DNA of 64,000 nucleotides from a bacterium (GTDB lineage: Bacteria; Armatimonadota; Fimbriimonadia; Fimbriimonadales; Fimbriimonadaceae). Below are positions 1 to 64,000 of this stretch, in pieces (within the stretch, counting starts at the first letter, position 1; the number at the start of each line of letters is the position of its first letter). The DNA lies in assembly GCA_027485645.1 (NCBI GenBank), contig JAIXQR010000001.1:248001-312000 (forward strand), in the 5' to 3' direction. The notes beneath the pieces are model-generated. The model was not told the DNA's origin, made no database searches, and worked only from the letters and a program-made list of their open reading frames with translations. The translations under genes were made by a program, and so were the position numbers.

Positions 1-107
1 AGGTTCGGAATGAAGCCGAGGCCGCCTTTGACTGCTTTCAGAGATTCAAGGCTCTGCTCAGGCGCGGTTTCAAGGGTGAGTGGTTGAAATAGGGTGGTGG
101 ACTGCAT
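1..107 (-). CDS. AhpD/carboxymuconolactone decarboxylase-like protein (N-terminal fragment)
   Basis: Only the first 35 codons are in the window; the gene runs off the left edge. The ATG is at 107, preceded by an AAGGAAA ribosome-binding site about 7 nt away. The start of the protein ends in KGGLGFIPNL, which resembles the conserved N-terminal 'GFVPNL' stretch of alkylhydroperoxidase/carboxymuconolactone decarboxylase family proteins, which reduce peroxides through a CxxC pair further downstream. That active site lies outside the window, so the family call rests on this short motif. A near-perfect palindrome (146-159) lies upstream and may be its operator. Confidence 0.5.
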   Translation of the reverse strand, partial: MQSTTLFQPLTLETAPEQSLESLKAVKGGLGFIPN

Positions 108-145
108 GTTCGTTTTCCTTAAATTGTCGAGTGACACCGATTACA

Positions 146-159
146 GTACCGATCAGTAC
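146..159. promoter_or_regulatory. Possible repressor operator palindrome
   Basis: The sequence GTACCGATCAGTAC is an inverted repeat with a single mismatched pair around a central GATC. It lies about 38 nt upstream of the ATG of the AhpD-like gene, where a repressor would act. Its shape resembles operators of TetR-type regulators, which often control such oxidative-stress genes, but no regulator gene is visible in the window. The function is inferred. Confidence 0.3.
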
Positions 160-193
160 AAATGAGTTCCCGCTAATTTCAGAGACCACAAAC

Positions 194-229
194 AAAAAAG
201 CGCCCGACCCAATTTGGGTCGGGCGCTTT
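194..229 (-). terminator. Rho-independent terminator of the PEP-CTERM gene
   Basis: A perfect 11-bp GC-rich stem (200-210 with 216-226) closes on a 5-nt AATTT loop, extends by three A:T pairs, and is followed on the minus strand by a run of six T. It starts 11 nt past the stop of the minus-strand gene ending at 240. Confidence 0.9.
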
Positions 230-239
230 CCGTAGTTGC

Positions 240-1172
240 TTAGTTCGAGCGTCGACGTCGGATGAACGCCGCGACACCGGCGCCGAGGGCGAGGAAGGTG
301 GCTGGCTCTGGTACCGGCGCGGATGGCAGGTTGCCGTTGAACTTGTACTGGTTTCCGAAGTGCAACTCAGCCGAGTTTCGGTTGACCCACGACTTTGCGA
401 TCATGGTGCCTTGAATGTTCTGGGCCTGGTTGACCGTGGCGTTCACGGCGAGCATCGAGCCATCAAAGTTGCGGTTGGCGACCGTGATGTTCGTGGCGTC
501 GACGAAGTTCCAAACGAGCTTGTTCTTGTTTGCGTAGTTGACCTGCCAACCCCAGTTAACGGTGGCTCCGGTGACGTTGATCACGACCGTCTCGTTTCCG
601 TTTCCACCGCTCAGGTTCAGCGTGCTCAGGCTGCTCAGCTGGCTAGCGTTCACGTTGTAAACCTTCAGGTTTCCGTTGCCCGTATTGGAACTCAGGTTAA
701 CGTTGATGTTGTTCGGGTCGGAAATATTGATTGCCTGTCCGGTCAGGGAGGCAAGGTAGCTCGACTGGTTGGTGCTGTAGTTTCGCTGCTGGTTAAAGAT
801 CGCAGCCGAAGCTCCTAGTCCACCAGGGTTGAGCTGGCCGTTCTGGACATCGAGGGTCCCAGTAATCGTTCCGCCAACGTAGGCGTTTCCGCGCAGAGTT
901 CGAGCAACACCCTGAGTGGTGATGTTGCCACCGACATAGATGGCGGCATTGGACGAGCCAGCTACGGACGAAGCGCCGAGGTTGTGGCCGTTTGATTCGT
1001 AGCCCATTTTCCAGTTTCCACCGACGGCCACCGCGCCGTCGCTGTGGCCACCGTTGGTGTCCGCATTCTCAAAGATAAAAGCGTTGAATTCGTTTGCGAT
1101 TCCGAGGTCTACCGCCTGGCCGGAGGCGAGGACGGATGCAAAGATGGCGGTGGTGAACAGGATTTTCTTCAT
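240..1172 (-). CDS. Choice-of-anchor A domain protein with PEP-CTERM sorting signal
   Basis: This 310-residue exported protein has a signal peptide (MKKILFTTAIFASVLASGQA) followed by LGIANEFNAFIFENAD and AVAVGGN, the opening motifs of the choice-of-anchor A beta-rich domain. The middle is rich in Asn, Gly, Ser and Thr, typical of extracellular beta-solenoid proteins. The C-terminus has the complete PEP-CTERM signal: VPEPAT, a hydrophobic helix and a final RRRR cluster, which in other bacteria is cut by exosortase and tied to exopolysaccharide export. No exosortase gene is in the window. The gene stands alone, with its own terminator and no clear promoter. The surface role is inferred from the sorting signal. 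Confidence 0.88.
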   Translation of the reverse strand: MKKILFTTAIFASVLASGQAVDLGIANEFNAFIFENADTNGGHSDGAVAVGGNWKMGYESNGHNLGASSVAGSSNAAIYVGGNITTQGVARTLRGNAYVGGTITGTLDVQNGQLNPGGLGASAAIFNQQRNYSTNQSSYLASLTGQAINISDPNNINVNLSSNTGNGNLKVYNVNASQLSSLSTLNLSGGNGNETVVINVTGATVNWGWQVNYANKNKLVWNFVDATNITVANRNFDGSMLAVNATVNQAQNIQGTMIAKSWVNRNSAELHFGNQYKFNGNLPSAPVPEPATFLALGAGVAAFIRRRRSN

Positions 1173-1260
1173 GAGCTGACTAGCACAATTAGTTTGGAGG
1201 GTGCCATGAAGCCCAAGGGGTCAGGCTTTCGCGTGACACCGGATTCCGGAGACCAGAGCG

Positions 1261-2010
1261 CTACTGTTTGATCGCAGAAAAATGAACGCGATCACTCTTT
1301 TTTCGGGGAGGATCGAGGGTGTAGGCATGATAGGCGCGAAGCTCGCCGAAGCCTGCGGCTCGGAGCAATTCTGCGACTTCGTCAATCTCGTAAGCACGCT
1401 GAACGTGCACCTCTTCGAAGGCTTCGCCTTGCCACCAGAACTTCATATAGACCGTGATTAGCCGAGTCACCGGGTCCCATTCGCCGTTCCAAACGTAGCG
1501 GAGCTTCGAGCGCGGTTTCATGTCTGACTGGTCAAAAAGTTGCTCTTCGAACGCGTACGCCATGTTCAGGTCGAAGATAAACGACCCTCCAGCAGGCAAG
1601 TGGTTGGCGACGCACTTGAAGGCACTGCCGAGCCGTTCGGGTTCGAGAATGTTGTTCAGCGAGTCGAACATGCTGTACGCCGCATCGAACGATTCTCCCA
1701 GGCTAAAGTCGCTGGCGTCGGCCACGATGTACGGAATCTGTAAGCCTTTGTCCGTAGCCTTTTGGCGGGCAAGCTCGATCATTCCGGGTGAGAGGTCGAT
1801 GCCGGTTGTGGCAATACCTTCGTTCAGAAGAAGCTCGGCAACGGTCCCGGTGCCACAGCCGACGTCGAGGGCGGTGTGGGGGTGAACGTCTTGGGTGGCC
1901 AAGAGGAGCAGGTAGTAACTCGCCCACATGTCATACGGAACCTTCCGCATGAGCTCGTCATAGTAGGGGGCGACGTTACGGAACGAATCAGCTTTCGGGA
2001 GAGACGCCAT
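1261..2010 (-). CDS. Class I SAM-dependent methyltransferase
   Basis: The 249-residue protein carries the classic SAM-binding motif I, ALDVGCGTGTVAELL, near residue 48, followed by GIDLSPGMIELARQKA (motif post-I) and IVADASDF (motif II). The N-terminal FRNVAPYYDELM segment is typical of small-molecule methyltransferases of the Methyltransf_25 type. The substrate cannot be told from sequence. Its start lies 23 nt inside the end of the small ccmD-like gene, so it is probably the last gene of the ccm operon, although the family has no known role in cytochrome maturation. Confidence 0.85.
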   Translation of the reverse strand: MASLPKADSFRNVAPYYDELMRKVPYDMWASYYLLLLATQDVHPHTALDVGCGTGTVAELLLNEGIATTGIDLSPGMIELARQKATDKGLQIPYIVADASDFSLGESFDAAYSMFDSLNNILEPERLGSAFKCVANHLPAGGSFIFDLNMAYAFEEQLFDQSDMKPRSKLRYVWNGEWDPVTRLITVYMKFWWQGEAFEEVHVQRAYEIDEVAELLRAAGFGELRAYHAYTLDPPRKKSDRVHFSAIKQ

Positions 2011-2116
2011 CAGATTTTTCGAGGCGCTCCAGTCGTTGGCTAACGCGGTTTAGATAGAGGAACAGGCCGAACCACACGAGGAGTGGCGGAATGATCGCGA
2101 TTTGCCAATTTTGCAT
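1988..2116 (-). CDS. ccmD: CcmD-like small membrane protein
   Basis: This 42-residue gene was found between ccmC and the methyltransferase. It has one hydrophobic helix (IAIIPPLLVWFGLFLYLN) and a charged tail (RVSQRLERLEK), the usual build of CcmD, which helps release haem-loaded CcmE from the CcmABC complex. The ATG at 2116 has an AAAAGGA ribosome-binding site inside ccmC. It overlaps the end of ccmC by 77 nt and the start of the methyltransferase by 23 nt, a tight translational chain. CcmD is too short for sequence alone, so the call rests on length, topology and position. Confidence 0.75.
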   Translation of the reverse strand: MQNWQIAIIPPLLVWFGLFLYLNRVSQRLERLEKSDGVSPES

Positions 2117-2771
2117 CTGGGTTGTCCTTTTCGAGTTCGAGTATCCCCACGCGGACGCGGAGTTTGTAGAGCCACCACACAACTCCGCCGATGAGCACAA
2201 ACATCGTCATGAACGTGTTCGTGTATTCCCGGTCGAAGCCGCCGTACTGGATGACGTTGGGGTGGAGTGATTGCACGACGCCGAGTCGTGGGTAGATGAA
2301 GATGAGGAAGATGATCGGCAGCAGCATCGCCATCAGGTAGGTGCTGCTGTATTGGGAGCGCTTTTCACCTTCTAGCGAGGCGCGGATGGCAAAGAAGGCC
2401 AGGGCCATGAGCATAACCATCAGGTAGCTGCTTTGGCGAGGATCCCAGTTCCACCAGGCTCCCCATTGAACTTTGGAGAAAATGATGCCGGTCACCAGGG
2501 TGAGAGCCCCAAGAAGGGTGGCAAGTTCCATCGCCGCGGTCATCCGAACGTCCCAAACTGGTTGCTGGCTTCGGAGAAGCCGGATGCCGAAGTACGGCGC
2601 AACGGTCATGAGGATCGCGCTAATGAGCGCGCACGGCAGGTGATAGAAAACGATTCGCGCGAGTTCAGGATTCTGGAAAGCCTTAGCGTTTGGCGCGGTG
2701 AAGGTCAGCACGATTCCCGCGCTCACCAGTAGGCCAAATAAAAGGATTCCTAACTTCTTCAACGCTTCCAA
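2040..2771 (-). CDS. ccmC: Cytochrome c biogenesis protein CcmC (haem handling)
   Basis: CcmC is the membrane protein that presents haem to CcmE in system I cytochrome c maturation. The 243-residue product has about six transmembrane segments and the haem-binding tryptophan-rich signature WGAWWNWDPRQ near residue 108, with flanking periplasmic histidines (FYHLP and SLHPN). It overlaps the upstream ccmB stop by 13 nt, so the two are co-translated. Its charged C-terminal tail (about 25 residues after the last helix) is the part that overlaps ccmD. CcmE, CcmF, CcmG and CcmH are not in the window. Confidence 0.92.
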   Translation of the reverse strand: MEALKKLGILLFGLLVSAGIVLTFTAPNAKAFQNPELARIVFYHLPCALISAILMTVAPYFGIRLLRSQQPVWDVRMTAAMELATLLGALTLVTGIIFSKVQWGAWWNWDPRQSSYLMVMLMALAFFAIRASLEGEKRSQYSSTYLMAMLLPIIFLIFIYPRLGVVQSLHPNVIQYGGFDREYTNTFMTMFVLIGGVVWWLYKLRVRVGILELEKDNPDAKLANRDHSATPRVVRPVPLSKPR

Positions 2772-3424
2772 ACCGCCGCGAAAAGGTATGGCCCTATCGC
2801 CAGACTAGCAATACCGTACCCGACCAATCCGTACCCAGAACGCCAGCCGCCGGGGATCAGGCCCTCTCCCATCGAAACGCGCAAACAAGCGATACCCATG
2901 AAAACAATTGGGACAATCAGGGGCAGGGAAATCGCGCTGGCGAGGGCCGTTCGGTTGGCCGATTGGCTTGCAATCGCGCCGCAAAGGCTAATCACGCTGC
3001 CCATGCAAATAGAGGTCCCGACCACTCCGAGACAGTACAGACCAGGATCGACCAGCTTTGCCGAGGTGAGAAGGAAGAACAACACCGAAACCACGGTTCC
3101 GTAGGCAACGGTTTCAATAATTGCGAACAGCGTTTTGCCCCAATAGACGGCGTTCGGATGCGCGGCTAGTCGAAGTAAATCGGCCGTGCGGAGTTCTTCC
3201 TCTTGAATAAATCGGCGGGGGACCGCGATGACGCTGCCAAAGAGGAGGCTGACCCAAACGAGTCCAGAAGCCAAGTTGCCGGGCAGTTTTGAGTTGAAGC
3301 TTGCGGCGGATATCGCGAACACCGCCATGACGGCGAAAAGACTGGCGGCAAAGAACCCGCTCCGCGATCGAAATTCCACTCGGAACTCCTTTCTCAGAAT
3401 CGCGAACAGCGCGGTTGGCGTCAC
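2759..3424 (-). CDS. ccmB: Haem exporter permease CcmB
   Basis: The 221-residue integral membrane protein has six predicted hydrophobic segments and the N-terminal ILRKEFRVEFRSR motif typical of CcmB, the permease partner of CcmA in the CcmABCD complex. That complex uses ATP to free holo-CcmE rather than to pump haem. The length matches the family (about 220). It lies 18 nt after ccmA and overlaps ccmC by 13 nt. Confidence 0.92.
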   Translation of the reverse strand: MTPTALFAILRKEFRVEFRSRSGFFAASLFAVMAVFAISAASFNSKLPGNLASGLVWVSLLFGSVIAVPRRFIQEEELRTADLLRLAAHPNAVYWGKTLFAIIETVAYGTVVSVLFFLLTSAKLVDPGLYCLGVVGTSICMGSVISLCGAIASQSANRTALASAISLPLIVPIVFMGIACLRVSMGEGLIPGGWRSGYGLVGYGIASLAIGPYLFAAVWKR

Positions 3425-3442
3425 GAAAATCAGTTAACCAGA

Positions 3443-4000
3443 TCAAACTTCCAGGGAAATTTCCTGGTTCGCGAGTCGGCGCTCGTTCGGGTCATTGGTC
3501 GCAATCACGAGGCAGCCGCGCTTGAGCTGCTCGGAAATCAGGTTCTCCACCAAAGCAATGCCCGGGGCATCGAGGGTCGCGCTGGGTTCGTCTAACAACA
3601 AAACTGTGGGTGCATGCAGCACGGCCATCGCAAGTTTGAGTCGGGCGCGCATGCCGCTGGAAAGCTTCTGAGCGGGCAGGTTTGCGGCGTAACTCAGGTT
3701 CACCAGCTCTAGGGCCTTGCGGTCACCGGTCCCGCGTAGGTCGACCATAAGGTCAATGTGCTCCTGGCAGGTCAGGTCTGGATACACCGCCTGATCGATG
3801 GCGGCGATGCCGATGGGGCCAGCGGTCACCGACCCTTCTGAGACTGGCTCCAGCCCGCATAGGCACCTCAGGAGCGTGCTCTTGCCCGAGCCGTTCGGGC
3901 CAGTGATTAAGAGGGCGTCGCCGACGCCGAGCTCGAACTCGAGGTTGCGAAAGAGCCAACGGGGGCCAAGTCTTTTCCCGAGGTTTTTCGCGCTGAGCAC
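3443..4000 (-). CDS. ccmA: Haem exporter ATP-binding protein CcmA
   Basis: An ABC ATPase of 185 residues, slightly short for CcmA (about 200). It has Walker A (GPNGSGKST), the signature LSSGMRARLKLAMA and Walker B with catalytic Glu (TVLLLDEPSATLD). It powers the CcmABCD complex. The start is a GTG at 4000: a TAAACT -10 box lies exactly 6 nt upstream and there is no ribosome-binding site, suggesting a leaderless message. It is the first gene of the ccmA-B-C-D-methyltransferase operon. Confidence 0.92.
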   Translation of the reverse strand: MLSAKNLGKRLGPRWLFRNLEFELGVGDALLITGPNGSGKSTLLRCLCGLEPVSEGSVTAGPIGIAAIDQAVYPDLTCQEHIDLMVDLRGTGDRKALELVNLSYAANLPAQKLSSGMRARLKLAMAVLHAPTVLLLDEPSATLDAPGIALVENLISEQLKRGCLVIATNDPNERRLANQEISLEV

Positions 4001-4006
4001 GACGAG

Positions 4007-4012
4007 AGTTTA
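4007..4012 (-). promoter_or_regulatory. -10 box for ccmA (leaderless type)
   Basis: TAAACT on the minus strand ends 6 nt before the ccmA GTG. No Shine-Dalgarno sequence fits, so transcription probably begins at or next to the start codon. Confidence 0.6.
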
Positions 4013-4053
4013 CGTCCGAAGGGCCTAGTCGTGGGACCGGGGAGGGAAGGCGA

Positions 4054-4059
4054 TAAACT
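4054..4059 (+). promoter_or_regulatory. -10 box for rfaE2 (leaderless type)
   Basis: TAAACT ends 6 nt before the rfaE2 GTG, mirroring the ccmA promoter on the other strand of the same 65-bp gap. Confidence 0.6.
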
Positions 4060-4065
4060 GCACCC

Positions 4066-4515
4066 GTGGAATTGTCGGAAGCGTTGCAACTCCGGTGCGG
4101 CCGGCGCTTGGTGTTTACCAATGGCGTTTTCGACATTCTCCACGCCGGTCACGTCCAAATTTTAAGTCAGTGCCGAGAACTTGGCGACCTTCTGATTGTC
4201 GGCGTGAATTCAGATGAAAGCGTTCGACGGCTTGGAAAAGGGCCGGAGCGCCCGATCCACACGGTCGCTGATCGAATCATCGTCCTTGAGGGTTTGCGGG
4301 CAGTGGACGCGGCCGTGGTGTTTGAAGAAGACACGCCGAGTGAACTGATTTCCATTCTCAAACCCGAGATCCACGTGAAGGGCGGCGACTACGTGGCGGC
4401 GGATCTCCCAGAAACGGCGGTTGTAGAGAGCTACGGCGGAAAGGTGGTCATCTTGCCGCTGCTTGAGGGACGATCTACTACGCGTGCGGTGCGGGCGCTG
4501 GGGTTGGATCAGTGA
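4066..4515 (+). CDS. rfaE2: D-glycero-beta-D-manno-heptose 1-phosphate adenylyltransferase
   Basis: The 149-residue enzyme transfers AMP from ATP to heptose 1-phosphate, giving ADP-heptose for the LPS inner core. It has the nucleotidyltransferase signature FTNGVFDILHAGHVQIL (residues 17-33) with the HAGH motif that binds ATP, and the later VKGGDYVAADLPE. It matches the C-terminal half of bifunctional HldE, so here the adenylyltransferase is a separate gene and the kinase must be elsewhere. The GTG start follows a -10 box by 6 nt. Its stop overlaps the next gene (GTGA). Confidence 0.9.
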   Translation: MELSEALQLRCGRRLVFTNGVFDILHAGHVQILSQCRELGDLLIVGVNSDESVRRLGKGPERPIHTVADRIIVLEGLRAVDAAVVFEEDTPSELISILKPEIHVKGGDYVAADLPETAVVESYGGKVVILPLLEGRSTTRAVRALGLDQ

Positions 4516-5288
4516 ACGCTTTCGCCTTTGAGCCCGGCGAGCGATGGGTGTTTGTGTTTCCGCATCCCGACGATGAGTTGGCGGTCGCGGCGTTTCTGCG
4601 GCGTCTCAGTTTGGGTGGAGCGGAGGTGCATGCGGTTTGGTTGCATCACACGCCGGTTCGGAAGGCGGAGTCAACGGCGGTCGCGGCAGAGTTTGGCATC
4701 GATGAATCCCGGATGCACTTTTGGCACGGAGAGGATGGGCGATTGTGCGAACAAATGGCCGAAGCGCTGCCGTGGCTTAGAGAATTGATCAGCTCAATTG
4801 AGCCGGACCGGGTGGCGACGTGTGCGTTTGAACAAGGGCATCTTGATCACGACGCGACCCACGTTTTGGTTCGACGATCGTTCTCGGGCCCGGTGCTGGA
4901 GTTCCCGTTGTACTACGGCTACCACACGATCATGCAGCGCATGAATCGGTTCTCGGATCCAACCGGACAGTCCGTGCTTTTACTCTCCCCCGAGGAAACG
5001 CGACTCAAGAAAAGTTGGGCAAAGCGGTACCCGAGCCAGACGATCTACCGTGTTTTGTGTACGTACCACTTGTGTTGCGGAATCCTTGGACAGCCCGCAA
5101 AACTGGCCACGCGCGAAGTCCTGCGACCGGCAACCACACGCGAGTTTTTGGTTCCCAATCACTTCGGCTGGCGACGGCATCGGCTCGAAGTTTCGGATCG
5201 CTGGCGTCGGTGGACAATCGCGTACCGTGAGTTTGAAAGTCAGTACGAGCCAGCAGTAGGTCTAACGTCAAGCCCGGCCGCGCACTGA
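4512..5288 (+). CDS. PIG-L/LmbE family deacetylase-like protein
   Basis: The 258-residue protein begins with a Rossmann-like strand ending in FPHPDDE, the zinc-binding and catalytic motif of PIG-L/LmbE N-acetylglucosamine deacetylases, and has the second zinc motif GHLDHDATH near residue 114. Known members remove acetyl groups from N-acetylglucosaminyl lipids or thiols. The substrate is unknown, but overlap with rfaE2 (GTGA, 4 nt) suggests a job in surface glycan or LPS modification. The start is the overlapping GTG at 4512. Confidence 0.82.
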   Translation: MNAFAFEPGERWVFVFPHPDDELAVAAFLRRLSLGGAEVHAVWLHHTPVRKAESTAVAAEFGIDESRMHFWHGEDGRLCEQMAEALPWLRELISSIEPDRVATCAFEQGHLDHDATHVLVRRSFSGPVLEFPLYYGYHTIMQRMNRFSDPTGQSVLLLSPEETRLKKSWAKRYPSQTIYRVLCTYHLCCGILGQPAKLATREVLRPATTREFLVPNHFGWRRHRLEVSDRWRRWTIAYREFESQYEPAVGLTSSPAAH

Positions 5289-5304
5289 TCGCACAATGCA
5301 TTGA

Positions 5305-5961
5305 ATGCAGCGTAGCGAACTCCTTCGCATCCTTCAGACCGAGAACAAGCGCCGAAACCAGGTTAAGAAGGTCATTCGGTGGGTGCTTGCTCTGACGGCT
5401 GTCAGCAGCTTGTATTTGCTGGTGAAAAGCGTGATGGCGAATGAGTTTCCTGACTGGACCGGACTGGGCACGATGATTTTGTTGTCGACCGGGATTGCCG
5501 CAGGTGCCACACCTCAGCAACGCCTTGCGGCGGAGCAGGCCAAGCAACTCGCGGACCCGAAAATTTTGCCCGAGCTGTTTGACCTTCTGGATACGCCCGA
5601 GGAGGACATGCAGTCGCTGGTTGCGGAGGCGATTCTTGTCAGCGCGGCCGCGGTTACGGAAGAAACCCGACTCACCCTCACGCAGTCGCAGGTGTCCAAT
5701 GCGGTTCGAAGCTACGCCAAGTCTAAGAACCAAGCACTCAACTCGGCCCTCATTGGCACCTTGCGCAGGTTTGCGGGAAGCGGCGCGATTGGGCTGCTTG
5801 ACCAGGTTGCGGTGGAGGCGGCGAAGTCGCAGAATGTCGATCTCGTTGGCAAAGAAGTTCCGCTCCGAATGGCGCTGGCTGAAATTCGGATGCGCACGGC
5901 GCAGGCGACGATCTCACAGCGGACGGCTGACGCTCTGCCGGACCAGACGGTACGCTCCTAA
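5305..5961 (+). CDS. Membrane protein with HEAT-like helical repeats, unknown function
   Basis: The 218-residue protein has two hydrophobic segments near residues 24-44 and 52-70. A soluble region follows of short amphipathic helices (KILPELFDLLDTPEEDMQSLVAEAILV and similar) that look like HEAT/armadillo repeats, which usually serve protein-protein contacts. It sits 3 nt before ftsY and is probably cotranscribed with it. I recognise no characterised family; the repeat call is from pattern only. Confidence 0.65.
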   Translation: MQRSELLRILQTENKRRNQVKKVIRWVLALTAVSSLYLLVKSVMANEFPDWTGLGTMILLSTGIAAGATPQQRLAAEQAKQLADPKILPELFDLLDTPEEDMQSLVAEAILVSAAAVTEETRLTLTQSQVSNAVRSYAKSKNQALNSALIGTLRRFAGSGAIGLLDQVAVEAAKSQNVDLVGKEVPLRMALAEIRMRTAQATISQRTADALPDQTVRS

Positions 5962-5964
5962 GCA

Positions 5965-6837
5965 ATGTTCAAACGCTTAATCGATCGATTTGACCGGCTC
6001 GTTGGTCGCGGCGTGATCGATGAGGATTTGTACGAAGAGCTTGAAGAAGCCCTCCTTCAAGCCGATACGAACGTTCAGACCACGCAGGAAATTCTCGAAG
6101 AGCTGCGAAAGATCGTTCGAGAAGAAAAGATCACCGATCCGGCCGACATGCGCGAACGGCTAAAGACGGCGATCAGCAGCCGATTCAAGCAAGACGGCCC
6201 AGCGGGCTTAACCATCAGCGACGAATCTCCAACGGTCTTCCTGTTTGTTGGCGTGAACGGAGTTGGCAAGACCACGAGCATCGCCAAGGTGGCAAACCTC
6301 CTTCACAAGCGCGGATTCAAAGTTCTGCTTGCCGCGGGTGACACGTTCCGTGCGGCGGCGATTGATCAGCTCGAGATTTGGGCGGATCGTATTGGAGTCC
6401 AGATCGTGCGAAGTCAGCCCGGTTCCGATGCCGGTGCGGTTATTTTTGACGCGATCCAGGCGGGCAAGGCGCGCGGTGTGGACTTTGTCCTCGCCGACAC
6501 GGCTGGGCGTCAGCACAGTAAGGCGAACCTGATGACGGAGCTCGAAAAGGTGCTGAGGGTGACGGAGAAGGCACTTGGCCGAAAGCCAGATGAGATTTTG
6601 TTGGTGCTGGACGCTAACACGGGCCAGAACGCGATTCGTCAGGCGGAAGAGTTCATCAAGGCGGCCGGGATTACGGGGATCATTCTCACGAAGATCGACG
6701 GCACGGCGCGCGGCGGGGCACTGATTGGCGTATTTGATCGGTTCAAAGTTCCGATCAAGCTTGTGGGCACGGGCGAAAAGGTCGACGATCTGCTCGACTT
6801 CAAGCCCGAGCGGTTTGTCTCTGCGCTATTCGATTAA
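5965..6837 (+). CDS. ftsY: Signal recognition particle receptor FtsY
   Basis: FtsY docks ribosome-SRP complexes at the membrane and hydrolyses GTP with Ffh. The 290-residue protein has the helical N domain (1-80) and the G domain with GVNGVGKTT (about 95-103), the DTFRAAA insertion-box motif, DTAGRQHS and TKIDGTARGG. It lacks the long acidic A domain of the E. coli protein, as in many non-proteobacterial FtsY. It follows the HEAT-like gene by 3 nt and converges with the next gene, overlapping its 3' end by 12 nt. Confidence 0.95.
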   Translation: MFKRLIDRFDRLVGRGVIDEDLYEELEEALLQADTNVQTTQEILEELRKIVREEKITDPADMRERLKTAISSRFKQDGPAGLTISDESPTVFLFVGVNGVGKTTSIAKVANLLHKRGFKVLLAAGDTFRAAAIDQLEIWADRIGVQIVRSQPGSDAGAVIFDAIQAGKARGVDFVLADTAGRQHSKANLMTELEKVLRVTEKALGRKPDEILLVLDANTGQNAIRQAEEFIKAAGITGIILTKIDGTARGGALIGVFDRFKVPIKLVGTGEKVDDLLDFKPERFVSALFD

Positions 6838-7734
6838 GTCCGCGTATTCGGCGTAGCGGCGGAACAGGTTGTGGGCTGCCGGGTAGCAGGAGTTTGGCGA
6901 CATGAAGTGCGGAAACTCGAAGGTGATGATTTTGTCCACCGTCGGGGCCGCAGCTTCGATTTTTAGCTTCAGGTAGCGCCAATCCGCCGGGGGGAACTTG
7001 ATGGGCATGTCCCGGTCAAAGCTCTCCACGTTCGACCAAATGGTGACGCCGTGCTGGTCGCCGAGGGCGCGGATTCCGGCATGGAACGCGGGAAGTTGAT
7101 CGTAGTGGATCTGCCCGTCTTGGAAGGCGCAGATATCAAAAGCCCCTTGGGTTTCCGCGAAGATTCGCTTCCAGTGGTCAAATGACTCGTCCAGCGACAT
7201 CACGTTTCCGCCGGAGAACTGCTTCGCGCCTTGGGGGAACGGAGAGATCAGGACCGGGCGATCGAGGGTCGCTTTGCAGTGGCGACCAATGTGGTTGAAG
7301 AGCTCGATGATGTTTGCGTCGTTTCGGCTGGTCTCGTGGCACAGGTACCAACCCGCGAAGCTGGGATGATGGCCGTAGCGGGTGACCGCCTCGTCGATGA
7401 AGGCCTTGTTCAGATCGACCTCGTTCCACCACGCGCCGCGCATCCAGTGGAACCCAGAGTCGAATGTGCCAAAAAAGAGCTTCAGCCGAAACTCGTCAGC
7501 TAGGGTGAAGAAAGTCTCGGCGAGATCATCGCTGAGCGGCAAAAGCCCGGGGACGGACTTGGCGGGGAAGATGCACTTGTTCTGGTACCCGGCGCGGATG
7601 ATGATGACGGTGTCCAGTCCGATCTGCTGATACATCGCAAACTCGCGCTTCCATTCTCGCGGCCCCCAGTTCTGGCTCGGGATGTCGTGCGTGATCTCGT
7701 CGAGAAAGGTGCCGGTGATGCGCGGAGCCGTCAT
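6826..7734 (-). CDS. DUF4434 family putative TIM-barrel glycosidase
   Basis: The 302-residue protein begins GTFLDEITHDIPSQNWG and continues EWKREFAMYQQIGLDTVIIIRAGY, the hallmark opening of DUF4434 proteins, which have a glycoside-hydrolase-like TIM barrel. Further barrel-like motifs are FAGWYLCHE, FDICAFQDG and IITFEFPHFMSP; the Glu of YLCHE and acidic residues near the strand ends could be catalytic. No signal peptide is seen, so it would act in the cytoplasm. Its substrate is unknown. It converges with ftsY and lies 13 nt after the acyl-CoA dehydrogenase-like gene, probably in one transcript. Confidence 0.75.
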   Translation of the reverse strand: MTAPRITGTFLDEITHDIPSQNWGPREWKREFAMYQQIGLDTVIIIRAGYQNKCIFPAKSVPGLLPLSDDLAETFFTLADEFRLKLFFGTFDSGFHWMRGAWWNEVDLNKAFIDEAVTRYGHHPSFAGWYLCHETSRNDANIIELFNHIGRHCKATLDRPVLISPFPQGAKQFSGGNVMSLDESFDHWKRIFAETQGAFDICAFQDGQIHYDQLPAFHAGIRALGDQHGVTIWSNVESFDRDMPIKFPPADWRYLKLKIEAAAPTVDKIITFEFPHFMSPNSCYPAAHNLFRRYAEYADLIE

Positions 7735-7747
7735 TTGCCGAATTACG

Positions 7748-8800
7748 TTACCGGGTTAGTCGCCGAATTGAAGCGTCTCGAATGGCAGAGGTTTGGGCGC
7801 TAACGGTGAAAACGAGTGCTTCTCGCAGGATTCGCTGGGCGGGATGAGTGAGCACGTTCGCCGCTCCGGCACTTGCAGTCACGGCGGCCCATGCACATCG
7901 CTGCATCACATCGATGGCCCAAGCGCGGGCTTCCAGGCGGGTATCGGTGGTTTCTTCGGCCGAATCTGAACTCAGAACGGTTAGGTTCTCGCGGCAGCTC
8001 TCCCATTCGTCGTTGAGCTGTTCGTAGGATTCCCGAAGCTGGTCGGAACCTTTGTTTTCGACAACTTGCTGGACAACGTCGAGACCCGCGCGGGCGTTTC
8101 CGATCGCGAAGTGTCCTTGCAGAGCAACGTTTATCATGTCGTTTCGCTGAATCCAGCCGGCCGGCTTTACGAAAGCCACTTTGTCCCAGGTGACCAAGTA
8201 CCGATTCAGATCTACGGTGACGGTTCGGGCTGTTTCCATCGCGGCCAGCCGCATTGGGTTGGAGAGACGGATACCGGTCTGGTCACGGAGCGGCACGAGC
8301 GCAAAGGCGGCTTCACCGCTGGCAGTCGTGGCGCCAACGAGGAACTGAGGATAGAAACCTTGTCCGGTCACCCAAGGTACGTGGCCATCGAGCACGAACC
8401 CCTCATCGACGCGCTCTGCCGTCACCATCGGTGGGCCGGGACGACGAAGTTGGCTAAAACCGATGCCGACGAGTTGCTGACCGCTACGGGTGCCAGGAAG
8501 GATTTCTGCCTTGAGGTCGGCATTGTCGCTGCCGTTAAGCATGGAAACGGCGCTTTGATGCTGGGTTTGGAGGAAAGCGAAGACGCCGCTGGTTCGGGCG
8601 CAGGCCTGCTGGAACTCACGAAAATCGGGTTCAGACAGAGGCTCTCCGCCGTACTCAGCGGGGCACTTGAGGCCGAGAAGGTTGGCTTCGCCCATCTCTC
8701 CGAGAACATCGGCGACGGCGTCGCTGCTCTGGTCCAATTCCGCTGCGCGAGGAGCGACTCGAGTCGCCAAAAAATCAAGCGCAGCTTGGAGTTGAGACAT
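7748..8800 (-). CDS. Acyl-CoA dehydrogenase-like flavoprotein
   Basis: The 350-residue protein has the helical N-terminal domain of acyl-CoA dehydrogenases with LGLKCPAEYGGEPLSE, then a middle beta domain (GFVLDGHVPWVTG), then a helical C-terminal region. It is somewhat shorter than typical enzymes (about 380) and I cannot identify the catalytic Glu in the C-terminal part, so the substrate and even dehydrogenase activity are uncertain; it could be a related monooxygenase or a degenerate paralogue. The ATG at 8800 follows a TAGAAT box by 6 nt, so the message is probably leaderless. Confidence 0.75.
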   Translation of the reverse strand: MSQLQAALDFLATRVAPRAAELDQSSDAVADVLGEMGEANLLGLKCPAEYGGEPLSEPDFREFQQACARTSGVFAFLQTQHQSAVSMLNGSDNADLKAEILPGTRSGQQLVGIGFSQLRRPGPPMVTAERVDEGFVLDGHVPWVTGQGFYPQFLVGATTASGEAAFALVPLRDQTGIRLSNPMRLAAMETARTVTVDLNRYLVTWDKVAFVKPAGWIQRNDMINVALQGHFAIGNARAGLDVVQQVVENKGSDQLRESYEQLNDEWESCRENLTVLSSDSAEETTDTRLEARAWAIDVMQRCAWAAVTASAGAANVLTHPAQRILREALVFTVSAQTSAIRDASIRRLTR

Positions 8801-8806
8801 GTTTTG

Positions 8807-8812
8807 ATTCTA
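8807..8812 (-). promoter_or_regulatory. -10 box for acyl-CoA dehydrogenase-like gene
   Basis: TAGAAT on the minus strand, 6 nt before the ATG at 8800, with no ribosome-binding site between. Leaderless type. Confidence 0.6.
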
Positions 8813-8868
8813 CGGAACTTCCGTCCTAAAACTCAGGGACCCCAACGACGCCTTAACAGAATCGTGGG

Positions 8869-8874
8869 CATAAT
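8869..8874 (+). promoter_or_regulatory. -10 box for pyk
   Basis: CATAAT lies 9 nt before the pyk ATG at 8884. The gap contains no Shine-Dalgarno sequence, so the transcript would have a leader of only a few bases. Confidence 0.5.
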
Positions 8875-8883
8875 TCGATTGAC

Positions 8884-10332
8884 ATGCGACGCCGGACGAA
8901 GATTGTTTGCACCTTGGGTCCGGCAGTGGACTCGCGAGAAAAGATTCAGCAGCTCATCAATGCAGGGATGAACCTGGCGCGGCTGAACTGCTCGCACGGA
9001 GACTGGGAAACGAAGGCGCGCTGGATTGAGTGGATTCGCGAACTGAGCCCGAAGCACGCGCCAGTTGGGATTCTCGCGGACTTGCAGGGCCCGAAGTTCC
9101 GAATCGGCATGTTGCCTGAGGCGGGACTCGTCCTCCGCGCCGGTGACCACATCACGGTTGGACACAGCTGCCAGATTCCGATTAACCAGAACGAGATTCT
9201 GGACGCGATGGCGGCAGGGGATCGCCTGTTGCTGGGCGACGGAGAGATTGAGTTCAAGTTGCTTTCTGGCAAAGAGGGCGTCTTTGAAGCGAAGGTCATC
9301 AGCGGTGGCGTGCTGAAGAGCCGGAAGGGGGTGACGCTGGTCGGAAAGGCGTTCGCGGTGCCAGCAATGACCGATCAGGATCGCGCTGATGTGGAGCAGG
9401 CGATTGCCTTGAATTGCGATTTTATCGCGCTGAGCTACGTGAAAGACGCAGCCGACATCAAGATGCTACGGGATCTCATCGAACCCAAGGACAAGTCGAT
9501 CGGGATCTGCGCGAAGATCGAGACTCCCGAGGCCATCAAGGATCTGATCGATATTGTGGAAGCGGTCGACCTTGTGATGGTCGCGCGCGGCGATATGGGC
9601 TTGCAGATGGACCTGGAAGACGTTCCGCTGCATCAGAAGAAGATCATCGAAGCATCGAACCAGCGGGGGATTCCGGTCATCACGGCGACCCAGATGCTCG
9701 AAAGCATGATTCAGAATCCCCGCCCGACCCGGGCGGAAGCCACCGACGTCTTTAACGCGATCTTGGATGGCACGGATGCCGTCATGCTGAGTGGCGAGAC
9801 GGCGGCAGGCGCGTATCCCATCGATTGCGTGAAGACGATGTCGCGAATTTGTGAAGCGGCGGAAGCGGTGTTCGACCGCGGTCGAATTGAGCGGGACTTT
9901 AAGGAGCGGGCTCGGGGGCACATGCCAGCAACCGACGCCATTGCGCACGCGGTGAGCGATTTGGCGCGGCTTCTGAAGCCAAGCGCGATTTTGTGCAACT
10001 CCACGAGCGGCCAGACGCCGAGACTGGTGAGCAAATTCCGACCACGAATGCCTATTCTCTGCGCGACTCGATCTGAGCGGACCCAGCGGAAACTATCGGT
10101 GGTCTGGGGCGTCGAGGCGTACTACATTCAGTCGGAGCCCACGATGGAAGAGACTTTAATGTCGGTTCTGGAAACTTTTCGACTCAAGAAGCGAATCAAG
10201 GACGGCGACTTGGTCGTCATGACGGCAGGAGTACCGATGGGAACGCCCGGAAACACCAACTTGATTCAGCTTCACCGGGTGGGATCGGAGCGAGTGAGTA
10301 CCGAAAACATCGTGATCGAAGGAGGCAAATAG
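8884..10332 (+). CDS. pyk: Pyruvate kinase
   Basis: The enzyme makes pyruvate and ATP from phosphoenolpyruvate and ADP, the last step of glycolysis. The 482-residue protein shows RRTKIVCTLGPA at the N-terminus, the catalytic-Lys motif ICAKIETPEAI, the metal site VMVARGDMGLQM, and TATQMLESMIQNPRPTRAE followed by DAVMLSGETAAG. Length and domain order (barrel, lid, C-terminal allosteric domain) are normal. The ATG is preceded by a CATAAT box. The next gene begins 2 nt after the stop. Confidence 0.97.
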   Translation: MRRRTKIVCTLGPAVDSREKIQQLINAGMNLARLNCSHGDWETKARWIEWIRELSPKHAPVGILADLQGPKFRIGMLPEAGLVLRAGDHITVGHSCQIPINQNEILDAMAAGDRLLLGDGEIEFKLLSGKEGVFEAKVISGGVLKSRKGVTLVGKAFAVPAMTDQDRADVEQAIALNCDFIALSYVKDAADIKMLRDLIEPKDKSIGICAKIETPEAIKDLIDIVEAVDLVMVARGDMGLQMDLEDVPLHQKKIIEASNQRGIPVITATQMLESMIQNPRPTRAEATDVFNAILDGTDAVMLSGETAAGAYPIDCVKTMSRICEAAEAVFDRGRIERDFKERARGHMPATDAIAHAVSDLARLLKPSAILCNSTSGQTPRLVSKFRPRMPILCATRSERTQRKLSVVWGVEAYYIQSEPTMEETLMSVLETFRLKKRIKDGDLVVMTAGVPMGTPGNTNLIQLHRVGSERVSTENIVIEGGK

Positions 10333-10333
10333 C

Positions 10334-10609
10334 CTGAAAAAGAAGAAGCGATGGATCGGCCCGGTCTTGGTGATTGCCATTGGCGTTGGGCTCGGGATGT
10401 ACAAGAGTGAGCCCAGTTGGCGCGTTTTTCGCGCCGAAAAGGTGAAGGCGGATGAGCGTCTCGCGAACATGAAATCGAAGCAGTCGGAGAACATTCGCAC
10501 CCTGCAGCTCGAAGCTCGGTACGACAGCGCGATTGGACGAGAAGAGCGCGCGCGGGAACGAGGCTGGATTGACGAAAAGGCGGGCGAGGTTCGCCTGCAA
10601 CTTCAATGA
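10334..10609 (+). CDS. Small single-pass membrane protein with apparent CTG start
   Basis: The 91-residue reading frame has a KKKKRW stretch, one transmembrane helix (IGPVLVIAIGVGLGMY) and a charged, coiled-coil-like tail rich in Lys, Glu and Arg. I place the start at the CTG at 10334 because a strong AAGGAGG ribosome-binding site (10319-10325) lies 8 nt upstream and no ATG or GTG serves. A TTG at 10367 is the alternative, but it would lose the positive cluster and part of the helix. It begins 2 nt after the pyk stop and overlaps the next gene by ATGA. The function is unknown; the topology suggests a cell-division- or envelope-type bitopic protein. Confidence 0.55.
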   Translation: MKKKKRWIGPVLVIAIGVGLGMYKSEPSWRVFRAEKVKADERLANMKSKQSENIRTLQLEARYDSAIGREERARERGWIDEKAGEVRLQLQ

Positions 10610-11115
10610 TGCTTTTGGCTTTGGGGGTCTGCGCTCCGCCGAGTCTCAGCTTTATTCGGACTACCGAGTACATCAACACGCGGATTGATCTGAACATCAA
10701 GTTCGTTGACCGAGTGGAGTTAAGGTTTGGGGGCAAAGATGGGACGGAGGTCGATTTGCATCCGATCAAGACGGTGATCGACGAATCGTCGGTGCCGGCG
10801 AGCCCGAACCTGGAGCCGGAGAAGTTCAAATTTGAGTTGACGAAGCCGTTCCCGGAACGAGAAGTGAGTGCGGGCGATCCCGTTTCTTGGCTGAGCCTTT
10901 GGGCGCTGGCAGAAGTTCTTCAGAAGCCCGAATCCAAGCGCGAGATTGTTTGGAAGAGTCCCGAGCCATTCAAGTTGTCGGGCAAGGGCAAGTGGGGGGA
11001 GAAGGCAGAGCTTTTGCGCTTTGAGCTGAGCAGTCCCAAAGAGCGTGTTCCGGGTGGGGAAGAGTACGGGGAGGTCACGGTGACCTTTGTTCCGAACAAG
11101 CCGACCTTGCGTTAA
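10606..11115 (+). CDS. Predicted exported protein, unknown function
   Basis: The 169-residue protein starts with a short hydrophobic segment (MMLLALGVCAPPSLSF) that looks like a weak signal peptide. The rest is beta-strand-rich (INTRIDLNIKFVDRVELRFGG and similar) with no motif I recognise. It overlaps the upstream membrane-protein gene by 4 nt (ATGA), so the pair is cotranslated, and its stop codon forms part of the -10 box of comM. Confidence 0.6.
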   Translation: MMLLALGVCAPPSLSFIRTTEYINTRIDLNIKFVDRVELRFGGKDGTEVDLHPIKTVIDESSVPASPNLEPEKFKFELTKPFPEREVSAGDPVSWLSLWALAEVLQKPESKREIVWKSPEPFKLSGKGKWGEKAELLRFELSSPKERVPGGEEYGEVTVTFVPNKPTLR

Positions 11116-11118
11116 ACT
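11113..11118 (+). promoter_or_regulatory. -10 box for comM
   Basis: TAAACT, whose TAA is the stop codon of the preceding gene, lies 7 nt before the comM ATG at 11126. Leaderless type. Confidence 0.55.
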
Positions 11119-11125
11119 CGGCGCA

Positions 11126-12655
11126 ATGATTTCGCAGGCGCATTCCGCCACGCTGATTGGGATCGAAGCTCTGCCGATCGTCATTGAGACCGACCTCGGC
11201 GGGCATATTCAGGGCGATGGCGAGCGGTATTTCGTGCTCGTTGGGCTTCCCGATGCGGCGGTGAAAGAATCGAAAGAACGCGTTCGCACCGCGATGCGCA
11301 ACTCGGGCCTGAGTTTTCCGAACCGGAAGATCATGTGCAACCTGGCGCCGGGCGATATTCGGAAAGAGGGGCCGTGGCTGGACTTGCCGATGGCGGTTTC
11401 GCTTTGTGCGGTTCAGCACGATGTTCCGCAATCTGAACTTGACGGCACGCTGATTCTTGGCGAACTCGGTTTGGACGGGACGTTGCGACCGATTGACGGC
11501 GCGGTGAGTGTTGCCTTGATGGCGATGGAGAAGGGTTTCCGGCGCATGATCGTGCCGGAGCCGAACGCGGCAGAGGCGGCGGTGGCGACAGGGATTGAGG
11601 TTTACGGCGTTCGGACGCTGCTGGAAGCGGTTGAATTGTTGAACGGAAGCAACCTCTTCACGCCGAAGCGGTTTGAGCACGAACAAGGGCCGGGGCTGGT
11701 TTCTTACGATGTCGATTATGCGGACGTGAAGGGGCAGAAGCATGCGGTCCGGGCGCTGGAGATATCCGCCGCCGGTGGGCATAACGTGCTGATGACCGGC
11801 CCGCCGGGATCGGGCAAGACGATGCTTGCCCGACGACTGCCGACGATCTTGCCGCCGCTGGCGCTCTCGGAGAGCATCGAGGTCACGCGGATTCATAGTG
11901 CCGCCGGGGAGAAGGGCGGACGGCCCGGATTGATTTGGGAGCGGCCGTTCCGATCTCCGCACCACAGTGCGTCGCATGCGGCGATCGTTGGCGGCGGCAA
12001 GAACCCGAAGCCCGGCGAGATCAGCACCGCGCATCACGGCGTGCTGTTTATGGATGAAATGCCGGAGTTCGAGCGTCCGGTGCTGGAAGCACTTCGGCAG
12101 CCGCTGGAAGACGGCGTGATCACGGTTGCGCGAGTCTCAAACACGATTACTTTCCCGGCGGAGTGCATCTTGATCGGCGCAATGAACCCGTGTCCGTGCG
12201 GGTTCAAGGGCTACCCCGAGCAGAAGTGCGTCAGCAATCCGTCGTCGTGCAACAAGTACGCGGGAAAGATTAGCGGACCGCTGATGGACCGGATTGACTT
12301 GCACATAGAGGTTCCGCGCTTGAAGCCAGATGAACTGCTGGACTCTTCGGATGGGGAACGGTCAGAGGTCATTCGGGACCGCGTGATCGCCGCCCGGGCG
12401 TTGCAGCACGCGCGCCTGGGTGGGCACCGGACGAACGCCAAGATGTCGCCCCGCGAGATCAAAGAGACGGTCGAGCTAGACGAAGACAGCCGCGACTTCA
12501 TGCGCGTGATCTCGGCGCGGTTGGGGCTATCCGGACGGGTGTTCGACCGGATTCTGAAAGTTGCGCGGACAATTGCAGACCTTCGGGGTGACGAAAAGAT
12601 TGGGAAGAGCCACCTGGCGGAGGCGGTTCAGTACCGCGAGCGAAGCGAGGCGTGA
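11126..12655 (+). CDS. comM: YifB/ComM family Mg-chelatase-like AAA+ ATPase
   Basis: ComM is a hexameric helicase that promotes branch migration during natural transformation. The 509-residue protein has the N-terminal Lon-protease-like fold (HSATLIGIEALPIVIETDL), Walker A GPPGSGKTMLARRLP near residue 225, Walker B GVLFMDEMPEF, and the zinc-like NPCPCGFKGYPEQKC motif, then the C-terminal domain. An earlier TTG at 11087 would add 13 residues inside the upstream gene; I chose ATG 11126 because its product has the usual length and a -10 box sits 7 nt before it. The stop is 2 nt from the end of the convergent Fic gene. Confidence 0.93.
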   Translation: MISQAHSATLIGIEALPIVIETDLGGHIQGDGERYFVLVGLPDAAVKESKERVRTAMRNSGLSFPNRKIMCNLAPGDIRKEGPWLDLPMAVSLCAVQHDVPQSELDGTLILGELGLDGTLRPIDGAVSVALMAMEKGFRRMIVPEPNAAEAAVATGIEVYGVRTLLEAVELLNGSNLFTPKRFEHEQGPGLVSYDVDYADVKGQKHAVRALEISAAGGHNVLMTGPPGSGKTMLARRLPTILPPLALSESIEVTRIHSAAGEKGGRPGLIWERPFRSPHHSASHAAIVGGGKNPKPGEISTAHHGVLFMDEMPEFERPVLEALRQPLEDGVITVARVSNTITFPAECILIGAMNPCPCGFKGYPEQKCVSNPSSCNKYAGKISGPLMDRIDLHIEVPRLKPDELLDSSDGERSEVIRDRVIAARALQHARLGGHRTNAKMSPREIKETVELDEDSRDFMRVISARLGLSGRVFDRILKVARTIADLRGDEKIGKSHLAEAVQYRERSEA

Positions 12656-12657
12656 TT

Positions 12658-13242
12658 CTAGGAATCTACGAAGGAAATAAGTGGCTGAAAGTCGTGAGCA
12701 TCGGCTTGGCGAAGCGCACCGATGTATGCCGCACGAATCTCCTCTGACGGTAGTCGTCTTGTAGAGCCCCAGGTGAGTTGTTTTTCGGTGAGCTTCTCTA
12801 AAACCAGGTCGGCAACTAGTCGTGCCCATCTGCCGTTACCGTTGGGAAACGGGTGAATCACTACGAGTCGGTGATGGAGGCGCACGGCCAGTTCGATGGG
12901 CTCGTAGGTGTTAAATTCGATCCAAGTCTTTGCGTCCTCACATGCGTTGTGGAGGTCGGAAGAGATTTTCCAAACCGGAACTCCGATGTTTTTCTCGGTC
13001 TTCCGGTACTTCCCGGCCCAGCCCCAGACTCGCCGGAACATTTGTCGGTGGAGTTCAACCAGGGTTGCTGGTGTTAGGAGCGCATTCTTTACGGTGCGAT
13101 TCCGGCGTGCCCAGAGGAGCGCTTCTCGGATGTTCGCTTGCTCAAACTCGTCTAGCTCCGCCCGAGTTGCAAGGCTTGGGATCAAGCCGAGCAACTCTTC
13201 GGGGTCGATTTCGGTTTCGCCGTAGCGTGCGTTGACGAGCAT
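12658..13242 (-). CDS. Fic-domain protein, mobile mystery protein B type
   Basis: The 194-residue protein contains the full Fic active-site motif HPFPNGNGRWAR (HxFx(D/N)GNGRxxR) near residue 133, where the His drives AMP transfer to target proteins. The N-terminal EIDPEELLGLIPSLATRAELDEFEQANI is typical of the 'mobile mystery protein B' family. These always pair with an XRE-type partner, present here 6 nt upstream. In this family the pair behaves like a toxin-antitoxin or mobile regulatory unit; the target is unknown. No clear inhibitory (S/T)xxxE(G/N) helix is visible in this protein. Confidence 0.88.
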   Translation of the reverse strand: MLVNARYGETEIDPEELLGLIPSLATRAELDEFEQANIREALLWARRNRTVKNALLTPATLVELHRQMFRRVWGWAGKYRKTEKNIGVPVWKISSDLHNACEDAKTWIEFNTYEPIELAVRLHHRLVVIHPFPNGNGRWARLVADLVLEKLTEKQLTWGSTRRLPSEEIRAAYIGALRQADAHDFQPLISFVDS

Positions 13243-13248
13243 GGGCGG

Positions 13249-13701
13249 CTACCAGAGGTTTCGGCGCGGGTTGGCGGAGTACTCGGCGGCGAGTTCTCGG
13301 ACCATTCGGGCTTCGGTTTCGGGTTCAACCGCCTGGTTTTCTAGGGCCATGGAGTGCGAGATCCGGCGGATGTCTTTGGTTGCGAGTTCGGTGGCCCGTT
13401 GTTCGATCTGCTCCGAAAGGGGCTTTCGCGGAACGACGAGCACGACGAGATCGCAATCGAGGGCGTTGGCGGCTTCTCGGAGTCGATTCACGGTGAGTTG
13501 GCCGGTCACTTCGGCTTTTTCAAGCTGGCTGACCGATTGCTTACTCACGTTTAGGCGACCGGCGAGGACTTCGAGCGTGACGCCGAGGGCATCTCGGATG
13601 GCTCGGAGCCAGCCATGTGCGGGCATTGGCGGCACGGATTCGGAAGGAAACGCCAGGAACATCGCGTCCAGCTGGCGTCTGCGGAGTTCAGATACGTTCA
13701 T
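13249..13701 (-). CDS. XRE-family regulator, mobile mystery protein A type
   Basis: The 150-residue protein has a helix-turn-helix (GVTLEVLAGRLNVSKQSVSQLEKAE, about residues 40-64) in the arrangement of 'mobile mystery protein A', the standard partner of the Fic protein next door. The LRRRQLDAMF start and ALDCDLVVLVVPRKPL segment are also family-like. It is probably the antitoxin and the autorepressor: a 10-10-10 inverted repeat overlaps its promoter. The ATG at 13701 is only 9 nt from the -10 box, with no ribosome-binding site. Confidence 0.87.
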   Translation of the reverse strand: MNVSELRRRQLDAMFLAFPSESVPPMPAHGWLRAIRDALGVTLEVLAGRLNVSKQSVSQLEKAEVTGQLTVNRLREAANALDCDLVVLVVPRKPLSEQIEQRATELATKDIRRISHSMALENQAVEPETEARMVRELAAEYSANPRRNLW

Positions 13702-13710
13702 GATTCAATC

Positions 13711-13743
13711 ATTATGTTGACAATCAGATCAATTTGTCAACAT
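13711..13743 (-). promoter_or_regulatory. Promoter and operator of the Fic/XRE pair
   Basis: On the minus strand TTGACA (13740-13735) is separated by 18 nt from CATAAT (13716-13711), a near-consensus promoter. Perfect 10-bp inverted arms (ATGTTGACAA at 13714-13723, TTGTCAACAT at 13734-13743) with a 10-nt spacer cover both elements, so a bound dimer would block RNA polymerase. The XRE protein is the obvious ligand. Confidence 0.85.
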
Positions 13744-13908
13744 TAAAGGTGACAAATCTGAAGAATAATCAATTCAAATATTGACGAAAGGATTGTTGGG
13801 TCAAGTTTTAGATTGACTTATCCCTTGCCGAGGGTCACGCGAATGTTTGCAAGAAACACACAGGATTTGAGTGATTGCGCTGGGGAAATGTGAGACGTAA
13901 AGTGCGGT

Positions 13909-14541
13909 ATGCGAAAGGCATGCTTTCTCGCCATAGCGGCTGGTCTGGCCCAGGTCTCGTTTGCGCAGGTCAACATTACGCAGACGTTTCCGATTGACGC
14001 CCCGATTTTGGAGAACCTGACAGCGACGCGGCAGTCGTTTTCTGGCGCTGATCTGTTCATCAATGGTTTCAACCCCGCGCTTGGAACGTTGAAGGCGATC
14101 ACCGTTACCGCTTACGGAAACATGGTGGTTTACACGCCGGTTGAGAACACTTCTCCTGCGCTGATTGGGGGCGATCTGACGGTTCGATCGAAAGTGATCG
14201 CTGCTATTACGGTGCCCGACGGGATGGGGGGAAGCGTGCAGCTCAATGCGGTGCGGCTGGAAGGTTCGGATACGCGCGTTATCGCCTCGCCGCCTTTCTC
14301 AGATCAGATCTTTAGTAATCGACGGGAGCTTTACGGAACGGTTCGCATTACAAACACGCCCGGCAATGCGGCATTTTTCCGCCACTTCACGAGCCCTGGG
14401 CAGGTGGTGCTTTCGGTAATTCAGACAAACGATCACGAACTGCCAGCGGGCACTCGGGTTAGCCGAGACATCCCGCCGGTGTTTGGACTGTACGGACGGT
14501 TTCGCGGCACGATCCGCGTGACCTACACCTACATTCCGTAA
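13909..14541 (+). CDS. Secreted protein, possibly choice-of-anchor E-like
   Basis: The 210-residue protein has a clear signal peptide (MRKACFLAIAAGLAQVSFAQ) and a beta-rich body. FNPALGTLKAITVTAYGN resembles the 'FDPSLGTL..V.L' strand of choice-of-anchor E domains, found in surface proteins, but no C-terminal anchor is present, so the match is tentative. It is a single gene; a TAAAGT box lies 5 nt before the ATG. The function is unknown. Confidence 0.7.
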   Translation: MRKACFLAIAAGLAQVSFAQVNITQTFPIDAPILENLTATRQSFSGADLFINGFNPALGTLKAITVTAYGNMVVYTPVENTSPALIGGDLTVRSKVIAAITVPDGMGGSVQLNAVRLEGSDTRVIASPPFSDQIFSNRRELYGTVRITNTPGNAAFFRHFTSPGQVVLSVIQTNDHELPAGTRVSRDIPPVFGLYGRFRGTIRVTYTYIP

Positions 14542-14548
14542 GGAACGT

Positions 14549-15271
14549 TTAGGGTCGGTTGCCTTCGTTCCGCGGATCGAAGTTTCCGGCGTACACGCCG
14601 GCGGGAATGTTGCGCCACCAGACTTGATTCCATCGGCCGAACTTAGCGTGGCCATCTACATAGGTGTAGTTGGCCCCTCCGGTGAAGGCGCGGATTTTGA
14701 GGGCCTTGGTTTCTTGCTTGGCCGAGTCCCAGGTCATGTTCTGCATGAAGGCGTCGGGAATCTCCGGTGGATCTCCCCAGAAGAACGGGGCAAAGTGGTC
14801 TCGAACCACGTTATCCGGCGATGGCGCGAGATAGATGGTCGAGGCCGGTCCAGCAATGCTGGTGATGGTGGCGTACTTTCCGCCGAACTGTGCCCCGCTC
14901 ATATAGGCGTTCAGGAAGTAGCTGGTCATCCGATAGGTGAGGAAGGTCGGATCGGTGACGGGAAGGTTTGCCGGCGGCCAGTTTGAAGAGTTGTCCGCAG
15001 GCGATCGGTAGATGGCGCGGTTCTTGATGTACGGCTGAACGTGGTTGGTCCAGGTGTTCTCGGGTGCCGGGAAGTTGGTGAGGGGGAAGTAGTCGTCGAA
15101 ATCGTTGGCGTACATCATGATTGCGACGCCGAGCTGTCGGCAGTTTGAGAGATCCGTGGTTTTCTTTGCCGCTTCTTTGGCTTGGGCAAAAACGGGGAAC
15201 AGGATGGCCGCAAGAATGGCAATGATCGCGATGACCACGAGCAACTCGATCAAGGTGAACGCCTGACGCAT
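14549..15271 (-). CDS. Type II secretion/type IV pilus-like pseudopilin (DUF1559-like)
   Basis: The 240-residue protein has a prepilin leader and helix ([18 protein letters not shown] followed by [12 protein letters not shown]), with Ala rather than Gly before the cleavage Phe and the conserved Glu at +5. The rest includes the C-terminal TYVDGHAKFGRW motif, the 'H-x9-DG' type signature of large pseudopilin families in Armatimonadota and Planctomycetes. It is membrane-anchored with an exported domain. Its 3' end meets the secreted-protein gene 7 nt away. TAACCT lies 6 nt before the ATG. Confidence 0.9.
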   Translation of the reverse strand: MRQAFTLIELLVVIAIIAILAAILFPVFAQAKEAAKKTTDLSNCRQLGVAIMMYANDFDDYFPLTNFPAPENTWTNHVQPYIKNRAIYRSPADNSSNWPPANLPVTDPTFLTYRMTSYFLNAYMSGAQFGGKYATITSIAGPASTIYLAPSPDNVVRDHFAPFFWGDPPEIPDAFMQNMTWDSAKQETKALKIRAFTGGANYTYVDGHAKFGRWNQVWWRNIPAGVYAGNFDPRNEGNRP

Positions 15272-15277
15272 CTGCCG

Positions 15278-15283
15278 AGGTTA
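15278..15283 (-). promoter_or_regulatory. -10 box for pseudopilin gene
   Basis: TAACCT on the minus strand, 6 nt before the ATG at 15271. It fits TANNNT-N6-start but is only a weak match to TATAAT. Confidence 0.4.
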
Positions 15284-15456
15284 CCGGGGTTTAGCATCAA
15301 TCTGGGTTCAACCGTTGCGATTTGGGGGACGAATTGGGGTATTGTTTCGATTCGCGTCTCTGGACCTCGGTCTGAGAATGAGGCGTGAACCAAAAACTAG
15401 GCCACGAAGCACGTCTCGGCTAGGACGGGATACGGGTTCGGTAACGGCGGAAAAGT

Positions 15457-15750
15457 ATGGCAAAGCAGTGTCTAATTGAAAAGCATCGCGCAGCGAAGAA
15501 GAAGTGGGAGCTTCTTCACGCTGAACAGGCGCGAATTGATGAACTCCCCAAGGAAAAGCGAGCTGAGGCTCAGGCTGAATTTGATGCGAAGCGCATCAAG
15601 GCCCGAATGTTCAAGACGCGTCAGTACAACCGATGCGCTCTTACGGGTCGCGCAAGCGGCGTCATTCGATACTTCGGCGTTTGCCGACAGGCGTTCCGCG
15701 AGAAAGCGCACAAGGGCGAGTTGCCCGGCGTGAAAAAGGCGAGCTGGTAA
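15457..15750 (+). CDS. rpsN: 30S ribosomal protein S14 (zinc-free form)
   Basis: The 97-residue S14 binds 16S rRNA in the head of the small subunit. The C-terminal [29 protein letters not shown]-like region identifies it; the two CxxC zinc knuckles are absent, and the long N-terminal half marks the C-minus form. It is the first gene of the ribosomal cluster here. The 185 bp upstream hold no rplE but a divergent pseudopilin, so the cluster must have its own promoter; I see no convincing one. Confidence 0.95.
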
Positions 15751-15771
15751 GGCTCAGAAGGTCAAAAGAAT

Positions 15772-16167
15772 ATGCATAGCGATCCCATCGCGGACCTTCT
15801 TACGCGAATCCGAAACGGTGCCACGGCCCACAAGGACAGCGTCGATATTCCGCATAGCAAAATCAAAGTCGAAATCGTGAAGATTCTCGAAGCCGAAGGC
15901 TTCATCACGGGACACGAGATCACGACTGAATCGAAGTTTCCAACCATCAAGGTTCACCTGCGCTACGACAGCAAGCGCAAGCCGCTCCTTACTCACCTGA
16001 AGCGAATCAGCAAGCCAGGTCTGCGTGTTTACAAGCAGATCGGCGAACTCAAGCCGCTTCGAAATGGTTTGACCACCCGAATTATCAGCACGAGTGCTGG
16101 ACTCATGACCGACCGAGAGGCTCGCCGACGCAACATGGGCGGCGAAGTCATTTGCGAGGTGCACTAA
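15772..16167 (+). CDS. rpsH: 30S ribosomal protein S8
   Basis: The 131-residue S8 binds 16S rRNA helix 21 and, in E. coli, represses its own operon. MHSDPIADLLTRIRNG at the N-terminus and RIISTSAGLMTDREARRRNMGGEV at the C-terminus are diagnostic. An AGAAGG ribosome-binding site precedes the ATG, 21 nt after rpsN. Confidence 0.97.
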   Translation: MHSDPIADLLTRIRNGATAHKDSVDIPHSKIKVEIVKILEAEGFITGHEITTESKFPTIKVHLRYDSKRKPLLTHLKRISKPGLRVYKQIGELKPLRNGLTTRIISTSAGLMTDREARRRNMGGEVICEVH

Positions 16168-16168
16168 G

Positions 16169-16735
16169 ATGTCACGAATTGGAATTAGACCGATTACCGT
16201 TCCGGCGAAAGTCGAGATTACGGTTGACGAAGCAACCAACGTGGTTACGGTTTCCGGCCCTAAGGGTGCTTTGGTTCAGCCGATTTCCCGACTGTTGACC
16301 GTTTCGCAGGAAGGCGCTGAACTTAAGGTTGAGCGACCGAACAACCTCCGCGAAGCACGAAGCCAGCACGGACTTGCCCGAACGCTGATTGCGAACATGG
16401 TGGAGGGCGTGACCAACGGACATGCCAAGACCCTGGACGTCATCGGTGTTGGTTACCGAGCCGCAGCAGCAGGCAAGAACCTGACGCTGAACATGGGTTA
16501 CTCCCACCCGGTAGTCATTGAGGCACCAGATGGCATCAATTTTGAAGTCAAAGCTGACGATAAGACGCGACAAACGCAGATCATCGTGAGTGGCATCGAC
16601 AAGGCGCTCGTAGGCCAGGTGGCCGCCGACATCCGAAAGGTCCGTAAGCCTGAACCGTACAAAGGTAAGGGTATTCGGTACCGCGGAGAAGTGGTCAAGA
16701 TTAAAGCCGGTAAGCGCGCCGCGGCTAAGAAGTAA
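16169..16735 (+). CDS. rplF: 50S ribosomal protein L6
   Basis: The 188-residue protein begins [16 protein letters not shown] and has the C-terminal GKGIRYRGE motif (residues 169-177) of L6, which lies near the factor-binding site of the large subunit. It begins 1 nt after the rpsH stop. Confidence 0.97.
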
Positions 16736-16743
16736 GGAAAACA

Positions 16744-17094
16744 ATGGCGAACAAAACCCGACAGGAACTGCGCCTTGCCCGGCATGCCCGAATCCGAAAA
16801 AGTATTACCGGCACCGCCGAGCGACCGCGCTTGAGCGTATTTCGAAGTTTGAAGCACATCAGTGCACAGTTGATCGACGACACCACCGGCAACACTGTCG
16901 CGGCGGCTTCTTCTACCGAGAAGGATGTCGTAGGTGGAAATGCCGAGGGTGCGAAGCAGGTTGGTCTCAAGCTGGCCGAGCGAGCGAAAGCGAAGGGCAT
17001 CGATGCCATCGTCTTCGACCGCGGTGGCTTCCGATACCACGGCCGAGTGGCGGCGCTTGCAGACGGCGCTCGTGAAGGAGGCTTAGACTTTTAA
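16744..17094 (+). CDS. rplR: 50S ribosomal protein L18
   Basis: The 116-residue L18 binds 5S rRNA. It shows [20 protein letters not shown] and the C-terminal [24 protein letters not shown], both diagnostic. An AAGGAAA ribosome-binding site precedes the ATG. Confidence 0.97.
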
Positions 17095-17097
17095 ACC

Positions 17098-17670
17098 ATG
17101 CGAATGATGAACCGAATGAGCGGCAAACGAGAAAGCCGCTTTACAGAAGGACCGCAACTTGACGTTCGCGTGATTCGAACCAACAAAGTCTTCAAGACCA
17201 CCAAGGGTGGTAAGACGGCTAGCTGGTCCATCCTCGTGGTGGTCGGCGACAACAAGGGCCAGGTTGGCGTTGGGCTTGGAAAAGCTCGCGGCATTCCAGA
17301 CGCGATTCGAAAGGCAGAAGAAGCTGCCCGAAAGTCGATGTTCTTGGTCCCGATGATTGGCAGCACGATTCCGCACGAAATCCGCGCCATCAGTGGAACC
17401 GCCCAGGTCGTTCTTCGACCGGCAGCTCCAGGAACCGGCGTTAAGGCTGGCGGCGCAGTGCGCGCTTGCCTTGAAGCAGCGGGCGTCCACGACGTTCTTT
17501 CGAAGTCTTTGGGAAGCCGAAACGCGATCAACATGGCCTACGCCACGATCGAAGCGTTCCGAGGACTCCAGTCCCCAGAAGAGATTGCCGCTCGACGAAG
17601 CGTGGATGTGCGAAAGCTCACTCCATGGATCGAGAAGGCACGAAAGGAGGAAGCAGATGCTGCACATTAA
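17098..17670 (+). CDS. rpsE: 30S ribosomal protein S5
   Basis: The 190-residue S5 acts in decoding accuracy and the mRNA channel. VIRTNKVFKTTKGGKTASWS and GVKAGGAVRACLEAAGV identify it. Several in-frame ATGs follow the first (at 17104, 17107 and 17116), so the exact start is uncertain. The 3' end overlaps rpmD by 14 nt. Confidence 0.96.
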   Translation: MRMMNRMSGKRESRFTEGPQLDVRVIRTNKVFKTTKGGKTASWSILVVVGDNKGQVGVGLGKARGIPDAIRKAEEAARKSMFLVPMIGSTIPHEIRAISGTAQVVLRPAAPGTGVKAGGAVRACLEAAGVHDVLSKSLGSRNAINMAYATIEAFRGLQSPEEIAARRSVDVRKLTPWIEKARKEEADAAH

Positions 17671-17911
17671 GCTATTCCGAAGTCCGATTGGCCAGACGCC
17701 GCGCAACCGCGCGACGTGCGTAGCTCTCGGCCTCGCTCGCCCTGGTCGCGAAGTTGTCAAAGAAGACACGCCAAGCATCCGAGGCATGGTTCACGCGATT
17801 CGCCACATGGTGATCGTCACGAATCAAGAGACCGGCGAAATCCTTATCGACGCGCGACTCATCAAGCGACGCGCCCTGACCCGGGACCATAAGCCCCCCG
17901 AGACGCACTAA
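17657..17911 (+). CDS. rpmD: 50S ribosomal protein L30 with C-terminal extension
   Basis: The gene overlaps the end of rpsE. The ATG at 17657 has a strong AAAGGAGG ribosome-binding site 6 nt upstream. The core LHIKLFRSPIGQTPRNRATC and IRGMVHAIRHMVIV is L30. The family usually ends soon after this (about 60 residues), but this protein runs to 84 with a basic tail containing LIKRRALTRDHKPPETH, whose role is unknown. Confidence 0.92.
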   Translation: MLHIKLFRSPIGQTPRNRATCVALGLARPGREVVKEDTPSIRGMVHAIRHMVIVTNQETGEILIDARLIKRRALTRDHKPPETH

Positions 17912-17945
17912 GCCTACGTACACTAGGCAATTGGAGATTTAGAAA

Positions 17946-18425
17946 ATGGCATTGCACAAATTTAATCCCGGTAAGGGTGGTACACGACCGAAGCGACGCA
18001 TCGGTCGAGGTATCGGCTCGGGCATGGGTAAAACGGCAACCCGAGGTTCGAAAGGACAGCAGGCTCGCCGACAGATCCACCCGAACTTTGAGGGTGGACA
18101 AACCCCAATCCAGCGCCGAGCCCCGGTCAAGAAAGGTTTCCGAAACATCAACGCGAAGGAATTCGCGATTGTTAACCTGGACGACCTTCAGAACCTCTTC
18201 GAAGATGGCGCAGAAGTTACGGTTGCCGAGCTCTACAAGACCGGTATCGTTTCTGCCCACAAGGATGGCGTTAAGGTTTTGGCCTTCGGCACCCTAGAGA
18301 AGAAGCTCATCGTTAAGGCCCAGAAGTTTAGCAAGACCGCCGTTGAGGCGATCGAAGCTAAGGGTGGACAGGCCCTCGTTGTTCCGCTTGAGAAAGTCAA
18401 GAAGGGCAAGACGGAGGCCGAGTGA
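17946..18425 (+). CDS. rplO: 50S ribosomal protein L15
   Basis: The 159-residue protein opens with HKFNPGKGGTRPKRRIGRG and GMGKTATRGSKGQQAR, the RNA-binding Gly/Arg-rich start of L15, and includes FEGGQTPIQRRAPVKKGF. It overlaps secY by 4 nt (GTGA), the usual coupled arrangement. Confidence 0.96.
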   Translation: MALHKFNPGKGGTRPKRRIGRGIGSGMGKTATRGSKGQQARRQIHPNFEGGQTPIQRRAPVKKGFRNINAKEFAIVNLDDLQNLFEDGAEVTVAELYKTGIVSAHKDGVKVLAFGTLEKKLIVKAQKFSKTAVEAIEAKGGQALVVPLEKVKKGKTEAE

Positions 18426-19822
18426 TTCCTTCCGCATATAGCGGGAATACGACCAACTCTGGTCGAAAAAGCGACAAGGGGCTGTCACTGCCCCTTGCCG
18501 AAACTATCAAGCGCGCCTGGGAAGATCCTGATCTTCGGCAGCGCTTGACTTTCGTTTTGTTCATGTTTGCTGTGTACGCCCTCGGCGTACACATCCCCGT
18601 GCCAGTTCCTGGCTTCGACTCCGAGAAGGTCGTTGACCTTCTTAAAGGCAGTCCGTTCTTCCAGCTTCTCAACGTGTTTGGTGGCGGCGCTCTTCGCCGA
18701 TTGTCCATCTTCGCGCTTGGTTTGAACCCCTACATCACCTCCAGCATCATCATGCAGGTCATGCAGCAGGCCATTCCAGAATGGAAAAAGGACATGCAGG
18801 AAGGTGGCGAATACGCCCGAAAGAAGAACAACCAGCGAACTCGCTTCCTCACAATTGCACTCTGCTTCTTCCAAGGTTGGGGCTTCTTGCAGTACATGCG
18901 AGTGGTGCCGGCGATCGCCGCACTGTCCGCATTTGATAACGCAACGGTTCTGATCTTCTGGACCGCAGGTTCGGTCTTCCAGCTTTGGATGGGTGAACAG
19001 ATTTCCGAACGAGGCATCGGTAACGGCGTCTCGCTCATGATCTTCGCGGGAATTATCCTTTCCTTGCCATATCAGGCCGAAACGATTGTTCGCGGATTGC
19101 AGACCGGAACGATTGCTTGGTGGAGCGTCATTGTGGTGCTCGCCCTGTTCCTGGCCGCAACTTGGTTCATCGTTTACTTCACCACGGCTCAGCGGAAGAT
19201 TCCGATTCAGCACATGCGCCGACAGGTTGGCACGAAGACGATGGGTGGTCAAACCAACTACCTGCCGCTTTCGCTCAACATGGCGGGCGTAATGCCGATC
19301 ATCTTCGCCGTTTCGCTGGTTTACATTCCAAGCCAGTTCGCGGGAATGCTTGGCGGAGCAACGACTCCTGCCGGTGCTTGGCTAGAAAACCTGGGTTCAT
19401 TCTTGAACCCGGCTAACGGACAGGCGATCTCGCAGCAGGTTCCGATTCCGCGAGGACTTATTGGGTGCGTGTTCTACACAAGCCTCATCATGTTCTTCAA
19501 CTACTTCTGGACGGCGATGCAATACAACGTTCAGGACATTTCCGACAACCTCAAGCGGCACGGTTCGTTTATTCCGGGAGTTCGACCTGGAAAGCAGACC
19601 CGTGACTTCTTGGATGCGGTGATTTCGAAGATCACCCTTGTTGGAGCCATCTTCATCGCGCTCGTTGCGCTGTTGCAGTACGTCACGCCGGCCTTGGCTC
19701 GAATTGACGCCAGCTTCGTTTCCGTCATCGGTGGCACCTCGCTGCTGATCATGGTCAGCGTTGCGCTGGAAACGATGCGACAGATCGAGTCGAGCGTTTT
19801 GATGCGGCAGTACAACCAGTAA
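18422..19822 (+). CDS. secY: Preprotein translocase subunit SecY
   Basis: SecY forms the protein-conducting channel in the inner membrane. The 466-residue protein has ten hydrophobic helices and typical motifs: LGVHIPVPVPGFD, the plug-region GGALRRLSIFALGLNPYITSS, GIGNGVSLMIFAGI and FVSVIGGTSLLIMVSVALET. The start is the GTG overlapping the rplO stop. A long hairpin follows 16 nt after the stop. Confidence 0.97.
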   Translation: MIPSAYSGNTTNSGRKSDKGLSLPLAETIKRAWEDPDLRQRLTFVLFMFAVYALGVHIPVPVPGFDSEKVVDLLKGSPFFQLLNVFGGGALRRLSIFALGLNPYITSSIIMQVMQQAIPEWKKDMQEGGEYARKKNNQRTRFLTIALCFFQGWGFLQYMRVVPAIAALSAFDNATVLIFWTAGSVFQLWMGEQISERGIGNGVSLMIFAGIILSLPYQAETIVRGLQTGTIAWWSVIVVLALFLAATWFIVYFTTAQRKIPIQHMRRQVGTKTMGGQTNYLPLSLNMAGVMPIIFAVSLVYIPSQFAGMLGGATTPAGAWLENLGSFLNPANGQAISQQVPIPRGLIGCVFYTSLIMFFNYFWTAMQYNVQDISDNLKRHGSFIPGVRPGKQTRDFLDAVISKITLVGAIFIALVALLQYVTPALARIDASFVSVIGGTSLLIMVSVALETMRQIESSVLMRQYNQ

Positions 19823-19838
19823 AGTTCACATTCACGGA

Positions 19839-19870
19839 GAAGGGTCGCCGACATCCGTCGGCGACCCTTC
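19839..19870 (+). terminator. Hairpin terminator or attenuator between secY and adk
   Basis: A perfect 14-bp stem (19839-19852 with 19857-19870) closes on a 4-nt ATCC loop. The downstream tract is only moderately T-rich (ATTTCATTATCATTT), so it may terminate partially and lower expression of adk and the genes after it. Confidence 0.7.
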
Positions 19871-19895
19871 ATTTCATTATCATTTGCCAGTAGCC

Positions 19896-20573
19896 ATGAG
19901 CCATCTTCCTTCAGATCAACCTAACGCAACGCCTCCGCGGCGATTGGTGCTGATCGGCCCTCCAGGTGTGGGCAAAGGCACCATGAGTGCGCTTCTGAAA
20001 GAACGGCTCGGACTCCGCACGCTTTCCTCGGGCGAAATCTTCCGCCACGAAATCGAGATGCAGACGGACTTGGGCCGGATGGCTAAGCGGTACATCGATC
20101 ACGGAGAGCTCGTTCCGAACGGCGTAACGATCGAGATGATGTCGAAGCAGCTTCACGATCCTGCCATCAAGTTGTCTGGTTTCGTTCTCGATGGCTTTCC
20201 ACGCACCGTAAAACAAGCTGAAGCGTTGGATGAGGTGCTGTTCGAGCTTGAGCAAGGTCTAGACAAGGTCGTTAGCCTTGAGGTTCCTCAAGAAGTTATC
20301 GTTCAGCGGCTCACCGGGCGAATTGGCTGCACGAAGTGCGGTGAGATTTATCACAGCAAGAACAAGCCACCGAAGCGGGAAGGCGTTTGCGACCGATGCA
20401 ACAGCCCGCTGTTCGTTCGAGAAGATGACCGCCCAGATACGATCCGAGAGCGGATCCGGATCTTCTGGGAAACGACCGCGCCCGTCATCGAATACTACGC
20501 GAAGACTTCGACGCTGCAACGGGTCGATGCCAGTCAAGGGCCGGAAAGCACTTACACGGCGATTTGTAGCTAA
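19896..20573 (+). CDS. adk: Adenylate kinase (zinc-type lid)
   Basis: The 225-residue enzyme equilibrates ATP, ADP and AMP. It has the P-loop GPPGVGKGT (about residues 21-29), the AMP-site GFVLDGFPRT, and a long lid with two Cys pairs (GCTKCGE and VCDRCNSP) that bind zinc. A TTG at 19884 could add four residues; I prefer the ATG at 19896. It is separated from secY by a strong hairpin. Confidence 0.95.
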   Translation: MSHLPSDQPNATPPRRLVLIGPPGVGKGTMSALLKERLGLRTLSSGEIFRHEIEMQTDLGRMAKRYIDHGELVPNGVTIEMMSKQLHDPAIKLSGFVLDGFPRTVKQAEALDEVLFELEQGLDKVVSLEVPQEVIVQRLTGRIGCTKCGEIYHSKNKPPKREGVCDRCNSPLFVREDDRPDTIRERIRIFWETTAPVIEYYAKTSTLQRVDASQGPESTYTAICS

Positions 20574-20631
20574 ACTTCAGCGCTGCTTTGGAGTCAAGGC
20601 GGAAGTCGCAGTTTGGCGGCAGAGGCGAAAA

Positions 20632-21450
20632 ATGACGAGATTCCAGGTTGCTACCTTTCTGGTTCTGTGTTCGATCGCGTCGACAGTTCGCGCCGACTGG
20701 ACGCAGTGGGAGGTCGCTTACACGGTTCGAACGATACGCGGAAAGCAGAACGTGGACCAGTGGAGACGGACGATCCCGTTAGTCGTGTCCAGCTTTGAAA
20801 CTGCCACCTCGCCTGCGCTGCAAACCGAGACCGGGATCGCCACGCTGACCCGCGCAAACTCAAGCTGGAAACTCGAAGTTAAGGGACGGGGGTACGACCG
20901 GATTGCGGTTTGGGATGGCAAGAACCTCTACGTGAAAACCCAGAACCACGTGACGGTGCTGCCTACTTGCGATCCTACTTTTCTAGAAGTGCTTCCAAGG
21001 ATCGGGCTTAACCTTCCTGGGCTGCAGATATACAAGCCGGCTGATGTGGTGAATGCGGTTTACGTGCTCGACCATCGATCTCGCCGAAGTGATCGCAAGT
21101 TGAGCTACAACTTCACCAGTTTCGTTCCGCCTTCAAAGACCTTAAAGGTTCTTCCTTCCTCCAGCTTTTTCCCGAGGAACCATGAGCGTCGCGTGAGTTC
21201 CACCAGATTCGAGACTTTGCTTGATACGGAAAGCAGCTTGACTTACGAAACTTACGACATCGTTTCCAAGAAGCAAATCAACTCAAAAAAGGAGCTCACG
21301 ATTTTGCCGCACCTTTCCGAGGGGACGGTAGTTCAGTTTCCTGGGCCGATCTCGTTTCGATTCGATCCGAAGGGAGGCAGCCTTGAAACACAGCTGGCGA
21401 GAGAGAAAGCATCTCGGGCGGGAGTCGGAACCCCGGGCAAGAAGCGTTGA
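20632..21450 (+). CDS. Secreted protein, unknown function
   Basis: The 272-residue protein has a signal peptide ending SIASTVRA|D. The mature part is beta-rich (TIRGKQNVDQWRRTIPLVV, GIATLTRANSSWKLEVKGRG, RIAVWDGKNLYVKTQ), reminiscent of outer-membrane lipoprotein carrier-like half-barrels, but no signature is clear. The ATG at 20632 fits the signal peptide; the frame stays open further upstream but that part overlaps adk. It lies inside the adk-infA gap where map would be expected. Confidence 0.65.
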   Translation: MTRFQVATFLVLCSIASTVRADWTQWEVAYTVRTIRGKQNVDQWRRTIPLVVSSFETATSPALQTETGIATLTRANSSWKLEVKGRGYDRIAVWDGKNLYVKTQNHVTVLPTCDPTFLEVLPRIGLNLPGLQIYKPADVVNAVYVLDHRSRRSDRKLSYNFTSFVPPSKTLKVLPSSSFFPRNHERRVSSTRFETLLDTESSLTYETYDIVSKKQINSKKELTILPHLSEGTVVQFPGPISFRFDPKGGSLETQLAREKASRAGVGTPGKKR

Positions 21451-21463
21451 CAGGCGGCATTGA

Positions 21464-21469
21464 TATACT
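21464..21469 (+). promoter_or_regulatory. -10 box for the tyrosine phosphatase gene
   Basis: TATACT lies 8 nt before the GTG at 21478. A GGGAG is also present but only 3 nt from the GTG, too close for a usual ribosome-binding site. Confidence 0.5.
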
Positions 21470-21477
21470 GGGAGCGC

Positions 21478-21960
21478 GTGATCAAGGTCCTTTTTGTATG
21501 CCTAGGCAACATTTGCCGTAGCCCGATGGCGGAAGCGATTTTGAAGCACAAGGTCGCGGCTGGACCATTGCGAGGGCGGGTCAAAGTCGATTCTGCCGGA
21601 ACCGGGGACTGGCACGAAGGGCAGCTTCCTAATCCGCGAACCAGAAAGGTTTGTTCGGTGAACGGGATTACCGCCAATTCTTTGGCTCGCCAGGTGAACA
21701 GCCTAGACTTTCGAGATTTTGATTTGATCATTGCGATGGACCGCCAGAACTATCGCGACCTTTTGGCATGGCCGGGCAGCGTCGCGGAAAAGGTGCACCT
21801 CATGCGCGACTGGCTTGACGAGCCTGAGACGGATGTGCCGGACCCGTACTACGGCAACGAATCCGATTTCGAGTACTGCTTTGACTTGCTCAGTCGAAGC
21901 TGCGATGCGCTTTATGTGGACCTAATGTCCCGATTCACGACCGATCCCGGTACAATCTAA
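21478..21960 (+). CDS. Low-molecular-weight protein tyrosine phosphatase
   Basis: The 160-residue protein has the active-site loop [14 protein letters not shown] (CX5R with nucleophilic Cys and Arg) near residue 8 and the general-acid DPYYG motif near residue 121. Such enzymes remove phosphate from tyrosines, and in bacteria often regulate exopolysaccharide kinases; some act as arsenate reductases. No tyrosine kinase is in the window. A TTG at 21460 would add six residues; GTG 21478 gives the usual [10 protein letters not shown] start. It is followed by infA. Confidence 0.92.
21951..21956 (+). promoter_or_regulatory. -10 box for infA
   Basis: TACAAT, inside the last codons of the phosphatase gene, lies 8 nt before the infA ATG at 21965. 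It could let infA be made independently of the upstream genes. Confidence 0.5.
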
Positions 21961-21964
21961 AAGA

Positions 21965-22222
21965 ATGGCGAGAAGACCGTACCGGCCGCGAACAAAGGAC
22001 ATTGATAAAGAGAAGGGGATTGAGCTTGAGGGCTCGGTGTTAGAGAACCTTCCGAATGCCCGATTTCGAGTGAAGCTGGACGAAACCGAAGGCGAAATTT
22101 TGGCTCACGTCAGCGGAAAGATGCGAATGCACTACATTCGAATTCTGCCTGGCGACCGAGTTAAGGTTGAGTTAAGCCCATACGACCTCACGATGGGTCG
22201 AATCACTTACCGATTCAAGTAA
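21965..22222 (+). CDS. infA: Translation initiation factor IF-1
   Basis: IF-1 occupies the ribosomal A site during initiation. The 85-residue OB-fold protein has [38 protein letters not shown] and [14 protein letters not shown], all diagnostic. It carries about 13 extra basic residues at the N-terminus ([16 protein letters not shown]) compared with the usual 72-residue form. Its 3' end overlaps the convergent GNAT gene by 8 nt. Confidence 0.96.
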
Positions 22223-22772
22223 GCAGGCCGTACGTTGCGATGTCTGTCCAATCACCGTGGGCATCGCGCTTGAATCGTCTTAGCGTTCCTTCAAACTCGA
22301 AACCAAGGCGCATCGCGATGTTTGCGCTTTGCGCGTTGCGTGTATCGCAGCGGATCACAATCTTGGTTGACTGAAGGGCGGTTCGTGCTGTCTCCACCAA
22401 GGCTTGACACGCCTCGGTCATGTATCCGTTGCCGGTCTCGGTGGTCGCGAGCCAGTAGCCAATCTCAAACTGGCGGATATCCCATTGGCATTTCACGAAG
22501 CCGGTGACGCCGATGGTGCTTCCATCGGTCCGTTTCAGAATCCGGTAGTTCAGTTCATTTCGAAGCGTGAACTGCGCGTGTTGCCGTCGGACGTGAGACT
22601 CCATCTGATCCAGAAAGATCCCATCGACCGCCCAAGGTAGGAAGCGAGCAAGTTCAACTTGGGAAGCAGCTGCAGGGACGTAGAGATCCTTTCCCGTATC
22701 GGGCATGTGCCGCTCAAGCAGAAGCCTTGGCGTCACCAGCGTATCCGGCACGTGAATGAGGATCGGGTCCAC
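22215..22772 (-). CDS. GNAT acetyltransferase, RimJ/RimL type
   Basis: The 185-residue protein has the [10 protein letters not shown] start, [31 protein letters not shown] acetyl-CoA-binding segment and [17 protein letters not shown] end of RimJ/RimL-type N-acetyltransferases, which modify N-termini of ribosomal proteins or other amines. It is inserted against the direction of the ribosomal cluster between infA and rpmJ. The start is GTG at 22772, 7 nt after a perfect TATAAT. Confidence 0.88.
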
Positions 22773-22779
22773 AGATCGG

Positions 22780-22785
22780 ATTATA
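22780..22785 (-). promoter_or_regulatory. -10 box for GNAT gene
   Basis: A consensus TATAAT on the minus strand lies 7 nt before the GTG at 22772, with no ribosome-binding site. A clear -35 box is missing. Confidence 0.65.
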
Positions 22786-23051
22786 GGCTTGGAGAGTTGC
22801 TGTCTGTTGGAGGCGCCTCAGGTGGAGTGTGAATCTCTATGTTTGAGATGTCTTTCGAACCGTGCAGGCAAATTTACCGGGCTATCGGAGAATTTCACAA
22901 ACAGGCGCGAAGTTATTGCGAGATCGGGAGGGGCGTTGTGGTATCCTTCCTGTTTGCGCCCAGGTGCCTGATGGCTAGCATGCGTCGCCGATATTTCACG
23001 GCGAGATTGCGATGCTTTATGTAAGGACGAGTCTGGGTGACGATTTGAAAC
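22786..23051. other. Intergenic region before rpmJ
   Basis: This stretch of about 265 bp separates the reversed GNAT gene from rpmJ and must contain the promoter and leader of the rpmJ-rpsM-rpsK-rpoA operon. I see a small hairpin (TCGCCG/CGGCGA around an 8-nt loop, about 22986-23005) but no convincing -35/-10 pair or known leader motif. Confidence 0.4.
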
Positions 23052-23165
23052 ATGAAAGTTCGGGCCAGTGTTAAGCGAATTTGCGATAAGTGCAAGATTG
23101 TCAAGCGCAATGGAGTTGTGCGTGTAATCTGCATCGTGCCGAAGCACAAGCAGCGACAGGGTTAA
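23052..23165 (+). CDS. rpmJ: 50S ribosomal protein L36
   Basis: This 37-residue protein is read directly from the sequence: [20 protein letters not shown], then a second half ending PKHKQRQG. The zinc knuckle Cys11, Cys14, Cys27 and His32 is complete. It opens the lower block of the cluster, 14 nt before rpsM. Confidence 0.96.
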
Positions 23166-23179
23166 GGCGTTAAAGAAGC

Positions 23180-23557
23180 ATGGCGAGAATTGCAGGTATT
23201 GACCTTCCGCGCGATAAAGCGGTGATTTACTCTCTTCCGGTCCTTTACGGGATTGGGAAGCACAACGTGCATGATCTGGTCGCGAAAGCGGGCATCGATC
23301 CTCGCACGAAAGTGCGTGACCTCACGGAGCAGGACATTACTCGGCTTCGAGAGATCATCGACGCTGACTATCAGGTTGAAGGAGATCTTCGCCGGGAAGT
23401 CGGCGGGAACATTCGCCGACTCATCGAAATTCGATGTCTTCGCGGAATCCGTCACACCCGTGGCCTGCCCGTTCATGGTCAGCGAACCCGAAGTAATGCT
23501 CGAACGCGTAAGGGTAAGCCCAAGACGGTCGCCGGCAAGAAAAAGGTCAAGAAGTAA
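23180..23557 (+). CDS. rpsM: 30S ribosomal protein S13
   Basis: The 125-residue S13 contacts the large subunit and P-site tRNA. It begins [18 protein letters not shown] and ends with the [19 protein letters not shown] region and a basic tail, all diagnostic. Confidence 0.97.
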
Positions 23558-23570
23558 GGCTTAAAGATTT

Positions 23571-23963
23571 ATGGCACGAAAGACAGTTCAGAAAGGCAAG
23601 CAGAAGGAAAAGAAGAATATTCCGGTTGGCGTTGCTCATATCCACGCTTCGTTCAACAACACGCTTGTTACGATCACCGATCCTCGTGGGAACACGATTT
23701 CTTGGGCCAGCGCCGGAAACGTCAACTTCAAGGGCAGTCGAAAGGGCACGCCGTTCGCCGCACAGGTTGCCGCCGACAAGGCAAGCCGACTTGCGCAGGA
23801 CCACGGCCTCAAGAAGGTTGAGGTTCTGGTTCGCGGACCAGGTTCTGGCCGAGAGACCGCGATTCGCGCTCTCCAGGCTTCCGGGCTTGAAGTCACGACG
23901 ATTGTCGATGTGACCCCGCTGCCGCACAACGGTTGCCGCCCGCCAAAGCGACGCCGAGTCTGA
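23571..23963 (+). CDS. rpsK: 30S ribosomal protein S11
   Basis: The 130-residue S11 lines the platform of the small subunit. [19 protein letters not shown] and the C-terminal [18 protein letters not shown] are diagnostic. In most bacteria rpsD follows; here rpoA does. Confidence 0.97.
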
Positions 23964-24017
23964 TTTCTCTTGCAGGGGGCCTTGGCTCCCCTCGCCATTC
24001 CGCAACCCACGATTACG

Positions 24018-25007
24018 ATGCCGCAAATTACGACCCTTGATCTCCAAACCGAATACGGGAAGTTCATTCTCGAACCGCTTGAGCGTGGCTATGGCCACAC
24101 GCTCGGGAACGCACTGCGCCGCGTCCTGCTCAGCTCCATTCACGGAGCCGCTGTCTCTGCGCTGAAGATTGACAAGGTTGCCCACGAATTCGCGCCGATT
24201 CCTGGCGTGAAAGAAGACGTCACGCAGCTGATGCTGAACCTGAAGGATCTGGCCATCAAGGCGACGCCAGAGAACTTTGCGGAAGAAGTCGTCCTTCACA
24301 TCGATGTCAAAGGCCCAGGTCGAGTGACCGGCGCTGACATTGTCTGCCCAGAAGGCTTTAGCATCGCAAACCCTGAGATGTATCTTGCAACGATCAGCGA
24401 CGAATCCACGCTGTCGATCGAACTGTACGTCGGCTGGGGAACGGGCTACGTTCTTCCTGAGAAGCAGGACAAGTACAAGGGCATCATCGGAGTCATTCCT
24501 TTCGGCGCGCAGTACACGCCTATCACCAAGGTGAACTTCACGGTCGAAGCCACCCGAGTTGGAATGCGAACCGACTACGAGCGACTTGTGCTCGACATTT
24601 TCACCAACGGCGCCATCGCTCCCAACGACGCACTTTCCCAGGCTTCGCGAATTCTCGTGAAGTTCTTCGAAATGTTCAGCGATCTTGGCGAAGCCGGTTA
24701 CGAAGCCAGCATTGGTATTGAGCTTGACGAAGATTCTGCGTTGCTCAAGAACGTGCCTGACCTTCGCATCGAAGAGCTCGACTTCTCCCAACGAACGTTT
24801 AACTGCCTTCGACGTGCGGGCATTCTGACCCTGCGCGCTCTGGCAGCCACCAACGAATCTGATCTCACCTCTATTCGAGGCTTCGGCAAGAAATCCTTGG
24901 TTGAAGTTCGCGACAAGCTGGGAGAGCACGGTCTAGAGATGAAGCCACCGAAGGGCGGCGTTCGCATTCTGGACACCCTCGACGATGACGAGGAGGACGA
25001 ATTCTAA
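24018..25007 (+). CDS. rpoA: RNA polymerase alpha subunit
   Basis: The 329-residue protein has the N-terminal assembly domain (YGKFILEPLERGYGHTLGNALRRVLLSS is the diagnostic start) and the C-terminal DNA-binding domain (FSQRTFNCLRRAGILTLRAL and IRGFGKKSLVEVRDKL). It ends in an acidic tail, DDDEEDEF, longer than usual. I use the ATG at 24018; TTG codons at 23970 or 23982 could extend it by up to 16 residues, and an AGGGGG near 23974 leaves this open. rpsD is missing between rpsK and this gene. Confidence 0.95.
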   Translation: MPQITTLDLQTEYGKFILEPLERGYGHTLGNALRRVLLSSIHGAAVSALKIDKVAHEFAPIPGVKEDVTQLMLNLKDLAIKATPENFAEEVVLHIDVKGPGRVTGADIVCPEGFSIANPEMYLATISDESTLSIELYVGWGTGYVLPEKQDKYKGIIGVIPFGAQYTPITKVNFTVEATRVGMRTDYERLVLDIFTNGAIAPNDALSQASRILVKFFEMFSDLGEAGYEASIGIELDEDSALLKNVPDLRIEELDFSQRTFNCLRRAGILTLRALAATNESDLTSIRGFGKKSLVEVRDKLGEHGLEMKPPKGGVRILDTLDDDEEDEF

Positions 25008-25046
25008 CCACCGGCAGTCCGCCGGAAACGGAACCAGGAAACAAGC

Positions 25047-25499
25047 ATGAGACACAAAGTTGATCACCGTAAACTCGGACTGCCAACGGATCAGCGCATG
25101 GCGCTGCTCACCAATTTGCAGCGGCAGTTCATTCGACACGGCTACCTCCGGACGACCCTCGGACGAGCCAAAGAGCTTCAACGACTGGTTGAAAAGCTCA
25201 TCACTTTGACCAAGCTCGAGGACGGGCTGGAAGCACGACGCCGAGCTCGAAAGGTTCTCGTCGGACACAGCAGCAGCTCGCCGAAGCCTGAGAAGGCCCT
25301 CGCTGGTAAGACCGCCGCGGAGAAGACGGAAATTCTTGCCGCGCGAAGTCTGATCAACGGAGAAGACCTGGTCAAGCACCTGTTTGACAACATCGGTCCT
25401 CGCGTTAAGAACCGACCGGGTGGCTACACCCGACTGACGAAGCTCGCGCCACGACGTGGCGACGCAGCTCCACAGGCTGTTCTAGAACTCGTTGACTGA
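25047..25499 (+). CDS. rplQ: 50S ribosomal protein L17
   Basis: The 150-residue protein starts MRHKVDHRKLGLPTDQRMAL and contains TTLGRAKELQRLVEKLITL and GGYTRLTKLAPRRGDAAP, diagnostic for L17. A Lys/Ala-rich insert lies in the middle (about residues 70-100). It follows rpoA as in most bacteria. Confidence 0.96.
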   Translation: MRHKVDHRKLGLPTDQRMALLTNLQRQFIRHGYLRTTLGRAKELQRLVEKLITLTKLEDGLEARRRARKVLVGHSSSSPKPEKALAGKTAAEKTEILAARSLINGEDLVKHLFDNIGPRVKNRPGGYTRLTKLAPRRGDAAPQAVLELVD

Positions 25500-25516
25500 G
25501 TCCGGGTAACCGGACC

Positions 25517-26308
25517 ATGAGACTTAAACTTGTAGTTGCCTACGACGGCACCGACTTCCGCGGCTGGGCCGCACAAACTGAGCAGAGAACTGTTCAGAGC
25601 ACATTGACGAATGCTGTTCGCCTAGTCTCGGGCGAGGAAATCGAGATTCAAGGAGCCAGTCGAACGGACTCCGGAGCGCACGCGAAAGGGCAAGTCTGCC
25701 ACTTCGATACGCACCGAGGGATTCCGGTCGAGAAGTGGCCGAGCGTTTTGAACAAAGTTCTGCCGCCAGATTTGGCGGTGGTTTCTGCAAAGAAGGTTCA
25801 GCCGGAATTCAACAGCCGGTTCTACGCTCAAGATCGCTGGTATCGCTACCGGATCTCTACGGGAGATCCCGATCCGCATCGAAGCCGCTTCCACCACTGC
25901 TATGGCAAACCGCTCAATCTGGAGCGGATGCAGGCCGCCGCAGAGGTCTTCCTTGGAGAACACGATTTCCGCGCTTTTACCGAGGAACTGGATTTTCACA
26001 CGCTCAACACGGTGAGGAAAATCTTTCGTTTCGAAGTAAACCGGGTGCGAGATGAGGTGTGGGTGGACGTGGTTGGTACCGCTTTCCTTCGCGGAATGAT
26101 GCGAAGAATGTCGGGAGCGATTCTAGAAGTAGGTCGTGGTTACCGCCCCGTCGAAGAGGTCAGCAAACTCCTTGAACTCAAGGAGCGGGAAAACATTCAG
26201 TGGCCGGTGGTATTACCGGCGCGCGGATTGTGCCTCATGCGCGTTCGGTATGAACGTCGCCCCAAAGACAGCAGACTCAATAAAAATTTGAAAGACCCGC
26301 AGGGGTGA
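25517..26308 (+). CDS. truA: tRNA pseudouridine synthase A
   Basis: TruA makes pseudouridine at positions 38-40 of tRNAs. The 263-residue protein has LVVAYDGTDFRGWAAQ, the catalytic-Asp motif GASRTDSGAHAKGQV and FLRGMMRRMSGAILEVGRG. It overlaps the start region of rplM at GTGA, but the rplM ATG is 9 nt past the stop. Confidence 0.96.
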   Translation: MRLKLVVAYDGTDFRGWAAQTEQRTVQSTLTNAVRLVSGEEIEIQGASRTDSGAHAKGQVCHFDTHRGIPVEKWPSVLNKVLPPDLAVVSAKKVQPEFNSRFYAQDRWYRYRISTGDPDPHRSRFHHCYGKPLNLERMQAAAEVFLGEHDFRAFTEELDFHTLNTVRKIFRFEVNRVRDEVWVDVVGTAFLRGMMRRMSGAILEVGRGYRPVEEVSKLLELKERENIQWPVVLPARGLCLMRVRYERRPKDSRLNKNLKDPQG

Positions 26309-26316
26309 CAGAAACA

Positions 26317-26760
26317 ATGAATCGAACATTTACAAATAAAGGCGAGTACACCGATCACAAATGGTATGTGGTCGATGCGGCCGGTATTCCTCTGGGGCGT
26401 TTGGCTGGACAAGTCGCGAAGGTCCTCCGCGGGAAGGGTAAGCCGAATTTTCAATACAACGTTGACACGGGTGACTTTGTAGTCATCATCAACGCCGACA
26501 AGGTCGTTCTCACTGGCAACAAGGCCGATGAGCTCATTTACTGGCACACCGGTTGGCCAGGCGGACTGCGCAACGTTTCGCGCGGCAACCTTCTGGAAAA
26601 CGATCCGGTCAAGCTCGTCGAAAAGGCCGTCTGGGGAATGACTCCAAAGACCAAGCTCGGAAAGGCACTTTTCAAGAAACTCAAGGTTTACGCGGGCTCA
26701 GAGCATCCGCATGCGGCACAGAATCCGGAGCCGCTCAACGTCCGGAAGGAGAGGAACTAA
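26317..26760 (+). CDS. rplM: 50S ribosomal protein L13
   Basis: The 147-residue L13 shows DHKWYVVDAAGIPLGRLA, VVIINADKVVLTGNK and the C-terminal KLKVYAGSEHPHAAQNPEPL. A GTG at 26305 overlaps the truA stop, but ATG 26317 has the CAGGGG ribosome-binding site at a workable distance and gives the usual length. Confidence 0.95.
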   Translation: MNRTFTNKGEYTDHKWYVVDAAGIPLGRLAGQVAKVLRGKGKPNFQYNVDTGDFVVIINADKVVLTGNKADELIYWHTGWPGGLRNVSRGNLLENDPVKLVEKAVWGMTPKTKLGKALFKKLKVYAGSEHPHAAQNPEPLNVRKERN

Positions 26761-26763
26761 CGC

Positions 26764-27153
26764 ATGGCAGAATCAAATTACGGAACGGGCCGACGCAAGT
26801 GCGCGATTGCACGAGTCTGGATCACTCAGGGCGAAGGCAACATCAGCATCAACGGTCGCGACTTCAAGGAGTATCTGGGCCGACCAGTTCTTGAAATCCT
26901 CGTAAAGAGCCCACTCGTTGCTCTTCAGATGGACGGTCGATTTGACGTCAAGGCCACCTGTAAGGGTGGAGGCATGGCCGGACAGGCTGGTGCCGTTCGA
27001 CTCGGTATCTCCCGAGCCCTCCTTCAGTACGACGAAACGCTGCGAAAGGAACTTCGCGGTCATGGCTTCCTCACCCGGGATTCCCGCGTCAAGGAACGAA
27101 AGAAGTACGGTCGAAAGAAAGCTCGACGTGGCTTCCAGTACGTTAAGCGCTGA
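26764..27153 (+). CDS. rpsI: 30S ribosomal protein S9
   Basis: The 129-residue S9 has YGTGRRKCAIARVWI at the N-terminus and the conserved C-terminal tail KKARRGFQYVKR whose last Arg reaches the P-site tRNA. It follows rplM by 3 nt and ends the cluster before a strong terminator. Confidence 0.97.
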   Translation: MAESNYGTGRRKCAIARVWITQGEGNISINGRDFKEYLGRPVLEILVKSPLVALQMDGRFDVKATCKGGGMAGQAGAVRLGISRALLQYDETLRKELRGHGFLTRDSRVKERKKYGRKKARRGFQYVKR

Positions 27154-27181
27154 GAACTCGTTCTCTCCCGCGAAATCCATT

Positions 27182-27217
27182 ACGGGTTCCAAACTTCGGT
27201 TTGGAACCCGTTTTTTG
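27182..27217 (+). terminator. Rho-independent terminator of the ribosomal cluster
   Basis: A perfect 13-bp stem (27182-27194 with 27199-27211) closes on a UUCG tetraloop and runs into TTTTTG. This is the clearest terminator in the window. On the other strand it may also serve the gene ending at 27219. Confidence 0.95.
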
Positions 27218-27218
27218 T

Positions 27219-27728
27219 TTAGTTCATCCGCTTTCGAACACTCTTCACCGCGTGCATGTAGCCGTCGAACTCGTCGCTGAGTCGGTAGAGCACCTCCGCT
27301 TCTTCTTCGTAAGGTGACTCTCGGTACGACGAGGCAATGTAGTAGCTCGCTTTCCCTTGCGAGGGGGCGTCGATCAATCCATCGACATGGCCCGCCTTTC
27401 TCAGGTGCTCAAAGTACTCGGGGTACATGCCCGCCCAAAAGAGCAGGTAGTCGCCGATATGTTTGTGGACTTCACGTTCTCGGAGGAATGAGTTCGCGTT
27501 GAGTCGAATATCTGCCTCGGGAAGCATGCCGGTGACGGTCGGGATTCGGTGTCCGAAAGCATCCCTGATTCCGTGCATTCGCTCAAAGTGAGCAAACCGC
27601 ACGAGCAAGTCGGCCAGGTAGGCCTCGGTTGTCTCGCTGGGGAGGACTCCCGATTCGTTGTAAATGGCGTCGTGGAGTAGCGTCCGGAAGTATTGTCCGA
27701 GAGGCTCGTTAGTGAACTGTAGCTTCAT
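27219..27728 (-). CDS. Conserved hypothetical protein
   Basis: The 169-residue soluble, mostly helical protein (MKLQFTNEPLGQYFRTLLHD at the start; HKHIGDYLLFWAGMYPEYFE in the middle) is not one I recognise. It has no signal peptide, membrane segment or obvious active site. I use the ATG at 27728; a TTG at 27740 would add four residues. It lies between the ribosomal terminator and the CIRCE-controlled gene on the other strand. Confidence 0.7.
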   Translation of the reverse strand: MKLQFTNEPLGQYFRTLLHDAIYNESGVLPSETTEAYLADLLVRFAHFERMHGIRDAFGHRIPTVTGMLPEADIRLNANSFLREREVHKHIGDYLLFWAGMYPEYFEHLRKAGHVDGLIDAPSQGKASYYIASSYRESPYEEEAEVLYRLSDEFDGYMHAVKSVRKRMN

Positions 27729-27856
27729 GCTCTTTCTCAATCTGAAATTCGTGGCTTCATTGCCGTAGATGCCGCCATTGGCAATCTGGTTCCGAACATC
27801 CTATCAGAACTCGGGACTTTTTCAAAAAATTCAAGTAAAAATGCCAGCGCTTGATA

Positions 27857-27862
27857 TTGACA
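27857..27862 (+). promoter_or_regulatory. -35-like element by the CIRCE site
   Basis: TTGACA, exact consensus, ends 7 nt before the CIRCE repeat. No good -10 box follows at 16-18 nt, so the promoter is only half defined. Confidence 0.4.
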
Positions 27863-27869
27863 AATCGCG

Positions 27870-27896
27870 TTGGCACTCGTGGCGAATGAGTGCTGG
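27870..27896 (+). promoter_or_regulatory. CIRCE-like operator (HrcA binding site)
   Basis: TTGGCACTC, nine bases, GAGTGCTGG. The inner GCACTC-N9-GAGTGC is identical to the CIRCE consensus (TTAGCACTC-N9-GAGTGCTAA); only outer positions differ. HrcA binds CIRCE and represses heat-shock genes until chaperones are overloaded. It lies 57 nt before the ATG of the membrane-protein gene at 27954. Neither hrcA nor groES/groEL is in the window. Confidence 0.8.
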
Positions 27897-27953
27897 CGAG
27901 ATGTGGAACGATTCCTTAACCTCGTTGCGTCAAGATGAATAGAGGACATCCGC

Positions 27954-28817
27954 ATGCAACCAGGCCACCAACCTCCACGCTCCGCTCCATCAATCGCGGA
28001 TGACTTCGCCGCCCAGAAAAAGAAGCAGACCCAGGCGGTTATCATCGGCGGTGTCCTTGCGATAATCGCGGCGGCAATCTTCGGGCTGTTTGCCTCGGGT
28101 GCCCTTCGATTTGGCGCGACCAGTCCGCAAGGCGACGCATTGCAAGCCAAGGGGACGCCACCCGATCCAGGCGCTTTACAGCTGAAAGCCACCCCGCCCG
28201 ACCCAAGTTTGCAGAAGACGGCGACGGCGCCTCCGGCTCCGGCGGAAATGCCTGCCGATGTCTATAACTGGCTGAAGCACCTCGAAGAGTGCGAGCGGCG
28301 AAAGATTGAAATAAGTGGTGATCAGGCTGCCGAAGTGACGGTTTTCATCCAGAAGAATTCCGTCCTCGGCGCGGGAATGGGATTGATGAATCCCTACGAT
28401 CAGTCCGAATCGGGCGATGGAGACAAGCCGCCTGCGGAGTACACGAAGGGAAAAATTCTCGACCTGCGACCGCGTTGGGACGATCTGATTCAGTTCTTTT
28501 ACAGCTATCCACCACCGGCTGAATGTCAGCCGCTCGCGAACGACTTTGGCCAGGCGGTGAACGAGATTCCGGGCATGATGTCGGACCTTGGAGCCATCCT
28601 AAACGACCTTTCCGGGAATCCCGACAAGGCACTGCAGAGCCTCACGAAAATGCAGAATGCCAGTTACGATGGCGTCGACCGGTACTTTGCTCGCGCCGAC
28701 GAGAAACTGTCGCAAATCTGCACGAAGTACAACCGGCACAAGTGGTTCAACATCGCGAGCGATGTGGGCAGCAGCGGCATTCTTGGCAAAACCTTGGGTG
28801 GTTCGTTGCCGCGGTGA
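27954..28817 (+). CDS. Single-pass membrane protein with proline-rich linker, unknown function
   Basis: The 287-residue protein has a short cytoplasmic start, one membrane helix (VIIGGVLAIIAAAIFGLFA, about residues 29-47), a Pro/Ala-rich linker (two PPDP-type repeats, residues 65-97) and a helical outer domain with QPLANDFGQAVNEIPGMMSD and NKHW-type polar stretches. I recognise no family. A GAGGA ribosome-binding site precedes the ATG. It is downstream of a CIRCE-like site and overlaps the SprT-like gene by 4 nt (GTGA), so both are likely heat-regulated. Confidence 0.7.
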   Translation: MQPGHQPPRSAPSIADDFAAQKKKQTQAVIIGGVLAIIAAAIFGLFASGALRFGATSPQGDALQAKGTPPDPGALQLKATPPDPSLQKTATAPPAPAEMPADVYNWLKHLEECERRKIEISGDQAAEVTVFIQKNSVLGAGMGLMNPYDQSESGDGDKPPAEYTKGKILDLRPRWDDLIQFFYSYPPPAECQPLANDFGQAVNEIPGMMSDLGAILNDLSGNPDKALQSLTKMQNASYDGVDRYFARADEKLSQICTKYNRHKWFNIASDVGSSGILGKTLGGSLPR

Positions 28818-29281
28818 GCCGAGAGTTAACTTCGTTTGCCGAGAATCTGTTTCAGGAGCTAACAACTCAATTTCCGCTTTCCTATGAGCCCAAGTGGCGC
28901 TGGAAGGGACTCCGGGTTTCGGCCGGGATGGCCTACTGGCGAAAGGGCGAGATTGCCCTTTCCTCGGTCGTATTGACCACGCCGGAGATGGTTCGCGATA
29001 CGCTGGTTCATGAGTACGCCCACCTGCTCGCCGTAGATCGACACGGGGCAAAGGCGGCCAACCACGGCGTTTTCTGGCAACAGGCCATGCGTGATCTTGG
29101 TGCGGAGCCAGTGACGCGGCACACGTACCCCGTAGTGCGAAACACCGCCCGGCAACAGGTTTGGTATCGGTGCAAAAAGTGCGGCTACCGATTCTCCAGA
29201 AAAAGACAACTTCCTCGGAACCGTTCTTATGTACATCGCGGTTGTGGCGGAAATATCACACTGGATTCTGTAACTGGGTGA
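28814..29281 (+). CDS. SprT-like zinc metalloprotein
   Basis: The 155-residue protein has the SprT/SPRTN metalloprotease motif HEYAHLLAVDRHG with later NHGVFW, giving HExxH and a third His, and a C-terminal zinc ribbon (YRCKKCGYRF, then RGCGGN). Eukaryotic SPRTN cuts DNA-protein crosslinks; the bacterial protein is poorly understood. The GTG at 28814 overlaps the previous stop, so the two genes are translationally coupled and probably respond to the same CIRCE-like operator. An open frame extends upstream but is a shadow of the previous gene. Confidence 0.85.
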   Translation: MSRELTSFAENLFQELTTQFPLSYEPKWRWKGLRVSAGMAYWRKGEIALSSVVLTTPEMVRDTLVHEYAHLLAVDRHGAKAANHGVFWQQAMRDLGAEPVTRHTYPVVRNTARQQVWYRCKKCGYRFSRKRQLPRNRSYVHRGCGGNITLDSVTG

Positions 29282-29327
29282 CGAGTCCGCAGGGGGTGCC
29301 GTAGTACGCAGTGCTTCAAGGACCGCT

Positions 29328-30869
29328 ATGTGGATTGCTTCTTCTGACCATTGCCGAAAAATTGATCGTCAGACGAGTGAGGAGTACGGAATCTCGTCCA
29401 CCGTGCTCATGGAGCGTGCCGGTCTTGCCGTTTTCGAGGTCGTCCAGCAAACCATGCCCGAGCCGGGCAAGATCACGGTGGTTTGCGGCAAGGGCAACAA
29501 CGGCGGCGATGGCTTTGTGGTCGCGCGATTAGCCCGAGATTTTGGCTATCACGTGGAATGCCTTGTCACCGCCGCCGAGGGTGACCTTCGGCATGAAGCG
29601 CAAGAAGCCATGCGATCTGCGCATGCGCACGGAGTGGTCCCGGTCTTCAGCGACGACGCGCGTTGGGCGAGAAAGCTTGAGATGCTTGGCACGCGCGAGT
29701 TGATCGTTGACGCGATCCTGGGGATCAGTGCGAGTGGCGATTTAAAGGGGGCCGCGAGAGAGGCAATCGAAGCCATCAATCGGTCTGGGGTTCCGGTGAT
29801 TGCGGTGGATGTTCCGAGCGGGATTCATTGCGATTCGGGCGAGGAACTGGGCGACAGTGTTTGGGCGCTTCGAACCGTCACTTTCGGTCAGCCGAAGCCG
29901 TTTCTGTTTCAGGGTACGGGAATCGAACATTCCGGCTATTGGTCGGTCAGCGACATTGGGATTCCGCGCCAGTTGCTGAGCGAACCCACGGAAGCTCGAT
30001 TGCTAGATGGCCCGTACATTGGGCACCTGTTGCCCGAGCGGCTACGAGGCTGCCACAAGGGCGACAACGGCTCTGTGCTGGTTGTGGCCGGGAGCACCCG
30101 TTATCGTGGGGCGGCAATTCTCTCTGCCCGAGCGGCGCTTCGCGCAGGAGCTGGACTTGTTACGGTTGCCGGAGTTCCAGATGTCTGCCGAGCAGTTTCG
30201 GCGGCGCTGCCAGAGGCGATTTTGGTGCCGCTTCCCGAACGAGATGGCGTCGTAGATCCGGCGGCGGCCGAGGTCCTTTTGAACATCCCGAAGATCCATA
30301 GCGCGATCTTTGGACCGGGCTTATCGCATGATGCATCGGTCCTGGAGTTCCTCGATCGTGTTTGGCGGCATTGGACCCTTCCGAGCGTGATTGATGCGGA
30401 CGCATTGAACGCCGTGAGTGCCGGAGTACGTCTGCCAGATACCGAATGTGTATTGACACCCCACTCCGGAGAGATGAGTCGACTCCTGCAATTGAGCATT
30501 GCGGAGATCGAGTCCGATCGTTTTCAGACCGTGCGTCAGGCGGTGGAGCACTTCGGTCACTGCATACTGCTGAAGGGGCCGTACTCTCTGGCGGGAATGC
30601 CGGATCAGCCGCTGATGGTGAACTGCACCGGGAATCCAGGGCTGGCCGTCGGGGGCGCGGGCGACGTTTTGAGCGGAATTATCGGGACGCTTCTAGCGCA
30701 GTGCGTCGGCGCGTTGGATGCAGCCGCTTGCGGAATGTATTGGCACGGCGCAGCGGGCGACCTTTGCGCGGAGGAGATCGGTCCGGTCGGATTCTTGGCC
30801 TCCGAAATTGCGGATCGCCTTCCGCAGGCGCGGCGCAACATAATCAATGCGTGTCTTGGCGCATCGTAA
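29328..30869 (+). CDS. Bifunctional NAD(P)H-hydrate epimerase/ADP-dependent dehydratase
   Basis: The protein repairs hydrated NADH and NADPH. The 513-residue chain has the N-terminal epimerase (SSTVLMERAGLAVFEVVQ, VVCGKGNNGGDGFVVARLA, AVDVPSGIHCDSG) and the C-terminal dehydratase (GDNGSVLVVAGSTRYRGAAI, VLTPHSGEM, GNPGLAVGGAGDVLSG). Fusion of the two is the common bacterial arrangement (YjeF). An AAGGA site precedes the ATG. Its last 19 nt overlap the following FHA gene. Confidence 0.95.
   Translation: MWIASSDHCRKIDRQTSEEYGISSTVLMERAGLAVFEVVQQTMPEPGKITVVCGKGNNGGDGFVVARLARDFGYHVECLVTAAEGDLRHEAQEAMRSAHAHGVVPVFSDDARWARKLEMLGTRELIVDAILGISASGDLKGAAREAIEAINRSGVPVIAVDVPSGIHCDSGEELGDSVWALRTVTFGQPKPFLFQGTGIEHSGYWSVSDIGIPRQLLSEPTEARLLDGPYIGHLLPERLRGCHKGDNGSVLVVAGSTRYRGAAILSARAALRAGAGLVTVAGVPDVCRAVSAALPEAILVPLPERDGVVDPAAAEVLLNIPKIHSAIFGPGLSHDASVLEFLDRVWRHWTLPSVIDADALNAVSAGVRLPDTECVLTPHSGEMSRLLQLSIAEIESDRFQTVRQAVEHFGHCILLKGPYSLAGMPDQPLMVNCTGNPGLAVGGAGDVLSGIIGTLLAQCVGALDAAACGMYWHGAAGDLCAEEIGPVGFLASEIADRLPQARRNIINACLGAS
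30839..30844 (+). promoter_or_regulatory. -10 box for the first FHA gene
   Basis: CATAAT, inside the last codons of the NAD(P)HX repair gene, lies 6 nt before the GTG at 30851. It supports this start and an independent transcript for the FHA/VWA genes. Confidence 0.55.
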
Positions 30870-32101
30870 TTGGATTTGTCTTCATTTGCTTGAGCGCGTT
30901 GTCGTTCGGGCAGTCGGTTGCGCTGACTTTTGAGTCCGGCGGCGATCGGTTAGCCTGGATTGGCCCCGCGACCATTGAAGGGGAACCCAAGAACGCGGTC
31001 AAGTCCTCACGAAATGGGATTGACCTCCCAACTTCCGAGGGTGGGGACACGATTTACGTTCGGGACGAGAAGACGGGCAACCTTGCTAGCAAAAAGTTGG
31101 CCGAGCTAAAGGGTTCTTGGGCGGTTAAGGCAAGCGACTTCTCGCAGATTTTTCAAGTCAAGATTCGCATCCTTTCTGGCGATAAGCCCGTGGCGGCCGG
31201 AGCGGTTGAAATTTCAAACGGAAAGCGGAAGGTCTCCGCGTTGCTTGATCCAAGCCTGAAAGGTGAGGTTTCAACCTACGGTTGGCCAGCGGGTGAGCTG
31301 ACAGCGACGGTGAAGACGGTGGTCGAAGGAAAGCCGGCAGACCCGGTAAAGCAGGTCTTTACGCTTTCGTTGAGCCGAAGTGATGCTGTGCCGACTCTTA
31401 ATATCGCGGTTCCCGGAAAGGTCGCGACGGTGGATGGCTCGTCGGATGAACCAACCGAGAGTGAGCCGGAAGAGGGAACCACCTCGGAAGAGCCGAAAAC
31501 GAGCGGAAAAGACGAGAAAGCCGAGCCTGCGCCGAGTGGACTCCAATTCGGAAACATCCTCGCCTACCTACTTGGCCTCGTGGCGGCCGGCGCGGCGATC
31601 TACTTTGGGCTTCAGTATTACAAGCAGAACACTTCGAGCGTAAACGCACAGCTCACCCAGTTGGGAGTTCAGATTCCGAAAACGGATGACCTCGCGAACG
31701 CGCATGCCAACACGCCGCTGCCGGCCGCACCGGCACCGCAACCCGTTCAAAAAATCCTTCTGACGGATGCAGTTCCCGATCCTGCTCCAGCGGCCCCAAT
31801 CAGCGTTCCCGCAGCAACTACGGGCGTGCTTCGGCTAGTGAGCCCGCAGGGCGACGAGATTCCCCTTGATGGCGAGGTTCTGGTCGGTCGCGAAGCTGGT
31901 TTGGGCTTGAGCCTTACCACCGAATCCACCGTGTCAAGGCAGCATGCCCGGATTAGCTGTAGCGGAACTACGGTAACCGTGACTGATCTGGGTAGCAGCA
32001 ACGGAACCTATGTGAACGGCGCGAAGATCAGCACGGTGGTCGTGTTGAAGCCGGGCGACAACGTTCAGTTCGGTCAGGCAAAGTTCCGATTCGAGGCGTA
32101 A
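30851..32101 (+). CDS. Membrane protein with C-terminal FHA domain
   Basis: The 416-residue protein has an N-terminal signal sequence (VIGFVFICLSALSFGQS), a beta-rich outer region, a Pro/Glu/Ser-rich acidic linker (about 198-233), one membrane helix (LAYLLGLVAAGAAIYFGLQYY, about 235-257), an Ala/Pro linker and a C-terminal FHA domain (about 325-416). The FHA core has VGRE, STVSRQHARI and DLGSSNGTYVNG, all phosphothreonine-binding positions intact. The topology puts the FHA inside the cell. It is the first gene of the FHA-FHA-VWA set, so it could report an outside signal to the phospho-Thr tail of the VWA protein (inference). Confidence 0.85.
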   Translation: MSWRIVIGFVFICLSALSFGQSVALTFESGGDRLAWIGPATIEGEPKNAVKSSRNGIDLPTSEGGDTIYVRDEKTGNLASKKLAELKGSWAVKASDFSQIFQVKIRILSGDKPVAAGAVEISNGKRKVSALLDPSLKGEVSTYGWPAGELTATVKTVVEGKPADPVKQVFTLSLSRSDAVPTLNIAVPGKVATVDGSSDEPTESEPEEGTTSEEPKTSGKDEKAEPAPSGLQFGNILAYLLGLVAAGAAIYFGLQYYKQNTSSVNAQLTQLGVQIPKTDDLANAHANTPLPAAPAPQPVQKILLTDAVPDPAPAAPISVPAATTGVLRLVSPQGDEIPLDGEVLVGREAGLGLSLTTESTVSRQHARISCSGTTVTVTDLGSSNGTYVNGAKISTVVVLKPGDNVQFGQAKFRFEA

Positions 32102-32104
32102 ATC

Positions 32105-33508
32105 ATGGCTCTCACTTTCCGTTTCTTCCTCGCCGGTCTCGCTGGATTATTGGCGTGGGCCATTATCGAACCGACGAATCCAGGCATGACATCGACCGGG
32201 GCGTGGAGCAATTTTGAGCTCCGGCTGGTGATCTCACTTGGCGCGCTGGTTGGCGCGACGATCGGTGGAATGAACGGATTCAACCAGGGAAGTCGAACCC
32301 ACCTTTTGCGCGGTCTAGGGCTTGGAGCCCTGTTTGGAGCGATCGGCGCCTCGTTTGGTTATGGCGTTGGCGGCGGAATTGTAAGGATGATTTTCGGTGG
32401 GGTCACCGGCATGGGGCCGATGACGGTCATTGCTCGCGTGGTCGCCCTCGCGCCACTGGGAACGATGCTCGGAGCCGCGATCGGATTTAGTTCTTTGAAC
32501 GTAAAGCGTGCCGTTCAAGGTGCCATTGGCGGCACCATCGGTGCAGCCCTCGGCGCGGGAGTTTTCGACATCATCGGGACCGTCTTTGGAGTTTTCCAGT
32601 TGTCGCTGAACGGCACGCCATCAGGACAAAGCGGGGAAGTTGGCAGCATCCCTCGCGCCGTTTTTGCCGTCGCCCTCAGTTCACTGATCGGATTGTTCAT
32701 CGGGCTTGTGGACCTTATGTCGCGATCGGCTTGGCTCCGACTGACGGTGGGACGGAACGAATCGAAGGAGTGGTCCTTGGATTTTGCGAGCAACTTCATC
32801 GGCCGGAGTGAAACTGCCCAGATTCCGCTCTTCGGCGATATGAATGTCACACCGACTCATGCGGTCATCCGAAAGCACGGACCGGCATACGTGCTTCAGG
32901 ATGGTGGTTCGCCGATTGGCACTTATGTCAACGGACATCGCATTCAACAAGCCGAATTGCATGCTGGCGATGTGATCCAAGTCGGGCCGTACCAACTCCA
33001 ATTTTTGATGAAGAATCAGGCAGCGCCAGCGCGAGGACCCGAGCCGTACCGCGGCCCCGTTCAGCCAATGCAACCCATGCAACCGATGGCTCCGATGCAG
33101 CAAATGCCCCAAATGCAGCAGATGCCGCAAATGCAGCCGATGGCACCCATGAATCCAACGATGATGACTCCACAGCCGGCAATGAACCCGACGATGGCGT
33201 ATCCGCAGTCGCCGATGCCGTCGGGCTTTGGTCTCATCGCGGTCGATGGGCCGCTGGCGGGAACGCGGTTCCCGGTCATCGCCGCCCTCGAACTTGGGCG
33301 TGGCAGCACGAGCATTCCGATGGCGTACGACCAGCAAGCCTCGAGACGTCACGCTCAAGTCGGGCCGGATGCTACCGGAGTCGTCGTTACCGATTTGGGA
33401 AGTACCAACGGGACTTTCATCAATGGCAACCGAATTCAGCAGGCACAGGCGCGGGTTGGCGATATCATTCGAATTGGCAGCACGTCTTTCCGGGTTGAAC
33501 CCGTCTAA
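32105..33508 (+). CDS. Polytopic membrane protein with two FHA domains
   Basis: The 467-residue protein has several Gly/Ala-rich membrane helices (about 1-205), a first FHA (about 222-300), a Met/Gln/Pro-rich linker (about 315-375) and a second FHA (about 380-467). FHA2 is canonical (LGRGS, ASRRHAQV, DLGSTNGTFING). FHA1 departs: TPTHAVI replaces the SRxH motif and SPIGTYVNG lacks the usual Asn before Gly, so its phosphothreonine binding is doubtful. It begins 3 nt after the first FHA gene. Confidence 0.87.
   Translation: MALTFRFFLAGLAGLLAWAIIEPTNPGMTSTGAWSNFELRLVISLGALVGATIGGMNGFNQGSRTHLLRGLGLGALFGAIGASFGYGVGGGIVRMIFGGVTGMGPMTVIARVVALAPLGTMLGAAIGFSSLNVKRAVQGAIGGTIGAALGAGVFDIIGTVFGVFQLSLNGTPSGQSGEVGSIPRAVFAVALSSLIGLFIGLVDLMSRSAWLRLTVGRNESKEWSLDFASNFIGRSETAQIPLFGDMNVTPTHAVIRKHGPAYVLQDGGSPIGTYVNGHRIQQAELHAGDVIQVGPYQLQFLMKNQAAPARGPEPYRGPVQPMQPMQPMAPMQQMPQMQQMPQMQPMAPMNPTMMTPQPAMNPTMAYPQSPMPSGFGLIAVDGPLAGTRFPVIAALELGRGSTSIPMAYDQQASRRHAQVGPDATGVVVTDLGSTNGTFINGNRIQQAQARVGDIIRIGSTSFRVEPV
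33060..33225 (+). repeat. Met/Gln/Pro-rich coding repeat
   Basis: About 165 bp of imperfect 'CC(A/G)ATGCA(A/G)' units encode a low-complexity linker of PM, QM and PQM units between the two FHA domains. Length variation between strains would be expected. Confidence 0.8.
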
Positions 33509-33528
33509 GTCCGAACAAGAGCAAAACC

Positions 33529-34902
33529 ATGGATAACCGCACCCAGCGCATCGACCCGAACCGAACGCAACTCGGAGCGCCTCCGCAGGCATTCGACCCG
33601 ATGCGCACCCAGGCCATGTCGGCATTTGATCCTCTCAAGACGACCGCCATGACGGCGGCTTTCGAGGGCATTCGAGCCGAGATCATTCCAGGACGAGAAG
33701 CCTCTATGGCGAACGGTCCCGCGCGGGAGCAGTTCATCGTCGAGTTCACTGCCGGTGGTGCTCCGACTTCGGGAGGCATGTCGATCGGAGGACGAACGCC
33801 GCTTAACGTGTGCCTGGTCATCGACCGGTCGGGAAGTATGGAAGGCGCGCCGCTGGAGTACGCCAAGCAAGCTTGTAGCTACGTGGTGGACATGCTCGGA
33901 CCGAACGACATTCTGAGCATCGTCACGTTCGAGGAAACGGTGGATATCCTGATGCCGCCGCAGCGCGTGACTTCCAAGCAGCCGATCAAAGACGGCATTC
34001 AGCGATTGATGCCGGGCAATACGACGAACCTCTATGACGGATTGGCATTGGGTGCCCAGCAGGTTTTGAGCGTCAACGAAGGTGGCCGCTCGACGCGATT
34101 GGTCGTGCTGTCGGACGGTGATCCGACGGCCGGAATCAAGGATTTCTCTGCCCTCGTTGCCCATGCCGGTGAGATCAAGAACCGGGGGATTACCGTGACC
34201 TTCCTCGGGTTTGGGCCGGACTATAACGAAGAGCTTCTCGCCAGCATGGCCAAGCGCGCGGGCGGAAACTACTACTTCATCCCTCGACCTGAAATGCTGC
34301 CGGAAGTGTTTAAGCTTGAGCTGGACAAGATGATGACGGGCGCGGCCCGAAATCTTCAGCTCTCGGTTAAGCCTGCCCGGTGGGTTGGTCTTCGTGCGCC
34401 ACAAACGGCGGCAGAAGGTCAGGAAGTGATCATTCCGCTTGCCGATATTGAGCGTGGGGCATCCATTCAGCAGGTGCTCGACTTCGAGTTCAAGAATCAC
34501 CCGCTCGGTTGGTACCGCGTTGCCGCTGGCAAACTGACTTACGATGATCTTTCCGACGGTGGCGGGATCAAGACGGTTGATCTGGACTTCGTGATCGAGT
34601 TCACGGCAGACTCCGCGCGCTATTCCGCACCGCAGGATCCGCGCGTTGCCGGTGCCGCTCAGGTTGCCTTGGCGAGCCGGGCGGTGGAGAAGACGGTCAT
34701 GGGTCTCAAGACCGGAATGATCACGCAAATGGCCGCGGTTCAAGAATTGCAGAAGACGCAAATGCTGCTCAGTCAGCAAGGCCGGGCCGCCGAAGCCAAG
34801 GAAGTCACGATGGCTCTCCGCGCGCTGCAAACCGGAGATACCGGCCAGGCCGAGAAGACTCTGATGGGCACAATGCTGCACCTCGATCAGGGCAAAAAGT
34901 AG
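33529..34902 (+). CDS. VWA-domain protein with repeated Thr motifs at the N-terminus
   Basis: The 457-residue protein has a VWA domain with a complete metal-dependent adhesion site: VIDRSGSMEG (DxSxS), NTTNLYDGL (Thr) and LSDGDPTAG (Asp), spanning about residues 85-260. C-terminal beta and helical parts follow. The first 50 residues carry four related units, DNRTQRI, DPNRTQLG, DPMRTQAM and DPLKTTAM, each with a Thr that looks like an FHA target. No signal peptide or membrane helix is seen, so it is cytoplasmic. It lies 20 nt after the double-FHA gene. A Ser/Thr kinase must be encoded elsewhere. Confidence 0.88.
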   Translation: MDNRTQRIDPNRTQLGAPPQAFDPMRTQAMSAFDPLKTTAMTAAFEGIRAEIIPGREASMANGPAREQFIVEFTAGGAPTSGGMSIGGRTPLNVCLVIDRSGSMEGAPLEYAKQACSYVVDMLGPNDILSIVTFEETVDILMPPQRVTSKQPIKDGIQRLMPGNTTNLYDGLALGAQQVLSVNEGGRSTRLVVLSDGDPTAGIKDFSALVAHAGEIKNRGITVTFLGFGPDYNEELLASMAKRAGGNYYFIPRPEMLPEVFKLELDKMMTGAARNLQLSVKPARWVGLRAPQTAAEGQEVIIPLADIERGASIQQVLDFEFKNHPLGWYRVAAGKLTYDDLSDGGGIKTVDLDFVIEFTADSARYSAPQDPRVAGAAQVALASRAVEKTVMGLKTGMITQMAAVQELQKTQMLLSQQGRAAEAKEVTMALRALQTGDTGQAEKTLMGTMLHLDQGKK

Positions 34903-34934
34903 CCGAAACTACCCTCAATCGCTCAAAACACCTA

Positions 34935-34962
34935 TTGACAGGGTTCTGATAGATCGTATAAT
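34935..34962 (+). promoter_or_regulatory. Consensus sigma-70 promoter before lipoprotein gene
   Basis: TTGACA (34935-34940) and TATAAT (34957-34962) match consensus exactly, spaced 16 nt. A 7-bp hairpin (AAATCCG/CGGATTT, 34973-34991) falls at the transcript start. It separates the lipoprotein-LacI-pseudopilin group from the VWA operon. Confidence 0.85.
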
Positions 34963-35008
34963 CAAGCCTGATAAATCCGTTAATCGGATTTGCCCGGGAA
35001 CTTGATCG

Positions 35009-35230
35009 ATGAAGAAGCTTGCTGCCCTTTTCCTCCTGATCGCCGCCGTCTTTGTCGTTGGCTGTGAACCTGCCGAGCCGACGAACGAACCAACGCAAGA
35101 TGCGATTGATAAGGCAAACGCGGATCGTGCGAAGGCGATCGATAACGATCCCAGCATGACCCCCGAGGGCAAGCAGAAGATGAAAGAGATGCTCAAGCTA
35201 AACGGAACCGCCCCGACCGAGAACCGATAA
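35009..35230 (+). CDS. Small lipoprotein
   Basis: The 73-residue protein has a lipoprotein signal (LAALFLLIAAVFVVGC) with the VVGC lipobox; the mature part is a short, charged, Pro/Thr-rich peptide (EPAEPTNEPTQDA). The function is unknown. It follows a consensus promoter and precedes the LacI gene by 4 nt. Confidence 0.75.
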   Translation: MKKLAALFLLIAAVFVVGCEPAEPTNEPTQDAIDKANADRAKAIDNDPSMTPEGKQKMKEMLKLNGTAPTENR

Positions 35231-35234
35231 CTTA

Positions 35235-36272
35235 ATGGCAGTCACGATTCGCGATGTGGCGAAGGCGGCTGGCGTTTCTACCGCCGCCGTTTCGAAGGTC
35301 TTACACGGACGCGGCGACAGCGTTCGCGTGAGCGACACGCGAGCGAACCAGATTCGCGAAATCGCGGAGCAAATGCACTATCGGCCAAACGCTTTGGCGC
35401 GAAACCTGCGGACTCAGCGAACCCACACGGTTGGTCTGATCTTCGAGAACTTCGGCTCCTTTGCGGCCGGACCGCTTTACTATATGCACCTTCTGGAGGG
35501 CGTCGGGTCCGTGCTCTTCAAGAACCATTACCGGTTGACGATCTTGCCTGAGCTGTTGCATGACGACATCCTCGGCTCCCTTGGCGATGGTCAGCTGGAA
35601 GGCGTGGTCTGGTGCAAGCTGACGCGGGACGCGGAGACCCTGCAGCTGATTCACGACTGTCCGATTCCGATCGTCGCGCTTAACGCTCCTGCCCCGGCCG
35701 AACCGACCGACGCCGTATTCGTTGCCTGCGATAATGCGAGCGGCATTCGGCTTGCCGTGGAGCACCTTGCAAAGCTTGGGCACCGAAAGATCGCCTTCGC
35801 TCATGAAGTTCAAGAGTTAACATCGCCAGACTGCTTGGAGCGCCGAGATGCGTTCCAGGCCTCAGCGAAAGAGCTCATGGGTCAAGAGCCGAACCCGGCC
35901 GACGTTCTAGCTTGGGATTGGCACCTTCCAGAGTTTGCTGATTGGTGGAAGAGCGATCCGGGCTACACGGCAATCATCTGCTGGAGCGAGCGCACGGCGG
36001 GAACCCTGATCAATCGCGCCACCGAAGCGGGTCTGAAGCTGCCAGAAGACCTGAGCATCGTGGGCTTTGACAGCACGGCCTATTGCGAAACCACCACGCC
36101 AAGGCTCACTTCGGTGAGCCAGCCGATCTCGGAAATGGCCCGGTACGCCACCAACACCCTTTTAAACCTCATTCAGGGCAAGCGCCCAGAGAACTTCTCG
36201 TTAACATTTCCTTGCGGCTTAGACGTGAGGGATTCAACCACTCGTCCTTCAGGACCACGCAACTCAGAGTAG
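35235..36272 (+). CDS. LacI/GalR-family transcriptional regulator
   Basis: The 345-residue protein has a LacI helix-turn-helix ([21 protein letters not shown], split by the usual turn) at residues 3-23 and the hinge helix ([15 protein letters not shown]), then a periplasmic-binding-protein-like ligand domain with the [21 protein letters not shown] end motif. The ligand is unknown. It sits 4 nt after the lipoprotein gene and 10 nt before the pseudopilin gene, so all three are likely cotranscribed; an inverted repeat at the promoter could be its own site. Confidence 0.93.
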
Positions 36273-36282
36273 AGAACCCAAA

Positions 36283-37173
36283 ATGAATCGAAAAGCATTT
36301 ACGCTTATTGAACTTCTCGTCGTCATCGCGATCATTGCGATCCTCGCCGCGATCCTCTTCCCTGTCTTCGCCCAGGCAAAGTCTGCGGCAAAGAAGACCC
36401 AGTCTCTCAGCAACGTCAAGCAGCTTGGCTTGGGTCAGCTGATGTACTCCGGCGACTACGACGACTCGTTCGCGCAGTCGGAGTACGGCTCCGGTGACAA
36501 CCACGTCACTTGGGCGACCGCCATCTACCCATATCTCAAGAGCGGCGATAAGCGCGTGAGCTCCACGGGCGTTGATCAGAACTTCGCTCAGGACGGCATC
36601 TTCCGCAGCCCAGGTAACCCTCGAGCTTCCCGCCCTGGTTTCAGCACCGGCGCGTCGTTCAGCTACGGCGTCCACATGGGCCTCTTCGTCAATAACTTCG
36701 ACAACTTCGGCGGCGCCGCTAACCCAGGCGTTTCCCAGTCCGTGGTCGATGCACCGGCAGACAAGATCGCGATGATGGAAAAGGGAGCTAACTCCAACGA
36801 CTGGAGCTACCCCTGGTTCCACGACTGGCAGCAGATGTGGGTCGGCAGCATCCTCGGAACGCCGGGTGATGTCTCGACCATCCAGCGCGACGGCGTTGAC
36901 GTTTACACCCCTGGAACTTCGGTCTACTCGCCGGTGTTCGACTCCGACTGCGGCGCTACCACCGGTGGCGCATGGGAGTGCGCTGCGCACGCTCGATACC
37001 GCTTCACCCAGACGGCTCCGGTCGTTTTCGTAGACGGTCACGCGACGTCGATGAAGAAAGGCCAGATCCAGTGGTTCAAGAACATCTGGGTCGACCGACG
37101 AAACGTCAACCAGTGGAACTGGTACTACGGCTACGTTAACGGCGGCGGCTGGGGCTTCCCCGGCATCCACTAA
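36283..37173 (+). CDS. Pseudopilin with C-terminal H-x-DG motif
   Basis: The 296-residue protein has the prepilin leader [18 protein letters not shown] and [12 protein letters not shown], then [19 protein letters not shown], and the C-terminal [17 protein letters not shown]. The body contains aromatic and Gly-rich stretches and two Cys (DSDCGAT, AWECAAH) that could form a disulfide. It is similar in plan to the pseudopilin at 14549-15271 but differs after the helix. It follows the LacI gene by 10 nt and ends in a strong terminator. Confidence 0.92.
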
Positions 37174-37194
37174 GTCCTCCTGAAAAGGAAGATC

Positions 37195-37227
37195 GCCCTC
37201 CTCAGCTTGCTGGGGAGGGCCTTTTTG
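37195..37227 (+). terminator. Rho-independent terminator of the LacI-pseudopilin group
   Basis: A 12-bp stem with one G-T pair (GCCCTCCTCAGC/GCTGGGGAGGGC, 37195-37206 with 37209-37220) followed by CTTTTTG. Confidence 0.9.
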
Positions 37228-37362
37228 TGCGGGATTGCTAAGGTTGTGTTAAGGATGGTCCCAACGACTTTCGCCAGAAGCTACCAATTCGGTACACCAT
37301 TGGGTTACGATAGGTTGGAACAGCAACCTTTCTACGAGGTTCGCGTCTATCGAATTGGAAGT

Positions 37363-37398
37363 GTGAGTTTGACTCACGACTTTGGATTGTTTTAAGAT
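37363..37398 (+). promoter_or_regulatory. Promoter with overlapping operator for the glycosyltransferase gene
   Basis: TTGACT (37369-37374) and TAAGAT (37393-37398) are spaced 18 nt. The perfect inverted repeat GTGAGT-TTG-ACTCAC (37363-37377) covers the -35 box, so a repressor could block it. Which protein binds is unknown. Confidence 0.6.
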
Positions 37399-37419
37399 CA
37401 GCTAACAGAGGACCGCGCG

Positions 37420-38568
37420 ATGGGAAAACGTAGTCGAGCGAAAATGAATATGGACGCAGCGCCGAGGGTCGCGCTGTTTACGGACACGTTTTTCGAGATC
37501 AACGGCGCGGCGCACACCCTTCGAAAAGTCGCGGAGACCATGCAGGACATGTCGATTCCGCTTGACGTGTACACCTATGGCGAAGCGGAAGGGGTCGAAG
37601 AGCGCGGATCAGTTCGCATTTTTTCGTTCGATCACCGCTTCAGCCGCTCCTACTACGAACGACTCCGTTTTGAGCTGTTGCCCGACTTCCGAATCGGCGA
37701 TCGCTGGCGCAAGGCGCTCACCGACGTTCGGTATTCGGTCGTCCATCTGGCTACTCCCGGAAGCATGGGCCTGATTGGGCGAAACCTTGCCGCACGAGCT
37801 AAGTTGCCAATGCTCGGCACTTACCATACGCACCTTGCGGAATACGGTGCACTTCGCTCAGCCGCGCCGATGCGCCGGATGATGCGAAACATCGGTTGGG
37901 AGTTTTTGCGGTGGTTCTACACCCCTTGCGATCAGGTTCTCAGCCCGACCGATGGCGTGGCAAAGGATCTCAAGGTCAATGGATTTAACAACAAGCTGGG
38001 GGTCTTCACGCGGGGTATCGACGTGCAGCTCTTCTCCGGGAACAAGCGGAAGCGAAAAGATCAACAGGTGGTCTGTTCGTACGTTGGCCGACTTGCACCA
38101 GAAAAGAACGTGCGGCAGTTGCCAGAAATTTTGAACGGCCTGAGCGTGCCGATTTGGGTGATTGGCGACGGTCCAGAGCGACCTTGGCTTGAGCAGGAAC
38201 TGACCGGTGCCAAGTTCACCGGGTACCTGCACGGCGAAGAACTCGCACAGACGTACGCCGATTCGGATGTTTTACTTTTCCCTAGCGTGACCGACACCTT
38301 TGGCAACGTGGTTCTGGAAGCAATGGCTTCCGGCGTTGTGCCGATTGTCGCGAACGGTCCAGGACCGCGCGATTTTGTGAATCACGAGGAAAACGCATTC
38401 GTTTGCGAAGGGCCACGTGCGATGCGAGAAGCAGTCCGAAAGCTGGTGGATTCGCCGGATTTGCGACTGAGAATGAAGCGGAATGCGCGTGAGTTTGCTG
38501 AGCGAAGAGATTGGCGCGGAGCGGTGGAGCAGCTCGTAAGCCACTATCAGTCCGCGGTGGCACGTTGA
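37420..38568 (+). CDS. GT4-family glycosyltransferase
   Basis: The 382-residue protein has the GT-B fold: VALFTDTFFEINGAAHTL at the N-terminus (acceptor side) and a C-terminal nucleotide-sugar part with SYVGRLAPEKNV, VIGDGPERPWLEQEL and FPSVTDTFGNVVLEAMASG with catalytic Glu. It resembles GDP-mannose-dependent mannosyltransferases of the MgtA/PimB type, which build membrane glycolipids; the exact donor is uncertain. An AGAGGA ribosome-binding site precedes the ATG. The next gene overlaps its stop. Confidence 0.88.
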   Translation: MGKRSRAKMNMDAAPRVALFTDTFFEINGAAHTLRKVAETMQDMSIPLDVYTYGEAEGVEERGSVRIFSFDHRFSRSYYERLRFELLPDFRIGDRWRKALTDVRYSVVHLATPGSMGLIGRNLAARAKLPMLGTYHTHLAEYGALRSAAPMRRMMRNIGWEFLRWFYTPCDQVLSPTDGVAKDLKVNGFNNKLGVFTRGIDVQLFSGNKRKRKDQQVVCSYVGRLAPEKNVRQLPEILNGLSVPIWVIGDGPERPWLEQELTGAKFTGYLHGEELAQTYADSDVLLFPSVTDTFGNVVLEAMASGVVPIVANGPGPRDFVNHEENAFVCEGPRAMREAVRKLVDSPDLRLRMKRNAREFAERRDWRGAVEQLVSHYQSAVAR

Positions 38569-39653
38569 CGGTCCGGCCGTACCAACCCACCGACCGAGCC
38601 GCCGTTGAAAGAATCTGCATCGACCACGGTTTGCGCGGCAACCTTGAGCAGTACTTCATCGACAAGGAGCTGTTCGCCAAAATTTGGCTCGCCCCGTTTC
38701 TTGATGGCGAAGCGGATGCGGCTTGGGTGATCGAAGCTGACGGAAAGGTTGTCGGGTACCTCGTCGCCGCGATTCGGGATGGGTTTAAGTTGCGCGCCGT
38801 GCGGATCCTGCTACCGTACTTGGCAAGAATGGCGGGCAATGCCATGGCTGGTAAGTACCGGCACCATCCGCCGAGCCAGCGGTTCGTTAAGTGGTTTTTG
38901 TTCCGAAGCTGGCGAGAAGTTCCGGCCCATCCGCCGAACACCTCGAATTTTCACTTCAACATCGACAGCGGTTTTCAAGGCAGTGCTCGCGGCGGCGAGG
39001 CCCTTGCCGAAGCGTATTTCAATCGGCTGAAAGAGCTCGGACACACCCATTTTTATATTCATGTGTTCGCTTCGTCGACCAAACGCGCCCTTGGCTTTTA
39101 CCGCTACATCGGCTTCAAGATCGTGGATGCGAAGCTGAGCAGCCTGTTTCACGAGCCGACGGTGGTGACCAGCATGCTGCGGACCTTGCCCGAGACCGTT
39201 TCTCTCGGAAAGGAGCGCGTGAAGAACCTGCCCAAGCTGGCCTGTCGAATCAGGTTTCGCGGTGATCTCGCGGCGTTGGAAGCGTCTCTTAACGAGATTT
39301 CCCTTCAGGCTTTACCAACGGACTTGACGGTGATCGAAGTCGATGGCTTACCGGACGAGAAAGTTCGGCAGCTCGCAGGACAGTTTGAGGCGCATCTGAG
39401 TGGAGAGGAGCCGGCAGGCAAGGATGATATTGTCGTGACCCTGGACGCCGAACTGAGCATTCCTCCCGAGTTCTTAGCGCTGATCTTGGCGGCGTATGAC
39501 GGAGGAATGAACTCAGGCCGCGTGCAGGCCACCGGCGGCGAAGCCTTTTTCACGTCTCGCCGCGCGTATCCGGATGGTCAGTATCCGATACCGTTGGAAG
39601 GAACCGCTTTCCCGCCGTTAAAGCCGCAACTGCGCGCTCGCAGTCGCCGCTAG
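38565..39653 (+). CDS. GNAT acetyltransferase with C-terminal extension
   Basis: The 362-residue protein begins TVRPYQPTDRAAVERICIDHGL, the start of a GNAT domain, continues with AAWVIEADGKVVGYLVA and STKRALGFYRYIGFKIVD (acetyl-CoA site), and has a further ~170-residue C-terminal region I do not recognise. I place the start at TTG 38565 (TTGA overlap with the glycosyltransferase stop), since upstream codons offer no better start. Its stop shares CTAG with the stop of the convergent hydrolase gene. It may modify the product of the glycosyltransferase (inference). Confidence 0.8.
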   Translation: MTVRPYQPTDRAAVERICIDHGLRGNLEQYFIDKELFAKIWLAPFLDGEADAAWVIEADGKVVGYLVAAIRDGFKLRAVRILLPYLARMAGNAMAGKYRHHPPSQRFVKWFLFRSWREVPAHPPNTSNFHFNIDSGFQGSARGGEALAEAYFNRLKELGHTHFYIHVFASSTKRALGFYRYIGFKIVDAKLSSLFHEPTVVTSMLRTLPETVSLGKERVKNLPKLACRIRFRGDLAALEASLNEISLQALPTDLTVIEVDGLPDEKVRQLAGQFEAHLSGEEPAGKDDIVVTLDAELSIPPEFLALILAAYDGGMNSGRVQATGGEAFFTSRRAYPDGQYPIPLEGTAFPPLKPQLRARSRR

Positions 39654-40930
39654 TCCGCTTCGAAAAGGAGCACCCAGTCCTCTGCTGTTGGGGTGCGGAA
39701 GATGCCGTCCTTTGCTTGAGCTGCTGCCCGTTCCCCGGTGCGGGGATCGAACCAGAGGGCTGAGACGCTGGCCGCCAATTGCCCGAGATTCACCTTAAGG
39801 TCGCGTGGGCTTGGCAAGTAGATTGCGGCTCGCTGCCCTGACTTTGTTCGCCATGCTCTTGCCGTGTCCGCGCCAGATCCTAGACCGTCTAGGATCAGCG
39901 AATGGTCTGCAACGCGGTCAAAGTAATCGGGACCGGAGACTAGATCTCGAAGGTGGATTAGCTGGCGTGCTCCCGGCAGCTGCAATGATTGGAACCAGTA
40001 TCCAATCGGATAATTCACGGGCTCAAACTGCGGCTGCGCCATCTGCCAAACCGCGTGACACCCGTAGGTGACTCCGCAGCCACCGGCAAACACGCTTTGG
40101 TAGCAGGCCCGTCGGACGTAGTAGGCGTCAAAAACCGGAATGTTCAGATCTTTGTGCTCCATGAACCCTTTGAACGGCCGATGGTTCTCGTAGCACGGTT
40201 CACCGTCTAGCGTGGGCCGATCAGGGTCCAGTTCCAAATCCTGTTCGATCATGATATCGGGCCGCATGTCGAACCACCAGTGCCCGGACTGGTTCATGTG
40301 CATGTCGAGCCACGATTCGTTAAGCACTTCAGAGGTGGAGCTCTTTCCTCCAACCGGGTGGAAAGACATCAAGTGCCGCTCCGACTCGGTCGCACGTATC
40401 TCTTCGGCCATCGCTCGAACAATTTCAAGGTGGATTGAATCAAGGCGTCTATCTCCACCCATGATCCAAATCAGATTTTTCCGGCTGCCGTACCGCTTCC
40501 CAATGAATTTGCCGTAAGCGCGGGCATTCTCGACGGTGAAGATTTCTGGGCCCTCTCCCCAATCTTTCCGAAACTTGTCGCCCCAAGTTGGGAGCATCGC
40601 AATGTAGATTTGCTCTTTCTCGGCCACGTCGAAGGCGTAATCCACGAGATCCCAGTAGCCGCCCGGTTGCAAGTCCGGCTGGCTCGGATCTTCATTGATG
40701 AGCGGGTTATGGCCCTCGGCGTTAGGAACTCGAATCCCGTCGAGCTCAGCGAGCGCAACTGCCTGAATGACGTTGTAGCCCTGCTGGTGCCGAGTCGACA
40801 GAAACCGGGAAATTTCGTCTCGGTTCAATCGGTGAAACATCTCCCAGGCCGTATCTCCAAGCCAGAAGAAAGGCGCCCCGTCCTCCAATTGAAGGAATCG
40901 GCCCGATTTGTGAACCGAGACGAGTTGCAT
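39650..40930 (-). CDS. DUF4038/GH140 apiosidase-like glycoside hydrolase
   Basis: The 426-residue protein has the DUF4038 barrel (FFWLGDTAWEMFHRLNRDEI, VIQAVALAELDGIRVPNAEG, LPTWGDKF, WIMGGDRR) and DGEPCYENH with a probable catalytic Glu, then a beta domain resembling the 'collagen-binding' domain PF12904 (SALWFDPRTGERA). GH140 enzymes cleave apiose from plant rhamnogalacturonan-II. No signal peptide is seen, so it would act in the cytoplasm on imported oligosaccharides; the substrate is not established. It begins at the last base of the VOC gene (1-nt overlap, ATTAG-type junction). Confidence 0.82.
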   Translation of the reverse strand: MQLVSVHKSGRFLQLEDGAPFFWLGDTAWEMFHRLNRDEISRFLSTRHQQGYNVIQAVALAELDGIRVPNAEGHNPLINEDPSQPDLQPGGYWDLVDYAFDVAEKEQIYIAMLPTWGDKFRKDWGEGPEIFTVENARAYGKFIGKRYGSRKNLIWIMGGDRRLDSIHLEIVRAMAEEIRATESERHLMSFHPVGGKSSTSEVLNESWLDMHMNQSGHWWFDMRPDIMIEQDLELDPDRPTLDGEPCYENHRPFKGFMEHKDLNIPVFDAYYVRRACYQSVFAGGCGVTYGCHAVWQMAQPQFEPVNYPIGYWFQSLQLPGARQLIHLRDLVSGPDYFDRVADHSLILDGLGSGADTARAWRTKSGQRAAIYLPSPRDLKVNLGQLAASVSALWFDPRTGERAAAQAKDGIFRTPTAEDWVLLFEAD

Positions 40931-41385
40931 TAGTCGAGCGGCGTCCTTACCTTCTCGAGGAGCTCGATGACGATGCCCTGCTCGGGAGCGTCGAAGTAGG
41001 CGTACTGGCCTTCGCCCATGTCGCCTCGCTGGATCATTACGATGCCTTGCGCCGCGAGTTCGTCGTGGGCGGCTTTCATGTCCTCAACCCAATAGGCGAT
41101 GTGGTGGAAGCCGTTCCCGGCCTTTGCGAGGCCTTCGTACCAGGCGCTGTCCTCACCGATGGGTTCGATCAACTCGAACTGGGTGTTTGGCAGTTCGATG
41201 AACGCGAGCTTGGCTTTTGCGTCCGAAGGTTTGCCGCGGTAGGTCATGTTGACCGAGAGGCCAGGGTCGGTGACGATGGTTGGCGGAACCGGAGCTCCGA
41301 ACAGGGTGGCATAGCTCACCTTTGCGGACTCGATGTCCTTAACGACGACGGCAACTTGCGCGACTTTGCGATCTCCAAATGGCAT
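40930..41385 (-). CDS. VOC-family protein (glyoxalase/epimerase-like)
   Basis: The 151-residue protein has the paired beta-alpha-beta-beta-beta units of the vicinal oxygen chelate fold: VAQVAVVVKDIESAKVSYATLFG at the start, FHHIAYWVEDMKAA mid-way, and GIVIELLEKV at the end, where His and Glu are metal ligands. It resembles methylmalonyl-CoA epimerase and glyoxalase; the substrate is unknown. It is first in a two-gene operon with the hydrolase. The ATG follows TAAACT by 6 nt. Confidence 0.85.
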   Translation of the reverse strand: MPFGDRKVAQVAVVVKDIESAKVSYATLFGAPVPPTIVTDPGLSVNMTYRGKPSDAKAKLAFIELPNTQFELIEPIGEDSAWYEGLAKAGNGFHHIAYWVEDMKAAHDELAAQGIVMIQRGDMGEGQYAYFDAPEQGIVIELLEKVRTPLD

Positions 41386-41391
41386 GAGGCC

Positions 41392-41397
41392 AGTTTA
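41392..41397 (-). promoter_or_regulatory. -10 box for VOC gene
   Basis: TAAACT on the minus strand, 6 nt before the ATG at 41385. Leaderless type. Confidence 0.6.
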
Positions 41398-41455
41398 GGC
41401 GAAAGGTCTGCGGACAATGCTCGAATAACGGGGTAGAAAGTGCTGGGGGCAAACA

Positions 41456-42655
41456 ATGAATCAACCGTTGCCTTCGTCCCGTTCGCGCGTAAATGTCGGC
41501 TGGTGCATTGCCGTCGCCCTCATAGCGGAGATTGCGTTCGCCACGTTGAACCTCAGTACGATGCCGGTCTATCTGACTCAGGACCGTCACCTTTCGGAAC
41601 GGTGGGTCGGGATTGCGCTCGCGGGGTTTTTGCTTTCCGAGACCTTGCTGAAAAGTCGCTTCGGAGCATGGGCCGACCGGATTGGTCCACAGCGGCCGAT
41701 TTTGACCGGTGCTGCGCTAGGCATTTTCACCACCGCGTGCACGATCTTGATGCCAATTTGGCCGGGTTTGGCAGTCTCCATGGTGGCGCTGCGGCTCATC
41801 GATGGCGTTGCGGCCGCGATGATTTGGCCAAGCGTTTTTCTTTGGGCCGCCTCGATTGCCAGCGACGAAGTCGAGCGGCAAAAGGTGATGGGGTGGGTGA
41901 ACACCTGTTATCTCGTTGGGGTTGCGCTGGCGTTCCCGCTCGGAGGCTTTGCGAACGATCTTAGCCGCTGGACCGGTGCCGGAATTGTTGCGAGTGGCGT
42001 GCTGTTTGTCGCCCTAGCTGGGCTCGCCTTAGGTTCCGGACGATCCGAAAGTTCTAAGCGGGAGGAGAAAAGCAAGCCAGCGTCCGGGGGAGCTTCCTCG
42101 GAGGCATGGCCGTACATGCTGGTCGGTTTCCTCATTTTTGCCGCGATCGGCTTCCCGAGCTTTATCGCCAAGTTGCTTCCGATCAAGGTGTTTCAGATTT
42201 CAGAATCCGCGGTGGGCGCTTCGGTGCTTCCGGCGGCCTTGGGACTCGCCGCCATCGCCGGACCGGTCAGCAAGCTCGGAGAGAAACTCGGCGCGTACCG
42301 CGCCATGATGCTTGGGCTCGCCCTGTCGCTTTTGGGCTCAATTCCGCTGGCTCTTGCGACGATCGTTTCTGGCTTCCAGACCTTGCCGGTACTGGTGGGT
42401 TGCGCTTTGCCGCTCGGTGTTGGCTTCTTGCTGGCCATGCCAGCTTGGTATGCCCGAGTTGCAGAAATCGATCCAGAGCGCAAAGGTCAGAACCTTGGCG
42501 CGGTCATGGCAGCGCAGGGCGTCGGCGCGGTGGTTGCGGGGCCAACGGGAACTTGGCTGTTCGAACAGTCGCCTTACAGCCCGTTTGTCGGGACGTTTGT
42601 GTTGCTGCTCATCGGCACGGCGGTAGCGTCAACCGCACGTTTTCGGCCCAGCTAA
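41456..42655 (+). CDS. Major facilitator superfamily transporter
   Basis: The 399-residue protein has about twelve membrane helices in two halves with a basic middle loop (SGRSESSKREEKSKPASGG). The MFS motif between helices 2 and 3 appears as KSRFGAWADRIGPQRPI (the usual GxxxDRxGRR/K form). The substrate is unknown; it looks most like drug/sugar exporters. A GGGGG ribosome-binding site precedes the ATG. Confidence 0.88.
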   Translation: MNQPLPSSRSRVNVGWCIAVALIAEIAFATLNLSTMPVYLTQDRHLSERWVGIALAGFLLSETLLKSRFGAWADRIGPQRPILTGAALGIFTTACTILMPIWPGLAVSMVALRLIDGVAAAMIWPSVFLWAASIASDEVERQKVMGWVNTCYLVGVALAFPLGGFANDLSRWTGAGIVASGVLFVALAGLALGSGRSESSKREEKSKPASGGASSEAWPYMLVGFLIFAAIGFPSFIAKLLPIKVFQISESAVGASVLPAALGLAAIAGPVSKLGEKLGAYRAMMLGLALSLLGSIPLALATIVSGFQTLPVLVGCALPLGVGFLLAMPAWYARVAEIDPERKGQNLGAVMAAQGVGAVVAGPTGTWLFEQSPYSPFVGTFVLLLIGTAVASTARFRPS

Positions 42656-42735
42656 ATCGGCCTGGAGGAGTCGGCTAGGTAAACTCCTGAAGGTAGACGG
42701 CAAAGACGCCGGTAAACCAGACTGGTTACAGCGTT

Positions 42736-43743
42736 ATGGCAATTCGCGTAGGTATCAACGGATTTGGCCGCATTGGCCGCTTGTCTCTCCGCACGATTTT
42801 GGCTCGGTACCCCGAAGCCATCGAAGTCGTCGCAATCAACGACCTGACGGACGTCAAAACCAACGCCCACCTCTTTAAGTACGACTCCACGTACGGTCCG
42901 TTTGCCGGAACCGTGTCTGGGGATGCCGACGAGCTCTTTGTCAACGGCAAGCCAATCAAGGTTTTTGCAGAGAAAGATCCCGGTGCGATTGCTTGGGATT
43001 CGGCTGGGGTTGACGTAGTTGTCGAATCCACTGGCTTCTTCACCGATGCAACCAAGGCGGTTGCGCACATGAACCACGGCGTGAAGAAAGTCATCATTTC
43101 CGCGCCTGCAAAGAACGAAGATCTTACGGTTGTGCTTGGCGTTAACGACAACGTTTACGATCCGGCCAAGCACCACGTGATCTCGAACGCGAGCTGCACC
43201 ACGAACGGCCTCGCACCGGTTGCAAAGGTTCTTCACGAGAAGTTCGGCATCGAAAAGGGCCTCCTCACCACCGTCCACGCTTTCACGAACAGCCAGAAAA
43301 CTCAGGACACTGCCGCGAAGGATCTCCGCGATGCGCGAGCCGCTTCGCAAAACATCGTTCCAAGCAGCACCGGCGCCGCCCGAGCCGTTGGCTTGGTCAT
43401 CCCAGAATTGCAAGGCAAGTTCACGGGTATGGCCTTCCGCGTTCCAACTCCAACCGTCTCGGTTGTTGACTTCACCGCGCTCCTAACGAAGGAAGCATCG
43501 GTCGAAGAAATCAACGCGAGCATGAAGGAGTACGCCGAGGGTGCGATGAAGGGAATCCTTCAGTACTCCGACGAGCAGTTGGTCAGCACCGACCTGCGCG
43601 GAAACGAGCACTCGAGCATCTTCAGCGCAGTCGACACGATTGGCCTTGGCAACATGGTTAAGGTTGTCAGCTGGTACGACAACGAGTGGGGCTACAGCAG
43701 CCGAATCGCCGACATCGTCAACTTCGTCGGTCAGCAACTCTGA
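42736..43743 (+). CDS. gap: Glyceraldehyde-3-phosphate dehydrogenase
   Basis: The 335-residue enzyme oxidises glyceraldehyde 3-phosphate with NAD. It has GINGFGRIGRLSLR, the catalytic SNASCTTNGLAPVAKVL with nucleophilic Cys near residue 156, and the C-terminal SWYDNEWGYSSRIAD. Length and motifs are standard. No strong ribosome-binding site is visible; TAAACT at 42680-42685 could be a -10 box with a leader of about 45 nt. A strong terminator follows. Confidence 0.97.
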   Translation: MAIRVGINGFGRIGRLSLRTILARYPEAIEVVAINDLTDVKTNAHLFKYDSTYGPFAGTVSGDADELFVNGKPIKVFAEKDPGAIAWDSAGVDVVVESTGFFTDATKAVAHMNHGVKKVIISAPAKNEDLTVVLGVNDNVYDPAKHHVISNASCTTNGLAPVAKVLHEKFGIEKGLLTTVHAFTNSQKTQDTAAKDLRDARAASQNIVPSSTGAARAVGLVIPELQGKFTGMAFRVPTPTVSVVDFTALLTKEASVEEINASMKEYAEGAMKGILQYSDEQLVSTDLRGNEHSSIFSAVDTIGLGNMVKVVSWYDNEWGYSSRIADIVNFVGQQL

Positions 43744-43759
43744 TCTAAGAAACTCACGG

Positions 43760-43794
43760 GCCGCCTCACCGACTTCGGTGAGGCGGCTTTTTTA
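43760..43794 (+). terminator. Rho-independent terminator of gap
   Basis: An 11-bp stem (GCCGCCTCACC/GGTGAGGCGGC, 43760-43770 with 43777-43787) followed by a run of six T. It ends where the convergent sdpI-like gene ends. Confidence 0.93.
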
Positions 43795-44445
43795 TTGCGG
43801 CGACTCGTCTGGTTCGAGCTTTTTGGAAAGCAAGTAGCTATCGATGACGGGGGCAAATGACATCAGAATGAGCGCTGTCAACGGCACGTACATCGGGAAC
43901 GGTAGCAAGCTGAACAGTACGCCCGCGATGCCGCCGAAGAACCAAAGGCGTCCGGCTCGCCGGTGAGTGGCCAACCAAACACGTTCACTTGCCAAGGTCC
44001 ACGGGGTTCGAACGCCCATGTAGAAGTTGCGCTTAATGCGGCCCATCAGGTTGCCGAAGAAGGCAAAGAAGGCAAAAACCACCGCCATCATCACGTTCCC
44101 GATGTTGCTGATGTCGCCGAGAGCGGAGCGCAGGATGACGTAATGGATGGCCAGGAACATGCCTTGCACCAGCAGCATCATGGTGGAATAGGTTTCGCCG
44201 AAGGTTTCCGAGCCAAAGTTTTTCGGAGAAAGCTTCGGAATTGCCCACGTGAGCAAGGGTCCAAGCAACAGAATTCCGAGACCTAGGTAGTGCAATGTGC
44301 TCTTGGGTCCCCAGGCATCGGGCTGGTTGTTGATGTTCCAGTGGGTCGGCACCCGATCTGGAAGCTGGGCGTTCATGTAGAGGCTGTATAGAAAGCCGAG
44401 AAGCAACATGCCGCCTTGGATCAGCAGCGATTTCTTGATGTTCAT
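43792..44445 (-). CDS. sdpI: SdpI-family membrane protein (DUF1648)
   Basis: The 217-residue protein has six or so membrane helices. The N-terminal part shows LPDRVPTHWNINNQPDAWGPKS, the DUF1648 signature, and the later part MGRIKRNFYMGVRTPWTLASERVW is typical of SdpI. In Bacillus, SdpI protects against the SdpC toxin and sequesters the SdpR repressor. An SdpR-like gene overlaps upstream by 4 nt, but no sdpC is present. It may be immunity or a general membrane-stress device. Confidence 0.88.
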   Translation of the reverse strand: MNIKKSLLIQGGMLLLGFLYSLYMNAQLPDRVPTHWNINNQPDAWGPKSTLHYLGLGILLLGPLLTWAIPKLSPKNFGSETFGETYSTMMLLVQGMFLAIHYVILRSALGDISNIGNVMMAVVFAFFAFFGNLMGRIKRNFYMGVRTPWTLASERVWLATHRRAGRLWFFGGIAGVLFSLLPFPMYVPLTALILMSFAPVIDSYLLSKKLEPDESPQ

Positions 44446-44753
44446 TCGGTGATCTCCAATGGAGAAGTTTCGGGGCGTTGGATCAAATCGAGCACGAGCG
44501 CGGCGAGTTCCTGCATCACGGTGGTGTTCACCGAATACAAGATTTGCTGCCCTTCGCGCCTTCCGGAGATGAGTCCGGCTTGCTTCAGCACGTTGAAGTG
44601 GTGCGACATGGAGGCCGGTGAGATCGGGAAGGCATCGCCGATCTGTCCGGCCGACATCTCGCCATCGCCGAGCATTCGCAGAATTTTGCGCCGAGTCGGA
44701 TCGGCAAGCGCGCGATAACCGTGATCACTCTCGGTAGTTTGATCTTTAGCCAA
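44442..44753 (-). CDS. sdpR: ArsR-family regulator, SdpR-like autorepressor
   Basis: The 103-residue protein has the winged helix-turn-helix ALADPTRRKILRML, AGQIGDAFPISPASMSHHFN and VLKQAGLISGRREGQQILYS, closely matching SdpR, which represses its own operon until captured by SdpI. It overlaps sdpI by 4 nt (ATGA). The start is TTG at 44753, 7 nt after a perfect TATAAT on the minus strand; the ATG alternatives lie inside the DNA-binding domain. Confidence 0.88.
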   Translation of the reverse strand: MAKDQTTESDHGYRALADPTRRKILRMLGDGEMSAGQIGDAFPISPASMSHHFNVLKQAGLISGRREGQQILYSVNTTVMQELAALVLDLIQRPETSPLEITE

Positions 44754-44760
44754 CTGTCTA

Positions 44761-44766
44761 ATTATA
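44761..44766 (-). promoter_or_regulatory. -10 box for sdpR-sdpI
   Basis: Consensus TATAAT on the minus strand lies 7 nt before the TTG at 44753. No ribosome-binding site fits between them. Leaderless type. Confidence 0.65.
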
Positions 44767-44834
44767 TGAGCCCGCTCGGCGGAAATATTACTGGGTTAGG
44801 ACTTTCGCGGAACTCGGATGCGGGAAATGTCGCG

Positions 44835-44840
44835 TATATT
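44835..44840 (+). promoter_or_regulatory. -10 box for M28 peptidase gene
   Basis: TATATT lies 8 nt before the ATG at 44849; no Shine-Dalgarno sequence between. Confidence 0.55.
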
Positions 44841-44848
44841 AACCACCT

Positions 44849-46324
44849 ATGCGTCGCCTACCTGTTTCCGTCCTACTAGTAGGACTGAGTTCGCTCTCGT
44901 TTGCCCAATACGCTGGCAGCGTCCCCCCACCAGCCGCCCAGAAGGTTGGTTTCGAGAGCATCAACCAAAAGGACGGACGCGAGTTCTTGGGCTACCTTGC
45001 CGGACCCGAAACGCAGGGCCGAGGCACCGGACAGCCTGGTTTCCAAAAGGCGGCGGAATACGTTGCCGGGAAACTGAAAGGCTGGGGCATCAAGCCGTTA
45101 GGCGACAACGGCACCTATTTCCAGAACATGCCGTTCTATCGAAGTCGCATCGATCCGGGTTCTGTGAGCGTGGAGCTTGCGGGCAAGAAAGCGTCGGTTG
45201 GCTCCGACATCGCCCTGTCTGGTGCGACGGAAGCTTTCACCGTTGAAGGTAAAGCCGTTGTGCTCCGAACGGGTGGGGCTGCCCTCGCCGAACCTGCGGT
45301 TCTTAAGGATGCGATTGTCATCATCGTCGGTACGCAGTCCCGCGACCTGATGCGACAGTTCGCTGGCAACCGTCCGAAGCTGATTTTGAGCCTGCGTAAG
45401 AGCGTGGCCGCCGGAGAATGGAGCCCAACTCGGACCGCACCAACCGCCGGAGCACGGGCAAATATCCGTGGAAGCATCACCGTAGCTGGCGTGAAGAAGC
45501 TTGCGAGCAGCGTCAAAAAGGACATATCTCTAGCAACCCCGGCCGCAACGGTTTCGGAAGCAACCGAACTCGGCGACATCAAGATTTCCGGCAAGGGAAT
45601 GTTTGAAGAAGTCGGCGTGCCGAACGTTATTGGCATTCTCGAAGGTAGCGACCCAACGTTGAAAGCCGAAACGGTCGGTATCGGTGCACACCTCGATCAC
45701 CTCGGGGTTACGGGCGGCGTGGTTTATCCGGGCGCAGACGATGACGCAAGCGGAAGCACGGCCGTTCTTCAGATCGCCAAAGCATTCAGCACCAATCCGG
45801 TGAGGCCGAAGCGCAGCATCATCTTTATGTGGTTCTGCGGCGAAGAGCGCGGACTGTTGGGTAGCGCTTACTATTCGGACAATCCGAAGATGCCGCACGA
45901 CAAGATGATCGCGGAGATCCAGATGGACATGGTCGGACGCGACAGCGATGGCGTTCAGAACGGCGACCCGAACCGAGTCGATAAGGCAGACGAAAACCGA
46001 GATACGATCCGTTTGGTCGGAACCAAGAAGATCTCAAATGAGATTGACGACATCATTCAGCGCCTGAACCAGCACACCAAGTTCAAGTTCAAGTACGACG
46101 CGGAGGATGTTTACACGCGAAGCGACCACTACAACTTCGCAAAGGTCGGCATTCCAATCGCCTTCTTCTTCGATGGATTCCACCCGGACTACCACCAGCC
46201 AACGGACACCGCCGACAAGATCAACTACGAGAAGATCGCGAACGCGGCGAAGCTTGGTTATCTCACCGCTGCTGAACTCGCGGATCGATCGGGTCCGCTA
46301 AAGCGAAACACGACCGGAAACTAG
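44849..46324 (+). CDS. Exported M28-family zinc aminopeptidase
   Basis: The 491-residue protein has a signal peptide (LPVSVLLVGLSSLSFAQ), a protease-associated-like insert, and an M28 domain with its metal ligands: GAHLDHLGV (His), GADDDASG (bridging Asp), CGEERGLLGS (catalytic and metal Glu), MDMVGRD (Asp) and DYHQPTDT (His). It would release amino acids from peptides outside the inner membrane. It is 7 nt before the DUF554 gene. Confidence 0.92.
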   Translation: MRRLPVSVLLVGLSSLSFAQYAGSVPPPAAQKVGFESINQKDGREFLGYLAGPETQGRGTGQPGFQKAAEYVAGKLKGWGIKPLGDNGTYFQNMPFYRSRIDPGSVSVELAGKKASVGSDIALSGATEAFTVEGKAVVLRTGGAALAEPAVLKDAIVIIVGTQSRDLMRQFAGNRPKLILSLRKSVAAGEWSPTRTAPTAGARANIRGSITVAGVKKLASSVKKDISLATPAATVSEATELGDIKISGKGMFEEVGVPNVIGILEGSDPTLKAETVGIGAHLDHLGVTGGVVYPGADDDASGSTAVLQIAKAFSTNPVRPKRSIIFMWFCGEERGLLGSAYYSDNPKMPHDKMIAEIQMDMVGRDSDGVQNGDPNRVDKADENRDTIRLVGTKKISNEIDDIIQRLNQHTKFKFKYDAEDVYTRSDHYNFAKVGIPIAFFFDGFHPDYHQPTDTADKINYEKIANAAKLGYLTAAELADRSGPLKRNTTGN

Positions 46325-46331
46325 TTCCGCT

Positions 46332-47051
46332 ATGCGCGGAACTTTACTGAACACCGCAACGGTTGCGGTTGGTGCAGGCATCGGCTTGGCCCTCGGGAAG
46401 ATCATTCCCGAGGGCCTCATGGAAGTTGCCCTCACTGGTCTAGGCCTCGTGACGCTGGGGCTTGGGATGAAGACCTTTTTTGAGACCAAGCAACTGATGC
46501 TCGTTGCCGCCGCCATCACGATTGGCGGCATTCTGGGCCGATTGATGGGAATCGAAGCTGGCCTGGCGAATCTTGCCGACCAGATGAAGCAAGCCTTTGG
46601 CGGTGCCGGCCGATTCCAGGAAGGGCTCATCACGGCAACGGTACTGTTCTGCGTTGGGCCGATGACCTTGCTCGGCTGCCTCCAGGATGCCCTCGATCGC
46701 AAGATCGAGTTGCTGGCCATAAAGAGCTTGCTGGACGGAGTAGCCGCGATGTTTCTGGCGGCCACGCTTGGGGTCGGGGTGCTTGCCAGTGCGATTTTGG
46801 TTTTCCTGATTCAGGGCGGGCTGACGCTTTTGGCAAAGCCGCTGAAGCCGATTGCGGACGATCCAGAGTTCATTCGGGAGGCATCGGCGACGGGTGGCCT
46901 GATGCTGATTGCCACGGCTTTCGGGTTGCTCAATGTCAAAAGTTTGCCAACGGCGGCGTTTTTGCCCGCGCTAGTGTTGGCACCGTTTGCGGTTTGGCTT
47001 AGCCGAAAATGGAAGCAACCGCAAGTCGAAAACGGGCAGAGTGTCGGATAA
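46332..47051 (+). CDS. DUF554/YqgA-family membrane protein
   Basis: The 239-residue membrane protein begins GTLLNTATVAVGAGIGLALG and has FCVGPMTLLGCLQDAL and SLLDGVAAMFLAATLGVGVL, matching the YqgA/DUF554 family of presumed transporters of unknown substrate. Six or seven helices are predicted. Its stop overlaps the start of the next gene (TAATG). Confidence 0.88.
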   Translation: MRGTLLNTATVAVGAGIGLALGKIIPEGLMEVALTGLGLVTLGLGMKTFFETKQLMLVAAAITIGGILGRLMGIEAGLANLADQMKQAFGGAGRFQEGLITATVLFCVGPMTLLGCLQDALDRKIELLAIKSLLDGVAAMFLAATLGVGVLASAILVFLIQGGLTLLAKPLKPIADDPEFIREASATGGLMLIATAFGLLNVKSLPTAAFLPALVLAPFAVWLSRKWKQPQVENGQSVG

Positions 47052-49198
47052 TGCCGTCTATGCGCTTTTCGGCTAACAGATTTTTCCTTGTTCCCGGCTT
47101 GCTGATTTCGGGGCTCGCTCTCGGATCGGTAGCCATTGCTCAGGAGGTTTTTGCGGAAATGCCGAGATACGATCGATACCAAAAGCTCGCCCGTGCGCAA
47201 ACGTTCCAGCCAGGCGTTGCCTCGGTCGTTTGGGACGAAGATGGAAAGGGCGTCACCTTCACCGTTCGCGGAAAGACGAGCCGCTATGACTTCGCGACCG
47301 GTGCGATCACCGAAGTTACCGCCGCCTCCACTCCAACAAACCGTCGCGCGGGCGGGGCCCGGCAGGCTCCGGAGCGCGGTCGACAGTTCGACACTGCCAC
47401 TTCGGCGGACGGAAAGTGGACTGCGGTTACCCGCGATCGAAACGTTTATGTAAAGGGCACCGGAGTCGCGGAGAAAGCGCTCACGACTGACGGTTCTGTC
47501 GACAAGCGAATCAAGAACGGCGTGGCCAGTTGGGTTTACGGAGAGGAACTCAATGTGCGCGAGGCAATGTGGTGGTCGCCCGATAGCTCGAAGCTGGCTT
47601 ACTACCGATTCGACGAAACCTCGGTGAAGGACTACTACCTGGCCCTGGCGCAAACGGAGTTCCAATCTACGCTTGACACCGAAGCCTATCCAAAGGCTGG
47701 GACGGTGAACCCGGTCGTTCAATTGCGCATTGCAAATCCAACAACCGGGGCATCCATCACCGTGGATACACAGTTTGGCGACGCAACACTGGGCGAGTAC
47801 GTGTACGACGTCAAGTGGTCGCCAGACGGTAAGGAGCTATTCTTCAACCGAACCAACCGAAAGCAGAACGTCATGCAGTTCTGCACGGCAGACCCCAAAA
47901 CCGGGAAGTCGCGGGTCATCCTTGAAGAGCAACAACTGCAGAGTTGGGCTGAAAACCATCCCGATGCGGAATTCCTGAAGGATCAAAAGCGATTCATCTG
48001 GAGCAGCGAGCGGAACGGATTCAAGAACCTCTATCTCGCCAATCTAAAGGAGGGAATGCTCAACCCGATTACCCAGCTTGAGCGAGATGTCATCAGCATC
48101 GTTCGGGTAGATGAAGCCAAGAATCGCGTCTTCTACACGGCGGCTGGACTGGACAATCCGTACTTCATCCAACTCCACGTTGCGACCTTGGATGGCAATT
48201 CAGACAAGATACTAACCGATCAAAAGTTCAACCACTCGGTGAACTTGGCTCCCGATGGCGAGAAGTACGTCACCGTTCGCCAAACGCCGGATTCTGCGCC
48301 AGAAACGGTCCTTGTACAGCCCGGTAAGCCGGAGGTAGTGCTCGCTAAGTCCGACCTTACTGAGTGGGAAAAGCTTGGGCTCAAGAAAACGGAGTTGTTC
48401 AAATTCAAAGCTGCCGATGGCGTGACCGATTGCTATGGCACGGTGCAGTTCCCATCCGACTTCGATCCGAGTAAGAAGTACCCACTGGTTCTGAGTGTTT
48501 ATGCCGGACCGGAATCCGGCGGTCCTCAGGTCAGTTTCCGCGCGCCAAGCCCGCTCACCGAGATGGGCTTCTTGGTGGTGAACCTTGCCGGTCGCGGCAC
48601 GAATGGCCGAGGCAAGGCTTTCCGCGATGCGGTCTACGGCAAGCTTGGGGTCGTTGAGATTGACGACCAGGCGGCAGGCATCAAGGAACTCGGTAAGCGA
48701 GCTTACGTCGATCCGGCCCGGGTCGGGATCTACGGAACGTCTTACGGCGGATATGCCTCGATCATGGCGATCCTGCGGCATCCCGGCGTTTTCCGCACCG
48801 CTTGTGCCAGCAGCAGCGTCACCGACTGGCGGCACTACGACACGATTTACACCGAGCGATTTATGGGACTGCCGGCCGAAGGTGAGAACAAAGCGGGCTA
48901 TGAGGCGGGTTCGGCCTTTACGTACGCCAAAGAGTTGAAAGGCAACCTGATGCTGTATATCGGTACCTCCGATAACAACGTTCACCCGGCCAACACGTAC
49001 ATGTTCATCCGGTCTCTGGAGCGTGCGGGCAAGCGGTATGACATGCAGGTTGGGCCAGATCAGGGGCACACCCAAATGAACACGAATCGAATGTGGGAGT
49101 ACTTTGTGAAGACCCTCATCCTCGATCCGAAGTTGAAGCCACAAGCTAAGATCGTTCCGGGCGGATTAAGGTTTAAGTTAAAGAACCAACAGGGGTAA
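47051..49198 (+). CDS. Exported S9-family dipeptidyl peptidase (DPP IV-like)
   Basis: The 715-residue protein has a signal peptide (FFLVPGLLISGLALGSVAIA), an eight-bladed propeller region (to about residue 480) and a C-terminal alpha/beta hydrolase with the catalytic Ser in YGTSYGGYAS (about S564), Asp in GTSDNNVH (about D641) and His in DQGHTQ (about H673). DPP IV enzymes cut X-Pro dipeptides. The ATG at 47051 overlaps the DUF554 stop; ATG 47060 is an alternative. The preceding M28 gene and this one may together degrade peptides. Confidence 0.92.
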   Translation: MPSMRFSANRFFLVPGLLISGLALGSVAIAQEVFAEMPRYDRYQKLARAQTFQPGVASVVWDEDGKGVTFTVRGKTSRYDFATGAITEVTAASTPTNRRAGGARQAPERGRQFDTATSADGKWTAVTRDRNVYVKGTGVAEKALTTDGSVDKRIKNGVASWVYGEELNVREAMWWSPDSSKLAYYRFDETSVKDYYLALAQTEFQSTLDTEAYPKAGTVNPVVQLRIANPTTGASITVDTQFGDATLGEYVYDVKWSPDGKELFFNRTNRKQNVMQFCTADPKTGKSRVILEEQQLQSWAENHPDAEFLKDQKRFIWSSERNGFKNLYLANLKEGMLNPITQLERDVISIVRVDEAKNRVFYTAAGLDNPYFIQLHVATLDGNSDKILTDQKFNHSVNLAPDGEKYVTVRQTPDSAPETVLVQPGKPEVVLAKSDLTEWEKLGLKKTELFKFKAADGVTDCYGTVQFPSDFDPSKKYPLVLSVYAGPESGGPQVSFRAPSPLTEMGFLVVNLAGRGTNGRGKAFRDAVYGKLGVVEIDDQAAGIKELGKRAYVDPARVGIYGTSYGGYASIMAILRHPGVFRTACASSSVTDWRHYDTIYTERFMGLPAEGENKAGYEAGSAFTYAKELKGNLMLYIGTSDNNVHPANTYMFIRSLERAGKRYDMQVGPDQGHTQMNTNRMWEYFVKTLILDPKLKPQAKIVPGGLRFKLKNQQG

Positions 49199-49207
49199 AA
49201 CTCAGGG

Positions 49208-52200
49208 GTGCTCGGGCTCCTAGCTTCCCTGGTGATCTACTCACCACAATTCGTCACCCCGCCTGCTCCGCAACGGCCCAGAGACATCTGGGTTTTCCGC
49301 TCCGTGCTCGATCAGCGAGCCCGGATTGTCACCCTTGCCCTAAATGACAAGCTCTGGGTGGCATACGATGCGACCAACTGCGGGCTGTATAAAGCCTGGG
49401 CAGGCGGCGTCAAGTTCGATGGGGCGGTCTACACCGCCTCCCACGGTCCACAGCCCACCAGCGAAGGAGCTCGGTACGAAAGCGGCATCGTGGATCAGCC
49501 GGTCTGGTTCATTGAGCAAAGTGGCCAAACCATGCCAGCCCCGATCAAGTATCGGGGTTACCGAATGGAGGACAAGCAATGCGTCCTCCAGTACGAAATC
49601 ACTCGCCCCGGAAAGCCGTCAATTCGGATCGAAGAGACGCCGGAGTTTTACAACCGGAACGACCGTGCCGGCTTCGTGCGCCAATTCAAGGTTTACGACC
49701 TCACCGATGACCTGAAGCTCAAGCTCAAAACCCGAGTTGAGTCGATCGCGAACAAGCGCGAGTTCATCTCCCAAGGTGACTTCAAGATTCTTTCGGAAAA
49801 GGAAGTCATGGTCAATGGCCAAAAGCAGTTGGTCATTGATGGCGAGCTCATCTTTGAGCGCAACGAGGAGCAGGAAGAGCGTGCTCGGGTCGCAAACGGC
49901 GGCAAGCTTGGGCCAACGCTCAATCACCTAGTTGTTGGATTTATTCAGCCGACCACATCGGTTGAGAAGAACGACGAAATTCTGTTTGCTGGCCCTGCCA
50001 GCCTGCCCCAGGAGCCAGTCGCTGGTCGAATTCCTGGCGTCGCGGTTCGCGTTTACGATATTGGAATCGGAGTCTCCAAGGTGCCGGTGCTCGTTGCCGC
50101 CCAGACGCCGAACAAATCTTACGTTCTGCCGGTTATTGACCTCAAGAACAAGGACGACTTTGGCGGGTTCGAAGAGAACTTCATCGTCCACATCAGCGGA
50201 TTCTTGAACATCAAAGACAGCGGCAAGTTCAAGTTCCGCTTGGGCAGCGATGACGGTTCGAACCTCTACATTCGCGACACTTTGGTCGTGAATCACGACG
50301 GCTTGCACTCGTTCGATTTCAACACCGGTGAGTTCACCCTTGATCCAGGCGAGCATCCGTTCCGCATCGAGTACTTCCAGGGTGGCGCAGACGCGACCCT
50401 CAGACTCGAATGGCAGAAGCCTGGCTCGTCGACCTGGGAGCTCGCGCCGGCAAGCGTGTTCACGACGATCGAAGGCGAAGTCCGCGTGACTTCTCCAGGC
50501 CGCAAAAACGTGATCGTCGAAGGCAACTACAGCCGCCCCGGCGACCAGCGACCACTCGAAGGAGTCCATCCTTCATACGATCTCGTAACGATTCGTCCGA
50601 AGGACTTCAAACCACGCGTCGGCGGAATCGCCTTCCTGCCGACCGGTGAAATGCTCGTTTGCACTTGGGACGCTGACGGTGCGGTTTACAAGCTAAGCGG
50701 TATCGAAAAGGGTGCGGAGTCGGTGAAGGTCACCCAGATTGCAAAGGGACTCGCCGAGCCGCTCGGACTTGCGGTTGTGGGCAAGGACATCTACGTTCTG
50801 CAAAAGCAGGAACTCACGAAACTCATCGACAAGAATGGCGATGGCATTACGGATGAGTACTACGCGCTCGCGAACGGTTGGGGAGTTACGGACAACTTCC
50901 ACGAGTTCGCGTTCGGACTCGTTTACAAGGACGGCTACTTCTACGGAAACCTCGCGACGGCGATCAATCCTGGTGGAGCGAGCACACAGCCGCAGAACCC
51001 TGATCGCGGCAAGGTGGTCAAGATCAATGCCAAGACGGGCGACTACGAACTCGTTGCCCACGGTCTGAGAACTCCAAACGGAATCGGCTTTGGCTATAAG
51101 GGCGAAATCTTCATCGCCGACAACCAGGGCGACTGGCTGCCCAGCTCGAAGATTCTCCATTACAAGCCGGGCGCGTTCTTTGGATCCCGATCGGTTGATC
51201 CGATTGGCACAAAGGGTCTGAAAGAACAGCCACCGGTGGTTTGGCTTCCGCAGGGCGAAATCGGCAACTCGCCAAGTAACCCAACGACGATGAACGACGG
51301 CCCGTACAAGGGCCAGATGTTGCACGGCGACGTGACTCACGGGGGCGTCAAGCGCGTTTTCGTTGAGCAGGTCAACGGTGTGCTCCAAGGTGCGGTCTAT
51401 CGCTTCACCCAGGGCCTGGAAGCTGGCGTCAATCGCATTGCTTGGGGTCCAGATGGTGCGCTGTACATCGGTGGCATCGGCGCCGCAGGCAACTGGGGAC
51501 AGGAAGGAAAGGAGCGCTTTGGCCTCCAGAAGATCAAGTTCAACGGAAAGTCCACGTTCGAAATCCTTGCTACGCGCGCGAAGACGAACGGATTTGAACT
51601 GGAACTGACGCAACCGCTCGCTGAGTTCAACGGCAACGACGCGGCGGACTACACCGTGCAGACCTGGCGCTACGTGCCAACGGAGCAGTACGGTGGACCC
51701 AAGGTGGACACTGAGGTTAAGCAGCCCAAGTCGATCACGGTTTCGAAGGACCGAAAGAAGGTCTTCGTGGAACTCGACGGCCTCAAGGCCGGAAACGTCG
51801 TTTACTTCCGACTCGATCCGACCCTGCTTTCTAAATCTGGTGACAACCTCTGGAGCACAGAAGCTTGGTACACCCTCAACGAAATTCCGCAAAACGCGAC
51901 GGTTAAGCCCAATCCGGCAAAACCGGTGGTCGGCCTGAGCGAACAGGAAAAGAAGGAAGGCTTCGAACTCCTGTTCGATGGTAAGTCGCTGAGCAACTGG
52001 ATAGGCTTCCGCCAGAAGGCTGTGCCGACGGGTTGGAAGGCGATCGATGGCGAAATTCGCTTCGTTCCCGGCTCGGGTGGTGGCGGCGATCTTCGAACGA
52101 TCGATACGTTCAGCGACTTCGATTTCCGATGGGAATGGAAAGTTGGACCGGGCGGGAACAGTGGGATGATGTATCGCTCAACCGAGGAATACACCGCCCC

Positions 52201-52561
52201 ATACGTCACCGGACCGGAGTATCAGTTGCTGGACAACCTTCGGCACAACGATGGCCGAAGCGCAATGACCAGCGCTGGCTCGGTCTATGCGATCTATCCG
52301 ACGGACCGAGCCCAGGCTCGCGCCGCTGGGCAGTGGAACAGCTCCCGGGTGGTTGCGCGTGGAAACAAGATCGAGCACTGGCTCAACGGAAAGAAGGTCG
52401 CGGATTATGTGATCAACAGCCCGGACTGGAAAGAGCGAGTGGTCAAGTCGAAATTCGCCAACGCGGCGATCTACGGACAGCGAGCCGTCGGAAACCTGGT
52501 CTTCCAAGATCACGGTGACCCAGTGGCACTGCGAAACATCCGCGTCAAGCGCCTGAAGTAA
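49208..52561 (+). CDS. 1117-residue PA14/beta-propeller/DUF1080 exported protein
   Basis: A short N-terminal hydrophobic segment is followed by an N-terminal region (to about 330), a PA14 domain (KDSGKFKFRLGSDDGSNLYI, about 335-430), a sorbosone/glucose-dehydrogenase-like propeller (FKPRVGGIAFLPTGEMLVCT, HGLRTPNGIGFGYKGEIFI, NRIAWGPDGALYIGG, about 470-790) and a C-terminal 3-keto-disaccharide hydrolase (DUF1080) domain (ELLFDGKSLSNWIG, GNSGMMYRS, about 925-1117). Such fusions occur in polysaccharide-degrading planctomycetes and relatives. The start is GTG 49208, 10 nt after the peptidase stop. A long hairpin follows. Confidence 0.88.
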   Translation: MLGLLASLVIYSPQFVTPPAPQRPRDIWVFRSVLDQRARIVTLALNDKLWVAYDATNCGLYKAWAGGVKFDGAVYTASHGPQPTSEGARYESGIVDQPVWFIEQSGQTMPAPIKYRGYRMEDKQCVLQYEITRPGKPSIRIEETPEFYNRNDRAGFVRQFKVYDLTDDLKLKLKTRVESIANKREFISQGDFKILSEKEVMVNGQKQLVIDGELIFERNEEQEERARVANGGKLGPTLNHLVVGFIQPTTSVEKNDEILFAGPASLPQEPVAGRIPGVAVRVYDIGIGVSKVPVLVAAQTPNKSYVLPVIDLKNKDDFGGFEENFIVHISGFLNIKDSGKFKFRLGSDDGSNLYIRDTLVVNHDGLHSFDFNTGEFTLDPGEHPFRIEYFQGGADATLRLEWQKPGSSTWELAPASVFTTIEGEVRVTSPGRKNVIVEGNYSRPGDQRPLEGVHPSYDLVTIRPKDFKPRVGGIAFLPTGEMLVCTWDADGAVYKLSGIEKGAESVKVTQIAKGLAEPLGLAVVGKDIYVLQKQELTKLIDKNGDGITDEYYALANGWGVTDNFHEFAFGLVYKDGYFYGNLATAINPGGASTQPQNPDRGKVVKINAKTGDYELVAHGLRTPNGIGFGYKGEIFIADNQGDWLPSSKILHYKPGAFFGSRSVDPIGTKGLKEQPPVVWLPQGEIGNSPSNPTTMNDGPYKGQMLHGDVTHGGVKRVFVEQVNGVLQGAVYRFTQGLEAGVNRIAWGPDGALYIGGIGAAGNWGQEGKERFGLQKIKFNGKSTFEILATRAKTNGFELELTQPLAEFNGNDAADYTVQTWRYVPTEQYGGPKVDTEVKQPKSITVSKDRKKVFVELDGLKAGNVVYFRLDPTLLSKSGDNLWSTEAWYTLNEIPQNATVKPNPAKPVVGLSEQEKKEGFELLFDGKSLSNWIGFRQKAVPTGWKAIDGEIRFVPGSGGGGDLRTIDTFSDFDFRWEWKVGPGGNSGMMYRSTEEYTAPYVTGPEYQLLDNLRHNDGRSAMTSAGSVYAIYPTDRAQARAAGQWNSSRVVARGNKIEHWLNGKKVADYVINSPDWKERVVKSKFANAAIYGQRAVGNLVFQDHGDPVALRNIRVKRLK

Positions 52562-52571
52562 GGAGCAAATT

Positions 52572-52614
52572 GGATTCCGGCGTTAACTCGTCTGACGAGC
52601 TGACGCCGGAATCC
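52572..52614 (+). other. Long hairpin after the 1117-residue gene
   Basis: A 12-bp perfect stem (52572-52583 with 52603-52614) continues inward through a wobble pair and a mismatch to a 5-bp inner stem, loop CTG. No T run follows, so it is not a standard rho-independent terminator; it might stabilise mRNA ends or act with Rho. Confidence 0.6.
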
Positions 52615-52629
52615 GCGCAATAATCAGGC

Positions 52630-53523
52630 ATGCCTGAACTGCTCCACACCGCCGTTTTTGGACTGCCTCCCGCGCGGTGCGGGAAAGTCCGAGAGGTTTA
52701 TGATCTGGGAGACGAGTTGCTCATCGTCGCTACAGATCGAATTAGCGCCTTCGACGCGGTGATGGCGAACGGAATCCCGGACAAGGGCTGCATCCTCACC
52801 CAGATGAGCACGTTCTGGTTTGAGAAATTCTCAGACCTGTGCCCGAACCACATTATTTCCACCGATGACGCTGAGGTTGCGAGTCGCTGCAAGAAGCCGC
52901 AGCCAGAGCTTGCCGGACGATCCACGATTGCTAAGAAGGCAAAGCCTTTGCCAATCGAGTGCGTCGCCCGCGGCTACATCACCGGAAGCTTGTTTAAGGA
53001 GTACACCAAGTCGGGTGGAAACATTCACGGACTAGATTTGCCCGCTGGCTTGATAGACGCGTCGCTTCTGCCGGAGCCGATTTTTACACCCGCTACCAAG
53101 GCAGAAGAAGGGCACGACGAGAACATCTCGTTTGCTGCGGTCGTGGATCAAATTGGGCTCGAGGCCGCGGAGTTCATTCGCTCAAAGACTCTTGAGATTT
53201 ATGCAAAGGCAGCGGAGCACTGCGCAAACGTCGGCATCATTTTGGCGGACACCAAGTTTGAGTTTGGCTGGACGGATGACGGAATAATCTGGATTGATGA
53301 AGCGCTGACCCCCGACTCCAGCCGGTTCTGGGACGCCGAAAAGTACGCTCCGGGCTCCAGTCCGGCCAGCTACGACAAGCAGTTCGTGCGGAACTATCTT
53401 GCCGAAAGTGGCTGGGATCAACTCCCGCCCGGTCCGGCGCTTCCTGCAGAGATTGTTAGCCAAACCCGAGCGAAGTACGTGGAAGCATTTGGCCGGATCA
53501 CGGGCCGAAGTTTCGAAGCTTAA
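52630..53523 (+). CDS. purC: SAICAR synthase
   Basis: PurC joins aspartate to CAIR in purine synthesis. The 297-residue enzyme has GKVREVYDLGDELLIVATDRISAFD (nucleotide-binding start), ECVARGYITGSLFKEY, and LADTKFEFGW, then WIDEALTPDSSRFW. It resembles the longer SAICAR synthase type. It overlaps waaA by 1 nt (TAATG) and so is translationally coupled to it. Confidence 0.95.
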   Translation: MPELLHTAVFGLPPARCGKVREVYDLGDELLIVATDRISAFDAVMANGIPDKGCILTQMSTFWFEKFSDLCPNHIISTDDAEVASRCKKPQPELAGRSTIAKKAKPLPIECVARGYITGSLFKEYTKSGGNIHGLDLPAGLIDASLLPEPIFTPATKAEEGHDENISFAAVVDQIGLEAAEFIRSKTLEIYAKAAEHCANVGIILADTKFEFGWTDDGIIWIDEALTPDSSRFWDAEKYAPGSSPASYDKQFVRNYLAESGWDQLPPGPALPAEIVSQTRAKYVEAFGRITGRSFEA

Positions 53524-54785
53524 TGTTCCTCGTCTACAACATCGTCCTGACGCTGCTGGCACCAATCTGGGGTCCGTGGATGTGGCTGCGCGCGCGTCGT
53601 CGGCAGCCAATGCCGAACTGGAAACAGCGGTTCGGGCAGTACGACCTTCCGCGTCACGAAAACCGAATCTGGTTTCACGCCGTGTCGGTGGGCGAAGTCG
53701 TCGCGGCGAAGCCGATTCTGCAGGCGATCCGTCGCAAGTTGCCGGAATATGACTTGGTTCTGAGCGTCACGACGAGCAGTGGGTTCGAGACCGCCCAGCC
53801 GCTCTTAGGTGGCGTGGTGAACCACGTGATTTACTTCCCGATTGACGTTGCGCGCTTTCAGCTTGGCGCAATTCAGACCGTCCGTCCGAAGGTCGCCGTG
53901 CTCATGGAGACTGAGCTTTGGTTCAACTTCCTTTGGGCAGCGGACGTATTTGACGTTCCGGTGGTGCTGGTGAATGGCCGCATTAGCGAGCGGAGTTTCC
54001 GAGGGATGAACCGCGTTGCGCCGCTGTACAAGCAGATGGCAAAGTGGCTCAAGGCCGCGCTGATGCAGGCAGCGCCGGATGCGGAGCGGATGACCAGTTT
54101 CGGAGCGAAAGACGTGCGCGTCCTTGGAAACTGCAAGTTCGATCAAGCGGTGGAATCGGGAGGGAAGTCGGTCGCCGAGTGGCAAGCTGAGCTTGGGCTC
54201 TTGCCCGAGAAGCCGGTTGTCATCTTCGGTTCGATCCGGCACGAGGAGTTTGATGACTGCTTGGCAGAAGCCAAGAAGCTAACACCGGACTACCAAGTTG
54301 TGTTCGCGCCCCGGCATATTGATCGAAAAGCGGAGCTTGACGGTGCGTACGCAAAGCACTTTTCCGGTCCGATTCGGCGTCGATCTGCGGGTGAAAAGTT
54401 GGGCGAAGAGCAGATCCTGATTTTAGATTCTTACGGGGAACTGAGCGCGCTGTACGCGGTCGCCTCGCTCGCGGTCGTTGGAGGCGGGTTTGCCGACCTT
54501 GGAGGGCAGAACATCATCCAGCCGCTTGCCCACGGGGTGCCGGTCATCCACGGGCCGAATATGCGTAACTTCCGCGACGTGGCGGCCTCGGCGAAGGGCA
54601 CGACTCAAGTTGGAGCGAGCGAGATCGCGACGACGGCAAGACAGCTGCTGGCCGACCCCGCTCGGCTTCGGGCCATCGGAGAGGAAGCACGTGCTTTTGT
54701 CGCCGAAAACACCGGTGCGAGCGAGCGCTATGCGGAAGCGGTTGTGGAAGTCGCGCGATCGGTGAAAGGTAAGGTGAAAAAATGA
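53523..54785 (+). CDS. waaA: 3-deoxy-D-manno-octulosonic acid transferase (Kdo transferase)
   Basis: WaaA adds Kdo to lipid A at the inner membrane, a key LPS step. The 420-residue protein has an N-terminal membrane anchor ([18 protein letters not shown]), the acceptor-side [18 protein letters not shown] and [13 protein letters not shown] with a catalytic Glu in the SVGE motif region, and [25 protein letters not shown] in the donor half. It is between purC and purE, overlapping both (TAATG and ATGA). How many Kdo residues it adds cannot be told. Confidence 0.92.
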
Positions 54786-55273
54786 CTCCGACCGTTGGCA
54801 TTATCATGGGCAGCAAGAGCGACCTTGAGACCATGAAACCGGCGGCGGAAATTCTGGCCGAGTTTGGCGTCAGCTGCGAAATTCAGGTTGTGAGCGCTCA
54901 CCGGACTCCGCTTAAGATGGTGGAATACGCGCAAAGTGCGAGTGGCCGAGGGCTGAAGGTCATTATTGCCGGCGCAGGCGGCGCGGCTCACCTGCCCGGA
55001 ATGGTTGCCAGTTTGACGACGCTCCCGGTGATTGGCGTGCCGGTCGCACTGAAGCACCTTGGCGGCGAAGACTCGCTCTTGAGCATCGTCCAAATGCCCG
55101 CCGGAATCCCGGTTGCGACAGTAGCAATCGGCAACGCCAAGAACGCCGGATTACTTGCCGTTCGGATTTTGGCAGTAGGAAACGAACGCCTAGAGCAGAA
55201 GCTCGTGGCGTTCGCGAAGCAACAGGAAGAGCTGGTCGCGCAGATGAATCGCGATCTTATCGATATGCTTTGA
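54782..55273 (+). CDS. purE: N5-carboxyaminoimidazole ribonucleotide mutase
   Basis: PurE class I moves the carboxyl group in CAIR synthesis. The 163-residue protein has [34 protein letters not shown], and [19 protein letters not shown], diagnostic. It overlaps waaA by 4 nt (ATGA) and converges with the AIM6-like gene with 17 nt of overlap at the 3' ends. Confidence 0.96.
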
Positions 55274-56024
55274 GGAAACCCGCCAGCTTTGCGGGCTGAT
55301 CGGTGCCGATGACATCAACGTCGAAGTCTCTCAGCGTCTTCCAAGCGACCGGCGTATCTGGAGTGGCCCAGAACCGCAACTTCTGGCCCTGCCGATGGGC
55401 TCGGTTGACGGCGAGTTGTAGCTTGAACCGATCCTTGTTGTTCACCGCACCGGAGCCTCGCCATTCAAAGTTTTCGTACCAACTGTCGCTGATCAGCGGC
55501 ATCAGCTCCGCATCGATTTTTTCTAGGTCGGACAGGCGCCCGTCGATGAATGCGTATCGGACGTCCTCCTTTTTGACGATATCAATCGGCCGATCTCCGC
55601 TGAGAATGATTCGGATTGCCGAAGGCACGACTCCGCCCGGAATGCTGTAGCCGGTGAAGTACTGTTGATTCGGTTTTACGAGTTGCTTCAGCAGTGCGTA
55701 CGCTTCGGGCCCCTTCTCTTTGATGTCCACGAGCAGCCATAGCTCCTCGCGTGGGCCGTAGATCCAGCCACCGTTCTCTTTGGCCCGCGCTACAAGCGGG
55801 TTCAAGTACATCGATTCGATGGTGTTTCCCGGCTTGAGATCCTTCTTGTCGTGACCCACAAGGAGCTTGCCATTGACCGGGAACACGTCGACTTCGATGC
55901 TCTTGAACCCGAGTGATACGGCTTCGGTCAGCGGCTTCGGGTTGACGTAGTCGTTGTGGGCGTGCGCATTCGGCAAATACACCGATTGCGAGAGCCCAAG
56001 GAGAAGCGCGCTGATAATGGCCAT
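55257..56024 (-). CDS. AIM6/glycerophosphodiesterase-like exported phosphodiesterase
   Basis: The 255-residue protein has a short signal-like N-terminus ([16 protein letters not shown]) and the motif [21 protein letters not shown] with [21 protein letters not shown], where the two His and the acidic pair sit at the top of a PLC-like barrel. This is the AIM6/PI-PLC type of glycerophosphodiester phosphodiesterase family. The substrate is unproven. It starts 7 nt after the DUF4139 gene stop, so the two are likely an operon. Confidence 0.83.
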
Positions 56025-56031
56025 AGGGTGA

Positions 56032-57639
56032 CTAGCTACTTCGCAGGTAGAGCTTGTAGCTGTAATTCAGTTTAAGCGATTTACCGGGCGAAAGCGTTGG
56101 ATTCCATGTTAACGTTGCGTTCGGGTTCACGGCTTTGAGCCCCTTGGCCGTTTTTGCGACTTCGGCGGTCTCGGCTTCCAAGATTTCGCCGCTGATCTGT
56201 TTTCGAATTCGAAGCTTGACTTCCTTGTTCTTGTCGTTCCGAATCTCGATGACGCCCTTTAGGGTGACCAGGTCGTAGAGCGGCTGCTCGCTGTTGAAGT
56301 ACTTGATCGCGCCCCGCTGTCGGGAAAGCTCTTCTTCCGTCGCTTCGACTCGGATGTCGAGCGACTTGTTGATCTGGAGTTCGGCATCGGCGTTCGCGGG
56401 GGTGTAGTTCAGCATCCCTTGGCCGACGATGTCACCTTTGCTGAAGGCTGTTGCAATGCTGGTCGTAAGCGGCTGGCCCGAGGTGTTGCGGAACTGCAAC
56501 GTGTTCCATACATCAGCGGGACCGTCTGGCAATCCTCGGTAGGTTGAATCCGGCGACGTTGAGTCGGGAAGGTCAGCCGTGAAGAGGGTCTTGTAAGGAG
56601 ACTTTGCCTCGAAGAGGATGTAGTAGCCGCGGTCGCCCGTCTTGAGCGAAACCTTTGGATACTTGTAGAAGAACAGGTCTTCTTTCTGCTCGCCGCTCGC
56701 GTCGGCTGGCGCAGACATTCCCGCACTGAAGTCGGCCATGACGGCCTCCTTTGCCATTCGATTCTGAGTCATCATTGCGGCCGGAGCCTGAGAACCACCG
56801 CCGAATCCACCGCCAAGGAACGGACCATTCGTTGGAGATCCGCTTAGGAATGGTTCTAGAACGCTGGCCCAGGGAAGGTTCGGGAAGCCGGTAATGAGCC
56901 GCACGTCGATGTTTTCGAAATCGTTGAGGTCGTTGCTGATCGTAGCTTTCGAGATGACTTTGAGTTCTTTATCATCGGTCAGTTCGATCGCGTAGCCCGG
57001 GGTCCAGGAGATTCCACGCTCTAGAGACAGCATCTGAATTTTGCCTTTGCCCGTGGTTTTGAATTGGACCACGCGTGTGGCAGATTCGTATGAGGTCGTA
57101 TATACGAGTTGTCCGTCTTCCGGCGTGATCCTTTGAATGCCGGCTTTCGTCAAGACTTGTTGGCCGGTTGGCGTTTCGATCGCGATATAGTCGCCGTTTA
57201 TTGCAAGCAACTTTCCTCTAACGAACGGATAACCAGCCTCTCCTTGCCGATAGTCAAGCTGTAGCACCTTGCCAACGTTTGCGGCAAGAATCTGCTCAAG
57301 ACTTCCAAGATTGGTGGTCTCTGGCTTTTTCAGGGTCGTGGCCGTAACCGCCTTTAATTGCGCGCCTCCGACCGTGCTGAACCACAAGGTGCCGATGGAA
57401 CTTTGCGGAATGTAGCTCAAGTTAGTGGTGCCAGATTCATCAATCTCGAACTGCCTGGTGACGACGGCGTAGCCGTTCTTGAACATCGCGACGTCCACGA
57501 TCTTTGCTTCATTTACGACGCTTCGCTTTGCAAACTCGGGCTTGGCAAACTCGAATTGGCTCAAGGCTCCAATTAGGCTGGGGTTCTCAAACGGGGTGGG
57601 AGCCAAAAAGGCGGAAATACATGCAATCGCGAGATTCAT
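56032..57639 (-). CDS. DUF4139-domain protein, probably exported
   Basis: The 535-residue protein has a signal peptide (LAIACISAFLAPTP) and the DUF4139 arrangement: VVNEAKIVDVAMFKNGYAVVTRQ near the start, RGISWTPGYAIELTDDKEL, and C-terminal LKLNYSYKLYLRSS. A Gly/Ala-rich loop (GPFLGGGFGGGSQAPAA) interrupts the middle at about residue 275. The function is unknown; members are secreted or surface-linked. I start at ATG 57639, with AGGAA 6 nt upstream, because an upstream start (57681) would leave a poor signal peptide. Confidence 0.8.
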   Translation of the reverse strand: MNLAIACISAFLAPTPFENPSLIGALSQFEFAKPEFAKRSVVNEAKIVDVAMFKNGYAVVTRQFEIDESGTTNLSYIPQSSIGTLWFSTVGGAQLKAVTATTLKKPETTNLGSLEQILAANVGKVLQLDYRQGEAGYPFVRGKLLAINGDYIAIETPTGQQVLTKAGIQRITPEDGQLVYTTSYESATRVVQFKTTGKGKIQMLSLERGISWTPGYAIELTDDKELKVISKATISNDLNDFENIDVRLITGFPNLPWASVLEPFLSGSPTNGPFLGGGFGGGSQAPAAMMTQNRMAKEAVMADFSAGMSAPADASGEQKEDLFFYKYPKVSLKTGDRGYYILFEAKSPYKTLFTADLPDSTSPDSTYRGLPDGPADVWNTLQFRNTSGQPLTTSIATAFSKGDIVGQGMLNYTPANADAELQINKSLDIRVEATEEELSRQRGAIKYFNSEQPLYDLVTLKGVIEIRNDKNKEVKLRIRKQISGEILEAETAEVAKTAKGLKAVNPNATLTWNPTLSPGKSLKLNYSYKLYLRSS

Positions 57640-57795
57640 AAGGCGTTCCTGACGGGAGTCCAAACGACTCAAACCGATCAAAGTTTCAAATCTCGGAGAA
57701 TTCCCTGAGGAAAATTGGGATGATTCCGATAATATCCTTAGCTTTATCAGAAAAAGTATGTTAAGGTAACGCTAAAGGTTGAGAAGGGAGTCTCT

Positions 57796-58017
57796 ATGAC
57801 AATTGCTGAAAGGAATCGGCGAATTCGGAAAGATGCCTCACAGAAAGCCATCGAGGGCTTTTTCGTGTGGTTCATCATCGTGGCAACTTGGCACGTCGCG
57901 GCGGCGATGTGGTTCTTCCGAGACCTGCTCTCGGCGGTCATGGTGCTCATCATCGGCACAGGGCTGGTGGGCGCGCTACGCGGCTTAGATCGCATCAAGC
58001 AGTTTCTGCTGAGCTGA
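57796..58017 (+). CDS. Small two-TM membrane protein
   Basis: The 73-residue protein has two hydrophobic segments (VWFIIVATWHVAAAMWFF and LLSAVMVLIIGTGLVGAL) linked by a short arginine-containing turn, the pattern of '2TM domain' proteins. A GGGAG ribosome-binding site lies 5 nt before the ATG. No function is known for this kind of protein. Confidence 0.7.
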   Translation: MTIAERNRRIRKDASQKAIEGFFVWFIIVATWHVAAAMWFFRDLLSAVMVLIIGTGLVGALRGLDRIKQFLLS

Positions 58018-58020
58018 GCG

Positions 58021-58057
58021 ATTGTTGCCGACGCTGCTCGTGAGTGTCGGCAACAAT
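58021..58057. terminator. Hairpin, possible terminator
   Basis: A perfect 12-bp stem (ATTGTTGCCGAC/GTCGGCAACAAT, 58021-58032 with 58046-58057) 3 nt after the 2TM gene stop. It has no T run, so intrinsic termination is uncertain. Confidence 0.55.
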
Positions 58058-58172
58058 CTATTCGGTATTCGCGAATTGCGAATGGCATGGGCGGGCCCTG
58101 GTACTTGGGCTAACTCTGTTCACCGTCACGAATGCGACGGCATGGCTGCACTACGGTAGGAGAATTGACACC

Positions 58173-58178
58173 CATAAT
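58173..58178 (+). promoter_or_regulatory. -10 box for DtxR-type gene
   Basis: CATAAT lies 6 nt before the ATG at 58185. The TTGACA just before it (58165-58170) is too close to be its -35 box. Leaderless type. A palindrome-like ATTCGC/GCGAAT (58067-58083) lies upstream. Confidence 0.5.
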
Positions 58179-58184
58179 AGATTC

Positions 58185-58895
58185 ATGCCGAAGCAAGAAC
58201 TCACGCTGAGAGTCCCCGCGAGTTGCCGACCGCGTAGCGAAGATCAGAAGCAGCGCGCTTTCAGCGAAAGCGTCGAAGAGTACGTCGAGGGCATCTTCCG
58301 GCTCCAGAAAGAGGTCGATTCGGTTTCGACGGGCGAAATTGCGACGTACATGCAGGTGAGCGCTGGCAGCGCTTCGACCATGGTCAAGAAACTTGCCGAA
58401 ATGGGATTGGCCGAGCATTCGCCTTACCAAGGTATTCGACTCACCGAGTTTGGCGAAAAGGTTGCGAAGCAGCTCACCCGGGCGCATCGGATTCTGGAAC
58501 GGTTCTTAGTCGACGAGCTCGATCTTCCGTGGGACGATGTGCATGAACTCGCTTGCAAGCTAGAGCACTATTTGTCGGAGGACGTGATCGACAAAATGGA
58601 CACCAAGCTTGGGCACCCAACAACGTGTCCACACGGCAACCCGGTTGACCCAGATGCTCCGGATCCTAGTTTTCGCTTACAAGAAGCGCCGGTCGGAAAG
58701 CTCAAGGTTTTCCGAATCTCGGACGAGCGGGTGGAGTTCCTTCGACGGCTGGATGACCTCGGCCTGCGCCCTGGAGCTGAGTTCGAGGCGACGGGCAGCA
58801 CCCCGGTCGATAAGCTGATCCACCTAAAGGTCGGCGACCAAACGCACACGGTCGGAAACGAGATTGCTCGTCACCTTTGGGTCGTGCTAGCGTAG
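58185..58895 (+). CDS. DtxR/MntR-family metal-dependent regulator
   Basis: The 236-residue protein has a winged helix (YVEGIFRLQKEVDSVSTGEI, YMQVSAGSASTMVKKLAEMGL), the dimer and metal domain (ACKLEHYLSEDVIDKMDTKL with GHPTTCPHGNPV) and a C-terminal SH3-like FeoA domain. These regulators bind DNA when loaded with iron or manganese. An ATG-less extension upstream gives a longer frame, but ATG 58185 gives the normal start. No iron or manganese transporter is next to it. Its stop codon is part of the -10 box of the polymerase gene. Confidence 0.92.
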   Translation: MPKQELTLRVPASCRPRSEDQKQRAFSESVEEYVEGIFRLQKEVDSVSTGEIATYMQVSAGSASTMVKKLAEMGLAEHSPYQGIRLTEFGEKVAKQLTRAHRILERFLVDELDLPWDDVHELACKLEHYLSEDVIDKMDTKLGHPTTCPHGNPVDPDAPDPSFRLQEAPVGKLKVFRISDERVEFLRRLDDLGLRPGAEFEATGSTPVDKLIHLKVGDQTHTVGNEIARHLWVVLA

Positions 58896-58898
58896 AAT
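58893..58898 (+). promoter_or_regulatory. -10 box for the Y-family polymerase gene
   Basis: TAGAAT, whose TAG is the stop of the DtxR-type gene, lies 6 nt before the ATG at 58905. Leaderless type. Confidence 0.6.
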
Positions 58899-58904
58899 AA
58901 GACT

Positions 58905-60191
58905 ATGGTAGACGATGTTCTACCCATAGAGAAGCAGTCGCGCCCCCTCAGCACGCTGTTCTTGGACCTCAATTCCTACTTTGCGAGCGTTGAGCAACAA
59001 GAGCGGCCAGAGCTTCGTGGCGAACCGGTTGCCGTCGTTCCGGTGGACGCAGACACCAGCTTCGTAATTGCCGCGAGTTATGAGGCTAAGCGGTTCGGGG
59101 TGAAGTGCGGAACCATGATTCGCGACGCGAAACGCATGTGCCCGGGAATCGCGATTGTCAAGGCGCGGCCGGCCGTTTACGTGGGGTACCACCATCGGGT
59201 CCTGGAAGTTGTAGAGAATGTGCTGCCGGTAGACCAGGTCTGCAGCATCGACGAAATGCGGTTTCGGCTCATCGGAGCCGAGCGCGATCCAGTACACGCT
59301 CAAGAACTTGCGTTGAGCCTAAAGCGCAAGTTGCGCGAGGATATAGGGCCCGAAATCCGGGCCAGCATCGGCATCGCAACCAATCCGTTCCTGGCCAAAA
59401 TCGCGACTGAGATTCAGAAACCGGATGGGCTCGTAGTTCTCCAGAAAGAAGATCTGCCCGACCGGTTGTACGGGCTCAAGCTGACCGATTTCACGGGAAT
59501 CAACAAACGCATGGCGGCACGCCTGAATGCGGCGGGAATCTTTACCTCCCAGCAAATGCTGGCGACCAGTCGGGCGGACCTGCGGCAAGCGTTTGGATCG
59601 ATCATCGGCGAGCGGTGGTGGTACCTGCTGCGCGGCTACGAACTGCCGGAGGAGGAAGTGGATCGAAAGACGCTTTCGCACAGTCACGTCTTGGCGCCAA
59701 AACTACGCACCGAGCAAGGTTGCCGCGAGGTGCTCATGCGCCTGATTCAAAAGGCTTCGGCACGGTTGCGGTCCCAGAACCTTTGCACCACCGCCATGTC
59801 GGTCCGGGTCAGCGGGTTCGAAAAGACTTGGGAAGCCAAGGTAAAGCTGCCTCCAACTCAAGACACGATCACCATGAACGACAACTTTCTCCGCGTTTGG
59901 GAAAGCCGGGATTTTGTGAAGCCGAGAAGCGTGTCGGTCTGCTTCTACGAACTCCATGAACCGGGCCAAGTCACGCCTAGCCTATTTGAGGATGTTCAGG
60001 AGCGAGCCGAGCTGATGAAGGCGATGGACGGAGTGAATCAGAAATTTGGAAAGAACACCGTTTTCTTGGCCGCAATGGAGAAAGCTAAGGATTCAGCGGA
60101 CGAGAAGATTGCGTTCCAAAAGACTTGGCTGTTCCAAGAAGGAAAGGGCGACAACGAATGGGTCAATACTTTTCGCGGATTACGCGACTGA
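58905..60191 (+). CDS. dinB: Y-family DNA polymerase (DinB/Pol IV-like)
   Basis: The 428-residue enzyme copies damaged DNA. It shows LFLDLNSYFASVEQ (first catalytic Asp), AASYEAKRFGVKCG, and CSIDEMRF, where the Asp-Glu pair of the SIDE motif is kept but the following A-x-L-D is changed to MRF. The helix-hairpin-helix and little-finger regions follow (LTDFTGINKRMAARL). The C-terminal QVTPSLFEDV could be a sliding-clamp-binding motif. It could also be ImuB-like, but it keeps the catalytic acids. It follows the DtxR-type gene by 9 nt. Confidence 0.88.
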   Translation: MVDDVLPIEKQSRPLSTLFLDLNSYFASVEQQERPELRGEPVAVVPVDADTSFVIAASYEAKRFGVKCGTMIRDAKRMCPGIAIVKARPAVYVGYHHRVLEVVENVLPVDQVCSIDEMRFRLIGAERDPVHAQELALSLKRKLREDIGPEIRASIGIATNPFLAKIATEIQKPDGLVVLQKEDLPDRLYGLKLTDFTGINKRMAARLNAAGIFTSQQMLATSRADLRQAFGSIIGERWWYLLRGYELPEEEVDRKTLSHSHVLAPKLRTEQGCREVLMRLIQKASARLRSQNLCTTAMSVRVSGFEKTWEAKVKLPPTQDTITMNDNFLRVWESRDFVKPRSVSVCFYELHEPGQVTPSLFEDVQERAELMKAMDGVNQKFGKNTVFLAAMEKAKDSADEKIAFQKTWLFQEGKGDNEWVNTFRGLRD

Positions 60192-60197
60192 AAACGT

Positions 60198-60203
60198 TAT
60201 CAT
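60198..60203 (+). promoter_or_regulatory. -10 box for glycerophosphodiester phosphodiesterase gene
   Basis: TATCAT lies 6 nt before the GTG at 60210. Leaderless type. Confidence 0.5.
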
Positions 60204-60209
60204 GAATAT

Positions 60210-61172
60210 GTGATCGTCCTTGGGCTCTGCCTGCTTGTCACCCATCCATTTTTCGGTCGCCCGATTCTTGTCGGCGCGCATCGAGGCGGGGTGTTTGAGG
60301 CGCCAGAGAACACGATTCCTGCTTTTCGGCTCTGCGGCAAAAGATGGCCCGACATGCTGGTGCAAGTTGACGCCCGCATGACGGTGGATGGCGAAGTCAT
60401 TCTGTTTCACGACGACACCCTCAACCGCACGACGGACGCCGCCGGAACGGTTGCTCGGATGAAGGCACCCGAGCTGTTTCAACTCGATGCGGGACACCAG
60501 TTCACAACGGATCTCGGAAAGACTTTCCCCTTCCGCGGAAAGGGCGTGCGAGTTCCTACCCTTCGCGAGGCGCTCCTCTCGATGCCGAAACAGCGGTGGA
60601 TGATTGAACTCAAGGACGGCTGCGATCCCGACCGCGTAGTTGGCATCATTCGTGAAACCAAGGCCACGGAGCGAACGCTGATCTCGAGTTTTGTACCGAG
60701 CACGATGGTGCGCGTCCGCGAGCTTGCGCCGGAAGTTGCGCGATGTTTTGATTTCGGATCGATCCTGCGGCTTCTCACCGCCCTGCGAGGAGATGACTGG
60801 GAAGACTACAAACCGACGGATCAAGTTCTGTCCTTGGTGACGGAGCAGATCACGCAGTACCGGCTCACGCCCGAGGAACTTCAGACCATTCGGAAGAAAG
60901 GAATCTACGTTCAGATCGGAGTCTTAAACACGTCGACGGACATTCGGCGCTGGCTAGATGCCGGGGTGGATAGTATTCTCTCTGATCGTCCCTCGCTCCT
61001 TGCGGAAGAGGTAACTCGGATGCAGCAAGGTCGTCAGGGAATTGGCGTAGGTATAGAAGATGATGGTGGCAGCAACGATCGCAATGCTGGGGCTAACCCA
61101 GCAGTTTCCAACGCACTCGAAAGCGGAACTCACGCTTGCAAGTCCAACCGTCATTCCTGGCGCAACCGTTGA
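60210..61172 (+). CDS. Glycerophosphodiester phosphodiesterase
   Basis: The enzyme releases glycerol 3-phosphate from deacylated phospholipids. The 320-residue protein has GAHRGGVFEAPENTIPAF (catalytic His-Arg, metal Glu), VDARMTVDGEVILFHDDTLNRTT, and WMIELKDG. The N-terminal LGLCLLVTHPFF may be a signal or anchor. The domain ends near DRPSLLAEEV (about residue 268). The last 50 residues are low in order and overlap the next gene by 113 nt, so they may be readthrough after loss of an earlier stop. The start is GTG 60210. Confidence 0.88.
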   Translation: MIVLGLCLLVTHPFFGRPILVGAHRGGVFEAPENTIPAFRLCGKRWPDMLVQVDARMTVDGEVILFHDDTLNRTTDAAGTVARMKAPELFQLDAGHQFTTDLGKTFPFRGKGVRVPTLREALLSMPKQRWMIELKDGCDPDRVVGIIRETKATERTLISSFVPSTMVRVRELAPEVARCFDFGSILRLLTALRGDDWEDYKPTDQVLSLVTEQITQYRLTPEELQTIRKKGIYVQIGVLNTSTDIRRWLDAGVDSILSDRPSLLAEEVTRMQQGRQGIGVGIEDDGGSNDRNAGANPAVSNALESGTHACKSNRHSWRNR

Positions 61173-61848
61173 GGCAAACCTGCGCGTATCGCTCGATTCG
61201 GGCTGGCATAGCTACTGGGTGAACCCGGGCGAGAACGGTAGTCCACCCGAGTTTAAGTTCAGTCTTCCAACGGGCTGGAAGATTCTGCGAACTCGTTATG
61301 AGTTGCCAGAAATGGTGATCGCGGGCGAAATGGTGAGTTACGGCTACGAGGACCATTTCAACGTTCGGTACACCCTCCAAGCCCCGAAGCAGGTTGGAAA
61401 GGGTCAGATCACCGGCAAGCTGGAATTCCTGGTTTGCCAAGAGACGTGCATCCCGCAATCGCTCAGCGTCGCGGTGCCGGTGACGGTCGGCGCAGAGTCT
61501 GCGCCGAAGAAAGCGCTTCCGGAAGCCTCGTTCCCCGAGTGGGATCCCGCGGTCAAGGCAGAAGCTCGAGTCTCGGGCAATGATTTAGAACTTCGCATTA
61601 CCGGACTGAAGACAGACGGCTTGGATCTGCCCGGAATCCAGCTGTTTTCGGAGTCGCCCAACATCGTCAACTACGCCAGCCGTACCGACGTGCGGATTTC
61701 CAACGGTGCACTGATCGTTAGGATCCCTAAGAGCCCGTATTGGGACGCGAAGACCAAGTCTTTTCGGGCCCTGATCGTTGCGCCAGAAAATCAATATTGG
61801 TCGGCAAAAGTGCGCGGCCTGGTACTGAACGTTCCGGTTCGTTCGTAG
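61060..61848 (+). CDS. DsbD N-terminal-domain (disulfide corrector) exported protein
   Basis: The 262-residue protein has a signal-like start (VAATIAMLGLTQQFPTHS) and then LASPTVIPGATVEANLRVSL, SGWHSYWVNPGENGSPPEF and FLVCQETCIPQSLSV, matching the DsbD alpha domain (PF11412); the Cys pair in CQETC is probably the reactive disulfide. The membrane and thioredoxin domains of DsbD are absent, so it must receive electrons from another protein. It overlaps the GDPD gene by 113 nt and lies 25 nt before a redoxin gene, likely partners. Confidence 0.82.
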   Translation: MMVAATIAMLGLTQQFPTHSKAELTLASPTVIPGATVEANLRVSLDSGWHSYWVNPGENGSPPEFKFSLPTGWKILRTRYELPEMVIAGEMVSYGYEDHFNVRYTLQAPKQVGKGQITGKLEFLVCQETCIPQSLSVAVPVTVGAESAPKKALPEASFPEWDPAVKAEARVSGNDLELRITGLKTDGLDLPGIQLFSESPNIVNYASRTDVRISNGALIVRIPKSPYWDAKTKSFRALIVAPENQYWSAKVRGLVLNVPVRS

Positions 61849-61873
61849 TCAGTACTAGAGAGGAGTAACCAGC

Positions 61874-62476
61874 ATGCTAACCACCAGTCTTTTCGCCCTC
61901 GCCGTTGCAATGCCGACCGTCGCCGCCGAGCCGCCGAAGATCGGAGAGATGGCACCTGAGTTCAGCCTAGTTGACACCAACGGCAAGTCTCACAACATCT
62001 CCGACTTCCGCGGAAAGATCGTTGTGCTGGAGTGGACAAACGATGGCTGCCCGTACGTGATGAAGCACTACGGAACCGGCAACATGCAGAAGGTTCAGAA
62101 GACGGCAACCGATCAAGGCGTGGTCTGGCTCTCGATCGTATCTTCGGCGAAGGGCAAGCAGGGCTACGTGGACGGCCCGCAAGGAAACGCGCTGATGAAG
62201 GAGAAGGGCTTTAAGTCGACCGCGCTTCTTTTGGACGCTGATGGCAAGGTCGGCAAGCTCTACCAAGCCAAAACCACCCCGCACATGTTTGTGCTTGATG
62301 CTTCGGGCAAGGTGGCCTACATGGGCGCCATTGATGACAAGGCGACCCCGTTCCCTGAATCGGTCAAGGGTGCCAGAAACTACGTGCTCGAAGCGATCAC
62401 CGCATTGAAAGCAGGCAAGGCACCCGCCATTTCTGCAACCCAGCCTTACGGCTGCGGCGTGAAGTACGGCAAGTAA
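61874..62476 (+). CDS. Exported redoxin/thioredoxin-like protein
   Basis: The 200-residue protein has a signal peptide (LTTSLFALAVAMPTVAAE), then GEMAPEFSLVDTNGKSHNIS, WTNDGCPYVMKHYG with a single N-terminal Cys in place of a CxxC, and DADGKVGKLYQAKTTPHMFVL. A second Cys is near the end (PYGCGVKYG). This is the peroxiredoxin-like AhpC/TSA type common in this phylum. A GAGGAG ribosome-binding site lies before the ATG. It follows the DsbD-alpha-like gene and probably shares its redox path. Confidence 0.87.
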   Translation: MLTTSLFALAVAMPTVAAEPPKIGEMAPEFSLVDTNGKSHNISDFRGKIVVLEWTNDGCPYVMKHYGTGNMQKVQKTATDQGVVWLSIVSSAKGKQGYVDGPQGNALMKEKGFKSTALLLDADGKVGKLYQAKTTPHMFVLDASGKVAYMGAIDDKATPFPESVKGARNYVLEAITALKAGKAPAISATQPYGCGVKYGK

Positions 62477-62493
62477 TCACGTAGTACGACCCA

Positions 62494-63969
62494 ATGACGG
62501 TTGGGCTCGTACTGGGTGACATGTTGTTCGATCGCCTCCCCGGCTTGGACGCTGCGGAGGCGATTTTCATGTCCGAAGATCTCGGCTTGGCGACGCGCGT
62601 TCGGCATCACCAACAGAAGATCGTGCTGCTCTTCAGCGCGATGCGTCACTTTCGCAACGCCCTTCGAGCCGCGGGCAGGGAAGTCAGATATTTCGAACTG
62701 CAGGACGACTCTCAATCGCTCCTCGACCGGCTGAAGACTCTCGGGCCGAGAAAGGTCATCACCTATGAGATCGCGGACCAGTTCTTTCGGGATGCGCTGA
62801 TTGCCTGGGGAGAAGAGAACGGGGTTGCCGTCGAGTTTGTCCCCAACCCTATGTTTCTGACCGCTACCTCCGATTGGCAGGCGTACCGAAAGCGGGCAAA
62901 GCGGCTGCTCATGCGCGATTTTTACTTGCAGCAGCGAAAGCGGCTTGGAATCATGTTGGAGCCGGATGGCTCACCGGTTGGCGGAAAGTGGAGCTTTGAT
63001 GAGGACAATCGTCGGGCTTTGCCAAAGTCGGTCCTTCCGCCCGCCGTTTGGCGTCCGATGCCCGATGCGATAACGCAGGAAGTCATTGACCTTGTTAGGA
63101 GCGAATTTGCTGCGCATCCGGGTGATGCCGCCGAGTTTGCCTATCCCGTAACGCATGCGGAAGCGGCGAGCTGGCTGGACGCGTTCTTGATCGAGCGCCT
63201 CAGCCGATTTGGGGACTATGAGGATGCGCTCTCGCTCCGATCGGACTTCGTTTTTCACGGCGTTCTTACTCCGATGCTGAACATAGGCCTTCTCACGCCC
63301 TCACAAATCGTGGACCGTACGCTGGCGTTCCATGCTGAGACTCCGGTTCCGCTCAATTCGCTCGAAGGATTTCTTCGCCAGATCATCGGCTGGCGCGAGT
63401 TCATTCGCGGCATGGCGGACGAATACCCGCCTATTGGTTCGGGCAGCATGAACGGCTTGGGACACACCCGAAAGCTGGGTGAGGAGTGGTGGACCGGCAC
63501 GACCGGGCTCCTGCCGCTTGATCATGCGATTGGTAAAGCGAATCGGTACGGATGGTGCCACCACATCGAGCGGCTTATGGTCGTGGGTTCGGCCATGCTG
63601 ATGTGCGAAGTCGAGCCCTCAGAGAGCTACCGCTGGTTCATGGAAATGTTTATCGACAGCGCAGAATGGGTGATGGGGCCTAACGTGCTCGGGATGTCGC
63701 AGTTTGCAGACGGCGGGCTGTTCGCGACAAAGCCGTACTTGAGCGGAAGCAGCTATCTGCGAAAAATGGGTGACTACCCGGCGGGCGATTGGTGCGATAC
63801 GTGGGATGGCCTGTACTGGCGCGTCGTGGATCGACATCGCGACCTGTTTGCGGCGAACCCCCGAATGTCGGTAATGGTCGGAAGCCTCGACAAGCTCGAG
63901 CCAGTCCGGAGAGACCGAATTTTCTCGAGTGCCGAGGCGTTTATTGAGCGCGTAACGAAGCCTTACTGA
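62494..63969 (+). CDS. Cryptochrome/photolyase of the FeS-BCP family lacking cluster cysteines
   Basis: The 491-residue flavoprotein belongs to the prokaryotic (6-4) photolyase family: LVLGDMLFDRLPGL, HHQQKIVLLFSAMRHFRNAL, FLRQIIGWREFIRG, YGWCHHIERLMVVGSAM and EWVMGPNVLGMSQFADGGL are typical. Well-studied members hold a [4Fe-4S] cluster on four Cys. This protein has only three Cys in all (C355, C371, C434): the first-ligand region reads TTGLLPLDHAIG, and the DYCxxC...CPF loop is shortened to DYPAGDWCDTWDGLYW. FAD-binding residues look intact. Substrate and activity are unknown. Confidence 0.9.
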   Translation: MTVGLVLGDMLFDRLPGLDAAEAIFMSEDLGLATRVRHHQQKIVLLFSAMRHFRNALRAAGREVRYFELQDDSQSLLDRLKTLGPRKVITYEIADQFFRDALIAWGEENGVAVEFVPNPMFLTATSDWQAYRKRAKRLLMRDFYLQQRKRLGIMLEPDGSPVGGKWSFDEDNRRALPKSVLPPAVWRPMPDAITQEVIDLVRSEFAAHPGDAAEFAYPVTHAEAASWLDAFLIERLSRFGDYEDALSLRSDFVFHGVLTPMLNIGLLTPSQIVDRTLAFHAETPVPLNSLEGFLRQIIGWREFIRGMADEYPPIGSGSMNGLGHTRKLGEEWWTGTTGLLPLDHAIGKANRYGWCHHIERLMVVGSAMLMCEVEPSESYRWFMEMFIDSAEWVMGPNVLGMSQFADGGLFATKPYLSGSSYLRKMGDYPAGDWCDTWDGLYWRVVDRHRDLFAANPRMSVMVGSLDKLEPVRRDRIFSSAEAFIERVTKPY

Positions 63970-64000
63970 GCTGGGGCTTGGATCGTGATGACGTCCGCTC
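63963..64000 (-). CDS. Possible C-terminus of a minus-strand gene
   Basis: Read leftward from the window edge, one frame encodes ADVITIQAPAQ and then TAA at 63963. It overlaps the photolyase stop by 7 nt, a convergent arrangement seen elsewhere here. With eleven codons this is only a possibility; no function can be given. Confidence 0.3.
   Translation of the reverse strand, partial: ADVITIQAPAQ

Follow-up and report, generated by a model that had tools for sequence, protein, structure and literature searches.

FHA domains are specific for phosphothreonine. In mycobacteria, FHA proteins are encoded together with a PknB-type kinase and a PP2C phosphatase in the fhaA-fhaB-pstP-rodA-pbpA-pknA-pknB cluster, for which we know of no VWA protein and no multi-Thr tail. 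Genes for a vWA protein, a PP2C phosphatase and a kinase are also linked in the TerY-P triad. Linkage of kinase, PP2C and vWA genes has been reported for actinobacterial gene sets as well (PMC7159879). In GarA/OdhI and in Bdellovibrio DgcB, an FHA domain reads the phosphorylated N-terminal tail of the same protein (PMC6733907). A precedent that is close in both architecture and mechanism to the locus described here is found in the archaeon Sulfolobus, where the zinc finger and FHA protein ArnA binds Thr-phosphorylated ArnB, with the kinase ArnC as writer and the phosphatase PP2A as eraser (PMC6509490, PMC7472852, PMC12852372). The phosphosites of ArnB, several Thr residues, are situated in its C-terminal helix bundle (PMC6509490, PMC12852372).

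The present study concerns a gene set from an Armatimonadota genome of 3.19 Mb in seven contigs. The window, i.e. the whole stretch of 64,000 nucleotides that was analyzed, corresponds to contig positions C3:248001-312000. A first-pass annotation of this DNA had noticed three adjacent genes, here named A, B and C, coding for a membrane protein with an FHA domain, a polytopic membrane protein with two FHA domains and a cytoplasmic VWA protein. It had proposed that a Ser/Thr kinase phosphorylates the Thr-rich tail of C, which then docks on the membrane FHA domains. The gene set was borne out by the open reading frames, transmembrane (TM) segments and domain calls (Table 1), while the interpretation as a whole was supported in part.

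Results

Table 1. Coordinates of the features discussed in the text, given as window positions or, for genes situated elsewhere, as contig positions
Feature	Position	Strand	Description
nnr	29328..30869	+	ORF directly 5' of A; presumably NAD(P)HX epimerase/dehydratase-like
CATAAT	30839..30844	+	-10-like hexamer within nnr codons, 6 nt 5' of the A start codon
A	30851..32101	+	416 aa; GTG start; signal-like N-terminus, extracytoplasmic beta domain, one TM, cytoplasmic FHA
FHA of A	31880..32074	+	phosphothreonine-site residues GR / SRxH / NG intact
B	32105..33508	+	467 aa; polytopic Gly-rich membrane domain and two cytoplasmic FHA
First FHA of B	32798..32986	+	phosphothreonine site degenerate
Second FHA of B	33293..33478	+	phosphothreonine site intact
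C	33529..34902	+	457 aa; VWA protein built like ArnB
N-terminal tail of C	33529..33666	+	residues 1-46; predicted disordered; T5, T13, T27, T38
VWA domain of C	33805..34311	+	residues 93-261; metal-site residues invariant
Beta-sandwich part of C	34339..34605	+	residues 271-359; AlphaFold2 model
C-terminal helix bundle of C	34639..34887	+	residues 371-453; near-invariant EKT[VIL]MG, EKTLMGT
D	C3:737037-737954	-	zinc ribbon and two FHA; N-terminal tail with C-type motif
PP2C (L009)	C6:147408-147950		own-genome copy
Kinase (L007)	C7:5650-7596	-	Hanks kinase; single TM (residues 430-448) C-terminal to the kinase domain

The VWA protein C has no TM segment and shares its architecture with ArnB. Comparison of its profile with solved structures identified ArnB of Sulfolobus as best match (8s05_A, E 4e-17, positions 96-432), and this match spans the VWA domain, the sandwich and the bundle. 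The AlphaFold2 model of C likewise matched 8s05_A (Foldseek E 1.3e-24; Z 30.4 with 370 aligned residues, 4.0 A). As fold match ArnB stood level with the bacterial VWA protein 4fx5 of Catenulispora and above ArnE (5a8j), and Sec23/24 appeared below ArnB in the Foldseek list. When the C-terminal part of C was searched alone, ArnB was the sole profile match with a weak E value of 0.06, and up to E values of 10 the ArnB_C family was absent when C was scanned against Pfam. Since the ArnB architecture is widespread, including 4fx5 and Sec23/24, the fold alone is no proof of an ArnB-like function of C. The residues D99, S101, S103, T166 and D196 of the VWA metal site (MIDAS) are invariant in 11 orthologues. 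Among the orthologues of C, the bundle motifs are kept almost without change and represent, by analogy, a second candidate phosphosite in the part of the protein that is phosphorylated in ArnB.

The four Thr units that the first-pass annotation had read at the N-terminus of C are found there exactly as described, i.e. Asp-x-[x]-Arg/Lys-Thr units DNRTQRI (T5), DPNRTQLG (T13), DPMRTQAM (T27) and DPLKTTAM (T38) with I, G, M and M at position +3. The pLDDT of residues 1-44 is about 30 in the AlphaFold2 model, which predicts disorder of the tail. C-like proteins were detected in 206 of the 291 Armatimonadota genomes sampled (E <= 1e-20), the weakest of which may be paralogues. For the tail statistics, 59 aligned C proteins representing 50 distinct tails were compared to composition-preserving shuffles, with kinship ignored. 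At least two [RK]T sites were present in 48 of the 50 distinct tails. The dipeptide [RK]T was counted 146 times versus 23.3 ± 4.4 in the shuffled tails and the extended form DP.[RK]T 103 times versus 0.2, whereas [RK]S was never found versus 5.9 in the shuffles. Around these 146 Thr residues, D prevails at position -4 (86%), P at -3 (71%), Q at +1 (58%) and M at +3 (45%). An enrichment of TQ is also seen in the 21 tails from distant families (56 versus 9.4 ± 2.7 shuffled, kinship ignored), also in those with an eroded DP part. Published mycobacterial phosphothreonine sites in PknB, PknD and PknG include Q at +1, and by this analogy a T-Q context is plausible for a Hanks kinase. The units vary in number and position (about 2-5 per tail), and DP has been lost in some lineages. 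Because of this turnover, the alignments point to the repeated motif, and not to one particular residue, as the conserved feature of the tail. The persistence of Thr in orthologues, on which the first-pass proposal depended, was found; the units persist throughout the phylum, and Ser never occurs in the [RK]T context of C. In the own genome, 15 selected matches to a DNA pattern requiring DP and a restricted third codon were inspected, and among these only C and D displayed the unit in an N-terminal tail.

The potential readers of such a tail include the FHA domains of A and B. In A, the extracytoplasmic beta domain covers approximately residues 20-190 and the TM segment residues 236-254, with the FHA domain at the C-terminus; FHA matches were obtained in the fold search. 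For the beta domain, this search gave only a weak match to a pilin (4oq1), which was not relied on. B has about six hydrophobic segments besides its two FHA domains. The GR, SxxH and NG residues are intact in every aligned orthologue for four FHA domains, namely that of A, the second one of B and both of D. In the first FHA domain of B, the Asn of NG is gone from all aligned orthologues and the Ser from most, hence this domain probably plays a structural role; the protein studied here has VTPTH in place of SRxH and SPIGT in place of SxNGT. The two FHA domains annotated in the first pass for B are both present, but with the first one degenerate the full phosphothreonine site is kept in two of the three membrane FHA domains. 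The linker between the FHA domains of B is rich in PT[MVQ] (33 versus 5.4 ± 2.2 shuffled), which might be a weaker sign of additional sites. In distant lineages (L053, L057-L070), this linker contains a Cys-rich segment (CPFCG...C.C) that may be a zinc ribbon.

In distant families, the genes are arranged in the order nnr-A-B-C-D-PP2C-kinase. The clusters were sampled via C, which is a constant member by search design; among the 30 loci with flanks, A-B-C are contiguous in 22, C and D adjacent in 15, PP2C follows directly after D in 13 and the kinase further on in 11. D, PP2C and the kinase are present in the genome studied here but dispersed away from A-B-C. The Ser/Thr kinase earlier assumed to be encoded elsewhere has a candidate in the C7 kinase, which nevertheless counts as part of the cluster, since in 11 sampled distant genomes its orthologues and PP2C are directly downstream. 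D, which was absent from the earlier interpretation, is a further candidate receiver for phosphorylated tails. Its zinc ribbon (CPVC-x10-CVEC) precedes the two FHA domains, with Pfam matches to zinc ribbons under the cut-off for the own-genome protein. Among solved structures, the FHA domain of mycobacterial FhaA matched D best, and that of ArnA was matched with a lower score. The N-terminal tails of 16 D proteins contain TQ 30 times (6.9 ± 2.3 shuffled, kinship ignored).

The VAIK lysine, HRD and DFG are present in all 12 aligned kinases, while a conserved IARSNDIVYE replaces the Gly-rich loop in the C7 kinase and the kinases of L057-L070. Two PF00069 matches were obtained in the genome, and HRD plus DFG only in the C7 kinase. 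The other match, a PknB/PASTA-kinase-like protein encoded 3' of an aroB-like ORF (L008, G000:C3:609631-610371), has HGDVSSSH and no DFG; judged by these residues, it is likely a pseudokinase. In NCBIfam, A, B and D are similar to FhaB/OdhI models, PP2C to Stp1 and the kinase to PknB, with the FhaB scores under the curated cut-off. The PP2C N-termini of L009 and distant loci share a recurring short E[IT]TAK-like motif, and the PP2C proteins of L053 and L070 begin with a Cys-rich, zinc-ribbon-like segment.

Within the order, C was found in 105, D in 103 and the kinase in 102 of 113 genomes. All three are jointly absent from G132 and G133, two congeneric genomes of the same family with a size of 1.5 Mb and a completeness of 97%. 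This joint loss is in keeping with a common function, but as both genomes are reduced and from a single genus it may also reflect general genome reduction. Beyond the phylum, one scan of genome contigs, which gave Armatimonadota-type loci only, and plasmids were covered. The nearest named relatives are Armatimonadota metagenome assemblies, and several of these bear the label Fimbriimonas or Fimbriimonadaceae. Four plasmid-encoded VWA relatives of C from Cyanobacteria and Deinococcus serve as contrast only and were rejected as the same system. They have no TQ-repeat tail and no annotated FHA, kinase or PP2C gene within 7 kb flanks; three of the four are beside a MerR regulator (L091, L093, L094).

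The 3' end of nnr and the 5' end of A share 19 nt, and an nnr homologue is situated directly 5' of A, overlapping or close, in all 23 sampled loci holding A. The first-pass annotation had taken the -10 box before A as mark of a separate transcript. Similar hexamers (TAGAAT/TAAAAT-like) recur 6-9 nt before the A start in several close relatives, again inside nnr codons, and the position resembles a leaderless promoter arrangement. However, the box lies within the last nnr codons and is therefore, on its own, no sign of a separate transcript, and the CATAAT at 30839 was not called by a simple promoter scan. A separate A-B-C transcript is possible, and so is read-through from nnr. Just 3' of C, a perfect TTGACA-16-TATAAT (34935-34962) precedes a lipoprotein-like ORF starting at 35009.

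Discussion

Taken as a whole, the data are probably best explained by a bacterial phospho-switch of ArnAB type that combines multi-Thr tails with FHA adaptors in the membrane and has a kinase and a phosphatase of its own. A, B and C would then be what this locus retains of a Hanks-kinase module (nnr-A-B-C-D-PP2C-kinase) that extends through the phylum. In this module, the C7-encoded membrane kinase would phosphorylate the repeated Thr residues in the disordered N-terminal tails of both C and D, and the phosphorylated tails would be bound by the FHA domains of D and A and by the second one of B. C might thereby assemble with D and, by docking of its tail, with A and B at the membrane, whereas PP2C would reverse the phosphorylation. 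The C-D pair may work like the archaeal ArnB-ArnA pair, with the Thr sites multiplied on flexible tails. The explanation is built on gene content and order, their conservation, the tail motif, the FHA site residues and the predicted fold of C.

C and D are architectural counterparts of ArnB and ArnA; orthology is not claimed. As in the Sulfolobus pair (8s05, 5a8i), a protein composed of VWA domain, split beta-sandwich and C-terminal helix bundle is joined by a zinc-ribbon plus FHA protein, and the zinc ribbon of ArnA (C21/C24/C35/C38) displays the same CxxC-x10-CxxC spacing as that of D. The proposed sequence of events is also shared, in which a kinase would modify several Thr of the VWA protein, an FHA domain would bind and a phosphatase would reverse the modification. 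Differences exist in the position of the Thr sites, which form repeated units in the N-terminal tails of both C and D but belong to the C-terminal bundle in ArnB. Moreover, D has two FHA domains, the phosphatase is PP2C and not PP2A, and the cluster also codes for the dedicated membrane FHA proteins A and B and for a membrane kinase. With a Thr tail at the N-terminus for an FHA domain to read, the proposed switch is reminiscent of GarA/OdhI and DgcB; however, the repeated units are carried by the VWA protein as well as by D and would mainly be read in trans. TerY-P or vWA-MoxR conflict systems were rejected as identity, since FHA is sporadic there and no tail is described. From the TerY-P and actinobacterial kinase-PP2C-vWA sets, the module differs by the repeated Thr tail and the membrane FHA adaptors, neither of which was found described for those sets.

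Other explanations have to be considered. It is unlikely that the cluster represents a variant of the actinobacterial fhaA-fhaB-pstP-...-pknB cell-envelope cluster, with control of cell-wall growth as main job and C as an added effector. The PknB-type kinase, PP2C and FHA genes are indeed united in one cluster in both cases, the NCBIfam similarities of A, B and D to FhaB/OdhI, of PP2C to Stp1 and of the kinase to PknB point in this direction, and so does FhaA as best solved relative of D. Yet the FhaB scores stay below the curated threshold, and neither rodA nor pbp was recognised by eye among the neighbouring ORF starts of L057, L060, L063 and L064. A further difference from the mycobacterial cluster is that the C-terminal part of the kinase is not PASTA-like in the Pfam scan.

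The tail itself might have another function. It appears quite unlikely that the tail serves the kinase or PP2C only, as a substrate with several sites or for docking, while other phosphoproteins are read by the FHA domains in A, B and D. R/K-T-Q could be a kinase-recognition feature, in agreement with the T-Q among the mycobacterial sites, but the gene with the tail has neighbours coding for three proteins with intact FHA sites, and an FHA reader would agree with the lack of Ser in the [RK]T context because of the phosphothreonine specificity of these domains. The same lack of Ser also speaks against a tail that works without phosphorylation as repeated linear motif, for instance in adhesion or as turnover signal. 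Short repeats that vary in copy number and abound in Pro, Ala, Gly and Met would be in line with such a role, but given the Ser share that Thr-consensus columns show elsewhere in C, the probability of finding no Ser at 146 [RK]T sites is about 2e-6, phylogeny ignored, and the linkage to kinase, phosphatase and FHA genes adds to the argument. We regard an unphosphorylated motif as very improbable.

The earlier statement that this is not a named system holds in so far as no description of an FHA-VWA switch with its own writer and eraser was found in the open-access papers searched, but has to be qualified by the archaeal precedent. Only tentatively, and with slightly less than even confidence, we suggest an undescribed phylum-wide system, in which a VWA protein and a zinc-ribbon protein with two FHA domains both carry multi-Thr tails, and these tails would mediate phosphorylation-dependent multivalent assembly at two membrane FHA proteins, around a core shared with archaeal ArnAB. 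If the phospho-switch is confirmed, the ArnAB-type FHA-VWA switch of Sulfolobus motility would have a bacterial counterpart, and a complete set of writer (kinase), eraser (PP2C) and reader (FHA) would be at hand with sites readable from sequence. Direct tests of signalling in this poorly studied phylum would then become possible, since the kinase, the FHA domains and the tail peptides are all small, defined entities.
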